Assembly: GCA_024628785.1 (NCBI GenBank)
Contig: CP102404.1
Coordinates: forward strand, 372,001 to 436,000
Source of the DNA: Fusobacteria bacterium ZRK30
GTDB taxonomy: Bacteria > Fusobacteriota > Fusobacteriia > Fusobacteriales > Fusobacteriaceae
DNA length: 64,000 bases
Direction of reading: 5' to 3'
Part shown: piece after piece, positions 1-64,000 of the stretch
Numbering within the stretch: the stretch's first letter is position 1
Layout: every line of letters begins with the position of its first letter
The notes under the pieces: model-generated
What the model was told of the DNA's origin: nothing
What the model saw: the letters and a program-made list of their open reading frames with translations, nothing else
Databases searched by the model: none
Translations under genes and position numbers: made by a program

Positions 1-1
1 T

Positions 2-256
2 TTGAAAGATGTGAGAGAAAATATATTAGGAGAAGTTAAAGAAAACAACCTTTCTTTTTTAACAGGGGTAAAAAAAGGGGCATTTACTATTCCCGGGGAT
101 GGAATAATTAATTTTGATCCTATATTCAAAACATTAAAAGATGCTGATTATACCGGTTGGATGGTAGTAGAAGCAGAACAGGATCCTGCACTTGCTAACC
201 CATTTGAATATGCTGTAAGAGCTAGAAAATTTATTGCTGAAAAAACAGGTCTTTAA
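2..256 (+). CDS. iolE: Inosose dehydratase (IolE), C-terminal fragment
   Basis: This is the last 84 codons of a gene that begins before the window. The fragment has the C-terminal end of the xylose-isomerase-like TIM barrel of IolE: a stretch ending [14 protein letters not shown], then [14 protein letters not shown], a strand that carries metal or substrate contacts in this fold. IolE dehydrates 2-keto-myo-inositol (scyllo-inosose) in the cytoplasm. It is followed after 20 bases by iolG with a GGAGGA ribosome site, so both lie in one operon. No start can be judged because the 5' part is outside. The assignment rests on the C-terminal motif plus the iol neighbours. Confidence 0.88.
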
Positions 257-276
257 TAAAGGGAGGAATCAAAAAA

Positions 277-1287
277 ATGTTAAAATTAGGAATTATAGGA
301 GCCGGAAGAATCGGGCAGGTACATGCAACAAGTATCACCAACAATGTAAAAAATGCCACTGTTCATATGATTGCAGATCCATTTATGAATGAAGATAAAA
401 TAAAATGGATCAATGAACTTGGAATAGAAAATATAACTACTGATTATAAAGAAATATTGGAAAATAAAGATATCGATGCTGTTTTAATCTGTTCTTCAAC
501 AGATACTCATTCATCTATATCAATAGAGGCAGCAAGAGCTAACAAACATATCTTCTGTGAAAAACCAATAGACCATGATTTAAGAAAGATCCAGATGGTT
601 TTAGATGAAGTGGAAAAATCCGGGGTAAAATATCAGGTTGGGTTTAATAGAAGGTTTGATAATAATTTCAAGGCTATAAAAGATGCTGTTACAGAAGGAA
701 AAATTGGGACACCTCATATCATAAAGGTAACTTCCAGAGATCCTGAAGCTCCAGGAATTGACTATGTTAAGGTATCTGGTGGAATGTTTTTGGATATGAC
801 TATCCATGACTTTGATATGGTCAGATATTTGTCTAGAAGTGAAGTAGAAGAAGTCTATGCTGTTGGAGGAGTACTTGTAAATCCTGAGATTGGAGAAGCC
901 GGTGATATAGATACAGCCATTATAACATTAAAATTAAAAAATGGAGCTCTAGGTGTAATTGATAACTCCAGAGAGGCAGCTTATGGATATGACCAGAGAG
1001 CAGAGGTGTTCGGATCACTTGGTTCGGTATCTATCTCAAATGACAGTGGATCAAAGGCAGTTATCTCTACAAAAGATGGTATTATATCGGAAAAACCACT
1101 TTATTTCTTCCTGGAGAGATATATGCAATCATTTGGTGAAGAAGTAAATCAATTTGTAGAGGCAATAGTTAACGATAAAGATGTACCTGTTAATGCGAAC
1201 GACGGATTACAACCTGTATTAATTGGGTTAGCGGCAAAAAAATCTTTAGAAGAAAAGAGACCTGTGAAGATCTCTGAAATACTTTAG
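277..1287 (+). CDS. iolG: myo-Inositol 2-dehydrogenase (IolG)
   Basis: NAD-dependent oxidation of myo-inositol to scyllo-inosose, the entry step of the pathway. The 336-aa protein has the N-terminal Rossmann motif GIIGAGRIGQVHA (residues about 5-17), the EKP motif characteristic of the GFO/IDH/MocA family (FCEKPID, about residue 95) and a C-terminal GFO_IDH_MocA half. Length is normal for the family. The start at 277 is supported by GGAGGA 11 bases upstream. It is second in the visible operon and is followed by iolA after only 9 bases. A related inositol or sugar dehydrogenase of the same family is the only realistic alternative, and the neighbours argue for IolG. Confidence 0.92.
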   Translation: MLKLGIIGAGRIGQVHATSITNNVKNATVHMIADPFMNEDKIKWINELGIENITTDYKEILENKDIDAVLICSSTDTHSSISIEAARANKHIFCEKPIDHDLRKIQMVLDEVEKSGVKYQVGFNRRFDNNFKAIKDAVTEGKIGTPHIIKVTSRDPEAPGIDYVKVSGGMFLDMTIHDFDMVRYLSRSEVEEVYAVGGVLVNPEIGEAGDIDTAIITLKLKNGALGVIDNSREAAYGYDQRAEVFGSLGSVSISNDSGSKAVISTKDGIISEKPLYFFLERYMQSFGEEVNQFVEAIVNDKDVPVNANDGLQPVLIGLAAKKSLEEKRPVKISEIL

Positions 1288-1296
1288 GAGGAAAAG

Positions 1297-2739
1297 ATGA
1301 AATATAATGAAATTAAAAATTATTTAAATGGTAAGTTTGTGTCAGGAATGGGAGAAAAATATGATGTATATGCTCCTATCAATGGAGAAATTATTGGTGA
1401 GTTTAAAGCAGCTACTAAAACTCAATTGGACGAAGTCGTAGCTAAAGCTAAAGTTGCTCAAGAAGCTTGGGCAGGTTTAACTGCAAAATCGAGATCTAAG
1501 GTTATTTATAAATATAGAGAATTACTTATGAAATATAGGGAAGAATTATCAGTAGTTAACTGTGAAGAAAATGGGAAATCGATGGAAGAGGCCTATGCCG
1601 GTGTAGATAAAGCTATTGAATTAACAGAATTTGCTTGTTCTATTCCACAATTAATTTCTGGGAAAACCCAGGATGTCAGCAGAGGAGTCAACTGTAAGGA
1701 AGAGAGAAGACCCCTAGGAGTTGTAGCATCTATCACTCCGTTTAACTTCCCGGTAATGGTTCCCCATTGGACTGTTCCAAATGCAATAGCTCTAGGAAAT
1801 GCAATAATCTTAAAGCCATCGGAGCTAACACCTATTTCAGCAATGAAAATGGCAGAACTCTGGGAGGAGGCAGGATTACCTGAAGGGATATTCAATGTAG
1901 TTAACGGTGGAAAAGAGATTGTTGAAGGGATTTGTGACAATCAAGATATCGTAGCTGTATCATTTGTGGGATCAACTCCTGTAGCTGAAATCGTTCATAA
2001 AAGAGGATCGGCTAACTCCAAGAGGGTTTTAGCGTTGGGTGGAGCAAAAAATCATATTGTAGTAATGCCGGATGCTAATAAAGATGCAGGTAGTAGAGAT
2101 ATTATTTCATCTGCCTTTGGAATGTCCGGGCAGAGGTGTATGGCCGTATCTGTAATGATTGGTGTTGGAAGTATAGACGATGTATATGAAGAAGTTATTA
2201 CTAAGGCTAAAAATATGGTTCCCGGAGTAGATCTTCCTCCGGTTATCTCAGAGGCTGCTATAAAAAAAATAGAGGACTACTTAAATTACGCCGAGGAAAA
2301 TGGAGCTGAAATTATAGTTGATGGAAGAACAGTTAAAGGAGATAGGGGATATTTTATAGGGCCATCTATTATTGACTGGGGTAACAGTAAAAAAATGAGC
2401 AGCGAAGAGATCTTCGGACCTGTTTTGGAGATTAGAAGCGCTAATACAATCGCTGAAGCTGCATCTATTCAAAATGAGTCACCATATGGAAATGCTGCTG
2501 CAATCTTTACTCAGAATGGTAGATTTGTAGATGAAGCTATAAGAGAGTTCCAGGCAGGAATGTTAGGGGTTAATATCGGAGTGCCTGTTCCAAGAGAACC
2601 ATTTTCATTTGGAGGGATCAAAGATTCTAAATTTGGATATGGGGATATCACAGGAGTTTCTTCCATAGATTTTTGGACAAATTTAATAAAAATAACTACA
2701 AAGTGGAATCCAGAGCATAAAGTAGACTGGATGAGCTAA
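1297..2739 (+). CDS. iolA: CoA-acylating methylmalonate-semialdehyde dehydrogenase (IolA)
   Basis: Converts malonate semialdehyde (or methylmalonate semialdehyde) to acetyl-CoA (propionyl-CoA) at the end of inositol breakdown. The 480-aa protein is a full-length aldehyde dehydrogenase. NAD-binding residues lie around ITPFNFPVMVPHW, the GSTPVAE turn follows, and the nucleophilic cysteine sits in GQRCMAVS (about residue 285), the form typical of MMSDH rather than ordinary ALDH. The conserved PFSFGGIKDSKFG block is near the C terminus. GGAGG lies just before the ATG. It is co-transcribed with iolG. A 90-base gap follows before the next gene. Confidence 0.92.
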   Translation: MKYNEIKNYLNGKFVSGMGEKYDVYAPINGEIIGEFKAATKTQLDEVVAKAKVAQEAWAGLTAKSRSKVIYKYRELLMKYREELSVVNCEENGKSMEEAYAGVDKAIELTEFACSIPQLISGKTQDVSRGVNCKEERRPLGVVASITPFNFPVMVPHWTVPNAIALGNAIILKPSELTPISAMKMAELWEEAGLPEGIFNVVNGGKEIVEGICDNQDIVAVSFVGSTPVAEIVHKRGSANSKRVLALGGAKNHIVVMPDANKDAGSRDIISSAFGMSGQRCMAVSVMIGVGSIDDVYEEVITKAKNMVPGVDLPPVISEAAIKKIEDYLNYAEENGAEIIVDGRTVKGDRGYFIGPSIIDWGNSKKMSSEEIFGPVLEIRSANTIAEAASIQNESPYGNAAAIFTQNGRFVDEAIREFQAGMLGVNIGVPVPREPFSFGGIKDSKFGYGDITGVSSIDFWTNLIKITTKWNPEHKVDWMS

Positions 2740-2831
2740 TAAAAAATGGAGACAACTATATAAAATTTAATAAAAAAATAACTGTAAAATGGAATCCAAA
2801 ATATTAAATGGATTCCATTGAGGGGGAGAAC

Positions 2832-3905
2832 ATGGAAAAAATATACAGAGGACCGCTTCATGAGATGGCACTTACTACTAAAACAGATTATTGGAATGAT
2901 TCTTGTTCTATAAATGAATTGTCCTATGCCATTGAAAATGGTGCTGTAGGAGCGACTACGAATCCTGTGATAGTTAAAAATGTATTGAAAGCAGAACTTG
3001 AAAATTATGAAGATCAGATAAAAGATCTCATTGTGAAAAACCCAGAGGCAACAGAAGATGAGATCGCCTGGGAACTCATTGAAAATATGGCCGTAGAGGG
3101 AGCAAAACTCCTAAAACCTATTTTTGATCCTGAAACAGGAAGGGGTAGGATCTCCATCCAGACAAATACTAAATATTATAGAAATTCGGAACTTCTTACA
3201 GAACAGGCTGTTCACTTCAGCAATCTTTCTGAAAATATGCAGGTGAAAATCCCGGCTACAAGTGCAGGAATAAGAGCCTTTGAAGAAGCTACCTATAGAG
3301 GGGTAAGCATCAATGCTACGGTTAGTTTTACCGTTCCACAGGCTATAGCTGTAGCAAAAGCGGTAGAAAGAGGTCTTAAGAGAAGGGAGAAAGAGGGCTT
3401 AGATAACAGTCACATAAATCCTGTATGCACTATCATGGTTGGAAGGGTAGATGACTGGCTAAAAGATGTAGCCAATAGAGATCATATAATCACAAACCCA
3501 GAATATCTTGAATGGGCAGGAGTAGCAGTTATGAAAAATGCCTATAATATATTCCAGGAGAGGGGATATAAAACTAAGCTCCTGGTGGCAGCTTACAGAA
3601 ATCACCATCAGTGGTCTCAGTTTATTGGAGGAGATATACTGGAGACTATCCCGTACAAATGGCAGAAGAGATTCAACGGTTCAAATATAGAGGTGAAGGA
3701 TAGAATAGGTGATTCAGTAGCACCTGAGATAATAGATGAGCTTCTCTATAAGTTTGATGATTTCAAGAAGGCTTATCTTGCAGAGGGAATGGAAGAAAAA
3801 GAGTTTGATAACTATGGAGCAGTGACTAAAACTTTAATTCAATTCAGTGAAGGATATGATGAACTGGTTTCAATCATTAGAGGATATATGCTTATAGTTA
3901 GATAA
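2832..3905 (+). CDS. Transaldolase-family protein in the iol operon
   Basis: A 357-aa protein with transaldolase-family TIM-barrel signatures: GATTNPVIVKNVL near residue 40, the Schiff-base lysine region MQVKIPATSAGIRAFEEA near residue 140, and INATVSFTVPQA after it. Transaldolases transfer or split three-carbon dihydroxyacetone units through a lysine imine. The standard Bacillus-type inositol pathway does not need one. An ATG 24 bases further upstream (2808) is in frame, but 2832 has a strong AGGGGGAG site at proper spacing, so I use 2832. It sits between iolA and iolC with short gaps, so it is probably expressed with them. It may handle sugar phosphates made by the pathway; the substrate is not known from sequence. 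Confidence 0.8.
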   Translation: MEKIYRGPLHEMALTTKTDYWNDSCSINELSYAIENGAVGATTNPVIVKNVLKAELENYEDQIKDLIVKNPEATEDEIAWELIENMAVEGAKLLKPIFDPETGRGRISIQTNTKYYRNSELLTEQAVHFSNLSENMQVKIPATSAGIRAFEEATYRGVSINATVSFTVPQAIAVAKAVERGLKRREKEGLDNSHINPVCTIMVGRVDDWLKDVANRDHIITNPEYLEWAGVAVMKNAYNIFQERGYKTKLLVAAYRNHHQWSQFIGGDILETIPYKWQKRFNGSNIEVKDRIGDSVAPEIIDELLYKFDDFKKAYLAEGMEEKEFDNYGAVTKTLIQFSEGYDELVSIIRGYMLIVR

Positions 3906-3921
3906 AAAACTGGAGGAAATT

Positions 3922-4932
3922 ATGTTAAAATTTAATCAAAACAGACCTATGGATATTATTCCTATTGGAAGAGTTGCAATAGATTTTAATCCTACAGATA
4001 TTCATAAACCGTTGGAGGAGAGTAAAAATTTTAATAAGTATGTTGGAGGATCACCTGCAAATATAGCAGTAGGTCTTTCAAGACTTGGCAAAAAAGTAGG
4101 ATTTATCGGAAAAGTTTCAGATGATAGTTTTGGAAAGTTTGTTACCGATTATTTCGAAGAAAATAATATAGATACAACAGAGGTAGCAACTTGTAAAAAT
4201 GGTGAATCTCTTGGACTTACATTTACTGAAATAAAAAGTCCAACTGAAAGTTCTATACTGATGTATAGAAACGGTATTGCGGATCTTATGCTGGAATCCA
4301 ATGAAATTTCAGAAGAGTATATTAAAAATGCTAAAGCAATTGTTGTATCTGGAACAGCTTTGTCGGCCAGCCCGTCAAGAGAAGCCTGTTTTACAGCGGT
4401 AGAATACGCTAAAAAACATGGAACTATTGTGATATTTGATGTGGATTATAGGAGCTATACCTGGAAATCTAAGGAGGAAGTGGCAATCTATTATTCATTG
4501 ATAGGAAGATTAAGCGACCTGATAATAGGTTCTAAGGAAGAATTTGAATTGATGGAAGGAATTGCTAACTTTGAAGATAAAAGTGATATAGCAATTGCCA
4601 ATAGATGGTTAGCTTATGAAAATAAAATTGTTGTTATAAAACATGGAAAAGAAGGATCCGTTGCCTACACTGAAAATTTATCTTATAAGATTAAACCATT
4701 TCCAGTAAAACTGCTTAAATCCTTTGGCGGAGGAGATGCTTATGCATCTGCATTTATCTATGGGTTGATGGAGGGCTGGGATATTATCGATGCACTGGAA
4801 TTTGGAAGTGCTTCGGCAGCTATGCTAGTAGCAAGTCACAGTTGTTCAGAAGATATGCCGACTGTAAATGAAATCCAAAAGTTTATAGCTCTTAAAAAAG
4901 CTGAATTTGGAGAAATGGTTGCCAGAGGATAG
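3922..4932 (+). CDS. iolC: 5-Dehydro-2-deoxygluconokinase (IolC)
   Basis: PfkB-family sugar kinase, 336 aa, that phosphorylates 2-deoxy-5-keto-gluconate. The N-terminal PfkB signature GGSPANIAVGLSRLG is at about residues 41-55. The C-terminal signature reads FGGGDAYASAF (about residue 270), so the usual GAGD anion-hole motif is GGGD with the catalytic Asp kept. The tail SHSCSEDMPT is typical of IolC. GGAGG precedes the ATG. The gene is 16 bases after the transaldolase gene and 8 bases before iolJ, consistent with tight co-expression. The family is certain, and the substrate is inferred from operon and tail motif. Confidence 0.9.
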   Translation: MLKFNQNRPMDIIPIGRVAIDFNPTDIHKPLEESKNFNKYVGGSPANIAVGLSRLGKKVGFIGKVSDDSFGKFVTDYFEENNIDTTEVATCKNGESLGLTFTEIKSPTESSILMYRNGIADLMLESNEISEEYIKNAKAIVVSGTALSASPSREACFTAVEYAKKHGTIVIFDVDYRSYTWKSKEEVAIYYSLIGRLSDLIIGSKEEFELMEGIANFEDKSDIAIANRWLAYENKIVVIKHGKEGSVAYTENLSYKIKPFPVKLLKSFGGGDAYASAFIYGLMEGWDIIDALEFGSASAAMLVASHSCSEDMPTVNEIQKFIALKKAEFGEMVARG

Positions 4933-4940
4933 GAGGAAAT

Positions 4941-5762
4941 ATGCTAGTTACCTTAAAAGAAATAATAAATGAATTAGGTGAAAATCAAGCGGTTCCAGCC
5001 TTTAATGTATATGGATATGAAGATGCCAAGGTTGTATTAGATGCGGCATCTTCACTGAGGGCTCCAGCCGTTTTGATGACAAATAGGGATGCTGTTATGC
5101 ATATGGGTTCGAGAAATTTATGCAATTTACTTAAATCTATCAGTGAAGATTACTCTATTCCAATCTGCATTCACTTAGATCATGCAAAATCTATGGGAGA
5201 GATAGAAGAAGCCATAAAATCAGGTTATACATCTGTTATGTATGACGGCTCCTCCTTACCTTTAGAGAAAAATATATCAAATACTTTAGATGTTATTGAC
5301 TTTGCTAAAAATTATAATGTAAGTGTAGAAGCTGAGATAGGATCAGTAGGGTACAGTGATCCCAATATGGGTTCTAAGGGTAAATATACTGAACTTTTGG
5401 AAGCTAAAGAATTTTATGACAAAACAAAAGTAGATTTCTTGGCAGTAGCAGTAGGGACTCTTCATAGGATGACCGGCCAGGAAGCTATTATTAACTATGA
5501 ACTTTTAACTGATATAGAAAAAGAATTAGATGTTCCCCTTGTGATTCATGGATCTACTGGAGTCAAAGATCATGATTTAACTAAGTTGTCTCATACAGGT
5601 GTAAAAAAAGTTAATATAGGTACTGCTGTAAGAATGACATTTGGAAACAGTTTAAAATCTCAATTTGAAACAGATGAATTTGACAGAATAAAATTATTTA
5701 AAAAACCTATGAAAGATATAGAGAGAGTTATTTTAAAAAAATATAGATTATTGGGATTTTAA
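4941..5762 (+). CDS. iolJ: 6-Phospho-5-dehydro-2-deoxy-gluconate aldolase (IolJ)
   Basis: Class II (zinc) fructose-bisphosphate-aldolase-family protein, 273 aa. It has the catalytic and metal motifs IHLDHAKS (about residue 79), VEAEIGSVG (about 132) and the second metal-histidine region VIHGSTGV (about 205), followed by KVNIGTAVR. In the iol pathway this enzyme splits the phosphorylated deoxy-keto-gluconate to dihydroxyacetone phosphate and malonate semialdehyde, the substrate of IolA. It is the last gene of the operon, directly followed by a perfect hairpin terminator. GGAGG precedes the ATG. A generic FBP aldolase is possible by sequence alone, but the operon makes IolJ far more likely. Confidence 0.9.
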   Translation: MLVTLKEIINELGENQAVPAFNVYGYEDAKVVLDAASSLRAPAVLMTNRDAVMHMGSRNLCNLLKSISEDYSIPICIHLDHAKSMGEIEEAIKSGYTSVMYDGSSLPLEKNISNTLDVIDFAKNYNVSVEAEIGSVGYSDPNMGSKGKYTELLEAKEFYDKTKVDFLAVAVGTLHRMTGQEAIINYELLTDIEKELDVPLVIHGSTGVKDHDLTKLSHTGVKKVNIGTAVRMTFGNSLKSQFETDEFDRIKLFKKPMKDIERVILKKYRLLGF

Positions 5763-5764
5763 AG

Positions 5765-5792
5765 AAAAGTGCCGCAGATGCGGCACTTTTTT
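5765..5792 (+). terminator. Rho-independent terminator of the iol operon
   Basis: An 11-bp perfect stem (AAAAGTGCCGC / GCGGCACTTTT) with the 4-base loop AGAT starts 3 bases after the iolJ stop and runs into a T tract. A weaker hairpin (GCAAC / GTTGC at 5862-5876 followed by six T) lies further downstream. Confidence 0.93.
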
Positions 5793-5908
5793 ATTGTCTG
5801 GGAAACTATAAAAATATTAGATGAATTAGTGCGTATAAATATTGATAATGCTTAACTGGATGCAACATCACGTTGCTTTTTTATTATCTCAAATTTTAAA
5901 ATTAAGGA

Positions 5909-7186
5909 TTAGTTTCCAAAACTTTTCTGTGGTTTCCCATCATAACTATAGAAATATTTTCCAATCAGAAAAAATATTAAAAATACAGTAGCTATGTAGA
6001 TCAGGTAGTTATAAAATAAAATACCCATAGTTCCCAAGGCAATGAGAGGAATCAGGTACCCTCCCGGTAAGACTAAAGAGCCTCTAATACCCCGTTTTTT
6101 AAATATGATGACAGCTACACATGTAAGCAGGTATTGGGAAATCCTTGAAATTACAGAAAATGAAGCTAAGGTGTTAAAATTTCCAATAAGAATTATAAGT
6201 AATGAAAGACCTCCTGTAAGGATGATAGCAGCACCGGGAGTACCATATTTATTTTTTCTGGAAAGAAATTCCGGCATGGTATTTTTCTCAGATAGTGCTA
6301 CGATAGATCTCGGACTTGTAAACGAGGATGCAATATTGATACCAATAATAGACATTATTATCCCTGATGAAAAAAAACTTCCCCCAAGAGGTCCTAATAG
6401 AAGATAGGCTGCATGGAATATAGGATATGAATCCGGATCTATATTTTTTCCTAAAATTCCCAGTATAGAAAATATCAGAATCAGATAAAGTATTGTTATG
6501 CCAATCATTACAGCAATAATACCCTTTGGCAGGTTCTTAAGAGGTGTTTTCATATCTCTAGCCGCTACTGCAATTGATTCAAAGCCTGTAAATGCATAGA
6601 ACAGGATCAAAATTGGATCCTGGATACCTGTTATTAATCCTCCGGGCTCCCTTGTTATAAGGAGAAGGTTACTTTTTCCCATATATTTAATCCCAATAAA
6701 AACAAATAAGAGAATTGGGACCATCTTTCCCAGGGAAACAATATTATTTAAACTCTTTGTTAACTCTACTCCTAAAAAGTTGATATAGGAGAGTATGATA
6801 ATAAGAAGTCCTGCAAGAATCTTTTCAATATAAGGGATATGACCTATATCTAAAAAAGCTACTAAAAGGTCTGCAAAGGCAACAGCCATAGTTGCCCAGG
6901 CAAGAAGAGAGATAACCCACTTCATAAAGCCAACCTGAAAACCCATAAACTCTCCCATGGCTTCCCTTACATATATGTATGGACCCCCATAACCCTCAAA
7001 AATTCCAGAGGCTTCTGCAAAACAAAGGGAGATAGAAAGAACAGTAGCAATAACAATCAGTGTAGGGAAGACCCCCCTTTCATTTAAAGCTATATAAAAA
7101 CTTCCAGGGAGGAGGAAGATCCCTGACCCAAGAATAGTATTTATTCCAAGTAAGATAATACTCCAAAAACCTAATTTATTTGTCAT
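5909..7186 (-). CDS. APC-family amino-acid permease
   Basis: A 425-aa integral membrane protein with about twelve hydrophobic segments. It opens with the APC signature NTILGSGIFLLPG in the first helix, and the unwound helix-6 region reads FYAFTGFESIAVAARD. This family imports or exchanges amino acids or polyamines with protons or products. The substrate cannot be read from the sequence. An AGGGGGA site precedes the ATG. It is a paralogue of the permease at 8023-9357 (same opening LGFWSIILLGINTILGSGIF against LGFWSIVLLGINCIIGTGIF). A glutaminase-like hydrolase gene lies between the two. Confidence 0.85.
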   Translation of the reverse strand: MTNKLGFWSIILLGINTILGSGIFLLPGSFYIALNERGVFPTLIVIATVLSISLCFAEASGIFEGYGGPYIYVREAMGEFMGFQVGFMKWVISLLAWATMAVAFADLLVAFLDIGHIPYIEKILAGLLIIILSYINFLGVELTKSLNNIVSLGKMVPILLFVFIGIKYMGKSNLLLITREPGGLITGIQDPILILFYAFTGFESIAVAARDMKTPLKNLPKGIIAVMIGITILYLILIFSILGILGKNIDPDSYPIFHAAYLLLGPLGGSFFSSGIIMSIIGINIASSFTSPRSIVALSEKNTMPEFLSRKNKYGTPGAAIILTGGLSLLIILIGNFNTLASFSVISRISQYLLTCVAVIIFKKRGIRGSLVLPGGYLIPLIALGTMGILFYNYLIYIATVFLIFFLIGKYFYSYDGKPQKSFGN

Positions 7187-7260
7187 GTTCTGTCCCCCTG
7201 ATATAAAAATTGATATTTATAATATTTTAAATAGTATACCATCTGTATCTGTAATTTAAA

Positions 7261-7289
7261 AGAGGGGTTCTCTTTTAGAAGACCCCTCT
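7261..7289 (-). terminator. Possible terminator after the permease-hydrolase pair
   Basis: AGAGGGGT and ACCCCTCT form an 8-bp stem, extendable by TCT/AGA across a two-base bulge. It lies between the hydrolase stop (7324) and the next minus-strand gene. The following run has only three to four T on the minus strand, so termination may be partial. Confidence 0.45.
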
Positions 7290-7323
7290 ATCTGAATATT
7301 TTTTCTAATTATCTGTAGTGAGG

Positions 7324-8022
7324 TTACTTAACTAAAAATGTGAAGATATCTTCCATCTCGTTATTCCCCTCAGCAAACATCATCTCAGGATGCCACTGGA
7401 TACCTAAGATCTTGTTTTTTCCATTGGATTCATAGGCTTCAATTATCTTATCAGAAGAAGATACTGCTGAAGCTACAAGTCCTGTTCCTAATTTGTTGAT
7501 ACACTGATGGTGTACAGAGTTTACTTTTTGTTTTTCCCCAATAAGAGTATAGAGGGTAGAACTCTTCTCAACATCAACAAGATGGATAGGTTCATGGTGA
7601 TTTGATCTCTGTACATGTTGTATACTGGTCTCACCGTAATATTTGATATCCTGGTGCAGTGAACCACCGAAATATACATTCATGATCTGCATTCCTCTGC
7701 ATATTCCTAAAATAGGGATATTTTTCTCTAGTGCAGCCTCGATAAGCATGAAATCAAAAGCGTCTCTCTGAGCAAAAGGAACTTCGGTTTCCTTTGTAGG
7801 TTCCACCCCATATAGGAAAGGATTTACATCGATACCCCCTGTCATAATTAGAGCATCGATCTTATCGATATATACCCTGGCAACTTCTTTTTTATCAGTT
7901 ATTGGTAAAATTAACGGTACAGCACCGATCTTTTCAATACATGTAGAATAGTGGTCGAAAACATAATCTCTGTTAAAACCATCTAAAAATTTTTTATTTC
8001 CTGAAATACCGATTACCTTCAT
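7324..8022 (-). CDS. Class I glutamine-amidotransferase-like hydrolase (peptidase C26, PuuD type)
   Basis: A 232-aa protein of the gamma-glutamyl-GABA hydrolase / peptidase C26 group. The catalytic cysteine is C108 in GICRGMQ, and the His-Glu pair is in GIQWHPEMM near residue 216. The oxyanion region TGGIDVNPFLY and SVHHQCINKLG fit the same family. Such enzymes hydrolyse gamma-glutamyl bonds in polyamine or other amine catabolism. It starts right at the end of the upstream permease gene with GGGAGGTG inside that gene's last codons, so the two are translationally linked. The permease probably imports the amino acid or amine whose gamma-glutamyl derivative this enzyme releases; that is inference. 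Confidence 0.85.
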   Translation of the reverse strand: MKVIGISGNKKFLDGFNRDYVFDHYSTCIEKIGAVPLILPITDKKEVARVYIDKIDALIMTGGIDVNPFLYGVEPTKETEVPFAQRDAFDFMLIEAALEKNIPILGICRGMQIMNVYFGGSLHQDIKYYGETSIQHVQRSNHHEPIHLVDVEKSSTLYTLIGEKQKVNSVHHQCINKLGTGLVASAVSSSDKIIEAYESNGKNKILGIQWHPEMMFAEGNNEMEDIFTFLVK

Positions 8023-9357
8023 CTATTGGACACCTCCCAGGGCTTCCTTTCTCTCTACCTTTTCCATTCTCTCCTTAGAGAACTTATAGAATGGAGCTAC
8101 AACTACCAATCCTCCTAAACCATAAACAATTTTATGAGGAGTAGCTATCCCTGCTTTGATTAATAGGATTACACTGACAACTAAAGCAATAACAGGAATA
8201 ATTGGTCCAAATGGGATTGTAAATCCGTCATGTTTTATTCCCTTTTCCTTATCTCTTTTTCTAAAGATCAAAACAGCAGCACAAGTAGGAATATACTGGA
8301 TAAATCTAACAATAACACCGATAGATGCAAGAACAGTAAAACTTCCACTCATTGCTAATACCATAGTTCCTATCATAGATGCCAGAACTGCGTTATAGTG
8401 AACCCCTTTACTGTTGGTTTTTAAAAAGAATTCAGGAACAAGACCAGTTTCAGCTAAAGCTACTCCGGATTTTGTAGAAGTATAAGAACCGGCCATATTT
8501 ATACCTATTATTGATACTAATATACCTGTCATGATAAATGATTTTCCAGCACTTCCTAAAAGAACGCCGGCTGCATCTGCAACAGGAGCTTTACTAAGAG
8601 CAAGAGATGGTCCCAGTACTTTCATACATATTAATAGGATTGCGATATAAACAGTTGATACAATTAACATTACTACAACGATAGCCTTAGGAAGATTTTT
8701 CTGAGGATTGATCATATCTCCAGCTGCGATACCGATAGCTTCAAAACCTGTAAAAGCAAAGAAAAATAATATAGCTGCTTCTACTAAGGTATTTCCATTA
8801 GGTGCAGTTACTGCAACAGTTTCAGTTAAAGTTGTTGTATCAACCTTACCAAACATGAAGATTCCTGCAAAGATAAATAAAAATAATGGAATTAGTTTTC
8901 CCAAAGTAACTATATTATTAACTATTTTAGAAGATTTAACTCCCATTAAGTTAATTACACTCCAGAAAAGAATACTAAAGATTGCAATAGCCATTCTGCC
9001 AAATGGAGTATCAAACATCGGGAAAACCAGAGCAAGTCTGTTTCCTAAAAATACTGCAAATGTAGCCCAGCCAATAATTCCCATAAGCCATTTCATAAGA
9101 CCTACTTCGTAACCAAAAAATGTTCCAAAGGCTTCCTTAGCATAGATATAAGGACCTCCATTTACTTTAAAACGACCAGCTGCTTCTGCGAAACACAGAG
9201 CAATAGAGATAACTAATAGTGCGTCAAAAATAATAACTCCTACACTGGCTTCACCGATCATAGCATAAGCTTTGTTGGGTAAACCAAAAATTCCCGTACC
9301 AATTATACAGTTGATACCTAAAAGTACAATACTCCAAAATCCTAACTTTCCTTTCAT
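8023..9357 (-). CDS. APC-family amino-acid permease
   Basis: A 444-aa polytopic membrane protein with the APC first-helix motif NCIIGTGIFGLPN and the helix-6 motif FFFAFTGFEAIGIAAGD. It is similar along its length to the permease at 5909-7186. AGGGAGGTAATGT precedes the ATG. It is the first gene of a unit with the PuuD-like hydrolase, whose start follows its stop directly. The region upstream of its ATG carries two palindromes shared with the divergent histidine-kinase gene. The substrate is unknown; amino acid or amine is likely. Confidence 0.85.
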   Translation of the reverse strand: MKGKLGFWSIVLLGINCIIGTGIFGLPNKAYAMIGEASVGVIIFDALLVISIALCFAEAAGRFKVNGGPYIYAKEAFGTFFGYEVGLMKWLMGIIGWATFAVFLGNRLALVFPMFDTPFGRMAIAIFSILFWSVINLMGVKSSKIVNNIVTLGKLIPLFLFIFAGIFMFGKVDTTTLTETVAVTAPNGNTLVEAAILFFFAFTGFEAIGIAAGDMINPQKNLPKAIVVVMLIVSTVYIAILLICMKVLGPSLALSKAPVADAAGVLLGSAGKSFIMTGILVSIIGINMAGSYTSTKSGVALAETGLVPEFFLKTNSKGVHYNAVLASMIGTMVLAMSGSFTVLASIGVIVRFIQYIPTCAAVLIFRKRDKEKGIKHDGFTIPFGPIIPVIALVVSVILLIKAGIATPHKIVYGLGGLVVVAPFYKFSKERMEKVERKEALGGVQ

Positions 9358-9398
9358 ACATTACCTCCCTAATATATTATGTGATAACTTTTAAAAAA

Positions 9399-9446
9399 TA
9401 TTGATAAATTTCATATCAATACGATTTTTTTAAGAACTTTAAGTTC
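9399..9446. promoter_or_regulatory. Two palindromes between divergent permease and kinase genes
   Basis: ATTGATA and TATCAAT (9399-9405 and 9414-9420) form one inverted repeat. GAACTTTAAGTTC (9434-9446) is a perfect 6-bp palindrome around one centre base. Both lie in the 177-bp divergent region and are plausible operators. The factor that binds is unknown. Confidence 0.4.
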
Positions 9447-9487
9447 AAAATAAGTATAATATTAAGTTGTTAACATCTTGTTAATTT

Positions 9488-9516
9488 TTGATTTTATTTT
9501 TTAAAAAAGATATAAT
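9488..9516 (+). promoter_or_regulatory. Sigma-70-type promoter of the hybrid kinase operon
   Basis: TTGATT and TATAAT are separated by exactly 17 bases, ending 18 bases before the ATG of the kinase gene and close to its GAGGAGGA ribosome site. Confidence 0.65.
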
Positions 9517-9534
9517 GCTTTTGAGGAGGAAGAA

Positions 9535-11904
9535 ATGAAAAGAATAATTATGTTTTTATATATAATAATATGTATGTCAGCTGTTGGAATAGAATCCTCA
9601 CTGAATATGGAAAAAAGTGGGAAGATCCTCCCAAAATTTCATGGGCTGGAAGCTTATTTTGAAAGGATACTTTATCTTCAGCCTGCAATAGAGGAGATCT
9701 ATCTCTTAGGTTTTAAAGGGTCAGAGGTTGATAGTTTGAAGAAACATTTTGAAGATATAGAGTTCTCAAATTTTTCCATGGAAAAAAATAAAGGAGAATC
9801 TGGAGGGGAAAGAGCACTAGTTGTTAAAGACAGAGAGGAAACCTCGGATCTAGAGAAACTGAATTATCCAATTTACGGATATAGGTATGCTCCTAGAGAT
9901 GAGTTTACTATGGTGCTGTATCCTGATGGAAAAAAGAGCGGCTTACCTATGAGGGAAAAGTTGTTTTTTAACTACCCCAAGGCAAAAGAATATAAACTAA
10001 ACTACTTTCTTTTAGAGGGAGGGTACTCCTTCTATAATATGGATGGACATTTCTTTGTGATAGACAAGAGGAATCTGAATAAGATAATAATTTCCTTCCA
10101 TCTGACAATAATAGTTTCCTTTATTATGTTTTACCTGATAATAAGCAGACGAAAGCTGGTAAAGGAACTTATAGAAACAAGACTCAAGGCAGAGGAGGCT
10201 AGTTTGGAAAAGGGCCGATTTCTGGCAAATATGTCCCATGAGATAAGAACGCCTCTCAGCGGAATAATAGGCACGGTGGAAACTCTTAAAGATATTCCCA
10301 TGGACAGGAAGATCGGTGAAAAATTAAGAGTTATAGGCGGAGCATCCCATCATTTATTGGAGATCATAAATGATATCCTTGATTTTTCTAAAATTGAAGC
10401 AAATAAAATAGAAATTCACAGAAATCAGTTTTCTCTTAGGGAAACACTGGCCGAGGTACTTCAGATATTTGAGAGTATAATAAACAGGAGAAACTTAAGA
10501 CTTGTCTGTATCTGTGCAAAAGATACCCCCCACTTTGTAGTGGGAGACAGGCTGGCACTGAGGAAAATCCTCATAAACCTCATTGGAAATGCAGTTAAGT
10601 TTACCCATGAGGGAGAAATTACTATCTGTGTTAAAATAGATGAATCCAAAGATATTTATTTTAAAGTAACAGATACTGGAATAGGGATCCCCCAAGAGAT
10701 GGTAGAGAAGATAACTGAGGATTTTATCCAGGGACAGCAGGGAAACTTAAGGGAATATGAGGGAACGGGGCTGGGACTGGCAATAACCTCGAGATTTTTA
10801 TCTTTAATGGGATCAAAACTTATGGTAGAAAGTACTGTGGGTGTAGGGAGTAGTTTTTATTTTAAACTGTCCCTTCCTAAAGGGAAAGATCGATTAGAGA
10901 CTAGCACCGAAGGTTTTATTTTATATACAGCTTCTAAAGAGATAAAAGAAATTTTTCAGCAATTTGGAGATGACTACAGCTGCCCTTATATAATTGTATC
11001 CGATGAAGAGGCATTTATGGATATGTCTGAGGATGGAGAGGTAATTCTGGACTATCCCCATATCTTTATAGGGGAAGATCTGTACCACTCTGAAAAACAT
11101 GGTTTAAATTGTACAGTGGTATCTGATTCTCCTGTGGAACTAAAAAAAGTATCTGTTATCTGTATGAATCCATTGTTTAACTGGAAGATCTATAGAAGTA
11201 TGGAGAAGGTAATACCGAAAGAGACAGAGATCAAAACAAGAGATATCAAAGCCTTGATTGTAGATGACAGCACTTTAAACCTAAATGTATTAAAGGATCT
11301 ATTGGAAAAGAATGGAATAGTAGTTATCTCTGCTTCTAGAGGTTCAAAAGCTCTGGAATTATTGACAGATGATATTGATATTGTGTTTACAGATATACAG
11401 ATGCCTGGGATGGATGGATATGAACTGGCTGAGAGGATAAAAAAGATAGATATGAAACTACCGGTGGTGGCAATAACTGCAAATGCATTTTTAGAGGATA
11501 GAATAAAAGCCCTTAAGGGATCGCTAGATGCCTATGTGACCAAACCTTTTCAGAGAGATGATCTGATAGAGGCCATTGAAAATCTTATACCTCACCTAAA
11601 GGTTGAAAGGTTAGTCGATGAATTGGGCAGTGAAGGGATAATAGCTGATTGTTTAAAGGAGATACCGGAAGGGATCTTCCAACTGAAAAAAGCACTGGAA
11701 GAGAAATCCTGTGGTAAAATAAAATATTATGCCCATAAACTCAAGGGGGAGTTTTCATATCTGAAAGAGGATAAAATAAGAATTCTTCTGGAAGAAATTG
11801 AGAGAGATTCAGAAAACTTTGAGCAAAAAATTAAATATTTAGAGAATATAGAGGTCAGGTGGAATAGTTTAAGGGAGAGAATAGAAAAAGGGGATAGTAT
11901 ATGA
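9535..11904 (+). CDS. Hybrid sensor histidine kinase with receiver and HPt domains
   Basis: A 789-aa membrane sensor. Residues 1-20 look like a signal or anchor helix, about 20-180 are a probable extracytoplasmic sensor of unknown type, and a transmembrane helix spans about 183-203. HisKA follows with phospho-His 235 in MSHEIRTPLSG. The HATPase_c domain has GNAVKF, DTGIGIP and GTGLGLAI. After a degenerate segment (about 450-560) comes a receiver with D620 in FTDIQMPGMDG and K in VTKPF. A C-terminal HPt has H734 in YYAHKLKGEF. The layout is that of an ArcB/BarA-type phosphorelay. It overlaps the response-regulator gene by four bases, so that regulator is the likely final acceptor. Confidence 0.9.
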   Translation: MKRIIMFLYIIICMSAVGIESSLNMEKSGKILPKFHGLEAYFERILYLQPAIEEIYLLGFKGSEVDSLKKHFEDIEFSNFSMEKNKGESGGERALVVKDREETSDLEKLNYPIYGYRYAPRDEFTMVLYPDGKKSGLPMREKLFFNYPKAKEYKLNYFLLEGGYSFYNMDGHFFVIDKRNLNKIIISFHLTIIVSFIMFYLIISRRKLVKELIETRLKAEEASLEKGRFLANMSHEIRTPLSGIIGTVETLKDIPMDRKIGEKLRVIGGASHHLLEIINDILDFSKIEANKIEIHRNQFSLRETLAEVLQIFESIINRRNLRLVCICAKDTPHFVVGDRLALRKILINLIGNAVKFTHEGEITICVKIDESKDIYFKVTDTGIGIPQEMVEKITEDFIQGQQGNLREYEGTGLGLAITSRFLSLMGSKLMVESTVGVGSSFYFKLSLPKGKDRLETSTEGFILYTASKEIKEIFQQFGDDYSCPYIIVSDEEAFMDMSEDGEVILDYPHIFIGEDLYHSEKHGLNCTVVSDSPVELKKVSVICMNPLFNWKIYRSMEKVIPKETEIKTRDIKALIVDDSTLNLNVLKDLLEKNGIVVISASRGSKALELLTDDIDIVFTDIQMPGMDGYELAERIKKIDMKLPVVAITANAFLEDRIKALKGSLDAYVTKPFQRDDLIEAIENLIPHLKVERLVDELGSEGIIADCLKEIPEGIFQLKKALEEKSCGKIKYYAHKLKGEFSYLKEDKIRILLEEIERDSENFEQKIKYLENIEVRWNSLRERIEKGDSI

Positions 11905-12575
11905 GGATATTAATTGTAGAAGACAGTCTGATAACAAGAAATCATTTAGAAAAAACTTTAAAGGAAGAGGGCTTTGATGTGAGCACAGCTTCATCTGGGG
12001 AAGCAGCCTTACACATAATAGTAAGTATGAGTCCGGAGGTGATACTTTTGGATCTTTACCTGCCGGGGATAGATGGGCTGGAGGTCTGTGAAAAGATAAG
12101 AAATAATCCAAAAGTTTATGGGGCTCCCCATATAATAATGCTCACAGGAAAGACTGAACAGCAGGATATAGTAGATGGTTTTACAAAGGGGGCAGATGAC
12201 TATGTGAAGAAGCCATTTAATATACACGAGGTAACCTTGAGGATAAGAGCTGTGGAACGAAAAAATAGTGCCGCGATAGAGGTTCTCCAGATAGGAGATA
12301 TTTTTATCAACCTCTCAGCCAAAAGTGTGAGGGAGGGTGGACAAGAGATCAAGCTATCTAAAACCGAGTATAATCTCCTTGTTTTTTTAGCAAAAAACAG
12401 GGGAGTGGCTCTTTCTAGAAGAAATATCTATGAGAGGGTATGGGAGGATGAATTTATTCAGGGTAATAGAATTATAGATGTGTATATAAGAAAACTTAAA
12501 AATAAGCTTTCTACCTTTGATAATCACATTGAATCTCTTCAGGGAAGGGGATATATTTTGAGAGAAAGGTCGTAA
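11901..12575 (+). CDS. OmpR-family response regulator
   Basis: A 224-aa two-domain regulator. The receiver (residues 1-120) has the acidic pair ED at 7-8, phospho-acceptor D51 in VILLDLYLPGIDG, T in IIMLTGK and K in YVKKPF. The winged helix (about 130-224) has SKTEYNLLVFLAKNRG, RIIDVYIRKLKNKL and the closing GRGYIL. The ATG overlaps the kinase stop (ATGA), which indicates translational coupling. It probably receives phosphate from the upstream kinase through its HPt. Target genes are unknown; the permease genes that diverge from this operon are one possibility. Confidence 0.9.
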   Translation: MRILIVEDSLITRNHLEKTLKEEGFDVSTASSGEAALHIIVSMSPEVILLDLYLPGIDGLEVCEKIRNNPKVYGAPHIIMLTGKTEQQDIVDGFTKGADDYVKKPFNIHEVTLRIRAVERKNSAAIEVLQIGDIFINLSAKSVREGGQEIKLSKTEYNLLVFLAKNRGVALSRRNIYERVWEDEFIQGNRIIDVYIRKLKNKLSTFDNHIESLQGRGYILRERS

Positions 12576-12720
12576 ACTTCTTTCTTATTTTGTGGGTTAT
12601 TAGGAGTGATAGCGACTATTCTTCATTTTTTCTTAAAAGAAAAAAATACAGTACCTCATAAGGTAAGTGACATGGGGGTTTTTAGAGTAATTATATTTAA
12701 AAAATAAAATTTTAATTGTA

Positions 12721-12754
12721 AGGGCAGATAGGTTATCCTATCTGCCTTTCTTAT
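12721..12754 (+). terminator. Terminator after the kinase-regulator operon
   Basis: A 12-bp stem (AGGGCAGATAGG with CCTATCTGCCTT, one G-T pair) with loop TTAT is followed by a T-rich run. It lies about 145 bases after the regulator stop. Between them a 45-codon in-frame extension of no recognised kind is open, with no start signal. Confidence 0.85.
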
Positions 12755-12789
12755 ATTTTTTTAAAAGCTATAAATTTAAAATATATTTC

Positions 12790-12818
12790 TTGACAATTCA
12801 TGTTTTTATCCATATAAT
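12790..12818 (+). promoter_or_regulatory. Consensus sigma-70 promoter of the flavodoxin gene
   Basis: TTGACA (12790-12795) and TATAAT (12813-12818) are perfect consensus hexamers with a 17-base spacer. It is the strongest promoter-like sequence I saw in the window and suggests high basal expression. Confidence 0.85.
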
Positions 12819-12876
12819 GTTTTTAAGTTAAAATACTTTGACTTACAAATCTTTTGAAAATGAAAAGGAGGACAAG

Positions 12877-13365
12877 ATGAAAGTAAGAATTTATTATGGA
12901 AGTACAATAGGTGATACGGAATCAATAGCTCAGATCTTGGGAGGGAAGTTAGAAGCAGAAGTTGTGCCTATATCTCAGGGAATAAAAAATATTGACTGTT
13001 TAGATTTAATTTTGTTTGGATCTTCTACTTGGGGATATGGTGAACTTCAGGATGACTGGGGTGACAAGATCGATCTTTTAAAAGATGTAAATTTATCGGG
13101 GAAAAAAATAGGTGTTTTCGGAACCGGTGATCAGGAATCATACGGAGATACATTCTGTGATGCCCTGGGTATTATAGGTAAAGCGGCCAGAGATGCCGGG
13201 GGGGAAATAATCGGTATGACTTCAAGGGGAAGCTATAGTTTTTCTGACAGTAAAGCCCTGGAAAACGATAAATTAATAGGTCTGGCACTGGATATAAATA
13301 ATCAGGATGATCTTACATCTTCTAGGATTGAAGAGTGGGTCGATCAATTAAAAAAAGAGATATAG
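12877..13365 (+). CDS. Flavodoxin
   Basis: A 162-aa long-chain flavodoxin, a cytoplasmic FMN electron carrier. The FMN phosphate loop is YYGSTIGDTESIA at residues 5-17, the 50s loop is GSSTWGYGELQDDW, and the 90s loop is GTGDQESYGDTFCDA. The open frame extends 13 codons upstream, but the ATG at 12877 has AAGGAGGA at the right distance and starts exactly where the first beta strand of the family begins. It is monocistronic: a perfect promoter in front and a bidirectional terminator 5 bases after the stop. In anaerobes flavodoxin can replace ferredoxin under iron limitation; no Fur box was recognised. Confidence 0.92.
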   Translation: MKVRIYYGSTIGDTESIAQILGGKLEAEVVPISQGIKNIDCLDLILFGSSTWGYGELQDDWGDKIDLLKDVNLSGKKIGVFGTGDQESYGDTFCDALGIIGKAARDAGGEIIGMTSRGSYSFSDSKALENDKLIGLALDINNQDDLTSSRIEEWVDQLKKEI

Positions 13366-13370
13366 ATAAA

Positions 13371-13403
13371 AAAAACTCCTAATTTATGAATTAGGAGTTT
13401 TTT
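13371..13403. terminator. Bidirectional terminator
   Basis: A 14-bp perfect stem (AAAAACTCCTAATT / AATTAGGAGTTTTT) with loop TATG lies between the convergent flavodoxin and YeaR-like genes, with T runs on both strands. Confidence 0.92.
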
Positions 13404-13415
13404 ATTGTTTTATTT

Positions 13416-13760
13416 TTATAAGAAATTTTCCCCCGGTCTGGAAGCACTATCATCAAAATTTTCTACATTTACCGGAACCTTATAAAACTCAACTTTAAAT
13501 TCAACCCTGCCATCTAAAATAACATGGTGGTATCTTTCGGGTTCGATAACTATCGAATGGTTCTTATCTGCTACTAATATTTTTTTAAGTTCATCGTCAT
13601 GGACATATTTAAGGCTGCCATCAATAACAACAATTTTTGCCCATTTTCCTTTGGGAGTCATGTGCTTATTTAATATTTCAGGAAAAACATTTTTTTCATT
13701 CATAATAGGCGTTTCACCTATCTTACTTGTATTTTTTGGAAGTTTTAATTTTGAAAACAT
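13416..13760 (-). CDS. YeaR-like DUF1971 (TehB-like domain) protein
   Basis: A 114-aa small cytoplasmic protein of the DUF1971 / YeaR cupin-like family. The pattern ETPIMNEKNVFPEILNKH, the central GSLKYVHDDE, and ERYHHVIL followed by VEFKVEFYKV all match the family's beta-barrel core. In enterobacteria yeaR is induced by nitrate or nitric oxide, but the biochemical role is not established. A GTG nine bases upstream is in frame, but it overlaps the AGAGGTG ribosome site, so the ATG at 13760 is the better start. It is monocistronic and convergent with flavodoxin. Confidence 0.75.
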   Translation of the reverse strand: MFSKLKLPKNTSKIGETPIMNEKNVFPEILNKHMTPKGKWAKIVVIDGSLKYVHDDELKKILVADKNHSIVIEPERYHHVILDGRVEFKVEFYKVPVNVENFDDSASRPGENFL

Positions 13761-13869
13761 ATAGATCACCTCTTTTATTTATATTTTACCTTCTTAACTT
13801 AAGAATATTTTATCAGGATTTCAATATATTTTCTGTAACACATGTTACATTTTTTATAAATTTTTGCCC

Positions 13870-14244
13870 TTATTTTTCCATAATAATCTCACTGAGTTCA
13901 ACTTTAAAATCTTCCCCCTTAATATTATTCACATGAACACTCTGCCCTAAAAAAGTAGAACGTTCATTGGGTTTTAAGTTATAAAAATTCATCCTCCCCA
14001 CAATATGGTATGGGGTATTTTTATCTTTAAACATAACAGTAACTTCTGCCTTTATAATTTTTTTGTCTGTATTATTTTTAATGATCCCCTCAAAATATTT
14101 TCTTCCTCCAATTTTTTCACTTAGTTTAACGTTTAAAAGTGAGACCTTATCAAGGGTAAAGTTATACCTCTGATGGCTGAAGGGGTTAAATGAGGCAAAT
14201 GAGATAAAAGATAAAATAAAAAATAAAAAAACAATTTTTTTCAT
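13870..14244 (-). CDS. Small secreted protein (paralogue of 25664-26020)
   Basis: A 124-aa protein with a clear signal peptide (MKKIVFLFFILSFISFASF). The mature part of about 100 residues is rich in beta strands, with a core like FEGIIKNNTDKKIIKAEVTV and FYNLKPNERSTF. The pattern of strand, conserved NN(T/S) turn and KxxxV resembles FxLYD-type beta-sandwich domains, but I do not recognise a named family. The same fold, signal peptide and ending (EI/DLIM) recur in the 118-aa gene at 25664, so the two are paralogues. A frame extension of 14 codons upstream is rejected because AAGGAGT lies just before the ATG at 14244. Location is probably periplasmic. Confidence 0.65.
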   Translation of the reverse strand: MKKIVFLFFILSFISFASFNPFSHQRYNFTLDKVSLLNVKLSEKIGGRKYFEGIIKNNTDKKIIKAEVTVMFKDKNTPYHIVGRMNFYNLKPNERSTFLGQSVHVNNIKGEDFKVELSEIIMEK

Positions 14245-14385
14245 ATATTTACTCCTTTTTAAAAATAATATTATTACACCTTTCATATACTGAGGAAGTG
14301 ATCAATTCCTCCAAAAAATTAAATTTAATTATTCAAAAAGAGGAAAAAATTTTTCATGATTTTTGTGATTTATTTTGAAGGTTGT

Positions 14386-14751
14386 TTAAAATCTTTGCTG
14401 GATAATATTTTTATTTTTCCGTGCCAATGGATCCAAGGAATCCATCTTTAAAATAAAGTTATAATCAGCGATAGCCCCGTTGTAATAATTCAACTTCTCT
14501 TTTATTATTGCCCGGCTATGGTATGCTTCTAAATATTCAGGGTTCAGTCTTATGGCTGCATTATAATCCTTCATTGCACCCTGATAATCTCCTGATTTAA
14601 ACTTTAGATTTCCCCTGTTAAAATAACTAATTGGATTCTCCGGGTTACGTTTAACAGCTTTATCACAATTTCTGAGTAATCTAGTCTCCTCTTTTACTTT
14701 TTTACCTAAACAATTATTTTGAATAATTTTTTTTTTAAGAATCTTAAGCAT
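14386..14751 (-). CDS. TPR-repeat protein under a c-di-GMP riboswitch
   Basis: A 121-aa protein with two clear tetratricopeptide repeats and a degenerate third: PISYFNRGNLKFKSGDYQGAM, then YLEAYHSRAIIKEKLNYYNGAI, flanked by a basic N-terminal region (MLKILKKKII) without a clear signal peptide. TPRs form superhelical protein-binding surfaces. The ATG has GGGGG 6 to 10 bases upstream. A GEMM-I riboswitch occupies the leader directly before this ribosome site, so expression should answer to cyclic di-GMP. That links it to surface, motility or adhesion behaviour. The partner protein is unknown. No GGDEF, EAL or HD-GYP gene is in the window. Confidence 0.75.
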   Translation of the reverse strand: MLKILKKKIIQNNCLGKKVKEETRLLRNCDKAVKRNPENPISYFNRGNLKFKSGDYQGAMKDYNAAIRLNPEYLEAYHSRAIIKEKLNYYNGAIADYNFILKMDSLDPLARKNKNIIQQRF

Positions 14752-14763
14752 ACTACCCCCTAA

Positions 14764-14855
14764 AGAAACTTTGGTAACTGGCTGTCATATCCATTGCAGG
14801 ACTCAGACCCTATAGTTTTGCGTCACAAAGTTTCCCTTGTTTTGCCCTTTTCAAA
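14764..14855 (-). ncRNA. Cyclic di-GMP-I (GEMM-I) riboswitch
   Basis: On the minus strand the leader has, in order, the class I hallmarks: AAAGGGCAAAAC, a hairpin closed by a GAAA (GNRA) tetraloop (ACAAGG-GAAA-CTTTGT), GACGCAAAAC, a variable P3 arm (GGGTCT...), and GACAGCCAGTTACC. The G that contacts the ligand in the GGGC block is kept, which in known GEMM-I RNAs goes with c-di-GMP rather than cGAMP. Downstream, CAAAGTTTC (14765-14773) is perfectly complementary to GAAACTTTG (14826-14834) of the tetraloop hairpin, a ready alternative pairing next to the ribosome site. A TATAAT box lies at 14880-14885. Confidence 0.85.
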
Positions 14856-14899
14856 ATTATTTTTTTAATACATTATGTTCATATTATAACAAAAAAAAT

Positions 14900-15120
14900 A
14901 AAAAAAGACATTGTTTATTAAAAAAATTTCCTGTGGAATCAGATTTCCTAAATGAAAAAAGAAGAAATTTTAATTTCAAATATAATTTTCTAAAAAAATA
15001 GAAAAGGATTTTAGCTGTTTTATGCAAATTCTTTAATATAGGGATAAATTTAAAGAAGTTTAGATATTTAAAAAAAGGGTTGATTTTGAATAAACTATTA
15101 AAAATACAAAAGGAGTTATT
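14900..15120. other. AT-rich intergenic stretch
   Basis: Apart from the riboswitch and its promoter, the 369-base gap between the TPR gene and the ABC operon holds only AT-rich DNA. I see no further gene, hairpin or strong promoter. AAAAGGAG lies just before the ATG at 15121. Confidence 0.5.
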
Positions 15121-15831
15121 ATGGGAAAAGAAAGAATAATAGAGGTTTCAAACCTTTCTAAGATATATATAACAGGGGAACTCCCATTTAAAGCATTAAA
15201 AAATATAGATTTGTATATAAAGGATGGAGAGTTTGCAGTTATTTTGGGACCCAGCGGAAGCGGGAAAAGTACTCTTTTAAACTCCCTTGGAGGGATGGAT
15301 AAACCTACCACGGGGAAAATTATTGTCAGGGGAAATGATATAAGTGGATACAACAATAAATTATTAACTGAATACAGAAAGGATGAAATTGGATTTGTTT
15401 TTCAATTTTATAACCTTTTATCCGATCTTACAGTTAAAGAAAATGTAGAATTAGCTGTGGAGATCTGTAGTAACCCTCTGGATATTGATGAAATCTTGAA
15501 CAATCTGGGTTTAGGAGATAAGAAAAATAATTTTCCGTCTCAATTAAGCGGAGGGGAACAGCAGAGGGTTTCCATTGCAAGAGCTGTAGCTAAAAATCCC
15601 ACTATCTTACTCTGCGATGAACCAACGGGAGCTTTAGACTATGAAACCGGGATAAAAATTTTAAAAGTTTTAACAGAAATAAATAAAAAATTCAAAAAAA
15701 CCATAATAGTTATTACCCATAACTCCTCTATAGGAAGGATTGCTGACAGGATCATCTATCTAAAGAGTGGAGAGATAATAGATGTTATAGAAAATAACTC
15801 TCCTAAAAGTGTGGATGAATTGGAATGGTAA
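15121..15831 (+). CDS. ABC exporter ATP-binding protein (MacB/LolD type)
   Basis: A 236-aa nucleotide-binding subunit. Walker A is GPSGSGKST (about residues 43-51), Q-loop VFQFYNLL, signature [14 protein letters not shown] (about 143), Walker [12 protein letters not shown] and H-loop VITHN. The DEPTGALD form is typical of the MacB/LolD/FtsE group, which powers transport of lipoproteins, peptides or drugs to or across the outer membrane. Its stop overlaps the permease start by seven bases. With the next three genes it forms a complete tripartite export unit. Confidence 0.92.
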
Positions 15832-18176
15832 TCAAAAAATTAGATTTGAGGCTCCTGAGATTTATGAAAAAAATGAAAGGACAGGTTATCAGCACTTGTT
15901 TTGTGAGTATGGTGGGAATAATTTTATATACAGCTTTAAATTCTACGGCCATTAATATGTCTAATACTTTGAACAGTTATTATGAGATGAATAACTTTCC
16001 AGATCTATTTATATCTGTTGTCAGGATTTCAAAGAATAAACTGGATCTTATTAAAAGGATGGAGGGGGTTGAAAAAGTAGAGGGGCGTGTAGTTACAGAG
16101 GTTCAGATGAAGGTGAAAAAAGGAGAGCCATCTGTAAAGTTAAGATTTTTAGGAGTTGATGGGGAAAAAGAACTGAGCAGACTAACCATTGTTTCAGGGA
16201 GGGAGATAAAAGCAGACAGGGAAGTCATATTGTTAAAGAAGTTTGCTGAAGATAAAAAATTAGATATTGGTGACAACATAAGGGTTCAGATAAATAAAAA
16301 AGAGTATATATTTAAAGTTGTAGGTTTAGCTGAACAGCCTGAATATGTGTATCTCATGAAGGACGAACAGAGTATTTTACCTCCCCAGGGTAAATTTGGG
16401 GTGGTATTTATAGGGGAAGAATTTTTACAAAATGCCCTTTCATATAAATCACAGTATAATGAGGTATTGGTGACGCTGAAAAATAAAAAAGATATTAAGG
16501 GTATAAAGGATAGGTTGGAAGATAAGCTGGATAAATACGGGTTAAAAAGGATAGTAGAGAAAGAAAATCAGCTGAGCAACAGAGCTATAAGTGATGAAAT
16601 AAAAGGTCTTTATGGTACTGCTACGGTTGTTCCTATGATGTTTTTGGTAATAGCTGCCATCATCATATCAACTATTATTTCCAGGATGGTGCAAAAAGAC
16701 AGGATGACAATAGGAATTCTTAAAAGTTTGGGATATTCCGATTATGAGGTTCTTTTTCATTATATTAAATGTGCTGTACTTATTGGAGGATTTGGTGCTG
16801 TACTGGGATCTGTTGGAGGTTTATATCTGTCAAATGTAATGACTAAGATGTATGCGGGACTTTTCAATCTGCCTTTTTTAATAACGAAAATTTATTATAG
16901 ATATATTTTGGGGGGACTTATCATATCGATTATTATTACTGTGATAGCAGGAATAGCCGGTGCAAAAAGAACATTGAAGATCATGCCTTCAGAATCCATG
17001 AAATCGGAGGTACCCAGAGGAGGAAAAAGAATATTTTTAGAACGGGCTGAAAAGATCTGGAAAAATATAAAATTTTCCTGGAAGATAGTTATCAGAAATA
17101 TTTTTAGAAATAGGAAAAGATTTATAACGGTGGTCCTGGGGGTTTCAATAACCTATATGGTTACAATTTTTCCATATTATCAAATGAATATATTCTCCCA
17201 GATATTTAATGAGCATTATGGAAAATTTCAAACAGCTGATTATAATATCAATTTCACAGGTCCATTGAAGAAAAGTGTGATATTAGATTTAAAAAATACA
17301 CTTAAAATAGACGATATTGAAGGTAAGATAGAATATCCCTTTGAGTTAAAGAATGGATGGAAATCTAAAAATATTCCTATTCTTGGTCTGAAATCAAAAA
17401 CACAATTTTATAACTTTAAGAATCTCAGGGGAGAGTCTGTGGATCTCCCTGAAGATGGGATTCTCCTGACGGAAAATCTGGCCAGAAAATTAGATTTAAC
17501 TGTTGGAGATCATCTCTTAATCAAAAACTTTATTCCCCACAGGGACGATTTAGAGGTAGAGGTCGTAGATATTATTAAACAGAATTTAGGAATCAATGGG
17601 TATATGAACATCCATTATATGGAAAAGTATTTAGTTGATAAGGGGATGGTTACAGGTGCTCTTATACATAGTAAAGATATAGATAGATCAAAGATTGAAA
17701 ATGGTAAAAATATAGCTTCTGTTGAATCAACTGAAGACCTGATTAATACCTCTAAAGAATTTTTGCAAATAACCATGGGAAGCGTTTTTCTTATGGTGAT
17801 CTTTGCAGGGATCATGGGTTTTGGAATCATCTATAATGCAACAATTATAAGTATTTCTGAAAGGACAATTGAATTTTCAACTTTGGAAATATTAGGGTTT
17901 TCCAAGATAAAAATATTTAAAATCATTCTTAAAGAGACTATTTTAATGGCTGTATTTGGAATTTTAATCGGTATTCCTCTGGGGATAAAAACTGTAGAAC
18001 TTCTGGCTGATGCTCTTCAGTCCGACCTCTATACTCTGGACCCCCATCTCCCTGTAAAAGTACATATCATTACCACAACTACCACTATATTTTTTATTGC
18101 TTTATCCCAGCTGTTTATAATAAAAAAAATTAATAATTTAGATCTTTTAGAGGTACTAAAATCAAGGGATTTTTAG
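15825..18176 (+). CDS. ABC transporter permease with two FtsX domains
   Basis: A 783-aa permease with the layout TM - periplasmic MacB-PCD-like domain - three TM FtsX - TM - second periplasmic domain - three TM FtsX. The first FtsX block is near residues 260-390 (MFLVIAAIIISTIISRMVQKD) and the second near 645-780. The double FtsX arrangement is longer than MacB itself (one FtsX, about 650 aa with fused ATPase) and resembles YknZ/SalY-type or lipoprotein-release permeases. It overlaps the ATPase gene and is followed by an adaptor and a TolC-like protein. The substrate is not evident. Confidence 0.88.
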   Translation: MVIKKLDLRLLRFMKKMKGQVISTCFVSMVGIILYTALNSTAINMSNTLNSYYEMNNFPDLFISVVRISKNKLDLIKRMEGVEKVEGRVVTEVQMKVKKGEPSVKLRFLGVDGEKELSRLTIVSGREIKADREVILLKKFAEDKKLDIGDNIRVQINKKEYIFKVVGLAEQPEYVYLMKDEQSILPPQGKFGVVFIGEEFLQNALSYKSQYNEVLVTLKNKKDIKGIKDRLEDKLDKYGLKRIVEKENQLSNRAISDEIKGLYGTATVVPMMFLVIAAIIISTIISRMVQKDRMTIGILKSLGYSDYEVLFHYIKCAVLIGGFGAVLGSVGGLYLSNVMTKMYAGLFNLPFLITKIYYRYILGGLIISIIITVIAGIAGAKRTLKIMPSESMKSEVPRGGKRIFLERAEKIWKNIKFSWKIVIRNIFRNRKRFITVVLGVSITYMVTIFPYYQMNIFSQIFNEHYGKFQTADYNINFTGPLKKSVILDLKNTLKIDDIEGKIEYPFELKNGWKSKNIPILGLKSKTQFYNFKNLRGESVDLPEDGILLTENLARKLDLTVGDHLLIKNFIPHRDDLEVEVVDIIKQNLGINGYMNIHYMEKYLVDKGMVTGALIHSKDIDRSKIENGKNIASVESTEDLINTSKEFLQITMGSVFLMVIFAGIMGFGIIYNATIISISERTIEFSTLEILGFSKIKIFKIILKETILMAVFGILIGIPLGIKTVELLADALQSDLYTLDPHLPVKVHIITTTTTIFFIALSQLFIIKKINNLDLLEVLKSRDF

Positions 18177-18185
18177 GGAGGACTT

Positions 18186-19382
18186 ATGAAAAAAAAATGG
18201 ATTATAATTCTTTTAGCCGTTGCTGCAGCTGTAATCTCGGGTATAATTTTTGAGAAAAAAGAGGAAGTGACGGTGTTTGATGTAAGGAAAGGATGGGTAA
18301 TGAAATCTATTGAAGAAAGTGGAACTATAAAGGCCGAGGATCAAAAAAATATCTACTCTAAGATTAATGGAAGGATAATAGAGATCTATAAAGAAGAGGG
18401 AGATCTTATTGATAAAGGGACAATTTTGGCAGAACTGGACATGAAAAACACTGATTTTTCAGAAAAAGAGTTAAAAGAGAAAATAAATTTATTGAGATCG
18501 GAATACAGGATCAATAAGAGGAAAATAGCTTTAAATATACAAAGGAATGAAACTCTTTTTAATGAAGCTAAACGGATCTATAAAATAAAAAAAACTTTAT
18601 ATGATGAAAAATATATCTCTAAAGACGAGTACCAAAAAGCATATGCTGAATATTTGATAGCTGAAAAAAAACTTATAGAGGTCAGGGAGGAGTATAAGAG
18701 GTATACCTCTAATTTGTATGTTACAAGTTATGAAAGTAATGAAAAAGTTTTAAGTAATGAATTGGAAAAAACAAAAATAAGAAAGGAAGACAGTTTAATT
18801 TTCGGGGAGGCAGATGGCATCTTATTGGATGTTTTTATAAAAAAAGGGGAATATGTAATTCCGGGAACTAAACTCTTTGAAGTAGGAGCAAAGGACACTT
18901 ACTATATAGAAGCTGAAATTCTGGCAGAAGATGTGATGAAGTTAAAGGTTATGAATAGAGTTATTATCGGAAATGGGGAAGAATTTCCATTTGTTTACGG
19001 GAAGATTTCAAAGATTTATCCTAAGGCTTTTAAAAAAATTTCAGACCTGGGAATAGAGCAAAAAAGAGTAAAGGTAGAGATCAAATTTGATAAACCCATC
19101 CAGAATCTAATGGTTGGTTATGAAGTGGATATTGAACTGGTTGAGATGTCAAAGGAGGATGTAATAGCAGTTCCTAAAAACAGTGTATTTAAATATCACG
19201 GCCAAGACTACGTTTTTAAAATTTCTTCTGAAAAAGCCGTATTATCCCAGGTAAAAGAGGGGTTAAAAGGAAAGGACAGGGTAGAAATATTAGAGGGTTT
19301 AAAGGAAGATGACAAAATAATCTTGTCTCCTTCCAATCAATTACAAGATAACGGGAGAGTAAAAATTGTCGGTGAAAAATAA
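18186..19382 (+). CDS. Periplasmic adaptor (membrane fusion) protein, MacA/HlyD type
   Basis: A 398-aa adaptor that bridges the inner-membrane ABC permease and the outer-membrane channel. A single N-terminal helix (MKKKWIIILLAVAAAVISGI) anchors it. The split lipoyl/biotinyl domain is visible as IKAEDQKNIYSKINGRIIEIYKEEGDLIDKG before, and ADGILLDVFIKKGEYVIPG after, a helical hairpin of about 110 residues (about 95-200). A beta-barrel and membrane-proximal domain follow. AGGGAGGA precedes the ATG. The gene starts 9 bases after the permease stop. Confidence 0.9.
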   Translation: MKKKWIIILLAVAAAVISGIIFEKKEEVTVFDVRKGWVMKSIEESGTIKAEDQKNIYSKINGRIIEIYKEEGDLIDKGTILAELDMKNTDFSEKELKEKINLLRSEYRINKRKIALNIQRNETLFNEAKRIYKIKKTLYDEKYISKDEYQKAYAEYLIAEKKLIEVREEYKRYTSNLYVTSYESNEKVLSNELEKTKIRKEDSLIFGEADGILLDVFIKKGEYVIPGTKLFEVGAKDTYYIEAEILAEDVMKLKVMNRVIIGNGEEFPFVYGKISKIYPKAFKKISDLGIEQKRVKVEIKFDKPIQNLMVGYEVDIELVEMSKEDVIAVPKNSVFKYHGQDYVFKISSEKAVLSQVKEGLKGKDRVEILEGLKEDDKIILSPSNQLQDNGRVKIVGEK

Positions 19383-19397
19383 AAAGGGAGGAAGGAG

Positions 19398-20663
19398 ATG
19401 AAAAAACTTTTTTTAATTCTATTGCTTTTATCTAATTACTCTATTTTTGCCAAAAATAAAGTTACCCTGGAAGAAGCGATAGATTTAGCCTATAAAAATA
19501 ATTATAAGTTCAAGAATATTCAGATAGAAAACAATAATATTGAGCTTGAAAAAAATCAGGCCTACAAAGAGGCTCTTCCCTACATCAGTTATAGGGGAAC
19601 TTATATTACAACAGATGAAGAAAATCAAGTAGACCTTATGGACGGAACCATGACAGATCAGGGTTTTTTCCATGAAATATCTTTGAACCAGCCTATCTAT
19701 AATGGAGGAATGATAGTATCTAATATAAAGATTGCTGATATTTTTAAAGAGATCGGTGATCATAGGTTAATGGAGGAAAAAAGCCGTTTAAAGTTAGCTG
19801 TCATAACTAAATATTCCCAAATAGTTGGTCAGAAACATATTATAAGGGTATATGAGGAAGCGGTGGAAGAGGTGGAATTCTCCTATAGAAAAGCCCAGAG
19901 AGAATTGGAACTGGAGTACATCTCAAATGCAGATTATCTTCCGTTAAAAAGCAGTTATATCGACTCAAAATTAAAACTTTCAGAAGCGAAAAATCAGCTT
20001 AAGATATATTTAATAGAATTTGAAAATCTTCTTGGTCTTTCTCCCTATGAACAGACAGATGTAGAAGAGATTAAACCTGAAAAATACAGCATTGAAACCA
20101 TCGATTTAAAAGATGATCTAGAGACAGCTTTAGAAAACAGCAGGGAAAGCAAGATAATTAATTTAGACAGAGAGATCACAGAGGAGAGGAAGAACGTAGC
20201 CAGGGCAGATTTGCTTCCTGAAGTTAATGCTAAATTGGCATATAATGCAGATGACAGGCATTTTAATTCATCGGGAAATAAATGGTACTGGACTACCGGG
20301 ATTGAAATCAACTGGAGACTTTTTGATTTTGGAAAAAATTATGATTCCTACTCTGAAGCGAAAAACGAAGTGAAAAAGGCTGAAAATAAGAGAATGATGG
20401 AACTGAATGATCTGGAAGTAAAGATTAGAAGAAATTATATAGAATTGATTAAAACCAGCGATGCATTAAAATCCCAGGATGCCAAACTAGAAGCCACCCA
20501 GGAAAATTTTAGACTACAAAAAAAATTATACAGCCAGGGACAGATCTCAACGATTGAATATCTAATCTATGAAAATCAGCTGAATAACAGTAAATTATCG
20601 CTTATACAGGCAAATTTAAACTATTATATTGCCTATGAAAAGTATAGGGAAGATTTAAAATAA
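19398..20663 (+). CDS. TolC-family outer-membrane efflux protein
   Basis: A 421-aa outer-membrane channel protein with a signal peptide (MKKLFLILLLLSNYSIFA) followed by KNKVTLEEAIDLAYKNN, the standard TolC opening. Two internal repeats of long helices with beta strands are visible; the second begins near LKDDLETALENSRE and contains LPEVNAKLAYN. The last part (LYSQGQISTIEYLIYENQLNNSKLSLIQA) is the conserved TolC C-terminal helix. It closes the four-gene export operon and shows that the cell has an outer membrane. A hairpin terminator follows immediately. Confidence 0.92.
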   Translation: MKKLFLILLLLSNYSIFAKNKVTLEEAIDLAYKNNYKFKNIQIENNNIELEKNQAYKEALPYISYRGTYITTDEENQVDLMDGTMTDQGFFHEISLNQPIYNGGMIVSNIKIADIFKEIGDHRLMEEKSRLKLAVITKYSQIVGQKHIIRVYEEAVEEVEFSYRKAQRELELEYISNADYLPLKSSYIDSKLKLSEAKNQLKIYLIEFENLLGLSPYEQTDVEEIKPEKYSIETIDLKDDLETALENSRESKIINLDREITEERKNVARADLLPEVNAKLAYNADDRHFNSSGNKWYWTTGIEINWRLFDFGKNYDSYSEAKNEVKKAENKRMMELNDLEVKIRRNYIELIKTSDALKSQDAKLEATQENFRLQKKLYSQGQISTIEYLIYENQLNNSKLSLIQANLNYYIAYEKYREDLK

Positions 20664-20664
20664 A

Positions 20665-20704
20665 AGAGGAGGGATAATTTAAAATCATCCTTCCCCTTTT
20701 TTTT
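20665..20704. terminator. Bidirectional terminator
   Basis: GGAGGGAT and ATCCTTCC (one G-T pair) form the stem, with T runs on both strands. It separates the export operon from the convergent flavodoxin-like gene. Confidence 0.8.
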
Positions 20705-21338
20705 ATCTTACAAAGTGAGTATATTTTTTTGGTTCAAATTCAGGAGCTTCTACGTGACCTTTACCATTTTCAACTAATTTTAACAGGTGGGCCATATTCT
20801 TCCCTAAAATTCTCATGATTTGTTTTCCCTCTTCATCCTGCTCGATATCCCCAGGTGCTGTACCATGGATTACATTCCAGTAGTTAGAAGTAGGCATAGT
20901 CAGTTCACAATAATTTAAAAAGTTATTCAGCTGATTAAAAGTCGGAATCCCACCAGAACGTCTGACTGCTACAACAGAGGCACCTACTTTATTTCTCAGC
21001 ATAGCTGATCCACCCATCACATAAAATGCACGATCTAAAAATGATTTCATTGTCCCTGCAACAGCAGAGTAATGTACAGGTGAACCCAGGATTACACCAT
21101 CAGCTTCCTTCATTTTTTGGATCCATTCATTTACATAGTTATCATCTTTTATGATACATCTGTCATCTAGTTTGACTCTGCACTGACCACAGGCTAAACA
21201 GCCTCTGATAATTTTATTTCCAACATGAACAACTTCTACTTCTATTCCTTCTTTTTTTAACTCAGCTGCTACTATATCAATAGCCTGCTTAGTGTTACCA
21301 TTTACCTTGGGACTTCCATTAAATGCTACGACTTTCAT
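20703..21338 (-). CDS. Flavodoxin-family NAD(P)H-dependent oxidoreductase (iron-sulfur flavoprotein-like)
   Basis: A 211-aa flavoprotein. FMN binding is shown by NGSPKVNGNTKQA (residues 6-18) and GSPVHYSAVAGTMKSFLDR (about 84-102). A cysteine cluster GCLACGQCRVKLDDRC (about 46-61) matches the iron-sulfur flavoprotein subgroup, which carries a 4Fe-4S cluster in some members. The protein may reduce quinones, oxygen or other electrophiles in the cytoplasm. It lies downstream of a small ABM monooxygenase gene in the same direction, with a short aldo/keto-reductase-like remnant between them, suggesting a redox-stress operon. Confidence 0.85.
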   Translation of the reverse strand: MKVVAFNGSPKVNGNTKQAIDIVAAELKKEGIEVEVVHVGNKIIRGCLACGQCRVKLDDRCIIKDDNYVNEWIQKMKEADGVILGSPVHYSAVAGTMKSFLDRAFYVMGGSAMLRNKVGASVVAVRRSGGIPTFNQLNNFLNYCELTMPTSNYWNVIHGTAPGDIEQDEEGKQIMRILGKNMAHLLKLVENGKGHVEAPEFEPKKYTHFVR

Positions 21339-21403
21339 AAATATATCTCAACTCCTAAAGTTTTATTATTATTAATTGGGTGCAAATTCACATTGCTCTT
21401 TAA

Positions 21404-21469
21404 TTAAAAAGAACAGTTATCAGGGTCAGGGAAGAGTTTTATATCATTGTTCAAAGTTATTTTCTCCAT
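21404..21469 (-). pseudogene. Possible remnant of an aldo/keto reductase gene (21 codons)
   Basis: AGAGGGGAAC and an ATG open a 21-codon frame reading MEKITLNNDIKLFPDPDNCSF. Aldo/keto reductases typically begin ME(Y/K)(V/I)TLNNG(V/I)KMPILG(F/Y)GVFQIPDPEEC. The fragment keeps the start and parts on both sides of a missing middle, then hits a stop. It fits an internally deleted copy. A short leader peptide with chance resemblance cannot be excluded. Confidence 0.4.
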
Positions 21470-21500
21470 AGTTCCCCTCTAAATTTTTTATATTAATTGT

Positions 21501-21788
21501 CTATATTTGATGTTTTTCGTATAAAACTGTTTCTCCCCCAACTCTATACTTACAGATCTCAGGATACCATCTTTTGAAATGCTCAGAATTCAGATGATTT
21601 TCCAGGTCATCCTTTGTCTCCCATTTTTCAATAAAAGACATAGATGTTTTATCCTCTATATTTATATAGAAATCATACTCTATACATCCTTTTTCTTTTT
21701 TAGTTTCCATTACCAATTTTTCTGCAACTTCTTTTGTTCTTTCAATGTCATGTGTTTCTGTTATTATTTTTACAACCATTGCAATCAT
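21501..21788 (-). CDS. Antibiotic-biosynthesis-monooxygenase (ABM/YgiN-like) domain protein
   Basis: A 95-aa single-domain ABM protein of the dimeric ferredoxin-like fold: strand MVVKIITETHD, then EKGCIEYDFYINIEDKTSMSFIEKWETKDDLENHLNSEHF. Such proteins include the quinol monooxygenase YgiN and often sit with flavin reductases and nitroreductases in electrophile-stress operons. AGGAGG lies 9 bases before the first ATG; a second in-frame ATG is 9 bases later. Its promoter region carries a 46-base element that recurs before the nitroreductase at 24781, so the two are probably co-regulated. Confidence 0.75.
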   Translation of the reverse strand: MIAMVVKIITETHDIERTKEVAEKLVMETKKEKGCIEYDFYINIEDKTSMSFIEKWETKDDLENHLNSEHFKRWYPEICKYRVGGETVLYEKHQI

Positions 21789-21857
21789 ATTTGATATCCT
21801 CCTAAAAGCTTTTTAAGTTTTTTTCTTCACAATAACAATAACATTAAAAGTATTATA

Positions 21858-21905
21858 TGTGAAGTAGTTTCCATATGGTTATGTAGTTTCATTATAGAAA
21901 GTATT
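21858..21905 (-). promoter_or_regulatory. Shared promoter element, copy 1 (ABM operon)
   Basis: On the plus strand this reads TGTGAAGTAGTTTCCATATG followed by GTTATGTAGTTTCATTATAG. The same 46 bases with a few changes lie at 25529-25576 before the nitroreductase gene. The element holds two direct copies of GTAGTTTC 19 bases apart, and on the gene strand a TATAAT box lies beside it. Position and conservation suggest the binding site of a common regulator, perhaps of the HxlR type often linked with such genes; the regulator class is inference. Confidence 0.6.
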
Positions 21906-21937
21906 GATTGTTTTCTTTCTTTGTAATATAATCAATC

Positions 21938-21977
21938 AACTAAAAAAAACTAAAAAAAAACTAAAAAAAACTAAAAA
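21938..21977 (+). repeat. Short A-rich tandem repeat
   Basis: Four near copies of ACTAAAAAAA lie end to end 20 bases before the small protein gene at 21998, next to an inverted pair ATTGATT / AATCAAT (about 21903-21936). The array could vary in length by slippage and alter promoter or leader spacing. Confidence 0.6.
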
Positions 21978-21997
21978 TTAATATAAAAGGAGAGTTT

Positions 21998-22315
21998 ATG
22001 GAAAAAAAATTAAGATTAAAACAAAAAGAAATAAAAAAATTAACCGGTTTAGTTGAGTTTTATGATCACAATAAAAAGATAAAAAAAAGTAAAATTGTTA
22101 AGTTTGAAAGAGATTATACCTGCCTGGATTATATCATCTGGTTTGATAATAACTATCACTGCTACCTAAAAGATATTATTTCGGTGGATGGGAAAAGTAA
22201 AGATGATTTTATAAAATCTAAGGGAATTAACACTAAGTATATGTTAGTCATGATCCTTATCTTCATGGGGATTATTGCTGATTTAGAGTTTACAATGATA
22301 AATATGCATGGGTAG
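21998..22315 (+). CDS. Hypothetical protein with one C-terminal membrane helix
   Basis: A 105-aa protein I do not recognise. The N-terminal 80 residues are very basic (KKLRLKQKEIKKLTG, KKIKKSK) and contain an aromatic-rich middle (YTCLDYIIWFDNNYHCYL). Residues about 83-103 form a hydrophobic helix (MLVMILIFMGIIADLEFTMI), so it may be tail-anchored. AAGGAGAG precedes the ATG at good spacing, and a terminator follows, so it looks like a real single gene. Its function is unknown. Confidence 0.55.
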   Translation: MEKKLRLKQKEIKKLTGLVEFYDHNKKIKKSKIVKFERDYTCLDYIIWFDNNYHCYLKDIISVDGKSKDDFIKSKGINTKYMLVMILIFMGIIADLEFTMINMHG

Positions 22316-22333
22316 TTTATTTTTGGTTGTTTC

Positions 22334-22374
22334 AAAAAAGATAAAGTTCGTATTGTGAGCTTTATCTTTTTTTA
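22334..22374. terminator. Bidirectional terminator
   Basis: A 16-bp stem (AAAAAAGATAAAGTTC with GAGCTTTATCTTTTTT, one G-T pair) has a 7-base loop and T runs on both strands. It lies between the small membrane protein gene and the convergent MarR gene. Confidence 0.85.
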
Positions 22375-22472
22375 GTTTAGGAAATTATACCTGTAAGTGG
22401 AATCCAAAAAATACTACCAGCTACTGGTATCACCAATATTTCTAGCTTTCTGATGCGATGTCACATTTCTTT

Positions 22473-22892
22473 TTATATGTCTGATTTTATAATCTCTTTG
22501 AGAATATTTTTTAAATTATCTTTATCTTCACCTAATAATCCGTTGATCTCAGTTGAAAATTCATGGGTAATACCATTTATTTTATCTGCATAATCATTGC
22601 CTTTTTCAGTAAGGGAGATATATACCAGTCTTTTATCTGTCGTTGTATTTTCTTTTTTTAACAGATCTAGTTTGACATATCTTGTTATAGTCTCAGATAC
22701 AGTTGATTTAGAGATTCCCCAGATTTTAACTAGATTTTTAAATTCTATTTTTTCCCCGCATTCATATAAAATCATAAAAAGATCGATATGCTTTAATTTT
22801 ATTGGGATCTCTTTTATTTTAAACTCTGCTTTTAAATTATCATTGAACCTTTTATTTACACATTTTATCAGTTCTACTACACTTTCTTTCAT
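22473..22892 (-). CDS. MarR-family transcriptional regulator
   Basis: A 139-aa winged-helix regulator. The DNA-recognition part reads FKNLVKIWGISKSTVSETITRYVKLDLLKKE, with the wing as TTDKRLVYISLTEKG. Flanking helices would form the dimer interface. It is divergent from the SulP gene, with two matching palindromes in the 132-base gap, one over the SulP -35 box and one just after its -10 box. This is the usual layout of a MarR repressor controlling itself and its neighbour, with ligand-induced release. The inducer is unknown. Confidence 0.88.
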   Translation of the reverse strand: MKESVVELIKCVNKRFNDNLKAEFKIKEIPIKLKHIDLFMILYECGEKIEFKNLVKIWGISKSTVSETITRYVKLDLLKKENTTTDKRLVYISLTEKGNDYADKINGITHEFSTEINGLLGEDKDNLKNILKEIIKSDI

Positions 22893-22940
22893 TTTTCCCC
22901 CTTTAATTTTAATATATATCTATTATACCATACATATTTT

Positions 22941-22958
22941 TTGTTCGTGGTTGAACAA
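22941..22958. promoter_or_regulatory. MarR operator 1
   Basis: TTGTTC and GAACAA are separated by 6 bases. The right arm overlaps the SulP -35 hexamer. The same arms and spacing recur at 22987, which makes chance unlikely. Confidence 0.75.
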
Positions 22959-22979
22959 AGTTTAAAAAAGTGTTATAGT
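22951..22979 (+). promoter_or_regulatory. Promoter of the SulP gene
   Basis: TTGAAC (22951-22956) and TATAGT (22974-22979) are spaced by 17 bases. Operator 1 covers the -35 box and operator 2 covers the expected start of transcription. Confidence 0.65.
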
Positions 22980-22986
22980 ATCTAAG

Positions 22987-23004
22987 TTGTTCAAGCTCGA
23001 ACAA
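22987..23004. promoter_or_regulatory. MarR operator 2
   Basis: TTGTTC and GAACAA with a 6-base centre (AAGCTC), identical in arms to operator 1 and offset by 46 bases centre to centre. Its position just downstream of the -10 box would block RNA polymerase. Confidence 0.75.
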
Positions 23005-23024
23005 ACTATTTTGAGGAGGTCAGT

Positions 23025-24236
23025 ATGTTTAGAAAAATATTAAAAAATGAAGTTTTATCGGGAATGACAGTTGCATTAGCTCTTATCCCTGAATCTGTTG
23101 CATTTGCATTTGTTGCAGGGGTAAGTCCTATCTTGAGTTTAAAAGGTGCAGTAGTTATGGGTTTGGTCGCAGCTATTTTTACAGGGAGACCGGCAATGAT
23201 CAGTTCTTCTACAGCTGCTATCTCAGTTGTTTTTGCATCTTTAATAGCAACTTATGGTTTAGAATATTTATTTGCCACAGTTATTCTAATGGGGGTTATC
23301 CAGATATTATTGGGAGTTTTTAAACTCGGAAAATATACCCAGATCATTCCATATTCAGTAACGCTGGGATTTTTAAATGGATTATCAATTGTTATGTTTC
23401 TCGCTCAGTTTTCCCAGTTTAAAATTGATGGGAATTGGCTGCCAACAAAAGATCTATTGATTATGATCATCTTTGTACTGGTAACTATGGCGATAATTCA
23501 CTTCACAGGAAAGATAACAAGCGCAATACCATCAAGTTTGGTTGCTATAGTCTCTGTGACAATTATTTCTAGTATTATGAGCCACTATGACATCTATTCT
23601 TTAAGAACAGTCCAAGATTTTGCAGGAATGGAATTAAAGGGAGATCTTCCAAAATTTTATATTCCCCACGTAAGTCTTAGTCTAGAGACATTTAAAATAA
23701 TCTTTCCGTATGCAGTTATAGGTGGACTGGTTGGAGTTATGTTCATGGTGGTTATAGGTACATTCAAATGGGAAAGTTTAAAATACGGAGGCAAGATTCC
23801 TAAGACCGATGTAATAGTTGTTTTAGCAGTAACTTTTATAACTATATTTCAAGATCTGGCAACTGCAGTTATTGTAGGAGTTATCTTATCGGCTCTTATG
23901 TTTGCCTGGGAAAAGGGAAAGATCATATATGCTAATGTTGAAACTGATGAGAATGGAGAAAAAATTTATAAAATAAATGGTGTCTTATTTTTTGGTTCAG
24001 TTTATAAATTAAAAGAAATTTTTGATGTAAACAGGGATCCTGTAGATGTAATCTTAGACCTTAAATATGCTAAGGTAATGGATTTTTCCGGGATAGAAAC
24101 AATCAATGCAATTGCAGAAAGATATGAGGCTCTGGGGAAGACATTTACCCTAATAAGACCAAATGAGAATTGTAGATTGTTGTTACAAAATGCAAAGAAT
24201 ATAGGATCTATTAAATTTATATTAGATACAGTTTAA
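23025..24236 (+). CDS. SulP-family anion transporter with STAS domain, internally deleted
   Basis: A 403-aa SulP protein; bacterial relatives are about 480-550 aa. The N-terminal half is intact (ALALIPESVAFAFVAGVSP, GRPAMISSSTAAISVV, IPYSVTLGFLNG). The C-terminal part has LVGVMFMVVIGTFKW, then a STAS domain (about 310-403, LDLKYAKVMDFSGIETI). Between FPYAVIG (about 235) and GLVGVMFMV, roughly 95 residues are missing in frame. These would carry the ESLLT helix and the conserved GG-x-GGCAMIGQS / SGGRGRLSG block. The reading frame, ribosome site (GAGGAGG) and MarR control are kept, so it may be expressed, but transport is doubtful. Confidence 0.85.
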   Translation: MFRKILKNEVLSGMTVALALIPESVAFAFVAGVSPILSLKGAVVMGLVAAIFTGRPAMISSSTAAISVVFASLIATYGLEYLFATVILMGVIQILLGVFKLGKYTQIIPYSVTLGFLNGLSIVMFLAQFSQFKIDGNWLPTKDLLIMIIFVLVTMAIIHFTGKITSAIPSSLVAIVSVTIISSIMSHYDIYSLRTVQDFAGMELKGDLPKFYIPHVSLSLETFKIIFPYAVIGGLVGVMFMVVIGTFKWESLKYGGKIPKTDVIVVLAVTFITIFQDLATAVIVGVILSALMFAWEKGKIIYANVETDENGEKIYKINGVLFFGSVYKLKEIFDVNRDPVDVILDLKYAKVMDFSGIETINAIAERYEALGKTFTLIRPNENCRLLLQNAKNIGSIKFILDTV

Positions 24237-24274
24237 GACAAGAATCTTATAATCTTGGAAGAGGTAGTTCATAA

Positions 24275-24314
24275 AAAAATGGAAGGAAATTAATCCTGCC
24301 ATTTTTGTTTTTTT
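24275..24314 (+). terminator. Terminator after SulP
   Basis: AAAAATGG-AGGA pairs with TCCT-CCATTTTT (single unpaired base on each side), followed by GTTTTTTT. Confidence 0.75.
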
Positions 24315-24408
24315 ATTGTTTTAATATCTACTCTTTTGTCTAAGTATGGACTGCCTTCTAATGGTTCTTTTCTCCCATTCCAATTACTGAAACTTCTATA
24401 TTTTAAAC

Positions 24409-24693
24409 TTACACAACCTGGTTATATACATTTATATCTATAGATTCTGCCAATTCAATTAATTTTGAAATATTTGTCTTAAAATGCTCAGATTCTTCAT
24501 GAATTTTAACAGCCTCTAAACTTTTCCACTCCTCTATAAATGTTAAAGTAGAAGGATTTTCTGTATCTTGAAATAGACCATATGAAATATTTCCTTCTTC
24601 ATTCCTGCTTGCGTCTGTTAAGATTGAAGCAACTTTTAAATAGAGATCTATGTTTTCTTCCTTTACACTTGCTTTAGCTGTGATTTTTATCAT
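24409..24693 (-). CDS. ABM-domain (YgiN-like) protein
   Basis: A 94-aa small monooxygenase-fold protein: MIKITAKASVKEENIDLYL, ASRNEEGNISYGLFQD, LTFIEEWKSLEAVKIHEESEHF and a short C-terminal helix. It belongs to the same family as the protein at 21501 but is clearly divergent. The frame extends 22 codons upstream into a hydrophobic stretch, but GGAGGA lies just before the ATG at 24693, so the shorter form is used. It follows the nitroreductase gene in the same direction after 87 bases and is probably co-transcribed with it. Confidence 0.7.
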   Translation of the reverse strand: MIKITAKASVKEENIDLYLKVASILTDASRNEEGNISYGLFQDTENPSTLTFIEEWKSLEAVKIHEESEHFKTNISKLIELAESIDINVYNQVV

Positions 24694-24780
24694 ATTTTTC
24701 CTCCGGTATTTATTTTTTAATAACATAAAAATAAGAAGTAATAACCCTAGAACTATCACTCCTTATCTTACTATAAGTTT

Positions 24781-25437
24781 TTAATAAAACTTAACAACAT
24801 CTTCTATTTTTCTTCTTGTTTTATCATGTTTTGCTGGATTTTTAGCGTATCCGAAGGCTGTCATATAAGCCAGGTCGAATTTATCCATATCTATATCAAA
24901 TTTTTCTGCTAAAACTTTTTCTGTTTTTTCCTTGTCAAAACCTTCAATAGGACAAGAATCTACCCCTGCAATAGCACCGGCTGTGAGCATATTTCCTAAA
25001 GCTATATATGCTTGTTTCCCAGCCCAGTCAGATAATGTTCTTTCATTTTCTAAGATTTTAAAATCATTTTCCTGGAATCCTTTGAAGAAGCCGGTTTTCA
25101 TTTCAATTACATCTTCTGGTAATTTTTGAATATCTCTCATAAAATTATTTAGATAATCTGAGTCATATTTCATATCGCTTTTTCTAGTTAAAGCTACCAC
25201 AAAGTGGCTGGCTCCTGTAGCTCTGTCCCTCCCACCCCATGAGAATTCAGTGACATCCAATTTTTTTTGCGGATCTCTGATCACTAAAAATTGCCAAGGT
25301 TCAAAACCAAATGAACTGGGGGAAAGTCTTCCGGCTTCTAATATAAAGTTAAAATTCTCATCACTGATAGTTTTGGTAATATCAAATTCTTTACATGCAT
25401 ATCTTGTATTCATTGCTTCTAAAAATTGTTTTTTCAT
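24781..25437 (-). CDS. NAD(P)H-dependent nitroreductase family protein
   Basis: A 218-aa FMN enzyme of the NfsB-like nitroreductase family. FMN-binding residues are in RYACKEFD (about 12-19), LEAGRLSPSSFGFEPWQFLVI (about 31-51) and the C-terminal glycine-rich GAIAGVDSCPIEGFDKE (about 154-170). It would reduce nitro compounds, quinones or flavins in the cytoplasm. AGGGAG precedes the ATG. The region upstream contains the 46-base element shared with the ABM operon at 21501. With the downstream ABM gene it repeats the pattern of flavin reductase plus ABM. Confidence 0.88.
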   Translation of the reverse strand: MKKQFLEAMNTRYACKEFDITKTISDENFNFILEAGRLSPSSFGFEPWQFLVIRDPQKKLDVTEFSWGGRDRATGASHFVVALTRKSDMKYDSDYLNNFMRDIQKLPEDVIEMKTGFFKGFQENDFKILENERTLSDWAGKQAYIALGNMLTAGAIAGVDSCPIEGFDKEKTEKVLAEKFDIDMDKFDLAYMTAFGYAKNPAKHDKTRRKIEDVVKFY

Positions 25438-25528
25438 AGTTAATCTCCCTTTATTTAAAATTTATTTAATCTGTTTTTAAAGACATTACTTTTTTGATCT
25501 GAATACAGAATAACACTAAGAGGATCAT

Positions 25529-25576
25529 CTGTGAAGTAGTTTCCCTATGGTTATATAGTTTCATTATGGAAAGTAA
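25529..25576 (-). promoter_or_regulatory. Shared promoter element, copy 2 (nitroreductase)
   Basis: TGTGAAGTAGTTTCCCTATG followed by GTTATATAGTTTCATTATGG matches copy 1 at 21858-21905 with about four changes over 46 bases. The surrounding DNA is not similar, so the block itself is under selection or was duplicated. Confidence 0.6.
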
Positions 25577-25600
25577 TGGGAATGAAAATGTTGATAAAAT

Positions 25601-25647
25601 AAAAAAATCCTCTGCAAAACCAGACTTCTCTGGTGCAGGAGGGTTTA
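25601..25647 (-). terminator. Terminator of the small secreted protein gene
   Basis: AAATCCTCTGCA...ACCAG pairs with CTGGT...GCAGGAGGGTTT around a 6-base loop, with small bulges. Seven T follow on the minus strand. Confidence 0.75.
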
Positions 25648-25663
25648 TTTTAGAATCTTAATA

Positions 25664-26020
25664 TTATTTTTTCCCCATAATCAGGTCGATTATTTCAACT
25701 TTTAGATTTCTGTTATCTATATCCAAAACTTTTAGATAGGTTTTAAAACATACTTCTTTATTGGGGGGTAAGTTATAGGATCTTATCTCTCCTACGGTAT
25801 AGTAATTATCATTTTTATCTTTGATTTTAATATTAAACTTTATATATTCTATCTCTTTTGAACTTTTGTTAGTTACTACCCCTGTGAGACTCCTCACACC
25901 ATTATATTTCCTGCTTATTTTAACCTGCAAAATATCCACACTCTGAAATCTGAAATCATATTTTTGGGAACCAAATGACATAAGTGACAGGGTAAAGAAC
26001 AATAATATAATTTTTTTCAT
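25664..26020 (-). CDS. Small secreted protein (paralogue of 13870-14244)
   Basis: A 118-aa protein with signal peptide MKKIILLFFTLSLMSFGS and a beta-rich mature part. Shared landmarks with the paralogue at 13870 are YDFRFQSVDILQVKIS, VTNKSSKEIEYIKFNI, VGEIRSYNLPPNKEV and the ending LKVEIIDLIMGKK. I do not recognise a named family; an FxLYD-like domain is possible. It is monocistronic, with its own terminator. It is probably periplasmic, where it could bind a partner through an exposed sheet. Confidence 0.65.
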   Translation of the reverse strand: MKKIILLFFTLSLMSFGSQKYDFRFQSVDILQVKISRKYNGVRSLTGVVTNKSSKEIEYIKFNIKIKDKNDNYYTVGEIRSYNLPPNKEVCFKTYLKVLDIDNRNLKVEIIDLIMGKK

Positions 26021-26158
26021 ATGTATTCACCCTCCCTATAAAATATTTTTATTCCCCTAATTATATACAGGTGAATAAATGAAATACCTATAACATTAAA
26101 ATTTAATAATTTTTAATGTTGTTATATTGATGAAATTTAACTGGGAGGGCAAACACAA

Positions 26159-26192
26159 AAAAAGGAACTCCTAAATTTAGGAGTTCCTTTGG
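26159..26192 (-). terminator. Terminator of msrA
   Basis: AAAGGAACTCCTA and TAGGAGTTCCTTT form a perfect 13-bp stem with loop AATT. Seven T follow on the minus strand. Confidence 0.9.
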
Positions 26193-26249
26193 TCAAAGAT
26201 CTATTTTTATATTAAGTCATCTAGGGTTGCAGTCTTTATTGGATAGGTG

Positions 26250-26852
26250 TTAATTATTTTTTAACTCCCTTACTCCTACATCCTTTCTGTCTTTTCCCCA
26301 GATCTCATCCAAAAATTCATCCCTTCCTGATTTGATTCTGGAATATTGATATTTTACCGGGTTTTTCTTGGAATAATTCTGATGGTATTCCTTTGCCGGA
26401 TAAAATTTAGGAGCTACTAAAATAGGAGCTACTATGGGTTTTTCATATACTCCCCTGGTCTCTAGGTCTGTTTTTGAATTAACAGCTTCTTGTTTTTGTT
26501 CCTTGTCGTAGTAAAATACAGCGGGACTATATTGATATCCCCTGTCTACAAACTGCCCCTCTCCATCTGTGGGATCTACCTGTTTCCAATAGAGTTTCAG
26601 TAACTCTTCATAGGTAACTATGGAAGGATCATAGGTGATATGGACAACTTCTATGGGTTTTTTCTTTTTATTATTTACAGTAGCAGGCTTTCCTGCATAA
26701 CCTGAAACTACTGACTCTACACCTGAGATTCCCTCAAAGGATTTCTCCATAGACCAAAAACATCCTCCGGCAAAAAGAGCCTCTTTGAGTTCTCCTCCAT
26801 AGGCTAAATTACCCATTATGATCATCAGTAATAGAATAGATTTTTTTATCAT
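26250..26852 (-). CDS. msrA: Exported peptide-methionine (S)-S-oxide reductase
   Basis: A 200-aa MsrA that repairs oxidised methionine. The catalytic cysteine is C31 in AGGCFWSMEKSFEGI. It also has SGYAGKPA, the DPTDGEGQFVDRGYQYSPAVFY block and the EYHQNYSKKNP motif near residue 155. Unlike cytoplasmic MsrA it starts with a signal peptide (MIKKSILLLMIIMGNLAYG), so it should act in the periplasm. A thioredoxin-like or cytochrome-type partner would be needed to reduce it there. AGGAGGT precedes the ATG. It is monocistronic. Confidence 0.92.
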   Translation of the reverse strand: MIKKSILLLMIIMGNLAYGGELKEALFAGGCFWSMEKSFEGISGVESVVSGYAGKPATVNNKKKKPIEVVHITYDPSIVTYEELLKLYWKQVDPTDGEGQFVDRGYQYSPAVFYYDKEQKQEAVNSKTDLETRGVYEKPIVAPILVAPKFYPAKEYHQNYSKKNPVKYQYSRIKSGRDEFLDEIWGKDRKDVGVRELKNN

Positions 26853-26966
26853 TATTTGACCTCCTAAAATCCTATCTGTTGAAAGCAGTAAACTGATTTT
26901 TTAAATCAATAACATAATTGTAACAAACTTTATCGGAGAAGTCAAGAATCTGAGGAGTTTAGTGAA

Positions 26967-27020
26967 ATAAAAAAATCCTTCTGTAAGTTAGAAATCTCTA
27001 CGGGCAGGAGGATTTTTTTT
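26967..27020 (-). terminator. Terminator of the tryptophan-repeat microprotein
   Basis: AAAAAATCCTTCTG pairs with CAGGAGGATTTTTT (one G-T pair) across a 21-base loop. It sits 24 bases after the stop of the 59-codon gene and has seven T on the minus strand. Confidence 0.8.
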
Positions 27021-27043
27021 AATATTTATAGGGATAAATTTGA

Positions 27044-27223
27044 TTATAAAGTTATTGAATTTTTCCATCCATTTGTATGTGCTTTAAAAGCTTTATTACT
27101 AGTAACTTTGTTTTGCCACCCGTCTGAAGTAAATGATGTATTAGATCTTTTAGCTGCTACCTTTCTCCATCCGTCAAATTTGAATAAGTTATTTCTGTTT
27201 CCATTCCACATATTTAAACCCAT
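27044..27223 (-). CDS. Small 59-aa protein with three GW repeats
   Basis: An uncharacterised 59-residue protein. AGAGGAGGA lies 6 to 8 bases before the ATG and a good terminator follows, so it has all the signs of a real gene. The sequence has three spaced Gly-Trp units: FKFDGWRKVAAKRS, FTSDGWQNKVTSNKA and HTNGWKNSI, with period 16-17, plus an N-terminal MGLNMWNGNRN. It is basic and rich in Asn and Lys, with no signal peptide or membrane helix. I do not recognise the family. Repeated aromatic motifs of this kind suggest binding to cell-wall, nucleic-acid or protein ligands; that is speculation. Confidence 0.7.
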   Translation of the reverse strand: MGLNMWNGNRNNLFKFDGWRKVAAKRSNTSFTSDGWQNKVTSNKAFKAHTNGWKNSITL

Positions 27224-27412
27224 ATTATTCCTCCTCTAATTTAAATTGTAATGGTTATAATTTTGTAATCGGTTTGGTTTGTTATATTGCAATTTTATCA
27301 AAAATGCAATAAATAAATACTTTCTAAAAAGTTACTGTAAAAACCGAGAAAGAGTATCTATTTTATCAAACCAAACGAAAAAGACCTTACAACCTAAGAG
27401 TTTTAAAATCTG
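27224..27412. other. Gap with inverted repeats upstream of the microprotein
   Basis: The stretch holds ATTGCA / TGCAAT (about 27285-27309) and a 10-bp pair GTTTGGTTTG / CAAACCAAAC about 100 bases apart. No coding frame is convincing. The repeats may be operators for the microprotein promoter. Confidence 0.35.
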
Positions 27413-27640
27413 ATTCCTTACACGAAGCTCACAAAGAAAAGTAAGAGAGATCACTAAGGGATCTTCTTCATACTCCACCTGTTTCCACCTCTAACACATT
27501 CTAAATTATTTCATTTCAAATAAAAGTAATTTAGATACTCGTGTCTCTGGCGGACAAAGCTCATTTTTGTGTTTCTATACGAAGTTTATAGTCGTCCCAC
27601 TTCGGCAGTAGTGTTTCTATAATGACGATTGTGAAAGCAG
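27413..27640. repeat. Non-coding repeat, copy A
   Basis: About 230 bases beginning TCCTTACACGAAGCTCACAA and ending near GAAGTTTATAGTCGT...CTTCGGCAG. The same series of blocks, in the same order and direction, occurs at 29200-29375: TTCTTCATACTCCAC, TGTTTCC-CCTCTA, GGACAAAGCTCA-TTTTG and GAAGTTTATAGTCGT. The two copies flank the DUF819 gene. Downstream, TCTCGGTGTATCTCCGTGTC (about 27718-27737) belongs to another recurring phrase (see 45540). No frame is open across it. Confidence 0.7.
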
Positions 27641-27790
27641 CATCGCTTTCAAAATTAAAAAAATCTAAAAATTTTAAATTTTCTGATTCTCAGAGTTTTC
27701 TCAGTGCACTTTTTATTTCTCGGTGTATCTCCGTGTCCAAGGTTTAAATCTGTGATCATCAGAGCTTTTGATCCGAGTTCTATTTATTAA

Positions 27791-27835
27791 AAAAAAATCC
27801 TCCTACGTCTAGATTTCTCTAGATGCAGGAAGAAG
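27791..27835 (-). terminator. Terminator of the DUF819 gene
   Basis: TCCTCCTACGTCTAGA pairs with TCTAGATGCAGGAAGA (G-T pairs and one mismatch) with a short loop. Nine T-rich bases follow on the minus strand. Confidence 0.75.
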
Positions 27836-27869
27836 TTTCTGATACTCTTCTTTTTCTGATTGTTATACT

Positions 27870-29063
27870 TTATAGTAATGAAAATAAGATCTTAGCCATT
27901 ATAAGTCCCATCCCTGTTCCTATGATTGCTCCTAACATTCCCATAAGTACTCCTACCGGAACCAAAGAATCATTGTATGCCCCTGCAATTACAGGTGCTG
28001 ATGCAACTCCTCCAATATTTGCCACCGATGCCACACAACAGGTAAAGAGGTCAAATTTAAAGATCTTAGCAAGGATTGCCATGATAAGTGCATGGATTCC
28101 CAGGATACATGCTCCTGCAATAATATAAACCGGTGCTTCTGTCAGCTCTGCAAAGTTTGCAGAGGAAGCTATCAATCCAATCAATGTATATAAAAATATA
28201 TTAGATAACTGTTTAGATCCCGGGACTTTACTCATTGGCGACATTCCTCCAACAACTCCCATAACTGTAACTAATAAAATCGACCAAGTTGTATTATTTA
28301 AAAAAGTAGTCTGAGGTAGATACTGTGCTACCCATACACAGAACGCTCCTGCTCCCAAAGCAAATGCCAATGTACCGAATAGATCTAAAAATGTAACTTC
28401 TTTTACTATCTCTTCATCTAATGCAGCCAGATGCTCGGAAAGTTCCTCCACTATGCTGGTATCAGCTTTATTGAATTTATTAAAAGCCATTATTAATTTA
28501 CTTGAACCAACAAAGAATAGTAGGAGCATGATCCAAATTGAATAATCTATGGAATCTATGAGTAAGGTATATCCCATTCCTACATCATCTAAATTTAATG
28601 CCTGCTGTACTGCTACCATGTTTTGAGTTCCACCTATCCAAGAACCAGATAGTGCTCCGAAAGCCTGCCAGGAATTTTCAGCTAACTTATCCTTGAAGAT
28701 CATAAATGTTACTGCAAACCCAGTCATTATACTCAATGTAGCTGAAAAAAATGCCAATAACATCTTTGGACCTAATTTTAATACATGTCGTAGATCACAT
28801 TTTAATAACATCAAAAATATCATAGAGGGCAGGATGGCATTCTTCATTCCATTTCTTGCTATACCTGCTCCTGTTTTTACCCCGTCAATTGACAGTGACC
28901 AAAAACCAAAGGTAGACATGAGCATTACTCCAAAGTAGATAATTACCAGGGGAGGAATAACCTCAAAAAATTTCGTCTTAGATTTTAACTTTTCTTCAAT
29001 AAAAAATACACCTGCTGCAAAACAAACTATAAACGCTATAAAACTATAACCGGATGTAATCAT
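27870..29063 (-). CDS. DUF819-family integral membrane protein
   Basis: A 397-aa protein with about ten to eleven transmembrane segments that matches the DUF819 (YjcL-like) family. Characteristic parts are GALSGSWIGGTQNMVAVQQAL (about 135-155), DSIDYSIWIMLL, and the C-terminal ASVANIGGVASAPVIAGAYN (about 345-364), which forms a mirrored half. The GSWIGGTQNM and NIGGVASAPV motifs look like paired substrate sites of a transporter with inverted repeats. The substrate is unknown. AGGAGGGG precedes the ATG. The gene stands alone between two copies of a non-coding repeat. Confidence 0.82.
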   Translation of the reverse strand: MITSGYSFIAFIVCFAAGVFFIEEKLKSKTKFFEVIPPLVIIYFGVMLMSTFGFWSLSIDGVKTGAGIARNGMKNAILPSMIFLMLLKCDLRHVLKLGPKMLLAFFSATLSIMTGFAVTFMIFKDKLAENSWQAFGALSGSWIGGTQNMVAVQQALNLDDVGMGYTLLIDSIDYSIWIMLLLFFVGSSKLIMAFNKFNKADTSIVEELSEHLAALDEEIVKEVTFLDLFGTLAFALGAGAFCVWVAQYLPQTTFLNNTTWSILLVTVMGVVGGMSPMSKVPGSKQLSNIFLYTLIGLIASSANFAELTEAPVYIIAGACILGIHALIMAILAKIFKFDLFTCCVASVANIGGVASAPVIAGAYNDSLVPVGVLMGMLGAIIGTGMGLIMAKILFSLL

Positions 29064-29112
29064 AAATAACCCCTCCTAATATTTTGTTATAAATTGCACA
29101 ATATCAGTATTA

Positions 29113-29141
29113 TATATAAGATATATATTGTGTTTTGTCAA
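29113..29141 (-). promoter_or_regulatory. Promoter of the DUF819 gene with inverted repeat
   Basis: On the minus strand TTGACA (29141-29136) and TATATA (29118-29113) are 17 bases apart. CACAATAT (29097-29104) and ATATTGTG (29125-29132) form an inverted repeat over it, a plausible operator. Confidence 0.55.
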
Positions 29142-29199
29142 ATTGAATGTATGGATTTTCACGAATAGACACGAATCTCTCCCGAGATAAAAACAAAAA

Positions 29200-29375
29200 T
29201 CCTTACACGAAGCTCACAAAGGAAATCCTAGGGAGATTACTAAAAAAAACTTTCTTCATACTCCACTTGTTTCCGCCTCTAGCTATAGAGTCGGACAAAG
29301 CTCAGTTTTGAGTTTTTATTTGAAGTTTATAGTCGTTAAGCTTCGGCAGGAATGCTTCTACAGTGACAATTATCA
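29200..29375. repeat. Non-coding repeat, copy B
   Basis: Shorter, diverged copy of the repeat at 27413-27640, in the same orientation. It opens with the same CCTTACACGAAGCTCACAAA. Just before it, TTTTCACGAATAGACACGAA (about 29157-29176) is another phrase of the kind seen in degenerate intergenic repeats. The whole 467-base gap before the pilin remnant has no credible gene. Confidence 0.7.
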
Positions 29376-29530
29376 AGATCTATATTTACATTTAGTTTGA
29401 CAACGTTGAGTTAATAATATATAAAATAATAATATGAAAATTAAACAATATATGTCATAATTGATTATTAGACGTGTCAATTAAATTGAAAAATAAGAAA
29501 TGACAAATTTTTAAAGTAGAGGATGTATTT

Positions 29531-30087
29531 ATGAAAAAAAATAAAAGTAATGGGTTTACACTTATTGAATTCTGATCGTAATAGCTATAATAGGTATATT
29601 AGCAACAACATTAGCGCCTAAATTGAGAAGAGAACTAGCAAAAGCAAAAGATGCTAAAGCTGTGGCAATCTTAGGAGCAGTTAGAACATCTATACCAATT
29701 ATTATTTTGGATAAAACTATAAATGATTCGACCTCACCTACCTTTATAACATTGGAAGAAATAAGAAAGAAAGTAGATAAAAAAACAAATGATTTAATAG
29801 TTATAACAAATAGTTCCCGTGAAGCAAGAGAAAAGCAGATAGAAGTAGGGGGATCGTTATATTATACAGCAGGTTCCGAACTAGTTTATGGAGGACATAC
29901 ATCATTGGCATTAGAAAATAATTTAGATAATAACAATGATATGTATACCATTTTTGATGGAGGAGCACCTATTGATTTCATTGCAGGAGGAGAATCTCTC
30001 AAACTAAATTGGGTAGTAAGGCCTGTAGGATATAGCGATAGAAAAGGTGCTCTTAGTACCAATGAATTAAAATGGAATAGTTATTAA
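29531..30087 (+). pseudogene. Type IV pilin-like prepilin gene with a frameshift
   Basis: GAGGA and the ATG at 29531 open MKKNKSNGFTLIEF, the class III prepilin leader with cleavage after G and E at +5, and then a TGA. One missing base at about 29572 explains this. With it restored, the next frame continues LIVIAIIGILATTLAPKLRR and stays open to 30087 (about 185 aa in total), with a globular part ending ALSTNELKWNSY. The frame total is one base short of a multiple of three. The break is not in a homopolymer, so it is probably real and not a read error. The protein would be a pseudopilin or minor pilin. Confidence 0.85.
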
Positions 30088-30149
30088 TTAGAATTTTATC
30101 TATAGTATTAAATATTTAGATTTTACACAGCTAAAAGGAGTGATCTATT

Positions 30150-30572
30150 ATGAAAAAAATACTTTTAATACTGGTGGGATTGATCCTGCTAGGATGCAGT
30201 TCTGTCGATGAAACTTCTACCAACACCGATTACTATCCTTGGTATAACGATTATTATTACGGATACTATGACAGTTATTATGATAATGGGGTTTATTGGG
30301 ATGACCTATCCGATGAGGAGAAGAAAGAGATCATAGAAGATATAAAAGAGAATCCAGAATTCCAGGAATATGTAAAGGATAAGCTGGAAGACAGATTTCC
30401 AGATGGAATACCAGAGGTTGAAGATAGGAAGAGAACGAAGGAAGATATTTTGAATAATAGGGAAGAATTTGACAGGGATCTAAAGGAAAGGCAGCGACCA
30501 CCTGTTTCCAATGATAATTTGTTTTTAAAGGAAAGATTAAAACAGCCCAGGACGCGGAATTTGAAAAGATAA
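30150..30572 (+). CDS. Tyr-rich lipoprotein of unknown function
   Basis: A 140-aa protein with a lipoprotein signal ending LILLGC (lipobox, C16). Next comes a Tyr/Asp-rich segment (DYYPWYNDYYYGYYDSYYD, about residues 25-45), then a charged helical domain (DEEKKEIIEDIKENPEFQEYVKDKL) and a basic tail. It is probably held in the outer or inner membrane by its lipid. The family is not recognised. AAAAGGAGTG precedes the ATG. It lies 60 bases after the broken pilin gene and ends at a bidirectional terminator. Confidence 0.7.
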   Translation: MKKILLILVGLILLGCSSVDETSTNTDYYPWYNDYYYGYYDSYYDNGVYWDDLSDEEKKEIIEDIKENPEFQEYVKDKLEDRFPDGIPEVEDRKRTKEDILNNREEFDRDLKERQRPPVSNDNLFLKERLKQPRTRNLKR

Positions 30573-30590
30573 AGCTGACTTATATTTTAT

Positions 30591-30632
30591 AAAAACCTCC
30601 AGATTAGCGTAAATTATAACTGGAGGTTTTTT
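30591..30632. terminator. Bidirectional terminator
   Basis: AAAAACCTCCAG and CTGGAGGTTTTT form a 12-bp stem with a 17-base loop. It serves the lipoprotein gene and the convergent phzF-like gene. Confidence 0.88.
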
Positions 30633-30665
30633 TAATTAAGGGTTTTATTTTTTTTCTGACTATGA

Positions 30666-31547
30666 TTATTCAGGGGTTATAAGCTTACCTTCAAAAACAG
30701 TTACAGCTTTTCCCCCAACCCATACTTGAAAGTCATTTTCAGCATCTATTTGAACAATTATTCTACTTGGTTTTTTCATCCAATCACCTTGATGTGCAAC
30801 AAAAGATAGATGTTTACCTGACCCCCATCTTTTTGTATAAAGACAAGCTCCTAATGCTCCGTTGGAGGTTCCTGTTGCAGATTCTTCTGGTATACCAAAA
30901 GCAGGAGCAAAGTTCCGACACCATACTTGATTTTTTTTATCAATAGAAAAGGCATGAACCCCGACAATATTAAGTTTTTGACTTAAGTTTGCTAATTTAT
31001 CCATGGCAGGTGTTAAATTTTTTAAAATTTCAGTTGATCTAATGGGTAATAAAAGGTCGGGGAGCCCTGTAGACCAAATTTCTGGGAACTCCATTAAATT
31101 TTCTATTCCAACTTCTTCAGAGGCTAAGCCCATTATCGTAAATAATTTATCTAGGGGGATTTCTTTTTTAAAATTTTTGGGGGAGGTTTGCTGCATTAAT
31201 ATACTTCCATCTTCTAAAAACTGAATATTTAATTTTCCGGCTTTTGTTTTTTGAATTATTTGTGTTTTATGAGGAGGAATAATACCTAATTCTTTTAACA
31301 GGCTAAAAGTTGCAATTGTTGCATGACCACATAAATCAACTTCTTCAGTTGGGGTAAAAAAACGTAATTCAAAATCATAATCTATGGAACCGGGAAAAAC
31401 AAATGCAGTTTCAGAAAGATTCATTTCTTTTGCTATTAATTGCATTTGAAGGGATGAAAGTCCTTCAGCGTTTGGAACTACTCCTGCTGGATTTCCGCTA
31501 TATACTTTATGAGTGAAAGCATCTACCTGGTAAATTTCTTTTTTCAT
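30666..31547 (-). CDS. PhzF-family isomerase/epimerase
   Basis: A 293-aa protein of the PhzF / diaminopimelate-epimerase fold. Landmarks are DAFTHKVYSGNPAGVV (residues 5-20, active-site region), SETAFVF with the catalytic glutamate position (about 46), DLCGHATIATF (about 72-82), and the second half GIPEESATGTSNGALGA (about 217-233). Members isomerise small metabolites; the substrate here is unknown. AGGAGGTAT precedes the ATG. It is followed by a terminator and preceded by a MerR-like remnant on the same strand. Confidence 0.85.
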   Translation of the reverse strand: MKKEIYQVDAFTHKVYSGNPAGVVPNAEGLSSLQMQLIAKEMNLSETAFVFPGSIDYDFELRFFTPTEEVDLCGHATIATFSLLKELGIIPPHKTQIIQKTKAGKLNIQFLEDGSILMQQTSPKNFKKEIPLDKLFTIMGLASEEVGIENLMEFPEIWSTGLPDLLLPIRSTEILKNLTPAMDKLANLSQKLNIVGVHAFSIDKKNQVWCRNFAPAFGIPEESATGTSNGALGACLYTKRWGSGKHLSFVAHQGDWMKKPSRIIVQIDAENDFQVWVGGKAVTVFEGKLITPE

Positions 31548-31627
31548 CGAATACCTCCTGTTTAATTTATATTTACGATTAATTTGGCAAATTAATTTAA
31601 ATATCTATTTTAGATCTCATTGCTTTT

Positions 31628-31681
31628 TTATAAACTTTGAAAGCAGAAAATATTATTTTTAGAAACTTCTTTTATAGTCAT
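31628..31681 (-). pseudogene. Possible remnant of a MerR-family regulator (17 codons)
   Basis: AGGGAGGT and an ATG open MTIKEVSKNNIFCFQSL. MerR-type regulators commonly start MTIKEVS(E/K)KFNIS. After the eighth residue the similarity breaks off. A TATAAT box lies upstream on the same strand. It looks like a regulator gene that lost its body by deletion while keeping promoter, ribosome site and start. The remaining bases of the 311-base gap (31548-31858) show no other gene. Confidence 0.4.
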
Positions 31682-31858
31682 AGAGACCTCCCTTTGATAG
31701 TTTATTTAATTATACCAAAAAAAAGTGAGGCCACTAAGAAAATCTGTGATCATTTTTCTTTTATTCTGATCCCACAGAAAGAAATTTTTTAAGGTATAAT
31801 TCTACTATAAGACAATAAAGTGCAGTGAAATATTTATATAAATTTGGAGGTTTTTATT

Positions 31859-32383
31859 ATGGATTTTTTAGAATTGGCAAAAAAACGGTATTCTGTGCGT
31901 AAATTCAGCAGTCAAAAAGTTGAAAAAGAAAAAATTGATCTGATTCTCGAAGCCGGTAGACTTGCTCCTACAGCAGTTAACTATCAGCCCCAGAGGATTC
32001 TTGTTCTTGAATCAGATGAAAGTCTGGAGAAATTAAAGGAATGTAGCAAATATCATTTTGATGCCCCCCTGGCAATCCTTGTCTGCTATGACAATACCAT
32101 AAGCTGGAAGAGGCGTTACGATGATAAGGATATGGGAGAAGTTGATGCCTCTATTGTAGCAACTCAAATGATGTTAGAGATAACTAACCTTAACCTTGGT
32201 ACTACCTGGGTTGGTCATTTTGACCCCCAAAAGATTAGAGATACATTCTCGCTGCCTGAAAATATAATACCGGTTGCACTATTTCCTATCGGGTATCCCC
32301 ATGAAAAAAGTACACCTCATCCATTACATGACCAGAGGTTTGAGATATCTGAAACTGTAGTTTATAATTCCTTTAAAAAATAA
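31859..32383 (+). CDS. Nitroreductase-family protein
   Basis: A 174-aa short nitroreductase. It has RYSVRKFSSQKV (about 10-21), LEAGRLAPTAVNYQPQRILV (about 31-50) and the C-terminal NLNLGTTWVGHFDPQKIRDTF plus the VALFPIGYP motif typical of the compact FMN-dimer group. The frame begins at a TTG 15 bases upstream, but that triplet is part of the TTGGAGG ribosome site, so ATG 31859 is the start. It is monocistronic with a terminator, and divergent from the MerR-like remnant. Confidence 0.87.
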   Translation: MDFLELAKKRYSVRKFSSQKVEKEKIDLILEAGRLAPTAVNYQPQRILVLESDESLEKLKECSKYHFDAPLAILVCYDNTISWKRRYDDKDMGEVDASIVATQMMLEITNLNLGTTWVGHFDPQKIRDTFSLPENIIPVALFPIGYPHEKSTPHPLHDQRFEISETVVYNSFKK

Positions 32384-32385
32384 AG

Positions 32386-32421
32386 AAAAAATGGAGACTG
32401 GAATTAGTCTCCATTTTTTTA
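32386..32421 (+). terminator. Terminator of the short nitroreductase gene
   Basis: AAAAAATGGAGACT and AGTCTCCATTTTTT form a 14-bp stem with a 6-base loop and a T run. Confidence 0.9.
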
Positions 32422-32594
32422 ATTCCAGGGAGTATTTTTCAAGACTACCACTAACAATTTTATACTTCTAATAATAACTCTAATAATATTTTTCTAGGTA
32501 TCTTTCAATGTAGTTCCCATAAAAATTAATTTTCCGATATTAAATATGCTATAATTTTATTATTATAGAATATCTAAACTAATAGAGGTGAATA

Positions 32595-34967
32595 ATGGAA
32601 AATCGAGCAGTATTTACAGGATATAAACATCCGATCCTACCTAAATTACAGCACTGTATAAAAAAAGCTAAGAAGATATATTTTATAGTTTCATTTATCA
32701 GAGACAGCGGTATGAAACTACTGATAAAAACAATCAAGGAAGCTTCATTAGAAGGAAAAGAAATTAAAATAATTACCAGTAATTATATGAATATAACAGA
32801 ACCCAATGCGTTATACAGGCTCTATGAAGTTTTTGAAAATGATAAAAATATCAAGATCTTTAATAACCCAAAGATCTCCTTCCACCCTAAAACATATATT
32901 TTTGAGTATGAAGATGGCGAGGGAGAAGTTTTAGTGGGGTCTTCTAATATCTCATATTCTGCCCTTATGAGTGGAGTAGAATGGAACTATGCCTTTAAGA
33001 AAAGTTCCCATGAAAAAGAATATTTTCAATTTTTGGATGAATTTGAAGAATTATATGAGGATAATAGTGTGACTCTTACCATTGAATGGCTGAGAAAATA
33101 TGAACAGACATACAGGAAAAATAAAGATATAATGGATGATACCCCGCCTAAACTGAATTTAGAACCTATAAAGTTTCAAATACCAGCTCTCTATGAACTC
33201 TCAAAAACCAGAGAGGAAGGACATACAAAAGCCATGGTTACCGTTGCCACGGGACTGGGGAAAACTTATTTAGGAGCCTTTGATTCATTGAACTATAAAA
33301 AAATATTATTTGTAGCTCATAATATAGAAATTTTAGAACAGGCTAGGACTTCATTTTTAAGTGTGCATAAAGATAAAACTGCTAAATTTTTTACAGGGGA
33401 TAAAAAATCAACAGAAGGAGATATGATCTTCGCAAGTATTCAGACTCTGGGAAAGAAAAGATATTTAACAGAGGAATATTTTTCTAAAGATCATTTTGAT
33501 TATATAATTGTAGATGAATTTCATCATGCTGATGCTCCTACATACAGAAGATTGCTAGATTATTTTGAACCTGAATTTTTGCTGGGTCTCACAGCTACGC
33601 CGGATCGTGCAGACAATGGAGATATATATGAAATCTGTGATTATAATATCGCCTATGAATGTAATTTTAAAACGGGGATAAATAATGGATGGCTGGTTCC
33701 CTTTGAATATTATGGAATCTATGATGATGTTGATTATAGCTCTATCCCTTGGAGAAGCGGTAAGTATGATTTAGAAAATTTGGAAAATAAATTAATCGTT
33801 GAAGAGAGAAGTGCCGAAATATTAAAAAAATATAAAACCTACGGAAAGAATAAAACCATTGGATTTTGTGCAAGTATAAAACATGCTAAACATATGGAAG
33901 AATATTTTAAAAAAAATAAGATCCAGTGTGCAACGATCTTAGGAGAAACTTCTAAGAGAGAAAGAGATCAAATAATTAAAGAATTTAGAAATGGAGACTT
34001 AAAATTAATTTTTGTAGTAGATGTATTCAATGAAGGGGTAGATATTCCAGATATTGAAACGATGATGTTTTTAAGACCTACAACTTCCTATACTATATTT
34101 ATCCAGCAGTTGGGCCGTGGACTGAGAACTAACGAAGGGAAGGAGAAATTAAGAGTTCTAGATTTTGTGGGGAACTATAAGGGCAGTCATTGGAAACCAC
34201 TGTTTTTGACAGGGAACTACAACCCTAAAGATCCAAAACAAAAAACAATTTCTGCAATCGACCTTGAACTACCCCAAGGATGTAATGTAAATTTTGATCT
34301 GAAAGTGATTGATTATCTGGAAAAAGAGAGAGAGAAGAAAGAACCGCTGAAAGAAAGATTGATCCATGAATTTATGAGGGTAGAAACGGAGTGGAATAAA
34401 ATACCTTCAATGATGGATATAGAAGCACACGGGAAATATCCTGTGGATATATATATCAAAACTTTTAAATCTTGGCTGAATTTTTTAGTGGAGATAGAGA
34501 GAGCCAGTTCAGAAGAATTAAAGATATGGGAAGATAATATTGGAAGAGATTTTTTTATCTTTTTAGAAAAAACTGCCATGACTAAATCTTATAAAATTCC
34601 GACACTCCTTAGTTTTGTTGTAGAGGATCAAATAATAGAAGAAGTTTCTTCGAAGACTATCGGGAAGAACTTTTCAGAGTTTTATTCCAGTAAATTGCAT
34701 GGAAAAGATTTAAATAATAAAAAACATAAAAATTGGACGACTTGGGAAATTAAAGATTTTGAAAGACTAGCAGTTGAAAATCCGATTAAATTTTTATCCA
34801 AGAGTAGTGGTCAATTCTTTACTTATGATAGCGATAAAAAAATATTTTATCTCAACAAAAAAGTTTGTGAGGTATTGAATAACAGTCAAAGTATTGTTGA
34901 AAAAGTAAAGGATAGATTGGAATATCGAAAAATAAGTTATTTTAAAAGAAAATATGGGGAGGAATAA
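32595..34967 (+). CDS. SF2 DEAD/DEAH helicase with N-terminal PLD nuclease-like domain
   Basis: A 790-aa two-part protein. Residues 1-160 are a phospholipase-D-like domain with one HxK motif (H97 and K99 in SFHPKTYIF) and GSSNISYSAL (about 115-124), as in PLD nucleases that act as dimers. Residues about 190-560 are an SF2 helicase: Walker A ATGLGKTY, DEFHHAD as the DEAH variant, TATPDR, and motif VI QQLGRGLRT. The C-terminal 230 residues are unassigned and helix-rich. This fusion occurs in restriction and defence loci. Its stop overlaps the methyltransferase start by one base. It faces the Zorya-like operon across a shared terminator. Confidence 0.88.
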   Translation: MENRAVFTGYKHPILPKLQHCIKKAKKIYFIVSFIRDSGMKLLIKTIKEASLEGKEIKIITSNYMNITEPNALYRLYEVFENDKNIKIFNNPKISFHPKTYIFEYEDGEGEVLVGSSNISYSALMSGVEWNYAFKKSSHEKEYFQFLDEFEELYEDNSVTLTIEWLRKYEQTYRKNKDIMDDTPPKLNLEPIKFQIPALYELSKTREEGHTKAMVTVATGLGKTYLGAFDSLNYKKILFVAHNIEILEQARTSFLSVHKDKTAKFFTGDKKSTEGDMIFASIQTLGKKRYLTEEYFSKDHFDYIIVDEFHHADAPTYRRLLDYFEPEFLLGLTATPDRADNGDIYEICDYNIAYECNFKTGINNGWLVPFEYYGIYDDVDYSSIPWRSGKYDLENLENKLIVEERSAEILKKYKTYGKNKTIGFCASIKHAKHMEEYFKKNKIQCATILGETSKRERDQIIKEFRNGDLKLIFVVDVFNEGVDIPDIETMMFLRPTTSYTIFIQQLGRGLRTNEGKEKLRVLDFVGNYKGSHWKPLFLTGNYNPKDPKQKTISAIDLELPQGCNVNFDLKVIDYLEKEREKKEPLKERLIHEFMRVETEWNKIPSMMDIEAHGKYPVDIYIKTFKSWLNFLVEIERASSEELKIWEDNIGRDFFIFLEKTAMTKSYKIPTLLSFVVEDQIIEEVSSKTIGKNFSEFYSSKLHGKDLNNKKHKNWTTWEIKDFERLAVENPIKFLSKSSGQFFTYDSDKKIFYLNKKVCEVLNNSQSIVEKVKDRLEYRKISYFKRKYGEE

Positions 34968-35548
34968 TGTCAGTAGAATTTTACAATGAAAATGCAAAAG
35001 GATTTTTTGAAAATACTGTAGATGCAGATATGAGTGAGACCTATGAGGTATTCAACAGCTATCTGAAAAAAGGGGATACAATTTTGGATCTGGGATGCGG
35101 GAGCGGAAGAGATTCTTATCACTTCTCCAACTACGGTTACGAAGTTATCTCGGCTGATTATTCAGATGAGATGGTGAAGATGGCAGGAGATTATTTAAAT
35201 AAAGAAGTTATTAAATTAGATATGCGTAAGATGGATTTCAAGGAAAAATTTGACGGGATCTGGGCTTGCGCTTCCATCCTCCATGTAAAAAAAGCTGAGA
35301 TAGGAAAAGTTTTAGAAAACTCATACCGTGCTCTAAAAGATGGTGGGATTATGTATATGAGTTTTAAATATGGAGAGGGAGAAACCATCACCTCTGCCAG
35401 ACATTTTTCCAACTATACAGAAGAGAGCTTCTCGGAACTTTTGGATTCGCTGGATATTTTTAATGTTGAAAGATTTTGGAAAACAGCAGACGTAAGACCG
35501 GACAGACAGGATGAGTTTTGGCTCAATGTGGTAGTAAAAAAAAAGTAG
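34967..35548 (+). CDS. Class I SAM-dependent methyltransferase
   Basis: A 193-aa Rossmann methyltransferase. Motif I is ILDLGCGSGRDS (about residues 43-54), motif II is VISADYSDEMVKMA, and then FDGIWACASILHV. It resembles small-molecule or protein methyltransferases of the UbiE/TehB type. It has no (D/N)PP(Y/F) motif, so it is not a standard adenine or N4-cytosine DNA methylase. Its start overlaps the helicase stop (TAATG), which implies coupled translation. A joint function with the helicase is inferred from this coupling alone. Confidence 0.8.
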   Translation: MSVEFYNENAKGFFENTVDADMSETYEVFNSYLKKGDTILDLGCGSGRDSYHFSNYGYEVISADYSDEMVKMAGDYLNKEVIKLDMRKMDFKEKFDGIWACASILHVKKAEIGKVLENSYRALKDGGIMYMSFKYGEGETITSARHFSNYTEESFSELLDSLDIFNVERFWKTADVRPDRQDEFWLNVVVKKK

Positions 35549-35567
35549 CCTAGGCTACTTTTTTTAT
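35537..35567. terminator. Bidirectional terminator
   Basis: AAAAAAAGTAGCCT and AGGCTACTTTTTTT form a perfect 14-bp stem with almost no loop between the methyltransferase and zorE genes; it overlaps the ends of both. Confidence 0.88.
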
Positions 35568-36400
35568 CTATTAAACATTGGGTTGTTTGCCATATGTCTG
35601 TGCATTGGTTTCTTCTTGTGACAACTTAAGCACACAGCTTCTAAATTTGATGCTTTTAAATTAAATTTATTTCCATCGATATGATGAACATGTAAATCTC
35701 TTTTATTAGATGTCATATTTATACCACAATCTTCACATATCCAATTTTTACTTTTTCTATAATTACGACTTACTTCATCCCAGTTTTTTGGATATTCATT
35801 TAAAGGCTGTGTACTTTGAGTGTGTTCAGGCTCTATTATGATATTAGTATTATATTTTTCTAAAAATTCTCTGACCTTAAAATCTTCTACTATCTTCTCT
35901 TTTTGTTGAGGGTTTGTATTCCAACCAGTATAATCGCTATAATTTAATTTTTTTAAACAGTTTTTACAAACGTTTAGATCAGCTTCGACATTTTTTTCTA
36001 CTATTTTTCCATAGACACTTTTATTTAATAAAAATATACCGTCATCTCTTTGAGAAACAACATATCTACTATATCTACCACTTTCAGTCATTGATTTAAG
36101 AGTACTACACCAAGAAATGTGAAATTTAGGTAAACTACTATTTTTAAACCCTCCATTATAGTCTCTTATATAAACTATCATTTTTTGCCCTGGATAATCT
36201 TTATGTTCTAACGTTCCATCATCTGCGACTGAGAGTTCCTCTATAGAAATATCCAAACCTTTTGTTTTTATCTCTTCCCATTTCATGGCTTCTAGGATAG
36301 CTTTACTACCTTCAAAATTAGGTTTAAAATCTTCTGATATTTCTAATTTTTCTCTAATTTTTTTAAAAGGTAAAAAATCATTAAAATTAATTATTTTCAT
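35564..36400 (-). CDS. zorE: HNH endonuclease, ZorE-like (Zorya type II effector)
   Basis: A 278-aa protein with a C-terminal HNH nuclease: zinc pair CEDCG (about 225), the ββα core LHVHHIDGNKFNLKASNLEAV (about 237-257) and the second pair CLSCH. A further CKNC (about 145) may bind another metal. The rest, about residues 1-210, is not recognised. It follows ZorA and ZorB and overlaps the zorB end by 14 bases. Zorya type II is defined as ZorA + ZorB + an HNH protein ZorE, which degrades DNA when the motor senses phage. Assignment is by position and domain. GGAGAA precedes the ATG. Confidence 0.8.
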   Translation of the reverse strand: MKIINFNDFLPFKKIREKLEISEDFKPNFEGSKAILEAMKWEEIKTKGLDISIEELSVADDGTLEHKDYPGQKMIVYIRDYNGGFKNSSLPKFHISWCSTLKSMTESGRYSRYVVSQRDDGIFLLNKSVYGKIVEKNVEADLNVCKNCLKKLNYSDYTGWNTNPQQKEKIVEDFKVREFLEKYNTNIIIEPEHTQSTQPLNEYPKNWDEVSRNYRKSKNWICEDCGINMTSNKRDLHVHHIDGNKFNLKASNLEAVCLSCHKKKPMHRHMANNPMFNR

Positions 36401-37091
36401 TTTTTTCTCCGCTTTTTAAAATTTCATTTATTTTACTTTCTGCTGACGTTCTGATTTTAAATTCTACTCTTCTAGACATTTTTTTATCTTCTTGTCCACT
36501 GGTTATAATTCTTTTACTAAAAGACAGACCATTTGCCGTTACTTTAGAAATCATAAATTTAGAATATTTTTTCATTTTTTTCAGTGACATTACATATTCA
36601 AGAGTTTTTCTTGTTCTTCCTTGGGATAATTCCATATTTCTAAAATAAGATTCTTGTAGACTTATACCTCTTACCCACTCACTTGACGTATGTCCTTCAA
36701 TCCTAACTTCTTCTATATCATTTTTATATTTTTTTGAACTTAAAATTTTTATATATCGAGGAAAAAAATCTTCTAATATATCTTTAAATTTTATATTCAA
36801 TTCACTTTTTCCTTGTTTAAAGAAAATATCAGGCTCATTAAACTTAACTGAAAGAGTGTCTTCATCTATATAAGCATCCCATTTTTTTAAATCTTTTGAA
36901 AATTCTTTTGTTAAATCATTGTATATTTCTATCTTAGTCTCTCGATATTGTTTTGCAATATCTTCTATTTTATCTTTTTCTTTATTGACTTTAACCATAA
37001 AAGAAATTGCTATTAACATAAAAATCATCATAAGGCCGGCCATTAAATCTGATATCGATGGCCAAAAGTCCTCAACATATTCTGTAGCCAT
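36387..37091 (-). CDS. zorB: ZorB: MotB/OmpA-like stator subunit of Zorya
   Basis: A 234-aa protein. A short cytoplasmic end is followed by a single transmembrane helix FWPSISDLMAGLMMIFMLIAISFMV (about 9-33). It carries the proton-binding aspartate D15 in SISDLMAG, equivalent to the key Asp of MotB and ZorB. A helical linker leads to an OmpA-like peptidoglycan-binding domain (about 95-230): FKQGKSELNIKF, VRIEGHTSSEW, LSQGRTRKTLEYVM and RRVEFKI. With ZorA it forms a proton-driven membrane motor that senses infection. The ATG is 3 bases after the zorA stop. Confidence 0.88.
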   Translation of the reverse strand: MATEYVEDFWPSISDLMAGLMMIFMLIAISFMVKVNKEKDKIEDIAKQYRETKIEIYNDLTKEFSKDLKKWDAYIDEDTLSVKFNEPDIFFKQGKSELNIKFKDILEDFFPRYIKILSSKKYKNDIEEVRIEGHTSSEWVRGISLQESYFRNMELSQGRTRKTLEYVMSLKKMKKYSKFMISKVTANGLSFSKRIITSGQEDKKMSRRVEFKIRTSAESKINEILKSGEKNENN

Positions 37092-37094
37092 TAG

Positions 37095-39044
37095 TTATCC
37101 CACCCTCTTTGCAATTTCTACAACTTTTTGTAATTCTCTTGTTAGTGGTGTATAATCTGTTACAAATTTTTCTGATACAGATGCTAATTGGTTTCCTAAT
37201 GATTCTAAAGATGTATTTAATGATACTCCTAATTGAGAGTTTAAGTTATTCACACTAGTTTCAAGGTTTTTATTGTTGTTTTCAACCATAACTTGAATAT
37301 TATCAGATATTTTTTTAGTTATTGTAAATCCTTCATTCTCTAACTTCGTTACGGCTTTTTCCATTACTTCAATTTGCTTTTCAATAGCCTGAAGGTTTAA
37401 GTTACTCGTATTTTTTATTCCCTGTGTAATATCATTAATTGCATTCATGATTTGTTTTTGTTGTTCAGTGATATTAGTGGTTGCTACTTTAGTTAATTTT
37501 AAAATCTCATTTCTACTTTGATCTAAATTATTTGCATTCTCTAAAATTTGAGCTTCAATTTTATTTGTAGTAGAAGTTATATTGGTTAATAGTTTATCTG
37601 TGTTTTCAAATAAATTATTAGATGTTTTACTTACTATTTCTATCATTTTTTCGACTTTATTATCTATAAGTCCAGATAATCCTGTTATTTCATTTGTCGC
37701 TTTTTCATGTATCGTAGCGACGGCATTTAATACAGTGTTTGAAGATCTATTAACTTCTTCTATTCCTTTTTTAGTTGTCTCTACAACATGATCAGTTATT
37801 CTATTTGTTGCTTGTATGCTATTTTCTCTGATTTTATCATCGGAACTCTTAATATAACCTTCTATATTTTTATATACAACATTTAAATTTTCTTCAATAT
37901 TATTTAGTGTTATTTGGCTTCCCTCATGATAATTTTTAATGTAATTATCTAGATTAGGTAAGAGAATGTCTGCATGTTCAGAAACTTTATTTAGGGTTTC
38001 TATAGAAGAATTTAATTTTTGTTCTTGAGTATCAAAAGTTACTATTTTATCTCCCAATCTATTGGCAACCTCTATTATTGGCTTAGTATTTTCCATTATT
38101 TCACTAACAAGATTTCTTGCTTGAGACATACCTTCGTATAACTCAATTTGAGTTGAATTAGTTTGTTCGATAGTTTCTTTATAATGAACTTGCCATTCTA
38201 ATAATTTTTCAACTGCTATATTTAATTGTTTAAAATTTTCACCAAATTGTTCCTTTAATTGAGTGTTAAGATCTTTAATTGATTTTTCGATTGCATCTAT
38301 AAATGCTTTCATATTATTTTCTGCCATATCTTTAGCAAAGCTTCTAAATTCAGTGATTAATTCTTCATTTCCTTTTTCAATTTCTTTACTAATTGCATTG
38401 TTACTTTCAACTAAATTTCCTAATTGTGTTACCATTTTATCTAATCCACTATTTAAAAGAGTCTGTGCTTCTCTTTGTGAATCTACGAGGTCAGTACGCA
38501 TTAATTTCATTTGAGTAGTCATAGAGGTTTCGCTATCACCAACTAGTGCCTTGACCATTCTGTCCATGGATTCTTGATTTTTCATTTGGGTAATTTCTTG
38601 TCCTTTGTTCATCTCTTTAATATTATTAACTAATTCTTCATTACTTTGTATTACAGAGCTTTTAATAATATTCATCAATTCTGCGATTCTTTCTAAAGAG
38701 ACATCCTCTTCTTTGTTCTCATTTTTACTAAGTTGATTAATCTTATGAGCTTTCCATCCTTTTAAAATATTTGAGAATGTTAAACCAAGTAACGATGTAA
38801 AAAATGCTGTTCTCATTCCATTTATTAGATTTGGAACACTGGCTTCCAATTCGTTGGAGTCGAACTTCATTAACCCAATAAATATTCCAAAAAATGTTCC
38901 TATGATTCCTAGTGCTGCTATGATTCCAGGTGATACTGATGATTTTTTAGGGTATTTATTTATTCTCCAAGCAGATCGAATAGATAAACCAACCATTAGT
39001 AGTGTAAAAAGTGTGTTTGATGGTGTTAATAATTCTTTTAAAAT
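37095..39044 (-). CDS. zorA: ZorA: MotA/TolQ-like motor subunit with long coiled-coil tail
   Basis: A MotA/TolQ/ExbB-type channel protein with a very long cytoplasmic tail. Helices GIIAALGIIGTFFGIFIGLM and GMRTAFFTSLLGLTFSNILKGW are the conserved pore pair. From about residue 115 onward it is nearly all predicted helix and coiled coil (over 500 residues), as in the ZorA tail. The first ATG (38996) has no ribosome site and would lack the first membrane helix. An in-frame ATT at 39044 lies 8 bases after AAGGAGG and adds ILKELLTPSNTLFTLL, completing that helix. I therefore propose AUU initiation (649 aa). If wrong, the protein is 633 aa from 38996. Confidence 0.82.
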   Translation of the reverse strand: MLKELLTPSNTLFTLLMVGLSIRSAWRINKYPKKSSVSPGIIAALGIIGTFFGIFIGLMKFDSNELEASVPNLINGMRTAFFTSLLGLTFSNILKGWKAHKINQLSKNENKEEDVSLERIAELMNIIKSSVIQSNEELVNNIKEMNKGQEITQMKNQESMDRMVKALVGDSETSMTTQMKLMRTDLVDSQREAQTLLNSGLDKMVTQLGNLVESNNAISKEIEKGNEELITEFRSFAKDMAENNMKAFIDAIEKSIKDLNTQLKEQFGENFKQLNIAVEKLLEWQVHYKETIEQTNSTQIELYEGMSQARNLVSEIMENTKPIIEVANRLGDKIVTFDTQEQKLNSSIETLNKVSEHADILLPNLDNYIKNYHEGSQITLNNIEENLNVVYKNIEGYIKSSDDKIRENSIQATNRITDHVVETTKKGIEEVNRSSNTVLNAVATIHEKATNEITGLSGLIDNKVEKMIEIVSKTSNNLFENTDKLLTNITSTTNKIEAQILENANNLDQSRNEILKLTKVATTNITEQQKQIMNAINDITQGIKNTSNLNLQAIEKQIEVMEKAVTKLENEGFTITKKISDNIQVMVENNNKNLETSVNNLNSQLGVSLNTSLESLGNQLASVSEKFVTDYTPLTRELQKVVEIAKRVG

Positions 39045-39794
39045 TTTGCTCTCCTCCTTGTTTATATTTTATTTTTATTATAAATCACCTCTATTTTTGA
39101 AAAAATTCAAAAAGGTATTATAAAAATAAAATTATTCGATCTAAAGTATATAATATTTTTGGGCTCTCCGATACCCTCTAAAGCTATAAAATAATTAAAC
39201 AAATATTAAATTAAATAAAAAAAATGACGCAAAACTTAAAAAAAATAGAGAGAAGAAGATCAATTTTAGTTCTGTTTTAAAGATTAGTGATTCCAAAAGG
39301 GAATAAAAATACTTTTTTAGACTATCCTAATCTAAGGTTTTATAGTATAAATTCATATTTAGGTTTTAGAAAAAATATTTTAAAAAAATAAATTTTTTTT
39401 AATTTGAATGACTAGATTATATATCATGGTCTATGCCCATGTGCAAATTTATTTTACTTTTATATCAGATAGACCATATTTTGATTCTTATATTTTTTTA
39501 TTCCATTTCTTTTTACGAATAATTAATTTAAAATTTATCAAAATTTAAGCAAAGAAAAGCAGGAAGCAATCCCCCTCCTGCCTGCAAACAGACACATCTA
39601 TGCGAACGCCTCCATCTTATGGTTTCTCGATTGATGAGTACGAAATTTTCTTCTAGTTATAAGAAAATTATGGTGTCAAAAAGAAACCGAAGCAATAACC
39701 ATTTTGTCTTCGTGAGCTTCGTGTATGGTTTTAGTTTTAAAAATAAATCAAATTCTATTCTATGTATAAGGAATGAAGGATATTGTCAAATAAA
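39045..39794. other. Gene-free AT-rich stretch with degenerate repeat pieces
   Basis: About 750 bases without a convincing gene. It contains TGGTCTAT / ATAGACCA as a wide inverted repeat (about 39427-39474) and a GCAGGA / TCCTGC hairpin (about 39558-39580). Reading in reverse near 39707-39731 is the phrase ACACGAAGCTCACGAAGA, which matches the opening of repeats A and B. The promoter of the Zorya operon should lie at its left end. Confidence 0.5.
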
Positions 39795-39826
39795 AAAATA
39801 GGTAGGTTGTTTAAACAACCTACCGT
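39795..39826 (-). terminator. Terminator of the formate dehydrogenase operon
   Basis: GGTAGGTTGTTTAAACAACC continuing to TACC is a perfect 12-bp palindromic stem. On the minus strand it runs into TATTTTTTT. Confidence 0.88.
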
Positions 39827-39874
39827 AAATTATTCATAATTTATTATCTGTTACAATAAAAAGATTATACAAAA

Positions 39875-42571
39875 TTAAGCTTTAGTGATATTTATAGCAG
39901 TAACTTTTAATTCAGGTATGCTGCATACAGGGTCTAAGGCTTGACCATTTGTTAATACATTTGCTCCATTTCCAAAGTGGAATGGCATAAATACTGTTTT
40001 TCCAGAAACATCATTAGAGATATTAGCTACAGTAAATATTTGTCCCCTAGGTGAGTTAACAATAATATTGTCTTCATGTTCTATCTCTAGTTCATCGGCT
40101 AGCTCACGAGAAAGACTTAACCAGCTGGATTTAAATTCACTATCTATTTCATCAGTTTTCATAGTCATAGTCCTGGTATGATAATGCTCTAATATCCTCC
40201 CTGTTGTCATTATAATAGGATATTCTTCAGTTGCTTTTTCTATGGGGTCTATATATTTTACAGGCATAAATTCTACTTTTTCACCTTTCATAAACTTATC
40301 CTTATGTAAAAATTGAGTCCCAGGATGGTCTTTTGTAGGACAAGGCCATTGTAATCCTAGAGAATCAATTCTATCGTATGAAATTCCATTGTATTGAGGA
40401 GTTAAAGATGACAATTCTTCAAATACATCTTTAGAAGTTTTGTATCTATCTTTAGGATCTATTCCAAATTTTTCTAAAAGTTCACTGAAGATAACCCAAT
40501 CCGGTTTAGAATTCCCAATGGAATTAATAGCTCTTCTTACCCTTTGAACCCTTCTTTCTGTATTTGTGAATGTCCCGTCTTTTTCAGCGAATGTAGCTGC
40601 AGGTAATACAACATCTGCCAGTTCAGCTGTTTCTGTTAAGAAAATATCTTGGACAACTAAGAAATCTACTGTTTTTAATGCCTTAGTTACATGATGTGTA
40701 TCGGGATCAGAGATCATAGGATTTTCTCCTACAATATACATAAATCCTAACTCTCCATTGGCAGCTTTATCCATCATTTCTGGTAATCTCATTCCGTTAG
40801 TTGTGCTGAGTTTTGCATCCCATGCAGTTTGAAATTTATTTATAGCCTCTGAATCAATAACATTTTGATAACCGGGAAATTTATTTGGAAGAGCTCCCAT
40901 ATCACAAGCTCCCTGAACATTATTTTGTCCTCTCAGAGGATTAACCCCTGCGTTGGCTTTTCCTATATTTCCACAAGTCAGAGCTAAGTTTACACAAGAT
41001 TTTACATTATTAACACCTGTTGAATGTTGTGTAATTCCCATTGCATAGTATAGACCTGCAGCAGGACTATCAGCATATATTCTGGCAGCTTTTGCAATAA
41101 GTTCCTCTTCTACGCCGCATATTTTTGATGTTTTTTCCAATGTATATTCCTTGACAGTTTCTTTTAAAAGTTCAAAATTATTAACTTTTTTATCTATATA
41201 CTCCTGATCCTGGAGGTTGTTTTCTATAATATAATTCATCATTCCATTTAAAAGGGCAGTGTTTGAACCAGGTTGAATTTGAAGATAGCAGTCTGCAATT
41301 TCAGCTAATTTAATTCTAACAGGATCAGCAACTATTAATTTTGCTCCCTTTCTTACGGCTTGTTTTATAGAGGCTCCAATAACAGGGTGAGCTTCTGTTG
41401 TATTACTTCCGATTACAAATATAGTATCGTTATCTACTACTTCTTCTATGGAATTTGTCATGGCTCCACTACCAAGCATAGCTGCAAGACCTGCAACTGT
41501 AGAAGAATGTCAGAGACGGGCACAATGATCTATAGAATTTGTCTGGAATCCGGCTCTAACCATTTTTTGGAAAAGGTAGTTATCTTCATTTGTTGTTCTG
41601 GCACTGGCCAGCCCGGCAAATCCGGCTCCGCCTTTTTCAGCTAATGTTTTCTTTCTATTAAAATCAATGGCTTCATAGGCTTCTTCCCAAGAACATTCAG
41701 TTAATTTCCCGTCTTTTCTTATTAAAGGAGTTTTAAGTCTATCTCTATGATTGATAAAGTTGTATGCAAAAACGCCCTTAACACAGTAAAGACCATTGTT
41801 GACCTTATCCATAACAGGATCAACTCTAACAACTTTATTATCTTTTGTAACTAAATTTAACTGGCAGCCTACACCACAATATGAGCATGTTGTCTGGGTT
41901 TTTTGAACCTGCCAATTTCTAAATTTTTCTTTAGATTTAGGCATAAGAGATCCCACAGGACATGCATGAACACAGGCTCCACACTCTGTACAATTGGTAT
42001 TTCCATCAAAACTCGCTCTATCAACAACAGTATGGGGACCTCTATTATTTAGTCCCAATGCATCATTACATTGCAGCTGACTGCAAATTCTTACACATTT
42101 ATTACAAGAGATGCATTTATTGCTGTCAATTGAATAAAATTTAGCATCTTTATTTTTAGGAATACCTCTATGTTCCTGAATATCAGCAATGGCATCGATA
42201 TCAACACCATATTCGTAGGAGTAATCCTGTAACTTACATTCTCCTGATTTTTCGCAAGTGGGACATTCATTGGGATGACTGGCCCAAAGAAGTTTTAATA
42301 TAGTTTTTCTGGCATTTGCCACTTTTTCTGTTTCTGTTTTGATAATCATTCCCTCTTTAACTTCTGTTGAACATGAAGTTTGAAGTTTTGACCTTCTTCC
42401 AGTACCTATCTCTACAACACACATCCTGCAAGCTCCTGTTGGAACAAGTCTTTTATCATCACAAAAAGTGGGAATTTTGATACCTATATCTTCACAGGCT
42501 CTTAAAACTTTTGTATGTTTAGGGAAGCTGTATTCTTTATCATTTATAGTAATTTTAACCGAGTTTTCCAC
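39875..42571 (-). CDS. fdhA: Formate dehydrogenase alpha subunit, selenoprotein (UGA at 41510-41512 = Sec)
   Basis: One 898-aa protein read through an in-frame TGA. N-terminal electron-transfer part: 2Fe-2S ferredoxin (CEDIGIKIPTFC, GACRMCVVE), His-Cys cluster (HPNECPTCEKSGECKLQ) and two 4Fe-4S sites (CISCNKCVRIC, CTECGACVHACP). Then comes the molybdo- or tungsto-bis-MGD domain starting CSYCGVGCQL (about residue 230). The TGA is codon 354 in DHCARL-U-HSSTVAGLAAM, exactly where formate dehydrogenases carry the active-site Sec or Cys that binds the metal. A SECIS hairpin follows at the standard distance. It forms an NAD-type FDH with the NuoF- and NuoE-like proteins encoded upstream. Confidence 0.93.
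41480..41512 (-). promoter_or_regulatory. Bacterial SECIS element with UGA selenocysteine codon
   Basis: On the minus strand TGA (41512-41510) is followed, after 11 bases, by a 7-bp hairpin AGTTGCA-GGTCT-TGCAGCT (41498-41480). The apical GGTCT is the SelB-recognised GU loop. The distance from UGA to the loop is 18 bases, the same as I recall for the E. coli fdhF SECIS, which also has GTTGCAGGTCT. The host must therefore have SelA, SelB, SelC and SelD elsewhere. Confidence 0.9.
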
Positions 42572-42601
42572 ATTTTCCTCCTAGGGCATAAAATTTTTTA
42601 G

Positions 42602-43867
42602 TTAATCAATTGTTGCTGTATATAGTTCATCTTTGAAGTATTTAATAGCTTTTAAAACAGGAGTAGCCGCTGTCTGGCCAAGACCACAGAAAGAAGTTTC
42701 CTTCATGAGAGCTCCAACCTCTAAAAGATAATCTATATCACTTTTTTTTGCAGTTCTATTTATAAGTTTATCTATTATTTTTTTATATGCATGAACTCCT
42801 TCTCTGCAGGGAATACATTTTCCGCAAGATTCATGATGGAAAAAATCATTGGCTAGTTTAATATATTCTATAACTGACATATCTTCGTCGGCCACTAAGA
42901 TAGCACCTGATCCTATTCCAAGATCCAGATCCCAAAGATCTTCATATGTATATCTAGTATCTAATAGACTGGCAGGTACAAGGGGACCGGAAACTCCTCC
43001 AAGCTGCAGAAACTTAACTTTTTTATTGTCTTCAACGCCCCCGGCTACATCTTCAATAATTTGTCTGAGAGTAATACCAAATGGGATCTCATATACAGCA
43101 GGTTTGTTGACGTTACCACAGATGCTGATTAATTTAGTCCCGATACTATCTCCATATCCGTGTTTGGCATATTCAGAAGCTCCTATTTTAAGAATAGTAG
43201 CAGCTACTGCTAAACTTTCAACGTTATTAGATTGTGTAGGCATTTGAAGGTATCCTTTAGATCCGATTCTAGGTGGTTTAAGTCTGGGTTTCCCTGCTTT
43301 ACCTTCCATAGATTCAATAAGAGCAGATCCTTCACCGCAAACATAAGCTCCAGCTCCTGAAAATACTCTGATATCAAAATCAAACCCTGTTCCTAATATA
43401 TTTTTTCCTAAATATCCTTTTTTTCTGGATAGTTCAATGGCAGTTTCCAGCTGATGTTTCATATATGTATATTCTTCCCTTAAATAAATAGCTCCTGTTT
43501 TTGCACTTCGCATATACCCGGAAATAGTTAGACCTTCAATAACTTTATAAGGATCCTGTAACAATAGTTCCCTGTCCTTAAATGTGGCAGGTTCTCCCTC
43601 ATCGGCATTACAAATAACAAAAGTTTCTTCATCTAACTCACGAGTTCCCCCTTCCCATTTTTGCCAAGTAGGAAAAGCAGCTCCCCCTCTTCCACGAAGT
43701 CCGGAAATTTTTAATTCCTCTATAACATGTTGTTTTCCTTTTTCAAAGGCTACTTTAAGGCCGGTAAATCCACCGAGCTCTATATATTTATCGATCTCAT
43801 TATATTTATATTGACCAAAATTTTCACTGATCATCTTAATATTAAATTTATTATTTATTGTTCTCAC
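42602..43867 (-). CDS. NuoF-like NADH-binding subunit of formate dehydrogenase
   Basis: A 421-aa flavoprotein like NuoF / HoxF core. It contains the FMN/NADH-binding loop GLRGRGGAAFPTWQKW (about 54-69), ICNADEGEPATFKDRELL (about 82-99) and the 4Fe-4S motif ESCGKCIPCREG near residue 350. It would pass electrons between the FdhA clusters and NAD. The annotated start is a GTG at 43867 that overlaps the nuoE-like gene; an in-frame ATG at 43834 is equally possible because neither has a strong ribosome site. It lies 30 bases before fdhA and is co-transcribed. Confidence 0.9.
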   Translation of the reverse strand: MRTINNKFNIKMISENFGQYKYNEIDKYIELGGFTGLKVAFEKGKQHVIEELKISGLRGRGGAAFPTWQKWEGGTRELDEETFVICNADEGEPATFKDRELLLQDPYKVIEGLTISGYMRSAKTGAIYLREEYTYMKHQLETAIELSRKKGYLGKNILGTGFDFDIRVFSGAGAYVCGEGSALIESMEGKAGKPRLKPPRIGSKGYLQMPTQSNNVESLAVAATILKIGASEYAKHGYGDSIGTKLISICGNVNKPAVYEIPFGITLRQIIEDVAGGVEDNKKVKFLQLGGVSGPLVPASLLDTRYTYEDLWDLDLGIGSGAILVADEDMSVIEYIKLANDFFHHESCGKCIPCREGVHAYKKIIDKLINRTAKKSDIDYLLEVGALMKETSFCGLGQTAATPVLKAIKYFKDELYTATID

Positions 43868-44330
43868 CGTCCCCAGAAAGTTGATCTATTAGGTCTATTA
43901 TCTTCTCAACTGTGAGATTTCCATGAACTATACCATTAACTCTCATAGCAGGTGCAATATCGCAAGCTCCAAAACATGGAGTATGTTCGAAAGTAAATAA
44001 ATTATCAGAGGTAGTTTCTCCTAATTTAATATTTAATTTTTTTTCAATAGCTTCTCCCATGAGATGCTTTTTCTTGACACCGCAGACAGTACTCTCACAT
44101 AGTTGTAAAACGAACTTTCCTTTTTTGCAGGTGTTTATAGCTGAGAAAAATGTGATCACCTCATCTACCCTAGCTTTTGGCATCTTTAATTTTGTAGCCA
44201 CATAATCAGATATATCATCTGAAATATAATTGTCTTTATTTTGTCTTTGAATCTCAGTAAGAATTGGAAGTAGCTCTATCTTACTAAAATTAAAATCAGA
44301 TAATATGTTATCAATGTATCCATTATCCAC
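43851..44330 (-). CDS. NuoE-like 2Fe-2S subunit of formate dehydrogenase
   Basis: A 159-aa thioredoxin-fold ferredoxin of the NuoE / HoxE / FdhC group. The four cluster cysteines are in CESTVCGV (C-x4-C, about residue 90) and CFGACDIAP (C-x3-C, about 130). The N-terminal helices include DYVATKLKMPKARVDEVITFF, typical of the family. It is first in the three-gene operon nuoE-nuoF-fdhA and overlaps the next gene by 17 bases. It shuttles electrons close to the FMN of the NuoF-like subunit. Confidence 0.9.
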   Translation of the reverse strand: MDNGYIDNILSDFNFSKIELLPILTEIQRQNKDNYISDDISDYVATKLKMPKARVDEVITFFSAINTCKKGKFVLQLCESTVCGVKKKHLMGEAIEKKLNIKLGETTSDNLFTFEHTPCFGACDIAPAMRVNGIVHGNLTVEKIIDLIDQLSGDGENNK

Positions 44331-44600
44331 CTTAAATATCCCCCCTTAAAAATCTATAAAAATTTATTTTATTTTACTTAAATTCGTTTTCAATCGATAC
44401 TAATTGTATTAATTATATACTAAATGTTTAGAAAAAAATATTTTTTTTATTGGTAGTGAAAAAAAAAACATGTTTTTTGCACAGAACGCCTTAAAAATAT
44501 AAAGTTGGAATTTTATATTTTTTTACAAAAATATTTCTTTCACAAAAAAATAACACAGTAGTACTAAAAAAATTGACTTAGAAAAATAAAAATAGTAATA
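44331..44600. other. AT-rich divergent region between FDH and focA
   Basis: Left part of the 387-base divergent gap. It holds AGGGGGG-type ribosome signals for the minus-strand operon and AT-rich DNA with runs of A and T. No further gene was seen. The right part is described as a structured leader. Confidence 0.4.
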
Positions 44601-44685
44601 TACCCCTTGTAGGGTTGATTTAGTTAGGATCTTAATTTAATAATTTTTTATTGAATCCTAAAATACCAGCAGGGGGGAATTAACC
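44601..44685 (+). ncRNA. Candidate structured 5' leader of focA
   Basis: TTAGGAT (44624-44630) pairs with ATCCTAA (44655-44661). Around it GGTTGATT (44613-44620) pairs with AATTAACC (44678-44685), one G-T pair. The 3' side between them has GGGGGG (44672-44677), which can pair with CCCC (44603-44606) outside the stem, a pseudoknot-like layout. It ends 22 bases before the GGAGGA ribosome site. It does not match a riboswitch class I know. Confidence 0.35.
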
Positions 44686-44717
44686 TATCATAAAAATTAA
44701 ATAAAACGGAGGAAATT

Positions 44718-45527
44718 ATGTCAAAAACTTTTTTAAACACAGCGGAGGTAGCCGAAGCAGTTGTACAAATGGCTATCAAAAAAACAAAAACAAAATCATC
44801 AAAAATATTCGTACTGGGGATTATGGCGGGTATTTTTATCGGATTAGCTTTCATCGCGTATATTACAGTTACCCAGTCTCTTGGAGCCAATGTGGATCCT
44901 GGACTTTCTAAACTTCTTGGAGCTGCTGTATTCCCGGTTGGAATCATGCTAGTTTTATTTGCGGGGGGATCACTATTTACAGGTAATAACTTAGCTTTTA
45001 TTGCTTATATTACCGGCGATTCATCTCTCAAGGATGTTTTGAGAAACTGGGCTATGGTTTGGTTAGGTAACTTTGTAGGAAGTGTCTTTATTGCATGGGT
45101 TGCTATTGTTGGTGGAGTATTCAAGAGTGCTCCTATGGCTGCCAAAGTTGTGGCTATTGCAGAAGGTAAGGTTCATTTAGGCTTTGCTCAAGCTGTTGCC
45201 AGTGGTTTTTTATGTAATATTGTTGTAGCTTTAGCTGTTTGGATGACCTTTGCTGCTACTGATGCCACTGGAAAACTATGGCTTTGCTGGTTCCCTATAA
45301 TGATGTTTGCTCTTTCTGGATATCAGCATGTGGTTGCTAATATGTTTGTTATTACTGCTGGATGGATGGTTTCACCTGAAACTGTTGGTATTTCAAATAT
45401 GTTTATGAATAACTATATTCCTGTAACTATTGGAAATATACTCTCTGGTGGAATATTTGTACCTATTGCTTACTATTGGTTATACTTAAAGAAAGAACCT
45501 TCAACTGTAGCTGCACCTGTTAACTAA
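44718..45527 (+). CDS. FocA-type formate/nitrite channel
   Basis: A 269-aa pentameric channel of the formate-nitrite transporter family with six transmembrane helices. Family motifs visible are GIMAGIFIGLAFIAYI (first helix), FAGGSLFTGNN (about 90-100, with the Thr of the omega loop), GNFVGSVFIAW and SGYQHVVANMFVI (about 207-219, including the pore His). Being divergent from an NAD-linked FDH argues for formate as substrate, either uptake for oxidation or export of fermentation formate. GGAGGA precedes the ATG. Confidence 0.92.
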   Translation: MSKTFLNTAEVAEAVVQMAIKKTKTKSSKIFVLGIMAGIFIGLAFIAYITVTQSLGANVDPGLSKLLGAAVFPVGIMLVLFAGGSLFTGNNLAFIAYITGDSSLKDVLRNWAMVWLGNFVGSVFIAWVAIVGGVFKSAPMAAKVVAIAEGKVHLGFAQAVASGFLCNIVVALAVWMTFAATDATGKLWLCWFPIMMFALSGYQHVVANMFVITAGWMVSPETVGISNMFMNNYIPVTIGNILSGGIFVPIAYYWLYLKKEPSTVAAPVN

Positions 45528-45539
45528 ATCTTTTAGGAT

Positions 45540-45960
45540 TTTTCTTATTTCTAATATTTATTATCTGGGGGGAGAGGGAAGTAAGAATAAAAACAATGGA
45601 CAGGGAGATACACAGAGGTAAATCTTTTGGTTCGATTTTAATAAAAAAGTTAAGAGAAAGATAATCTGAATATCTGTAAAAATCCATAAAAGAAGGGAAG
45701 AAATTTCTAAAGAGTTCCTCTTTAATACGAGTTTATTTCAGATATGCGAATATTTTACTTAGGAACAATTTTCAAAGTTTGGCATTTTTTGGATACTTTT
45801 TCTTGCTATCCACATTTAAAATTTAGTTTTAATTAAACTTAACTTTAATAATCGTGGCATCGGTAGCTCATATTAAAAGCGAAAACTTTAGAATCTATCT
45901 GTTTTTTCTTTATGAGTTTAGTGTAAAAATTTCAGTTTATCACTGGAGCTATAAATCAAA
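45540..45960. other. Gene-free stretch after focA
   Basis: About 420 bases with no convincing frame. It contains, in reverse, the phrase ACCTCTGTGTATCTCCCTGT (about 45597-45616), which resembles TCTCGGTGTATCTCCGTGTC at 27718, a sign of a dispersed intergenic repeat. Nothing else stands out. Confidence 0.4.
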
Positions 45961-45965
45961 AAAAT

Positions 45966-46008
45966 AAAAAACTCCTATCTATAATAGTCGTACAGTTAGG
46001 AGTTTTTT
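45966..46008. terminator. Bidirectional terminator
   Basis: AAAAAACTCCTA and TAGGAGTTTTTT pair across a 20-base loop. It can end transcripts of focA from the left and of the FMN-binding protein from the right. Confidence 0.75.
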
Positions 46009-46126
46009 ATTTTTTATTTAGGAAAGAAAGAAACGAAAAAAATATTATTTTCATTTACTTATACTAATTAGTCGTAAAAGGTGGTTAAAAAGTTTAAATT
46101 TTTTTTAAATTTGAAAAAATAAATAT

Positions 46127-46543
46127 TTAATCGTTATCTAGAAAATCACTCGTTATCTTTAAGTAGGGCTGAACCTCTTCACTGTTAAAAATTTGTTTGG
46201 GTTCTACAGCATTTAAAATAGCTTTTTTTAAACCAACACAAGAATAACTAGCTCCTGCTATACTATCTATTGCGATACTTTGTTTTTTTATAACGTCGTT
46301 TATAGTGCCGCGAAATGCTTTTTCTTTTATCCCTTCTGTTTCATTTTCTTTTAATATTTTTATACCTACTATTTTTTCTCCCCTCAAAGTAACTTCTACT
46401 TCTATGGGACCTTTATAACCTTTACCGGTTCCGATTAAATTTTCTTTAGAGGTACTATCCCAGATACTGAGAGATATTCCTATTAAAAAAAATAATCCGA
46501 GACATATTTCAAACATCTTATCTTTTAACTTATAATTTTTCAT
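46127..46543 (-). CDS. Membrane-anchored FMN-binding-domain protein
   Basis: A 138-aa protein with an N-terminal helix (MFEICLGLFFLIGISLSIW, about 9-27) and one FMN_bind domain outside the membrane. The covalent flavinylation motif appears as DSIAGASYS (about 92-100), near the consensus Dxx(S/A)GA(S/T). The start of the domain is GKGYKGPIEVEVTLRGEKIVGI. Such proteins carry FMN attached by ApbE and pass electrons at the cell envelope. It is divergent from a second FMN_bind-like gene at 46672 with a palindrome between them. AAAGGAGTAAAG precedes the ATG. Confidence 0.82.
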   Translation of the reverse strand: MKNYKLKDKMFEICLGLFFLIGISLSIWDSTSKENLIGTGKGYKGPIEVEVTLRGEKIVGIKILKENETEGIKEKAFRGTINDVIKKQSIAIDSIAGASYSCVGLKKAILNAVEPKQIFNSEEVQPYLKITSDFLDND

Positions 46544-46567
46544 CTTTACTCCTTTTTTTTATAGTAT

Positions 46568-46584
46568 ATCAAATTTAATTTGAT
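46568..46584. promoter_or_regulatory. Palindromic operator between the FMN-binding genes
   Basis: ATCAAATTTAATTTGAT is a perfect 8-bp inverted repeat around one centre base. It overlaps the likely promoter region of the minus-strand gene (TATACT on that strand) and lies 17 bases before the -35 box of the plus-strand gene. Confidence 0.6.
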
Positions 46585-46600
46585 TAAGTCTACAAAAAGT

Positions 46601-46629
46601 TTGAAAAACAAATTAAATTATGGTATTAT
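46601..46629 (+). promoter_or_regulatory. Promoter of the secreted FMN-binding gene
   Basis: TTGAAA and TATTAT are separated by 17 bases, 43 bases before the ATG at 46672. Confidence 0.6.
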
Positions 46630-46671
46630 TATTTTGGTTACATAACAACAAACAATATTAGGAGGAAAGAG

Positions 46672-47088
46672 ATGAAAAAAATTATTATTTTAATCACACT
46701 TATCGCCGTATCAGCAGTTACTTTTGGGTCTACTTATTCAGATGGAACCTATAGAGGAAATTTTATCGATCGGGACAGCAATTATAATGGAGAAGTTCAA
46801 GTGAATGTCCAGTTTGATCTTGAAAATGATATTGTAAAGAAAGCATCTATGAGGATGTTGAATTTTAAAGGTCAAAATTATATGAAAGATCCTAAGTTAA
46901 AAAAGGAGAAAGAAAAATATGTTTCTGCTTTAAATCATTTAGTAGGGAAAAATTTAGAGGAGACAATGCCTGATCTATATACACCGGAAAACATTCCCAT
47001 GGCAGGAGCAACTGTTCGTGGAGGGAAAATAAGATCTGCTGTACAAGATGGATTAAATAGAGGAGTATACAGACTTCCTAAGAATTAG
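46672..47088 (+). CDS. Secreted FMN-binding-domain-like protein
   Basis: A 138-aa protein with a signal peptide (MKKIIILITLIAVSAVTFGS). The mature part has the FMN_bind start YSDGTYRGNFIDRDSNYNGEVQVNVQF and end MAGATVRGGKIRSAVQDGLNRG. In this ending the GAT core is kept, but the preceding Asp and following Ser of the usual flavinylation motif are changed, so covalent FMN is uncertain. It is divergent from the anchored FMN_bind protein, and the two may form an electron relay. AGGAGGA precedes the ATG. Confidence 0.72.
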   Translation: MKKIIILITLIAVSAVTFGSTYSDGTYRGNFIDRDSNYNGEVQVNVQFDLENDIVKKASMRMLNFKGQNYMKDPKLKKEKEKYVSALNHLVGKNLEETMPDLYTPENIPMAGATVRGGKIRSAVQDGLNRGVYRLPKN

Positions 47089-47097
47089 AAAATATTT

Positions 47098-47132
47098 AAG
47101 AACCTAACCTAGTAACGGTTAGGTTCTTTTTT
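47098..47132 (+). terminator. Terminator of the secreted FMN-binding gene
   Basis: AAGAACCTAACC and GGTTAGGTTCTT form a perfect 12-bp stem with a 7-base loop, then TTTT. It may also serve the convergent pilin gene. Confidence 0.9.
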
Positions 47133-47256
47133 GGTTAGGTTGGTAAAAATTAAATTCTTTTTCTAAATGTTATCTAGCTACACAGTAAATACTCTACTGA
47201 GTCGTCTTACAAATTAAGTTTTCCAAAGTTTCCGCCTTTGATACGGGTCTCTTTTC

Positions 47257-48489
47257 TTATCCATTATCCTCTTCGCCTTCTTCTTTTGGTTTTTCTTTTA
47301 TGGTAACAATTTCATCTGAATTTGTCCCGTCTAAAAGGATATCCTTAGATATTACTTCTGTTGTCCCATCGGGATTTTGAATCGTTAAATTAACCTGATC
47401 CTGGGCACTTCTTATTAAATTTACATTTTGTACTACATAGGTACCGTTGCTTCCTTTTGTTCCCAGCTCAAAATAAGAAACGGGCTGTGTTATTTCAAAA
47501 GAATATTGATCTGAATATGATCCTGACTCCCTATAACTGCTCTGTGTTTCTATCAAGTTTCCACCTTCATCAAAGGCAGAAATTTCTACCTGAGTAGCAT
47601 GGGAACTACTGGCATCAAAATACCCTCCCAATCCGTCTAAAGTGAAGATAACCTTATTTATATTTTCACCGTCTATATCTATTCTTAGATTATCACCTGA
47701 ACTTAGTCCTGATGCACCATTAGAAGTTCCTATTCCAGCTCCAAGATGACTATTTGGTCCGTTAAATGCTTCTAAAATTCCAGATGAAACTGTAGTTGTA
47801 ATAGTTGTCCCATCAGATTCCAAAACTGCTGTGTTTCCGTTAACTGTTCCCCAATCACTTAAGCTAACTGTTTCTCCAGGGGTTGTACCGATATTTACCT
47901 GGTTTGTATCGTCTGAAATACTACTTGAATCTGGAAAATATGCGATTTCTACATCTGCCGGGTAGGTCTCCCCGTCGACCATATCTTCCCATTCTCCGTC
48001 TTCATTTAAAAATTTTAATTTTCCGTAGGATAGAGTATCGGTATAATTTATTTTAGGAATTGGAACTGTTTCTCCTCCCCAAATTTCATTGTCGACATCT
48101 GATGTATATGCTCCATTGGGAAGGTTGGCATAGACCTCTCCATTTTCCCTATTATATATCCAGCCCCCTTTATTGTCCCTGAATATCACGATATTATCTG
48201 TTTCTTCGTAGCCTTCCTCATTAAATGAAAAGGGTTCAGTAGATTTCACATCAAATGTATTTTTCAGGTCGGTATCGTTGTTTGCCAGATCCGGAAATTC
48301 TTCCGCTAAACTTTCTTCAAATGACAATTTTAATCTGATTAACCCTAGTTTTTGAGATACCTTTGCCACCTTTGCTTTGTTTAAATTATTTAGAATTTTA
48401 GGTACCACTGTTGTTGCTAATATTCCTATTATTGCTACTATTATCAATAATTCCAGTGCTGAAAAACCTTTTTTTAGATTCTTCTTCAT
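47257..48489 (-). CDS. Type IV pilin-like protein with a large C-terminal beta domain
   Basis: A 410-aa protein starting with a class III prepilin signal: MKKNLKKGFSALELLIIVAIIGILATTVV, cleavage after G8, Glu at +5 and the hydrophobic helix after it. Ordinary pilins are 130-180 aa. Here residues about 150-410 form an acidic, Ser/Gly/Asn-rich, strand-rich region (LDGLGGYFDASSSHATQVEI, YFELGTKGSNGTYVVQNVNLI) that looks like a jelly-roll or adhesive module. It may be a minor or tip pilin. Upstream codons exist, but GAGGAGG lies just before the ATG at 48489. No other pilus genes are nearby. Confidence 0.8.
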   Translation of the reverse strand: MKKNLKKGFSALELLIIVAIIGILATTVVPKILNNLNKAKVAKVSQKLGLIRLKLSFEESLAEEFPDLANNDTDLKNTFDVKSTEPFSFNEEGYEETDNIVIFRDNKGGWIYNRENGEVYANLPNGAYTSDVDNEIWGGETVPIPKINYTDTLSYGKLKFLNEDGEWEDMVDGETYPADVEIAYFPDSSSISDDTNQVNIGTTPGETVSLSDWGTVNGNTAVLESDGTTITTTVSSGILEAFNGPNSHLGAGIGTSNGASGLSSGDNLRIDIDGENINKVIFTLDGLGGYFDASSSHATQVEISAFDEGGNLIETQSSYRESGSYSDQYSFEITQPVSYFELGTKGSNGTYVVQNVNLIRSAQDQVNLTIQNPDGTTEVISKDILLDGTNSDEIVTIKEKPKEEGEEDNG

Positions 48490-48510
48490 AAGAACCTCCT
48501 CATTTTTCAA

Positions 48511-49020
48511 ATTTAAAAAATTTTCTATATTTTAAATTTGCCTGTTTTTATTTTCTTCCTTTAGTTTTTATCTGATTTGTTAGTCCGATAAAAAAATAGC
48601 CTACGTCATATAATATTGTCACCACAACAACTCCACAGGGAGATATAACACATGCTATACAAATATATTAACATATAATTATTAACAAGTATATAAATTC
48701 ATTTTTGGATTAGAGTAAAGTATATGTCTGACGGGCATGATGGGCACGACGAAACTAGTGAGAAATATTCTAGGAAGTAGAGTAATATCTAGAAAAAAAA
48801 TTAGGTTCAAAAGACAAGTTAGAATATTAAAGTCAGACCTTAGTTTGTGTCCAAAAAATATTTTAAAGCTAAAAAACTTTCCTTTGTGATCTTAGTTTGA
48901 GGGTTTTTGTTGCGTTTAAAATGGTTTCAATCTAGAAAAAACTTGTATCTTAAACATTAAAATTAAATAATGATAAAAAAACTTGGATATATCTTAAAAA
49001 TATACTAAACTCGAATTGAC
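48511..49020. other. Gene-free region upstream of oppA
   Basis: About 510 bases without a credible gene. In reverse it carries AACCCTCAAACTAAGATCACAAAGGAAAG-like text (near 48860-48915), whose CACAAAGGAAA resembles part of repeat B. There is also GTCTGAC / GTCAGAC (about 48726 and 48832). TTGACA at 49016 has no clear -10 before the ATG. Nothing else was recognised. Confidence 0.4.
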
Positions 49021-49043
49021 AAATCTTACTAGGGAGGTAAAAA

Positions 49044-50738
49044 ATGAAAAAAATATTATTACTAAGTACCATGATTTTAGCTTTGCTTGCATGCGGACAG
49101 GACAATCAAGAAACCAAAGAAAATAGTAATGCAAGTGCCAACACAGTAGTAGAAAAAAAAGTTGAAAATCCGGCTAAAAAAAGGGAGGGAACTATTAATT
49201 TAGCTATAACAGCTAAATTTGAGGGGAAGTTCAATCCATCTCTATCATCTACATCTTATGATACTATGGTAAACAGCTATATTTTTGAAACAATGTTAAG
49301 TTATGGGAATGATTTTAAATTTAAACCTGGAAGTCTAGTAGAGAGCTATGAATATAAACCTGAGACGATGCAGTTTATCTTCCATCTAAAAAAAGGGACC
49401 AAGTTCCAAGATGGGGTAGAGCTCACATCTGAAGATGTAAAGTTTACCTACAGTCTGTATGCAAGACCTGAGTATGATGGAAGATCATCCTTTGCCTCAG
49501 CTTCTATAAAGGGGTTCCAAGAGGTAGCAGATGGGAAAGTGAGATATATAAGCGGGATTGAAACTCCAGATAAATATACAGTTATCTTTAATATGACAGA
49601 GGCCAATGCCAGATCCCTCAATAACTTTGTCTCTAGGATAATGCCTAAACACTACTATGAATATGCAAAAGCGGAAGACTATAAAACTGAGTTTTTAACT
49701 AAAAATGAGACTCCATTGGGATCGGGACCATATAAATTAACCGAATATAAACCGGGGGAATATGTTATCTTAGACAGGTTTGCAGATTTCCACCAGGGAC
49801 CTTCAGAGGTTCAAAAAATAGTAATCAGATATATTCCTAGTGACTCTGTATCTCCAGCTTTAGGAACTGGAGACTTAGATATAGCGGGTCTTCCTGGCAG
49901 AAAGAGTAAGGAGAAGGAACTGGCTTCCTCAAATAACCTTGTTAACTTCCAAAACACTCCTGCAGGTGGATATGGATATATTGGGTTTAACCTGAGAAAG
50001 GATAAGTTTAAGGATAAGTCGGTAAGGCAGGCATTGGCTTATGGGTTAAACAGGGAACTTTACGCAGATAAAGTTTTGGAAGGCTATGCAAAAGTAGTAA
50101 ATCAGCCTTTAGTTCCCCAGCATTGGGCCAGCTCTAAAAACGTAAATGATTATGCTTACAACCCTGAAAAGGCTAAGAAGATGTTAGAAGACGATGGTTG
50201 GAAGGTAGGCAGTGATGGATTCAGATATAAGGATGGCAAAAAATTAGCTTTCTCCCTTAAAACGTCAGCTACCAGTGGCCAGAGTTCCGAAGGTAAAACG
50301 TGGATAGCCCTAATAAAACAAAATTGGAAAGATATTGGTGTAGACGTAGATATCCAGTTGGTAGATTTTAATGCAATGATTAAAGACCTTTTCAGTGAAA
50401 AACCTACATTTGATACTGTGATGTTAGGATGGTCTACAATTGCAGATCCAGATCAATCCAATACCTTTAAAACAGGTGGATCTAATAACTTTGTGGGGTA
50501 TTCCAATAGTATTGTAGACAAATTGTGTCTAGAGGGGTTAGCTAAAAATACCAGTGAGGAGAGAGTTCAAGTTTATGATAAGATGATGCAGCAAATAAAT
50601 GAGGATCTGCCGTATATCTTTACAACTAGTTCAACAGGAGTACAGGGAATCAATAAAAGGATAGGCGGACTGGATTATATGAACGACATGGCTATTGGAG
50701 ATGCAGTTATGGATAATACAGTTAAACTCGAAAGATAA
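49044..50738 (+). CDS. Oligopeptide ABC transporter substrate-binding lipoprotein (OppA-like, copy 1)
   Basis: A 564-aa SBP family 5 lipoprotein. Lipobox LALLACG with C17, a short linker, then the SBP_bac_5 core: FHLKKGTKFQDGVELTSEDVKFTYSL (about 112-137), the central YIGFNLRKDKFKDKSVRQALAYGLNR (about 315-340) and DGWKVGSDGFRYKDGKKLAF. It captures oligopeptides outside the inner membrane for OppBCDF. It is first in the operon. A second, about 75-80 % similar copy closes the cluster at 55042. GGGAGG precedes the ATG. Confidence 0.9.
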   Translation: MKKILLLSTMILALLACGQDNQETKENSNASANTVVEKKVENPAKKREGTINLAITAKFEGKFNPSLSSTSYDTMVNSYIFETMLSYGNDFKFKPGSLVESYEYKPETMQFIFHLKKGTKFQDGVELTSEDVKFTYSLYARPEYDGRSSFASASIKGFQEVADGKVRYISGIETPDKYTVIFNMTEANARSLNNFVSRIMPKHYYEYAKAEDYKTEFLTKNETPLGSGPYKLTEYKPGEYVILDRFADFHQGPSEVQKIVIRYIPSDSVSPALGTGDLDIAGLPGRKSKEKELASSNNLVNFQNTPAGGYGYIGFNLRKDKFKDKSVRQALAYGLNRELYADKVLEGYAKVVNQPLVPQHWASSKNVNDYAYNPEKAKKMLEDDGWKVGSDGFRYKDGKKLAFSLKTSATSGQSSEGKTWIALIKQNWKDIGVDVDIQLVDFNAMIKDLFSEKPTFDTVMLGWSTIADPDQSNTFKTGGSNNFVGYSNSIVDKLCLEGLAKNTSEERVQVYDKMMQQINEDLPYIFTTSSTGVQGINKRIGGLDYMNDMAIGDAVMDNTVKLER

Positions 50739-50766
50739 AACTTTATACTACTTAAAAATAATATTG

Positions 50767-50800
50767 ATAGGGGGGAAAATTTTTCTATCCCCTCTATCAG
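50767..50800 (+). other. Intercistronic hairpin between oppA and oppB
   Basis: GATAGGGGGGA and TCCCCTCTATC form an 11-bp stem (one G-T pair) with a 12-base loop and no T run. This position, after a binding-protein gene and before the permease, is typical of hairpins that protect the upstream mRNA and raise the binding protein level over the permease. Confidence 0.7.
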
Positions 50801-50828
50801 AGAATAAATTTAAAGATTGGGGGAGAAG

Positions 50829-51791
50829 ATGTTAAAGTACATAATTAGAAGAGTCATAGTATCAATATTTGTATTGTTTGTAATGTCGGTTATGATATAT
50901 ACCATATTTGCATTTGCACCTGGAGATCCTGTGGGAAGTCAGATGGATCCAAATATGACCGACGCAATGATGGCAAAATTGCGGGCACAATATGGATTGG
51001 ACCAGCCAGTATATAAGAGGTATTTTTATTGGCTATGGGCAGCACTCCATGGAGATATGGGGTATTCAATCCAGTTCAGTAAACCAACTGTAGAAGTTAT
51101 AAAGACCTATATGTGGAATAGTTTCACCCTGGCAGTCCCGGCAATTATAATATCAAACTTAATTTCTATACCACTGGGGGTTATCTCAGCTGTAAAACAT
51201 AATACATATATCGATAAAGCCATTGGGTTAATAACTCTGGCAGGGATATCATGTCCATCATTTTTTATAGCTCTTTTGGTTATAAAAAAATTAGCTATGG
51301 ATTTTGGGTTATTTCCATTTTCTGGGATGGTAACACCAGGAGGAGGATATGCAGGGGTAGATTATTTCTTTGATGTTTTACGCCATGCATCTTTACCATT
51401 GATCGTTATGGTAACTACTGGAATAGCAGGGATGGTTCTGTTTGTTAGATCATTTATGTTAAATGTACTCAGTCAAGATTATGTAAGAACAGCTAGAGCA
51501 AAGGGACTTCCTCAGAGGACCGTTATCTATAAACATGCCTTTAGAAATACATTGATCCCTATAGTAACTATGTTTTCAGGGATATTAGGAGGTTTATTTG
51601 GAGGAAGTATCATTATAGAGAGTATGTTTGCCTGGCCTGGTATGGGAACCATAGCTTTAGGAGCGGTAACCTTTAGAGATTATCCCCTTATCATGGCAAC
51701 AAATATGTTTTTTGCAACGTTGATGTTATTGGGGTACTTAATCTCAGATATTGTCTATGGTATTGTAGACCCTAGAGTTAAGTTAGATTAA
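50829..51791 (+). CDS. oppB: Oligopeptide ABC permease OppB
   Basis: A 320-aa inner-membrane permease with six helices. It opens with KYIIRRVIVSIFVLFVMSVMIYTIF and has the large periplasmic stretch GDPVGSQMDPNMTDAMMAKLRAQYGLDQPV. The EAA loop that docks the ATPase is VRTARAKGLPQRTVIYKHAFRNTLIPIV (about 222-249). The frame begins at a TTG 12 bases upstream that lies in the ribosome site, so ATG 50829 (GGGGGAG before it) is the start. It is the first permease of the opp operon. Confidence 0.92.
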   Translation: MLKYIIRRVIVSIFVLFVMSVMIYTIFAFAPGDPVGSQMDPNMTDAMMAKLRAQYGLDQPVYKRYFYWLWAALHGDMGYSIQFSKPTVEVIKTYMWNSFTLAVPAIIISNLISIPLGVISAVKHNTYIDKAIGLITLAGISCPSFFIALLVIKKLAMDFGLFPFSGMVTPGGGYAGVDYFFDVLRHASLPLIVMVTTGIAGMVLFVRSFMLNVLSQDYVRTARAKGLPQRTVIYKHAFRNTLIPIVTMFSGILGGLFGGSIIIESMFAWPGMGTIALGAVTFRDYPLIMATNMFFATLMLLGYLISDIVYGIVDPRVKLD

Positions 51792-51807
51792 ATAATAAGG
51801 GAGAGGG

Positions 51808-52686
51808 ATGATGAATAATAAATCAAAATCTCCTTTAGCAATTATGCTGAAGAGATTTAAAAGAGATAAAATAGCACTAACAGCACTAACTTTATTAGGA
51901 TGTATTGCAGTACTTGCATTATTTACACCTTTAATATCAAAGGCTCTTGGGATAGGTCCCGATGATATAGATATGGATGTACTAATGAATGGTTCTCCGT
52001 TTTCACCAGGGGGAAACCACATCTTAGGAACCGATGAATCTGGAAGGGATGTATTTATCAGACTTCTATATGGAAGTAGGATCTCATTGACAATAGGTCT
52101 GGTAGCAGTAAGTATCTCTACTACATTGGGAGTAATAATGGGTGGAATAGCAGGTTACTATGGAGGAGCAATAGATAATATTATTATGAGGATTATCGAG
52201 GTAATAAATGTACTACCGGTAATGGTACTACTTATCACATTGATAGCTATTACAGGACCCAATATTTATATGATTATGATAGTCTTAGGAGTTGTAGGGT
52301 GGACAGGAATCGCAAGACAGATAAGAGGTCAGCTTCTAACCCTCCGGGAACAGGAATTTATGTTGGCTACAAAGGCATTGGGACTTAGCGATGCCAGGAA
52401 AATATTTGTACATTTGGTACCGAATACAATATCATATCTAATTATTTCAATCACGTTGGGAATGGCAGGGGCAATATTAAGTGAATCAACACTATCCTTC
52501 TTAGGATTGGTTTCTCCTACAGCTGCTACATGGGGAAATATGATAAATGGAGCCAGATCGATCTACACAATCCAGAATTATTGGTGGATATGGGTAACTC
52601 CAGGAGTAGCTATATTTATTACGGTAATGTGCTTTAACTTAGTAGGATCAGGGCTTAGATATGCACTGGATCCAAAATCAAAATAA
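51808..52686 (+). CDS. oppC: Oligopeptide ABC permease OppC
   Basis: A 292-aa permease, partner of OppB. Its N-terminal segment MLKRFKRDKIALTALTLLGCIAVLALF is characteristic of OppC, followed by HILGTDESGRDVFIRLLYGSRISL. The EAA motif is FMLATKALGLSDARKIFVHLVPNTI (about 185-209). The start has two adjacent ATG codons (51808 and 51811) behind AGGGAGAGG; either may be used. It lies 16 bases after oppB and 12 bases before oppD. Confidence 0.92.
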   Translation: MMNNKSKSPLAIMLKRFKRDKIALTALTLLGCIAVLALFTPLISKALGIGPDDIDMDVLMNGSPFSPGGNHILGTDESGRDVFIRLLYGSRISLTIGLVAVSISTTLGVIMGGIAGYYGGAIDNIIMRIIEVINVLPVMVLLITLIAITGPNIYMIMIVLGVVGWTGIARQIRGQLLTLREQEFMLATKALGLSDARKIFVHLVPNTISYLIISITLGMAGAILSESTLSFLGLVSPTAATWGNMINGARSIYTIQNYWWIWVTPGVAIFITVMCFNLVGSGLRYALDPKSK

Positions 52687-52698
52687 TGAGGTTGATTC

Positions 52699-53664
52699 AT
52701 GAAAAAAATATTAGAAATAGATGATTTAAAGTTTTATTTTAGATTAGAAGAGGATAAATCTATAGTAAAAGCCGTAGATGGTGTTAGTTTTGATATGTAT
52801 GAAGGGGAGACTCTGGGAATAGTAGGAGAATCCGGAAGTGGAAAGAGTGTTACTACCATGGCAATAATGGGGATTGTTCCTATGCCGCCAGGGTTTATAG
52901 AGGGAGGAGAGATAAGGTTTCAAGGTGATAACCTATTCTCCATGGATCCTGATAAACTTAGAAATATGAGGGGAAGTGATATGTCGGTTATCTTTCAAGA
53001 GCCCATGACATCTCTGAACCCAGTATTAACTATTGGTGATCAGCTTACAGAGGTACTCTTTTTTCACCAGAAATTATCCAAAAAAGATGCCAAGGCAAAA
53101 GCTATCGGAATGTTAGAAAAAGTAGGGATAGCAGGACCAGAAAGAGTTTATAATGGATATCCACACAACTTAAGTGGTGGACAAAGGCAGAGGGTAGTAA
53201 TAGCAATGGCACTTTTATGTGAACCAAAGCTACTTATTGCAGATGAACCTACCACAGCTCTGGATGTTACAATTCAGGCAGAGATCCTAAAACTATTAAA
53301 GGATATAAAGGAGGAATTCAAAACTTCTACTATATTTATAACACACGATCTAGGAGTAATTGCAGAGGTAGCTGATAGAGTAGTAGTTATGTACAGGGGA
53401 AAGGTTATGGAGGTAGCTACAATCGATGATCTATTTGACAACCCTATCCATCCATATACGGTGGGACTGATGAATTCTATGCCAAGTATAGATACTGATA
53501 GTGAGGAATTATATTCAATGCCGGAAAAAATCGGACACCCTATAGTAATAGATCGAGATGGGAACTATGAAATTACAGATGAAATTTATTATGAGGATGA
53601 GACCCAGATGATAACATTAGAAAATAGAGAGCTGAGAGTTCATCTAAAAAAAGAGGTTGATTAA
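52699..53664 (+). CDS. oppD: Oligopeptide ABC ATP-binding protein OppD
   Basis: A 321-aa ATPase: Walker A GESGSGKSVT (about 43-52), Q-loop VIFQEPMTSLNP, signature LSGGQRQRVVIAMAL (about 152-166), Walker B LLIADEPTTALDVT and H-loop FITHDLGV. The C-terminal oligopeptide domain starts at PIHPYTVGLMNSMPS, but the cysteine cluster seen in many OppD tails is absent. The end runs to 321 residues with an acidic loop (ITDEIYYEDETQ). The stop shares one base with the oppF start. Confidence 0.92.
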   Translation: MKKILEIDDLKFYFRLEEDKSIVKAVDGVSFDMYEGETLGIVGESGSGKSVTTMAIMGIVPMPPGFIEGGEIRFQGDNLFSMDPDKLRNMRGSDMSVIFQEPMTSLNPVLTIGDQLTEVLFFHQKLSKKDAKAKAIGMLEKVGIAGPERVYNGYPHNLSGGQRQRVVIAMALLCEPKLLIADEPTTALDVTIQAEILKLLKDIKEEFKTSTIFITHDLGVIAEVADRVVVMYRGKVMEVATIDDLFDNPIHPYTVGLMNSMPSIDTDSEELYSMPEKIGHPIVIDRDGNYEITDEIYYEDETQMITLENRELRVHLKKEVD

Positions 53665-54629
53665 TGAATGAGAATTTAGGATTAAACTTAATAGAAGTAC
53701 AGGATTTAAAAAAATACTATCCAATAAAAAAAGGTGTATTGAGAAGAACAGTAGATCATGTAAAAGCTGTGGATGGAGTAACTTTTGATATAAAAAAAGG
53801 GGAAACCTTAGGACTTGTAGGAGAATCTGGGTGTGGAAAATCTACCCTTGGAAGAACCTTGATGAACTTATATGAAAAAAGTGGCGGGGAAGTTTTTTAT
53901 GGAGGCACTAATATCCATGACGCAGATAAGAAAAAGATGAATGAACTGAGAAAGGAGATGCAGATAATATTTCAGGATCCTTATTCCTCGTTAAATCCAA
54001 GACTCACTGTAGAGCAAACCATTGGAGAAGCAGTCAGGTTTCATAAGATGAAGAAAAAAGATGAATTATATGACCATGTCAGGGAAACAGCCAGCAGATG
54101 CGGTGTAGATCCCGATCATTTGACCAGGTATCCCCATGAATTTAGTGGTGGGCAGCGGCAAAGGATAGGAATAGCCAGAGCATTAGCTCTAAATCCTAAA
54201 TTTATTGTCTGTGATGAGTCTGTATCAGCTCTGGATGTTTCGGTACAGGCAAAGGTAATAAATTTGTTGAAGGATCTGCAAAAAGAGGAGGAACTTACAT
54301 ATCTTTTTATAACCCACGATCTGTCAGTTGTAAAACATATATCTGACAGGATAGCGGTAATGTATTTTGGAAGGATAGTAGAGTTGGCAGAAACAAATAA
54401 ATTATTTGAATCACCTGTTCACTTTTATACTAAAAAACTATTATCTGCAATACCGAAGTCCCACCCGAGAAAGAATACAAAGAACTATGTAAGTGAAAAA
54501 ACACCGGAATGGGTAAAGATACCAGCTGGTTATAAAATTGATGATAGGGATCCAAAGAAGAGAGACACAGAATCTGTTATGATTGAAGTTAGAGATGGAC
54601 ATTTTATAGCCTGTTATAAGGTAGATTGA
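53664..54629 (+). CDS. oppF: Oligopeptide ABC ATP-binding protein OppF
   Basis: A 321-aa ATPase paired with OppD: Walker A GESGCGKSTLG (about 52-62), MQIIFQDPYSSLNPRLTV, signature FSGGQRQRIGIARALAL (about 153-169), FIVCDESVSALDVSVQ and ITHDLSVV. The DESVSALD version of Walker B is typical of OppF/DppF. It starts at TAATG overlapping oppD. The tail after HFYTKKLLSAIPKSHP is long and charged, ending ACYKVD. Confidence 0.92.
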   Translation: MNENLGLNLIEVQDLKKYYPIKKGVLRRTVDHVKAVDGVTFDIKKGETLGLVGESGCGKSTLGRTLMNLYEKSGGEVFYGGTNIHDADKKKMNELRKEMQIIFQDPYSSLNPRLTVEQTIGEAVRFHKMKKKDELYDHVRETASRCGVDPDHLTRYPHEFSGGQRQRIGIARALALNPKFIVCDESVSALDVSVQAKVINLLKDLQKEEELTYLFITHDLSVVKHISDRIAVMYFGRIVELAETNKLFESPVHFYTKKLLSAIPKSHPRKNTKNYVSEKTPEWVKIPAGYKIDDRDPKKRDTESVMIEVRDGHFIACYKVD

Positions 54630-54650
54630 TTTTTAAAATAAGGGAATGAT

Positions 54651-54842
54651 ATGAAGAAATTAAAAAAATATAGTGAATTCACCGATAAAGAAAAGAAAAA
54701 TATAGATTTTAACAGGGAAACTATTACAAATAAAGAGATATTTTTTTTAGTAATGAACCTTTATAAAAAAACAGTTCCCCTATTGTGCCTGCTTATAGCA
54801 GGAATTGTGGGTATGGCTGCATTATTTTATTTTTTTTACTAA
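54651..54842 (+). CDS. Small single-helix membrane protein in the opp operon
   Basis: A 63-aa protein of unknown function. A basic, hydrophilic N-terminal half (MKKLKKYSEFTDKEKKNIDF) precedes one transmembrane helix near the C terminus (VPLLCLLIAGIVGMAALFYFFY). AGGGAAT precedes the ATG, 21 bases after oppF, and a terminator follows, so it is the last gene of the first opp transcript. Its position suggests a small partner of the permease complex; that is inference. Confidence 0.55.
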   Translation: MKKLKKYSEFTDKEKKNIDFNRETITNKEIFFLVMNLYKKTVPLLCLLIAGIVGMAALFYFFY

Positions 54843-54858
54843 AATACTAAGTAAAAAC

Positions 54859-54901
54859 GCCTGTTAAAAAACTAAATAGTCTTTTTAACAGGCATTTTTT
54901 A
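54859..54901 (+). terminator. Terminator of the opp operon
   Basis: GCCTGTTAAAAA and TTTTTAACAGGC pair over an 11-base loop, followed by ATTTTTTAT. Confidence 0.9.
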
Positions 54902-55041
54902 TAGTTTCTTTAAATTTGAAAGAAATCTATAATTTAACTGATAATAGATACCAATTTTTAATTGCAGAAAATATTAGGTTTAAATTAATTAAATTAGAGA
55001 TAGCGCTTATATAGCTCTATTTCATTATACAAAGGAGGAAA

Positions 55042-56730
55042 ATGAAGAAAATATTATTATTAACTATTATGGGATTAACCTTGCTTGCTTGTGGACAAGA
55101 CAAGGAAAAAACAAAGGGAGAGGCAGCTGCTAGTACAGCTGTAGAAAAAAAAGTTGAAAATCCTGCTAAGGAAAGGGAAGGGACAGTTAGTATAGCGGTA
55201 AGTGGCAAATTTGATGGTAAGTTCAATCCAGGATTATCATCTACAACTTACGATAATACAGTAAATAGTTACATATTTGAAACATTACTGACTTATAATA
55301 ATAGTTTTAAATTTAAACCTGGAGATCTAGTTGAAAGTTATGAATTTAAACCTGAAAAAAAACAATATATATTTCATCTGAAAAAAGGTATTAAATTTCA
55401 AGATGGTGTAGAGCTTACATCTGAAGATGTTAAATTTACCTATAGTTTATTTGCCAGACCTGAAGATATCGGAAGATCTTCATTTGTATCAGCTTCAATA
55501 AAAGGTTTTCAAGAAGTGGCAGATGGAAAAGCGAGATATATAAGTGGTATTGAGACACCGGATAAATATACAGTTATCTTTAATATGAAAAATTTAAATG
55601 CTAGATCACTAAATAATTTTGTAGCTGCAATTATGCCTAAACATTATTATGAATATAGTTCTCCAGAAGAATATAAAACTCAATATTTAACTAAGAATGA
55701 AAAACCAATAGGCTCTGGAGCTTATAAATTATCAGAGTATAAACCGGGGGAATACGTTATCTTAGAAAGATTTGGAGAATATCACAGTGGAACTTCAGAT
55801 GTAAAGAAAATAATATTAAGATATACACCAATAGATTCTACATCCCCAGCTTTAGGAACAGGAAGCTTGGATATTGCTACTCTGCCAGGTAGAAAGAGCA
55901 GAGAAAAAGAATTAGCTTCTGTTAATGGTTTGGTTAATTTTCAAAATACACCTCCTGGCTCATATTCATATATTGGATTTAATTTGAAAAAAGATATTTT
56001 CAAAGATAAAGCCCTTAGAAAAGCCCTTGCATATGGTTTAAATAGAAAGCTTTATGCTGATAAGATATTAGAGGGATATGCTAAAGTTGTGAACCAACCA
56101 CTAGTACCTCAGCATTGGGCTTATTCAAAGAATGTGAACCCTTATAATTATGATCCAGAAAAGGCTAAAAAAATATTGGAAGATGATGGATGGAAATTAG
56201 GTGAAGATGGATTTAGATATAAAAATGGTAAAAAATTAGCATTTTCATATAAATCAACAACTGGTTATGGTCAGAGTTCGGTAGGTAAAACGTGGCTTGC
56301 ACTTATCAAGCAAAATTGGAATGAAATAGGTGTAGATGTAGATATGCAATTGATAGATTTTAATGCATTAATTAAAGATATTGACAGTGATAATCCTACA
56401 TATGATACTATGTCATTATCTTGGACTACAATTGCAGATCCTGATCCAACTAATATGTTTACAACTGAAGGTTCTAATAACTTTATGGGATACTCCAATA
56501 AAAATGTAGATAGATTATCTAAATTAGGATTAACTAAATATACAATTGAAGAAAGAGCTCCAATCTACGATAAATTAATGCAGGAAATAAATGAAGATCT
56601 CCCGTATATATTCTTAGTTAGTGGGACTGGTGTCGTTGGAATTAATAAAAGGATAAGTGGATTAGATTATATGAATGATATGGGATTTGGAGATGCTGTT
56701 AAGAATAACAAAGTAAAAATTGAGAAGTAA
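55042..56730 (+). CDS. Oligopeptide-binding lipoprotein (OppA-like, copy 2)
   Basis: A 562-aa paralogue of the protein at 49044 with the same layout: lipobox LTLLACG (C17), FHLKKGIKFQDGVELTSEDVKFTYS, YIGFNLKKDIFKDKALRKALAYGLNR. Differences cluster in the ligand-facing parts (for example NTPAGGYGYIG against NTPPGSYSYIG). Its DNA is visibly more AT-rich at third positions than copy 1, so the pair is not a recent duplicate. It has its own leader, GGAGG ribosome site and terminator, so it can be regulated apart from the opp operon and may broaden peptide choice. Confidence 0.9.
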   Translation: MKKILLLTIMGLTLLACGQDKEKTKGEAAASTAVEKKVENPAKEREGTVSIAVSGKFDGKFNPGLSSTTYDNTVNSYIFETLLTYNNSFKFKPGDLVESYEFKPEKKQYIFHLKKGIKFQDGVELTSEDVKFTYSLFARPEDIGRSSFVSASIKGFQEVADGKARYISGIETPDKYTVIFNMKNLNARSLNNFVAAIMPKHYYEYSSPEEYKTQYLTKNEKPIGSGAYKLSEYKPGEYVILERFGEYHSGTSDVKKIILRYTPIDSTSPALGTGSLDIATLPGRKSREKELASVNGLVNFQNTPPGSYSYIGFNLKKDIFKDKALRKALAYGLNRKLYADKILEGYAKVVNQPLVPQHWAYSKNVNPYNYDPEKAKKILEDDGWKLGEDGFRYKNGKKLAFSYKSTTGYGQSSVGKTWLALIKQNWNEIGVDVDMQLIDFNALIKDIDSDNPTYDTMSLSWTTIADPDPTNMFTTEGSNNFMGYSNKNVDRLSKLGLTKYTIEERAPIYDKLMQEINEDLPYIFLVSGTGVVGINKRISGLDYMNDMGFGDAVKNNKVKIEK

Positions 56731-56768
56731 AAACTTGAGATTATCTTAAAAATAATATTAGATAGAGG

Positions 56769-56826
56769 GGAGGAGTTTACAAGTCTTTCTTTCTATTTAT
56801 ATTTAGTTTTAGAACTCCTCTTTTTT
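56769..56826 (+). terminator. Terminator of the second oppA
   Basis: GAGGAGTT (56770-56777) and AACTCCTC (56813-56820) pair over a 35-base loop, with six T after. The rest of the 364-base gap to the antiporter gene holds only an AT-rich hairpin (about 56937-56976) and likely promoter DNA. Confidence 0.7.
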
Positions 56827-57094
56827 CCTAAATATATACTTTCCTATCTTTATTATTTCTAGTATCAAAATATAATCTTTTTCACTACGAACTTCTCATA
56901 TAAATAAAATTGTTTCAGCTGGTTTCTACCTAATCTATTTTTTAATTTTTTTCGTAAAAACAAAATTAAAAATAATCTTTAAGGTTGTATTTTTTTAGGT
57001 AATAGGATATCATTTCATGTAGCAGATATATGGTATATCTATATTATCTTTATATTACTGTATAAAAGCAAAGAAAAAAGGAGGAACAAATTTT

Positions 57095-58399
57095 ATGTTA
57101 ACAAATCCAGTTTTATTATCAGTTATTCTGATGAGTGTTTTATGCCTTTTGAACCTGAATGTCATACTATCTCTGATTATAGCTGCATTATGTGGAGGGC
57201 TTCTATCAGGTATCCCTTTAAATGAAGTTATGAATATCTTAGTAGGAGGGATGGGAGGAAATGCTGAAACGGCACTTAGTTATATATTACTTGGAGCTCT
57301 GGCTACAGCGATTCATGAAACCGGCCTGGCTACATTATTATCTAAAAAAATTGCCAAGACAATAAAGGGGAAAAGGGCTGTGCTTTTAATTATTATTGCA
57401 TCTATCAGTTGCTTATCTCAGAACCTTATACCGGTTCATATTGCTTTTATCCCAATTCTTATACCTTCATTATTAAAAATTATGAATATATTGAAAATTG
57501 ACAGAAGGGGAGCAGCTTGTGCCCTTACCTTTGGTCTGAAAACTCCTTATATTGCACTGCCGGTGGGATTTGGACTGATCTTTCACGGGATTATAGCTGA
57601 TCAGATGACGGCAAATGGAATGGAAATTTCTAAATCAATAATCTGGAAGGGGATGGCTTTTCCGGCTATAGGAATGATAGTCGGTGTTTTGGTAGCAATA
57701 TTTATTAGTTATCGAAAACCTCGTGAATACGAAATGGTCGAATTTACTGAACCTAATCTTAGTGAAGATGAAGATATTAAATTTACAAGATCACACTTTG
57801 CTGCCTTACTGGGAGCAGGGACAGCTTTGGTTATACAGTTAACTATAGGTTCTCTGCCTCTAGGTGCAATTGTAGGTCTGGGAATAATGGTAACCTTCGG
57901 GGCAATAAAGTGGAAGAGTCTCAATGATATAACCAACAATGGGATACATATGATGGGATTCATTGCATTTGTAATGCTGGTTGCCTCAGGTTATGGAGCG
58001 GTAATCAGAGAAACTGGAGGAGTTCAGGCCTTAGTTGATGTAACAGCAGGAATAGTCGGTGAAAGTAAATTTTTTGCTTCCCTTATAATGATTATCCTGG
58101 GATTGATCATAACTATGGGGATAGGAACTTCCTTTGGTACGATTCCTATTATTGCAGTTATCTATGTACCTCTTTGTTTAAAATTAGGGTTTAGTCCCCT
58201 TGCAACTGCAATACTTATAGGTACAGCAGCAGCGCTTGGTGATGCGGGATCCCCTGCTTCCGACAGTACATTGGGTCCTACGGCAGGATTAAATGCAGAT
58301 AATCAGCACGATCATATCTGGGATACATGTGTCCCGACCTTCCTACATTTTAATATACCCCTTGTAATATTTGGTGTAATTGGAGCAATGATCTTTTAG
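57095..58399 (+). CDS. NhaC-superfamily Na+/H+ antiporter-like transporter (YuiF type)
   Basis: A 434-aa protein with about eleven to twelve membrane helices. The family core is IMGLIITMGIGTSFGTIPIIAV-like (GLIITMGIGTSFGTIPIIAVIYVPL, about 350), followed by LIGTAAALGDAGSPASDSTLGPTAGLNADNQHDH. This GDAGSPASDSTLG motif marks the YuiF-like subgroup, annotated as Na+/H+ antiporter family or as amino-acid (histidine-type) permease. The exact substrate is open. AAGGAGGAAC precedes the ATG. Monocistronic. Confidence 0.82.
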   Translation: MLTNPVLLSVILMSVLCLLNLNVILSLIIAALCGGLLSGIPLNEVMNILVGGMGGNAETALSYILLGALATAIHETGLATLLSKKIAKTIKGKRAVLLIIIASISCLSQNLIPVHIAFIPILIPSLLKIMNILKIDRRGAACALTFGLKTPYIALPVGFGLIFHGIIADQMTANGMEISKSIIWKGMAFPAIGMIVGVLVAIFISYRKPREYEMVEFTEPNLSEDEDIKFTRSHFAALLGAGTALVIQLTIGSLPLGAIVGLGIMVTFGAIKWKSLNDITNNGIHMMGFIAFVMLVASGYGAVIRETGGVQALVDVTAGIVGESKFFASLIMIILGLIITMGIGTSFGTIPIIAVIYVPLCLKLGFSPLATAILIGTAAALGDAGSPASDSTLGPTAGLNADNQHDHIWDTCVPTFLHFNIPLVIFGVIGAMIF

Positions 58400-58441
58400 T
58401 CTATAATTTTTCAATGAAAAATTAAATAAAAACTTTATTAT

Positions 58442-58470
58442 AAAAAGGCACTCTTAGGAGTGCCTTTTTA
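58442..58470 (+). terminator. Terminator of the antiporter-like gene
   Basis: AAAAAGGCACTC and GAGTGCCTTTTT form a perfect 12-bp stem with loop TTAG. Confidence 0.93.
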
Positions 58471-58620
58471 TGGTCTGAAAATTTGAAGTCCTCTTAACTA
58501 TTCGTCCGATCTAGTAGTTCTTTGTCTACAAATGAAATACTTTTAGCACCATATTTTTGATAAGTATTTTTATAAACAAATTTTCTAAGAGTAAAAAAAG
58601 TTCTTTTAGATTTTTTATTT

Positions 58621-58654
58621 ACTTCACTTAAACTTCACATAGACAATGTATATT
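58621..58654 (+). promoter_or_regulatory. 11-bp direct repeat before the EamA gene
   Basis: ACTTCACTTAA (58621-58631) is followed directly by ACTTCACATAG (58632-58642), then a TATATT box at 58649. The 11-base period placed just upstream of a -10 box is typical of OmpR/PhoB-type activator sites. Similar boxes lie at 59965 and 62452. Confidence 0.5.
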
Positions 58655-58687
58655 AAATAATATCAAATTAATAAAGGAGTGTTGTTT

Positions 58688-59602
58688 ATGTCGGGAAAAG
58701 TAACTTTAGTAAAAAAAGATGGATTTGTTTTTTCAAATTATTCAATGGTTTTATCTGCATTATTCTTTTCAGGGGCATTTATTGCAGGAAAGTTTTCTGT
58801 GGAAGAGTTCCCGGTATTTTCTTTAACTTTTTATAGGTTCTTTATCGCTACAATCTTATTATTTTTAATTTTGATTTATAGAAAAGTTGAATTAAAACTA
58901 CCTAAAAAAGAAATCTTTCGTATTCTATTGTTAGCTATTTTTGGAATGACTGGTTACCAACTGCTGTTTTTTAAAGCTCTAAAATACACTACGGCTATAA
59001 ATACTTCTTTAATATTGACTATAACACCTGTTATGACTACAATAATGGCTTTATTTTTTTTAAAAGAAAAAATTTCCTTCAAAAGTTTTTTAGGGATAAT
59101 TATTTCTATAGTTGGAGTTTTTTTTATAATAACTAATGGATCCATAGAGGTAATTAAATCTTTAAATTTTAATGTAGGAGATTTATTTATGCTGGGTGCG
59201 GTATTTTTTATGTCTATCAATTTTATAATTTTAAAAAAATCTTTAAAAACTATGGAACCTTTAAAACTTACAGCATATATTTCATTGTTTGCAACATTTT
59301 TGTTGATTCCTGGATTGATTTATGATAATCCAGCTTCATATCTAGGAAGTGTTACAATAAAAGGATGGTATAGCCTGGTGTATATGGCTGTGTTTGCTTC
59401 TGTATTTGCATATTTATTACAACAAGTTTCGATAAAAAAAATAGGGGCTATAAATACTTCTCTTTACATGAATTTAATCCCGTTATACTCTATAATATTA
59501 TCTTATTTAATTTTAGGAGAAAATATTTCTTTGGAAAAAATTGTGGCTGGGATTATAGTTATAGCAGGTGTTATTTATACTGTTAAAAATAAAACCACAT
59601 AA
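58688..59602 (+). CDS. EamA/DMT-family transporter
   Basis: A 304-aa exporter with ten transmembrane helices in two EamA repeats. First repeat: ALFFSGAFIAGKFSVEEFPVFSLTFYRF through TPVMTTIMALFFLKEKISF. Second repeat: GDLFMLGAVFFMSINFIIL through YMNLIPLYSIILSYLILGENISL. Such proteins export amino acids or other metabolites. The frame opens at a GTG in the ribosome site, so the ATG at 58688 (AAAGGAG before) is used. A direct-repeat regulatory box lies upstream. Confidence 0.88.
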   Translation: MSGKVTLVKKDGFVFSNYSMVLSALFFSGAFIAGKFSVEEFPVFSLTFYRFFIATILLFLILIYRKVELKLPKKEIFRILLLAIFGMTGYQLLFFKALKYTTAINTSLILTITPVMTTIMALFFLKEKISFKSFLGIIISIVGVFFIITNGSIEVIKSLNFNVGDLFMLGAVFFMSINFIILKKSLKTMEPLKLTAYISLFATFLLIPGLIYDNPASYLGSVTIKGWYSLVYMAVFASVFAYLLQQVSIKKIGAINTSLYMNLIPLYSIILSYLILGENISLEKIVAGIIVIAGVIYTVKNKTT

Positions 59603-59789
59603 ATTTTATTAATTAAGTAAAAGGGGATAATAAATTATTATCCTCTGCACTTGATATTTATATTCCTATTCTATTATTTAATGATCCCATTTCCTAAGTT
59701 TTCTTCTTTAAATTCCATTTTATTTATCTCCCTTTTAGGAGATGTCTCTCCTATATATTTATTTTTAGTTTCTTCTATAATTAAAAAAT

Positions 59790-59833
59790 GGTTCTGGTGC
59801 AACAATCATGCAAAAATAAGATTCACCAGAACC
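59790..59833. repeat. 44-bp inverted-repeat unit
   Basis: GGTTCTGGTG (59790-59799) and CACCAGAACC (59824-59833) are perfect 10-bp ends around a 24-base core. The ends resemble GGTTCTG-TGCAA termini of some IS6-type insertion sequences, but no transposase and no flanking target duplication is present. It could be a relic of an excised element or a hairpin terminator without a T run. Confidence 0.4.
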
Positions 59834-60028
59834 TTATTGTTAACAAATTAATTTAAGTGTCTTTGATTTTTAAGTCCTATGATCAAATTACTTATAAAAC
59901 GGAAATATTTCTTTTTTTCTTTGAAATTTAGAATGATTGATTTTTTATATTGCAATAATAGTTTTTTCATTAAACTTTCATTTAACAGTAGTATTATATC
60001 TTTAGTTAGCTATAATCCTTAATAATAG
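59834..60028 (+). promoter_or_regulatory. Intergenic DNA with an 11-bp direct repeat
   Basis: TTTCATTAAAC (59965-59975) and TTTCATTTAAC (59976-59986) are tandem 11-base repeats, followed by TATTAT at 59992 and TATAAT at 60010. The core TTTCATT is shared with the boxes at 62452. Together with the remnant after it, the 813-base gap 59603-60415 looks decayed; on the minus strand 59680-59790 a 35-codon open tail (ending NLGNGIIK) of unknown origin is also visible. Confidence 0.4.
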
Positions 60029-60203
60029 ATGCAAGAAGATATTTATAAGATTATATTTAAAGATGATTTTATTATTTTTATAAAAGTGGTCATAGATGTT
60101 AAAATTTTTTATCAAGAGAAATAGTAAAAGAAATAAATTTTAAAGAAATTGATGTTATAGTTAAATTAGGAGGAGGAACAAGGATTTTTATAAAGGAGAG
60201 TTA
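60029..60203 (+). pseudogene. Frameshifted remnant, possibly of a small nuclease/transposase (Rpn-like) gene
   Basis: An ATG opens MQEDIYKIIFKDDFIIFIK and runs to a stop at 60124. Adding one T to the six-T run near 60105 joins it to FLSREIVKEINFKEIDVIVK, ending IFIKES at 60203, about 59 codons in total. The opening resembles the start of Rpn/PD-(D/E)XK transposase-like proteins, but this is weak. A homopolymer read error or real decay could explain the shift. The ribosome site is poor. Confidence 0.3.
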
Positions 60204-60415
60204 ATTTTATTTCAATATACATCAAAGTTGAAAAATTTATTTTAAATATCTCTAAAATCAAAAAGATTTATTTAAACTTTCCCCCTACATATGTTATTAA
60301 GGGAACTACTAAATAATCAGAGTTCATTTAAGTTAAACTTTAAAGGGATAATGAAAAAAAATTTGAAAGGATTAATTAAGTTATTAAAAAGTTTGATATA
60401 AAGGGAGATAAATAT

Positions 60416-61738
60416 ATGAAAAAAAAATATATAAGCAAAGATTTAAAGAAGTCATATTTCATAATTGTAGCTGTGATCTTAGCTGTATTTATTCAAATAA
60501 CCATGTTCAGCTGGAATCACAGCAAAAAAAATGGAAAAAAAGAAGTTCAGATTATAGTTGATTTTTTAAAAAAAGAGATATCTGATCCAGAGGAACTGGA
60601 TTTGAGGGGAAAGGTTGAAGATGCATTGGGGGAGGTTCCAGGGTTTAAAAACCTTTCTATCATTATAAAAAATAAGAATTTTAATTTAAAAAAAGGAGAT
60701 ACAGTCTTTGAGGATCTCCCTGCAAGGGATAAGGTGACCATTTATGGACTTTATAAATATTATATCTATAACGATGTTATCTATGATGATGAGAACAACT
60801 CAGTTCAGGTGACTGTGGTTAAAAATTTAGAGGACAACATTAAATTTGTTGTGGATATATTTTTAATATTTACAGTGGTTTTTATCTTATTGAATCTGAC
60901 AGTTTTATTTCTGTATAAATATTTTTATAAACATATGATTTCTCAGATTAAAAATATAGAAGAAGAATTTAATAACCTGGATATATACGGAGAAAGTTTT
61001 AAACTGATAGAAAGTAAGGAGAATTATTATGAGGAGAATAAAAATATAATCAATGCCACCAACAATATGCTCATAAGACTAAATGATCAAAAAAACCAGC
61101 AGATGGATTTTATTCATAGTGCATCTCATGAGATGAAAACTCCCCTTACAGTGATGAAGGGTTATACAGGGATGCTAGAACGGTGGGCCATAGATGATGG
61201 AGATAAAGATATTATAAAGGAGTATGTAGGAGTCATTTCTGATACCATCAATGAAAGTACACAACTCATTGAAAAACTTTTATTTTTGGTTCAAAATGAT
61301 ATAGAACTCACTCTGGAAACTTTGAATTTTAAAAAATTAGTAAGGGATATCTACATGAAATTATTGATAAAATACCCTGGAAGTGAACTGGTGATAGAGG
61401 GAGACAGAGATATATCCACAGATAAAGTTTTAATGAAGTTATTACTCCTTAATTTGATAGAAAATGCCATAAAATATGGGGATAATAAAAAAGTGGAGAT
61501 TACGATCAGTGACAGTTTTTTGTCTATTTCAAATTCTGGAAGTCATATTGAGGAAGAAAATTTAAACAGGATCTTTGACAGGTTTTACAGGGAAGATAAA
61601 TCCAGAAATAACGAGATTGCAGGTCATGGGCTGGGATTATCTATAGTAAAGGTGATCTCAGAAAAGCTTGGTTTCCAGGTGGAGATAAAAAACAGAGAGG
61701 AATCAGGAGTTATTTCAAAACTCTATTTTAACAATTGA
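60416..61738 (+). CDS. Sensor histidine kinase
   Basis: A 440-aa two-helix membrane kinase. TM1 is about residues 14-32 (FIIVAVILAVFIQITMFSW), an extracytoplasmic domain of about 110 residues follows, then TM2 about 142-170 (FVVDIFLIFTVVFILLNLTVLFLY). HisKA has phospho-His 238 in HSASHEMKTPLTVMKGY. HATPase_c has NLIENAIKYGD and GHGLGLSIVKVI. AAGGGAGA precedes the ATG. The response regulator gene follows directly. The signal is unknown. Confidence 0.9.
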   Translation: MKKKYISKDLKKSYFIIVAVILAVFIQITMFSWNHSKKNGKKEVQIIVDFLKKEISDPEELDLRGKVEDALGEVPGFKNLSIIIKNKNFNLKKGDTVFEDLPARDKVTIYGLYKYYIYNDVIYDDENNSVQVTVVKNLEDNIKFVVDIFLIFTVVFILLNLTVLFLYKYFYKHMISQIKNIEEEFNNLDIYGESFKLIESKENYYEENKNIINATNNMLIRLNDQKNQQMDFIHSASHEMKTPLTVMKGYTGMLERWAIDDGDKDIIKEYVGVISDTINESTQLIEKLLFLVQNDIELTLETLNFKKLVRDIYMKLLIKYPGSELVIEGDRDISTDKVLMKLLLLNLIENAIKYGDNKKVEITISDSFLSISNSGSHIEEENLNRIFDRFYREDKSRNNEIAGHGLGLSIVKVISEKLGFQVEIKNREESGVISKLYFNN

Positions 61739-61754
61739 TATGAGGGAGGATAAA

Positions 61755-62426
61755 TTGAAAATATTAATAGTAGAAGATGATAAAAGAATAAGTAAGTTTT
61801 TAGAGATAGAATTTTTAAGGGAGGGATACAGGGTAGAACTAGCCTTTGACGGTAAAAGTGCTTTAGAAAAGATACAAAAGAACTTTTTTAATGTAATGCT
61901 TTTGGATCTTATGATTCCCAACATATCAGGGGAAGATCTCTGCAAAAAAATAAGGGAGGAGTCTGATATCCCCATAATTGTACTCACAGCAAAAAATAGT
62001 CTGATCTCAAAGATACAGCTACTCGATATAGGAGCTGATGACTATATCACTAAACCCTTTGAAATTGAAGAACTTTTTGCTAGGATAAGGGTAATCCTGA
62101 GAAATAAAAGTCACTACCTTACAGACGGGTTTGAAACATATGGGGAGATCGGATTAAAAAGAGATTCAAAGGAAATAACTGTCAGAGGGAAATCGGTATC
62201 TTTGAGTAAGAAGGAATATAACTTAATAGAATACTTCTTTCTGAATAAAGAGATGGTCCTGTCCAGGGAAAAAATTGTAGAATCTGTCTGGGGATATGAC
62301 TTTGAAGGAAATCTGAGTATTGTGGATGCATGTATAAAGAATATGAGAAAAAAATTAAAACTAGAAAGGCCATTGATATTATCTATAAGGGGTGTTGGAT
62401 ATATCTTTAAAGAAAGTAAAAATTAG
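61755..62426 (+). CDS. OmpR-family response regulator
   Basis: A 223-aa regulator. Receiver: ILIVEDDKRI, phospho-acceptor D51 in VMLLDLMIPNISG, IVLTAK and ITKPFE. The winged helix (about 125-223) includes LSKKEYNLIEYFFLNKE, LSIVDACIKNMRKKL and IRGVGYIF. An ATG at 61740 is in frame (228 aa) but has no ribosome site, whereas TTG at 61755 has GGGAGGA 5 bases before it, so I favour TTG. It is the partner of the kinase just upstream. Tandem 11-bp boxes after its own stop, before the next genes, are likely targets. Confidence 0.88.
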   Translation: MKILIVEDDKRISKFLEIEFLREGYRVELAFDGKSALEKIQKNFFNVMLLDLMIPNISGEDLCKKIREESDIPIIVLTAKNSLISKIQLLDIGADDYITKPFEIEELFARIRVILRNKSHYLTDGFETYGEIGLKRDSKEITVRGKSVSLSKKEYNLIEYFFLNKEMVLSREKIVESVWGYDFEGNLSIVDACIKNMRKKLKLERPLILSIRGVGYIFKESKN

Positions 62427-62451
62427 TAGATAAGAGGAAAATAAAAATATG

Positions 62452-62488
62452 AAACTTTCATCAAACTTTCATTAATGCGGGTTATTAT
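62452..62488 (+). promoter_or_regulatory. Tandem 11-bp response-regulator box and -10
   Basis: AAACTTTCATC (62452-62462) and AAACTTTCATT (62463-62473) are almost identical tandem repeats in the place of a -35 box, with TATTAT at 62483-62488. This is the geometry of a PhoB/OmpR-activated promoter and would drive the small membrane protein and PAP2 genes. Confidence 0.65.
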
Positions 62489-62620
62489 AAGGTATATTCT
62501 AAAAGAGCCTAATAGAAACTTGGCTTTTTAAGAGGTTGGAATAAGGAAAAATATACTAGAAATTTTAGGAGAGGCACCTATATCGTATAGAAAAAATTAA
62601 AAAATGTGAGGGTGAGGTCT

Positions 62621-62782
62621 ATGAGTAAGAAAATTTTTATAGGAATAATAGTTTTTTTTATGGGAATAAAAATTTTAGGAGAGGGATACTTAAAGGGATA
62701 TCTAAAAGGATCTGTAGAAGGGTTTGTAGATGTACTTTTAAAAATTATGATGAGGTATAGAAAACATAGGGTGTATTATTAA
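62621..62782 (+). CDS. 53-aa membrane protein related to the PAP2 N terminus
   Basis: A short protein opening MSKKIFIGIIVFFMGIKILG, which is one hydrophobic helix, followed by EGYLKGYLKGSVEGFVDVLL and a basic end (MRYRKHRVYY). Its middle repeats the start of the PAP2 protein encoded next (EILREGYLKGFIGALYKNLIKY), so the two share a duplicated N-terminal module. GAGGGTGAGG precedes the ATG. It lies under the tandem-box promoter. Its function is unknown. Confidence 0.6.
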   Translation: MSKKIFIGIIVFFMGIKILGEGYLKGYLKGSVEGFVDVLLKIMMRYRKHRVYY

Positions 62783-62840
62783 ATATGAGGGTAAAAATAA
62801 ATCTATCTAATTAATAGATGTCTATAAAAGGGAGCAGTTT

Positions 62841-63503
62841 ATGAATAAAGAAACATTGATGGTAATAATAATAATCCTAATAGCCTTGGAAATTTTAAGG
62901 GAAGGTTATCTGAAAGGTTTTATAGGGGCACTTTATAAAAATCTTATAAAGTATAAAAAGACAGCGGTAATAGGAATAATCCTAACTGTACTTAGTATAG
63001 TTTATTTAGATCTTCCTGTAGCCAAAAAGTTTTCCAATAAATATTATGCTAAAACTCTAGAGGGAATAAAAAATGGAGCCAGAACTGCGAATCTAGAGGA
63101 GATAGCTGAGTTAAAAAAGAAAATAGAAGTAGAAAATATAAACAAGGAAAAATATTCCAAATATGAAAGATTTTTAGCCGATCAGGGTGACGGGGATGTG
63201 GCAGGAGCTTCAGTGATAGTAATCCTTTTGATAGGAGGTCTATTGAAAAATAAAAAATTGATGAAGGTTTCTAAAAATGCAGTGGTCAGTGTCATAGCTT
63301 CTGGAATTTTAGTGAATTTATTAAAGTATATAATTTCAAGGTTGAGGCCGGATGTCAACATGCTCCCATATCAATTTTTTAACTGGGCTTCATGGTTTAA
63401 CGGGAATGGAAGTGTGAATCCATTTCATAGTTCCAGTGCCAGCCTTCCTTCGGGACACGGAATTGTCTCTGTTGCAGAGGCGGTTTTTTTATTAGAGAAA
63501 TAG
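62841..63503 (+). CDS. PAP2-family phosphatase, truncated at the C terminus
   Basis: A 220-aa membrane protein with the first two of the three PAP2 active-site motifs: KYIISRLRP (about 167-175) and SLPSGHGIVS (about 201-210). It ends 11 residues later (VAEAVFLLEK, stop). The third motif, SRxxxxxHxxxD, is missing in every frame after the stop, so the 3' end was lost, not merely shifted. The N terminus carries the LREGYLKGF module shared with the preceding small gene and two helices. Without the last His-Asp pair the enzyme should be inactive. AAAGGGAG precedes the ATG. Confidence 0.8.
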   Translation: MNKETLMVIIIILIALEILREGYLKGFIGALYKNLIKYKKTAVIGIILTVLSIVYLDLPVAKKFSNKYYAKTLEGIKNGARTANLEEIAELKKKIEVENINKEKYSKYERFLADQGDGDVAGASVIVILLIGGLLKNKKLMKVSKNAVVSVIASGILVNLLKYIISRLRPDVNMLPYQFFNWASWFNGNGSVNPFHSSSASLPSGHGIVSVAEAVFLLEK

Positions 63504-63715
63504 TCACCTTACGTGAAAATATTTCCGGCAAAAGTATTGTTAATCATATAGAGAAAGAATTGGGCATTTTAAATATTGATCTAGAAATAGATGAAAATCA
63601 AGAATATAAATTTTATGAATTGGAACTAACTCCCCTCCCTTCATATCTCCATAAATTTTTTAATCTAATAAGACACTTTATCGGTGGGAGTTTAATTATA
63701 TATGAGATGGAATAA
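63484..63715 (+). pseudogene. Orphan 3' coding fragment after the PAP2 break
   Basis: In a different frame from PAP2, DNA from about 63484 reads FFIREIVTLRENISGKSIV, continues through NHIEKELGILNIDLEIDENQ and ends GGSLIIYEME at 63715, some 75 codons without a stop or start. It looks like the C-terminal end of another, unrecognised protein joined to PAP2 by a deletion or rearrangement at about 63484-63500, a T-run. A terminator follows directly, which was probably that gene's own. Confidence 0.5.
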
Positions 63716-63766
63716 TAAAACTAAAAAGGCTTTTAGAAGATTTCTTCTAAAAGCCTTTTTAGTTTT
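63716..63766. terminator. Bidirectional terminator
   Basis: A long perfect stem of about 23 bp (AAAACTAAAAAGGC...AGA with its complement ending TTAGTTTT) with a very short loop lies between the orphan fragment and the convergent partial gene. Confidence 0.9.
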
Positions 63767-63800
63767 AAGAATCAAGATTTAGATGTAAATATAAAAATTG

Positions 63801-64000
63801 CTACGCTATCTTAATAATTAAAATTGAAGTAAAAATAATTACGGCAAGTCCAAACTCGAAGTAAAATAATCTGGCAACTTTTCCTCCAAAAATATTAACC
63901 GCTCTTCTCTGATGGGGTAAATTAAAAAATTTGTCATCATTTTTATAAGCTGATAAGCAGAGATAAACTCCTATTAATGCTGTTATAAATAAAATAATAA
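63801..64000 (-). CDS. Small membrane protein, C-terminal part (Imm17-like)
   Basis: The last 65 codons of a minus-strand gene that starts beyond the window. A hydrophobic helix (ILFITALIGVYLCLSAY) is followed by KNDDKFFNLPHQRRAVNIFG, then GGKVARLFYFEFG and a second helix (LAVIIFTSILIIKIA). Two short helices joined by a basic loop with FGxxxAR(L/I)FY recall the small Imm17-type family, named after toxin immunity but widespread without a toxin. The call is tentative. No toxin gene is visible in this window. Confidence 0.5.
   Translation of the reverse strand, partial: IILFITALIGVYLCLSAYKNDDKFFNLPHQRRAVNIFGGKVARLFYFEFGLAVIIFTSILIIKIA

Follow-up and report, generated by a model that had tools for sequence, protein, structure and literature searches.

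Locus and leader organization

The window, a 64,000-nt stretch of DNA from a marine fusobacterium, contained a single Rfam match, a c-di-GMP-I (GEMM-I) riboswitch aptamer (RF01051) located upstream of a gene encoding a 121-aa tetratricopeptide repeat (TPR) protein. Leader and gene are both on the minus strand, and all coordinates are given as window positions (Table 1). The ATG of the gene (14751) lies 18 nt past the end of the aptamer with no terminator between them. The original prediction of a riboswitch upstream of a 121-aa TPR gene was confirmed. Transcription is expected to start a few nucleotides downstream of the putative extended -10 element TGTTATAAT; TATAAT is shared with the leaders of G055, G056, and G058, three other genomes in our survey. 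Downstream of the TPR gene is a 138-aa ORF (13870-14286, minus strand) that is probably secreted, has no Pfam match, and is 93% identical in G055. The two genes are separated by a GGAGGAA...TTCCTC hairpin and may therefore not be co-transcribed.

Table 1 Features of the TPR gene and its riboswitch leader
Feature	Positions	Strand	Basis
Extended -10 promoter element TGTTATAAT	14883..14891	(-)	sequence; putative promoter
P1 5' strand AAUUUUG; last base is G14 (Vc2 numbering)	14852..14858	(-)	Rfam alignment register
GEMM-I aptamer	14770..14856	(-)	cmscan RF01051
Tetraloop hairpin 5' arm ACAAGG	14835..14840	(-)	Rfam structure line
GAAACTTTG, GAAA tetraloop and CUUUG of the 3' arm; target of the alternative pairing	14826..14834	(-)	
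Aptamer tail GUUACC; contains C92 (intact); can pair with the SD-AUG spacer GGUAGU	14773..14778	(-)	
Switching segment CAAAGTTTC / CAAAGUUUC; P1 3' strand when bound, putative anti-tetraloop-hairpin strand when free	14765..14773	(-)	
Shine-Dalgarno (SD) region UUUAGGGGG	14756..14764	(-)	sequence; related riboswitches have their terminator 5' arm here
SD-AUG spacer GGUAGU, complementary to the aptamer tail	14752..14757	(-)	
TPR protein ORF, 121 aa	14386..14751	(-)	ORF and Pfam; no signal peptide apparent from sequence

The ORF scored above the cut-off for Pfam TPR_1/TPR_11. The AlphaFold model of the protein had a moderate pLDDT of 70.5 and matched generic and designed TPR proteins only, and we therefore rejected any assignment of function from the fold. 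Distant matches in cyanobacteria, Bacteroidetes, and other groups were likewise dismissed as generic TPR similarity. As modelled, the protein is a generic TPR array and probably a small adaptor-type (helper-type) protein. Our literature search found no report of a TPR gene under GEMM-I control or of c-di-GMP in Psychrilyobacter.

The original prediction had proposed a complete GEMM-I core, to be checked with the RF01051 covariance model. This was borne out, as the match covered the full-length model (positions 1-87) at 82.1 bits (E 1.2e-14, cmscan), compared with a gathering score of 35 bits. The GAAA tetraloop hairpin and the second hairpin arm were both present in the Rfam structure alignment, in which four positions were flagged as non-standard pairs. 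The register was fixed by G21-C46 and A47 (Rfam columns and Vc2 numbering), with P1 beginning at G14-C93. The ligand contacts G20 (G in model column 11), A47 (the A following the GC pair), and C92 (C in column 83) were all present, and P1, which closes the junction with G14-C93 as its top pair, consisted of AAUUUUG/CAAAGUU with 7/7 pairs. The assignment of Rfam columns to Vc2 positions relies partly on what we take to be the Vc2 sequence. In Vc2, the ligand contacts were named as G14, G20, A47, and C92 (PMC9049102). The hallmark of the cGAMP-selective GEMM-Ib riboswitches is A at position 20, and the A20G substitution turns Gmet_0970 to c-di-GMP (PMC6456294). Since the window leader has G20 rather than A20, membership in GEMM-Ib was ruled out, and c-di-GMP is the predicted ligand of the window aptamer. 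The riboswitch type is already known, and the locus is confirmed as a real further example in a marine fusobacterium.

Mutually exclusive pairings in the leader

The segment CAAAGTTTC is a perfect 9/9 complement of GAAACTTTG. It had been described as lying right after the aptamer core, as complementary to the 3' side of the tetraloop hairpin, and as bordering the ribosome site. The complement is real, and UUUAGGGGG starts directly after it. However, its CAAA still belongs to the Rfam model, whose 3'-terminal four positions it fills, so that the segment is not strictly downstream of the core, and its target includes the whole GAAA tetraloop as well as five bases of the 3' arm. The original prediction also overlooked that CAAAGUU is the P1 3' strand of the aptamer itself. 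Because CAAAGUU both forms P1 and pairs with the tetraloop hairpin, it is a classic shared switching strand.

We collected 144 RF01051 matches with their flanks from 98 Fusobacteriota genomes, 37 of which have at least one match, and searched the first 25 nt after each aptamer plus its last four bases against the tetraloop and 3' arm. A 9/9 complement was found in only four of the 144 aptamers, all four before orthologues of the window TPR gene, and these four leaders also ranked first by duplex energy. When the 29-nt stretch was shuffled, a 9/9 Watson-Crick complement arose in 11 of 200,000 shuffles (2,218 of 200,000 with G.U pairs allowed).

Six full-length orthologues of the TPR gene, from Psychrilyobacter and Ilyobacter, were present in the 98 genomes, two of them in the genome of the window. 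The alternative pairing is 9/9 in four of their leaders and 8/9 in two, namely the C5 leader, which is in the same genome as the window (CAAAAUUUC; an A.C mismatch in the alternative pairing, P1 kept), and the Ilyobacter leader, where it includes two double changes. Beyond a one-base bulge, UGAC/GUUA lengthens this helix, so that each of the six leaders has 12 or 13 of 13 possible pairs. P1 has 7/7 pairs in the five Psychrilyobacter leaders, with G.U and A-U variation. A third, exclusive helix can form between the aptamer tail GUUACC (GUUGUC) and the spacer GGUAGU (GACAAC), with two doubly changed (compensatory) pairs between leaders; this register is no more than suggestive, as the spacer alignment required manual positioning of a one-base gap for the window and G055. 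It should be noted that the orthologues are few and related, so that conservation among them partly reflects shared ancestry and does not amount to six independent observations. The aptamer, the gene, and the mutually exclusive complementarities with their conservation are established features of the locus.

The tetraloop-hairpin complementarity might instead be a by-product with no switching role, CAAAGUUUC being kept solely as the P1 3' strand. The AU-rich leader and the intact P1 of all five Psychrilyobacter leaders, including C5 with its broken alternative pairing, are in keeping with this explanation, which we regard as possible though unlikely. However, the final bases of UUUC lie outside P1 and are nevertheless conserved, and Ilyobacter retains 8/9 pairs through two double changes. 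The confinement of the 9/9 complement to TPR leaders and its rarity in shuffled sequence also argue against a by-product.

Level and direction of control

No intrinsic terminator was found in the 160 nt downstream of the aptamer, which speaks against a transcription-terminating riboswitch; control of the TPR gene is most likely translational. We consider it probable that the c-di-GMP-I riboswitch controls translation initiation of the TPR protein, with c-di-GMP acting as an ON signal through the shared-strand fold. Consistent with this, the aptamer ends 18-19 nt before the ATG in 6/6 full-length orthologues. In the bound state, c-di-GMP would hold the three-helix core and P1 would form between AAUUUUG and CAAAGUU. 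The switching segment would thereby be held fast upstream of the SD, and the tail GUUACC would be kept off the start region. In the free state, CAAAGUUUC would invade the tetraloop hairpin GAAACUUUG, forming a helix of about 13-15 bp with GUUA/UGAC as its extension. In addition or instead, the aptamer tail would pair with the SD-AUG spacer. Initiation would thereby be hindered, so that c-di-GMP would most likely act as the ON signal.

The free ensemble and a bound model were compared; in the latter, the core helices and G14-C93 were enforced where alignable and J1/2, G20, and C92 were kept unpaired. When the folded stretch of the window leader began just 5' of the aptamer and stopped shortly after the AUG, its lowest-energy apo fold was the anti-hairpin helix; with a longer upstream stretch, a different fold was slightly better. 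The SD was mostly unpaired in the free fold (0.70-0.83, folded to the AUG). The cost of opening the SD-to-AUG region was 0.7-3.3 kcal/mol free versus 0.2-3.6 kcal/mol bound, and the SD unpaired probability barely differed. The interpretation in the original prediction was partly supported. The alternative pairing is real, most of it is preserved in the orthologues, and in the shorter stretch no apo fold of the window leader had a lower energy. However, it does not bury the SD, and a direct on/off fold at the ribosome site was not supported as stated. In both folds the window SD is predicted to be accessible, and the modelled thermodynamics favours neither direction for this leader. Free-fold energies were rejected as a clear SD switch in the window, as they depended on the stretch folded and gave no free/bound difference. 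SD sequestration under a constraint leaving J1/2 free was also dropped, since such a fold would occupy G20.

Among the orthologues, the opening cost fell from 6.7-10.0 kcal/mol (apo) to 0.6-4.2 kcal/mol (bound) in Ilyobacter, whose leader is clearly predicted by the model to be ON with c-di-GMP. It fell from 3.6-6.6 to 1.0-4.7 kcal/mol in the C5 and G056 leaders, which are weakly predicted to be ON, and rose slightly on binding in most stretches of G055 and G058. The little-changed or opposite modelled SD accessibility in the window, G055, and G058, the A.C mismatch in C5, and the OFF direction of Vc2 count against the ON model, and we lean only somewhat towards ON rather than OFF for the window leader itself.

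In a translational OFF switch, the free anti-hairpin fold would leave the SD open, and P1, stabilized by c-di-GMP immediately upstream of the SD, would hinder the ribosome as in Vc2, or, in a variant of the same reading, the P1 5' strand would do so by pairing with UUUAGGG. Vc2, the best-known translational GEMM-I switch, is an OFF switch in which P1 plays a key role (PMC9262584), and the mostly unpaired SD in the free fold of the window leader points in the same direction. However, pairing of the P1 5' strand with the SD, which is possible in Ilyobacter and in the G054 prepilin leader, was rejected as weak for the window because its register needs three U.G pairs and a mismatch; the fold prefers CAAAGUU. 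The opposite direction is strongly predicted for the Ilyobacter orthologue. We regard an OFF switch, the main rival of the ON model, as unlikely.

Neighbourhoods and probable mobility

The six riboswitch-gene units occur in five different neighbourhoods. Flanking genes are common only to the window and G055, and among the other four, whose surroundings differ, DNA similarity is limited to roughly the promoter-to-stop interval. The Ilyobacter copy is on the conjugative plasmid pILYOP02 (NC_014634.1), adjoining a recombinase gene; its annotation says no more than tetratricopeptide repeat protein, and the gene table of NC_014634.1, which omits RNA genes, shows no riboswitch. A TPR gene remnant with an internal deletion and no aptamer was found in the Psychrilyobacter MAG CSMAG_2932 (L054, 2449-2642), and one of its flanks matches a flank of the intact unit in G056. 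Because the aptamer and gene recur in differing surroundings, including a plasmid, the promoter, riboswitch, and TPR gene behave as a portable unit, and these surroundings suggest that they have moved together. The score of the window match, its intact ligand contacts, and the conserved placement before 6/6 orthologues in five neighbourhoods make a chance match or a decayed aptamer with no regulatory function extremely improbable.

Both contact bases G20 and C92 are intact in the window leader, in line with c-di-GMP as the ligand. At 5/144 loci, position 92 is U instead of C; four of these are TPR leaders (C5, G056, G058, and Ilyobacter). The Vc2 double mutant G20A/C92U loses affinity for c-di-GMP and binds c-di-AMP (PMC9049102; PMC7288161), and no study testing a natural G20/U92 riboswitch came up in our literature search. 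U92 could modestly be read as lowering affinity, or more boldly as changing specificity. We speculate, with considerable doubt, that the module is portable between chromosome and conjugative plasmid, that the U92 leaders are G20/U92 variants with lower c-di-GMP affinity or an altered choice of cyclic dinucleotide (e.g., 3',3'-cGAMP, its A occupying the alpha site), and that the C92 copy in the window is their c-di-GMP partner. As C92 and U92 copies coexist in one genome, ligand choice and affinity tuning are directly testable.

c-di-GMP signalling in the window genome

The genome of the window (G000) encodes 28 GGDEF domains above the cut-off and five EAL domains, indicating that c-di-GMP signalling is present, and a domain search of this genome found no PilZ domain. 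With GGDEF proteins so numerous and no PilZ receptor detected, riboswitches may be a main c-di-GMP output in this and similar Fusobacteriaceae. The genome has ten c-di-GMP-I riboswitches (L001-L010). A tandem pair (C1:553405 and C1:553571) precedes a gene for an L-type lectin-domain surface protein, and the SBP_bac_3 gene after riboswitch C2:1557197 (L002, 1723-3093) appears to be frame-split here and open in the relative G055. The locus studied here would add a small TPR adaptor-type protein to this riboswitch-borne output, as a riboswitch-gene pair recurring as a unit in unrelated surroundings. Furthermore, its leader is compact, and a small set of mutations would suffice to test the three helices that compete in it.

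Comparison with related riboswitches

In 91 of the 144 loci, a terminator was found whose 5' arm begins inside the aptamer, so that aptamer and terminator are mutually exclusive; these loci would be ON switches. A subgroup of 16 loci (Psychrilyobacter, G054, and Ilyobacter) has an 11-bp helix, UUCUGAAAAAG/CUUUUUUAGAG, with 14 to 16 of 16 paired per position and one doubly changed pair. This helix uses G20 and would thus exclude ligand binding. Its 3' strand (CUUUUUUAGAG) serves as the terminator 5' arm in the majority of these loci, but the Ilyobacter TPR leader and the G054 prepilin-like (N_methyl) leader have their SD there. In the Psychrilyobacter TPR leaders, the helix is degenerate and UUUAGGGGG occupies the same place, which suggests that the TPR platform may derive from a terminator platform.

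Several other loci had unusual features. Position 20 is A in 14/144 loci (e.g., L010, C1:788022, in the window genome) and C in four, so some loci may prefer cGAMP or another ligand. At L075 (G054:C14) and L078 (G054:C1:80200), the ORF appears to start within the terminator hairpin, the terminator 5' arm being the SD, and the U-tract apparently encodes the hydrophobic part of the signal peptide of the SBP_bac_3 protein. At L080 (G054:C25:25587), the prepilin-like gene (N_methyl) lies 18 nt past the c-di-GMP-I aptamer, and its SD can pair with a strand 5' of the aptamer core; the locus is predicted to be a translational ON switch.

The window leader shares with the RF01051 class the core helices, the GAAA tetraloop, G20, A47, and C92, and differs in its AU-rich P1, in a downstream strand shared with the anti-hairpin pairing, and in regulating a small TPR protein. 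The terminator-type c-di-GMP-I riboswitches of SBP_bac_3 genes in the same genomes have the same aptamer subtype and downstream layout, with a terminator 5' arm CUUUUUUAGAGG where the TPR leader has its SD. However, these riboswitches use a terminator, and G20 is taken up in their long alternative helix, AUUCUGAAAAAG/CUUUUUUAGAG, which is degenerate in the Psychrilyobacter TPR leaders. In Vc2 of Vibrio cholerae, too, a GEMM-I aptamer acts near the ribosome site and P1 is the switching helix (PMC9262584). Vc2 was reported to be OFF, however, and its pairing partners differ from those of the window leader, for which ON is tentatively favoured on the basis of the Ilyobacter orthologue.
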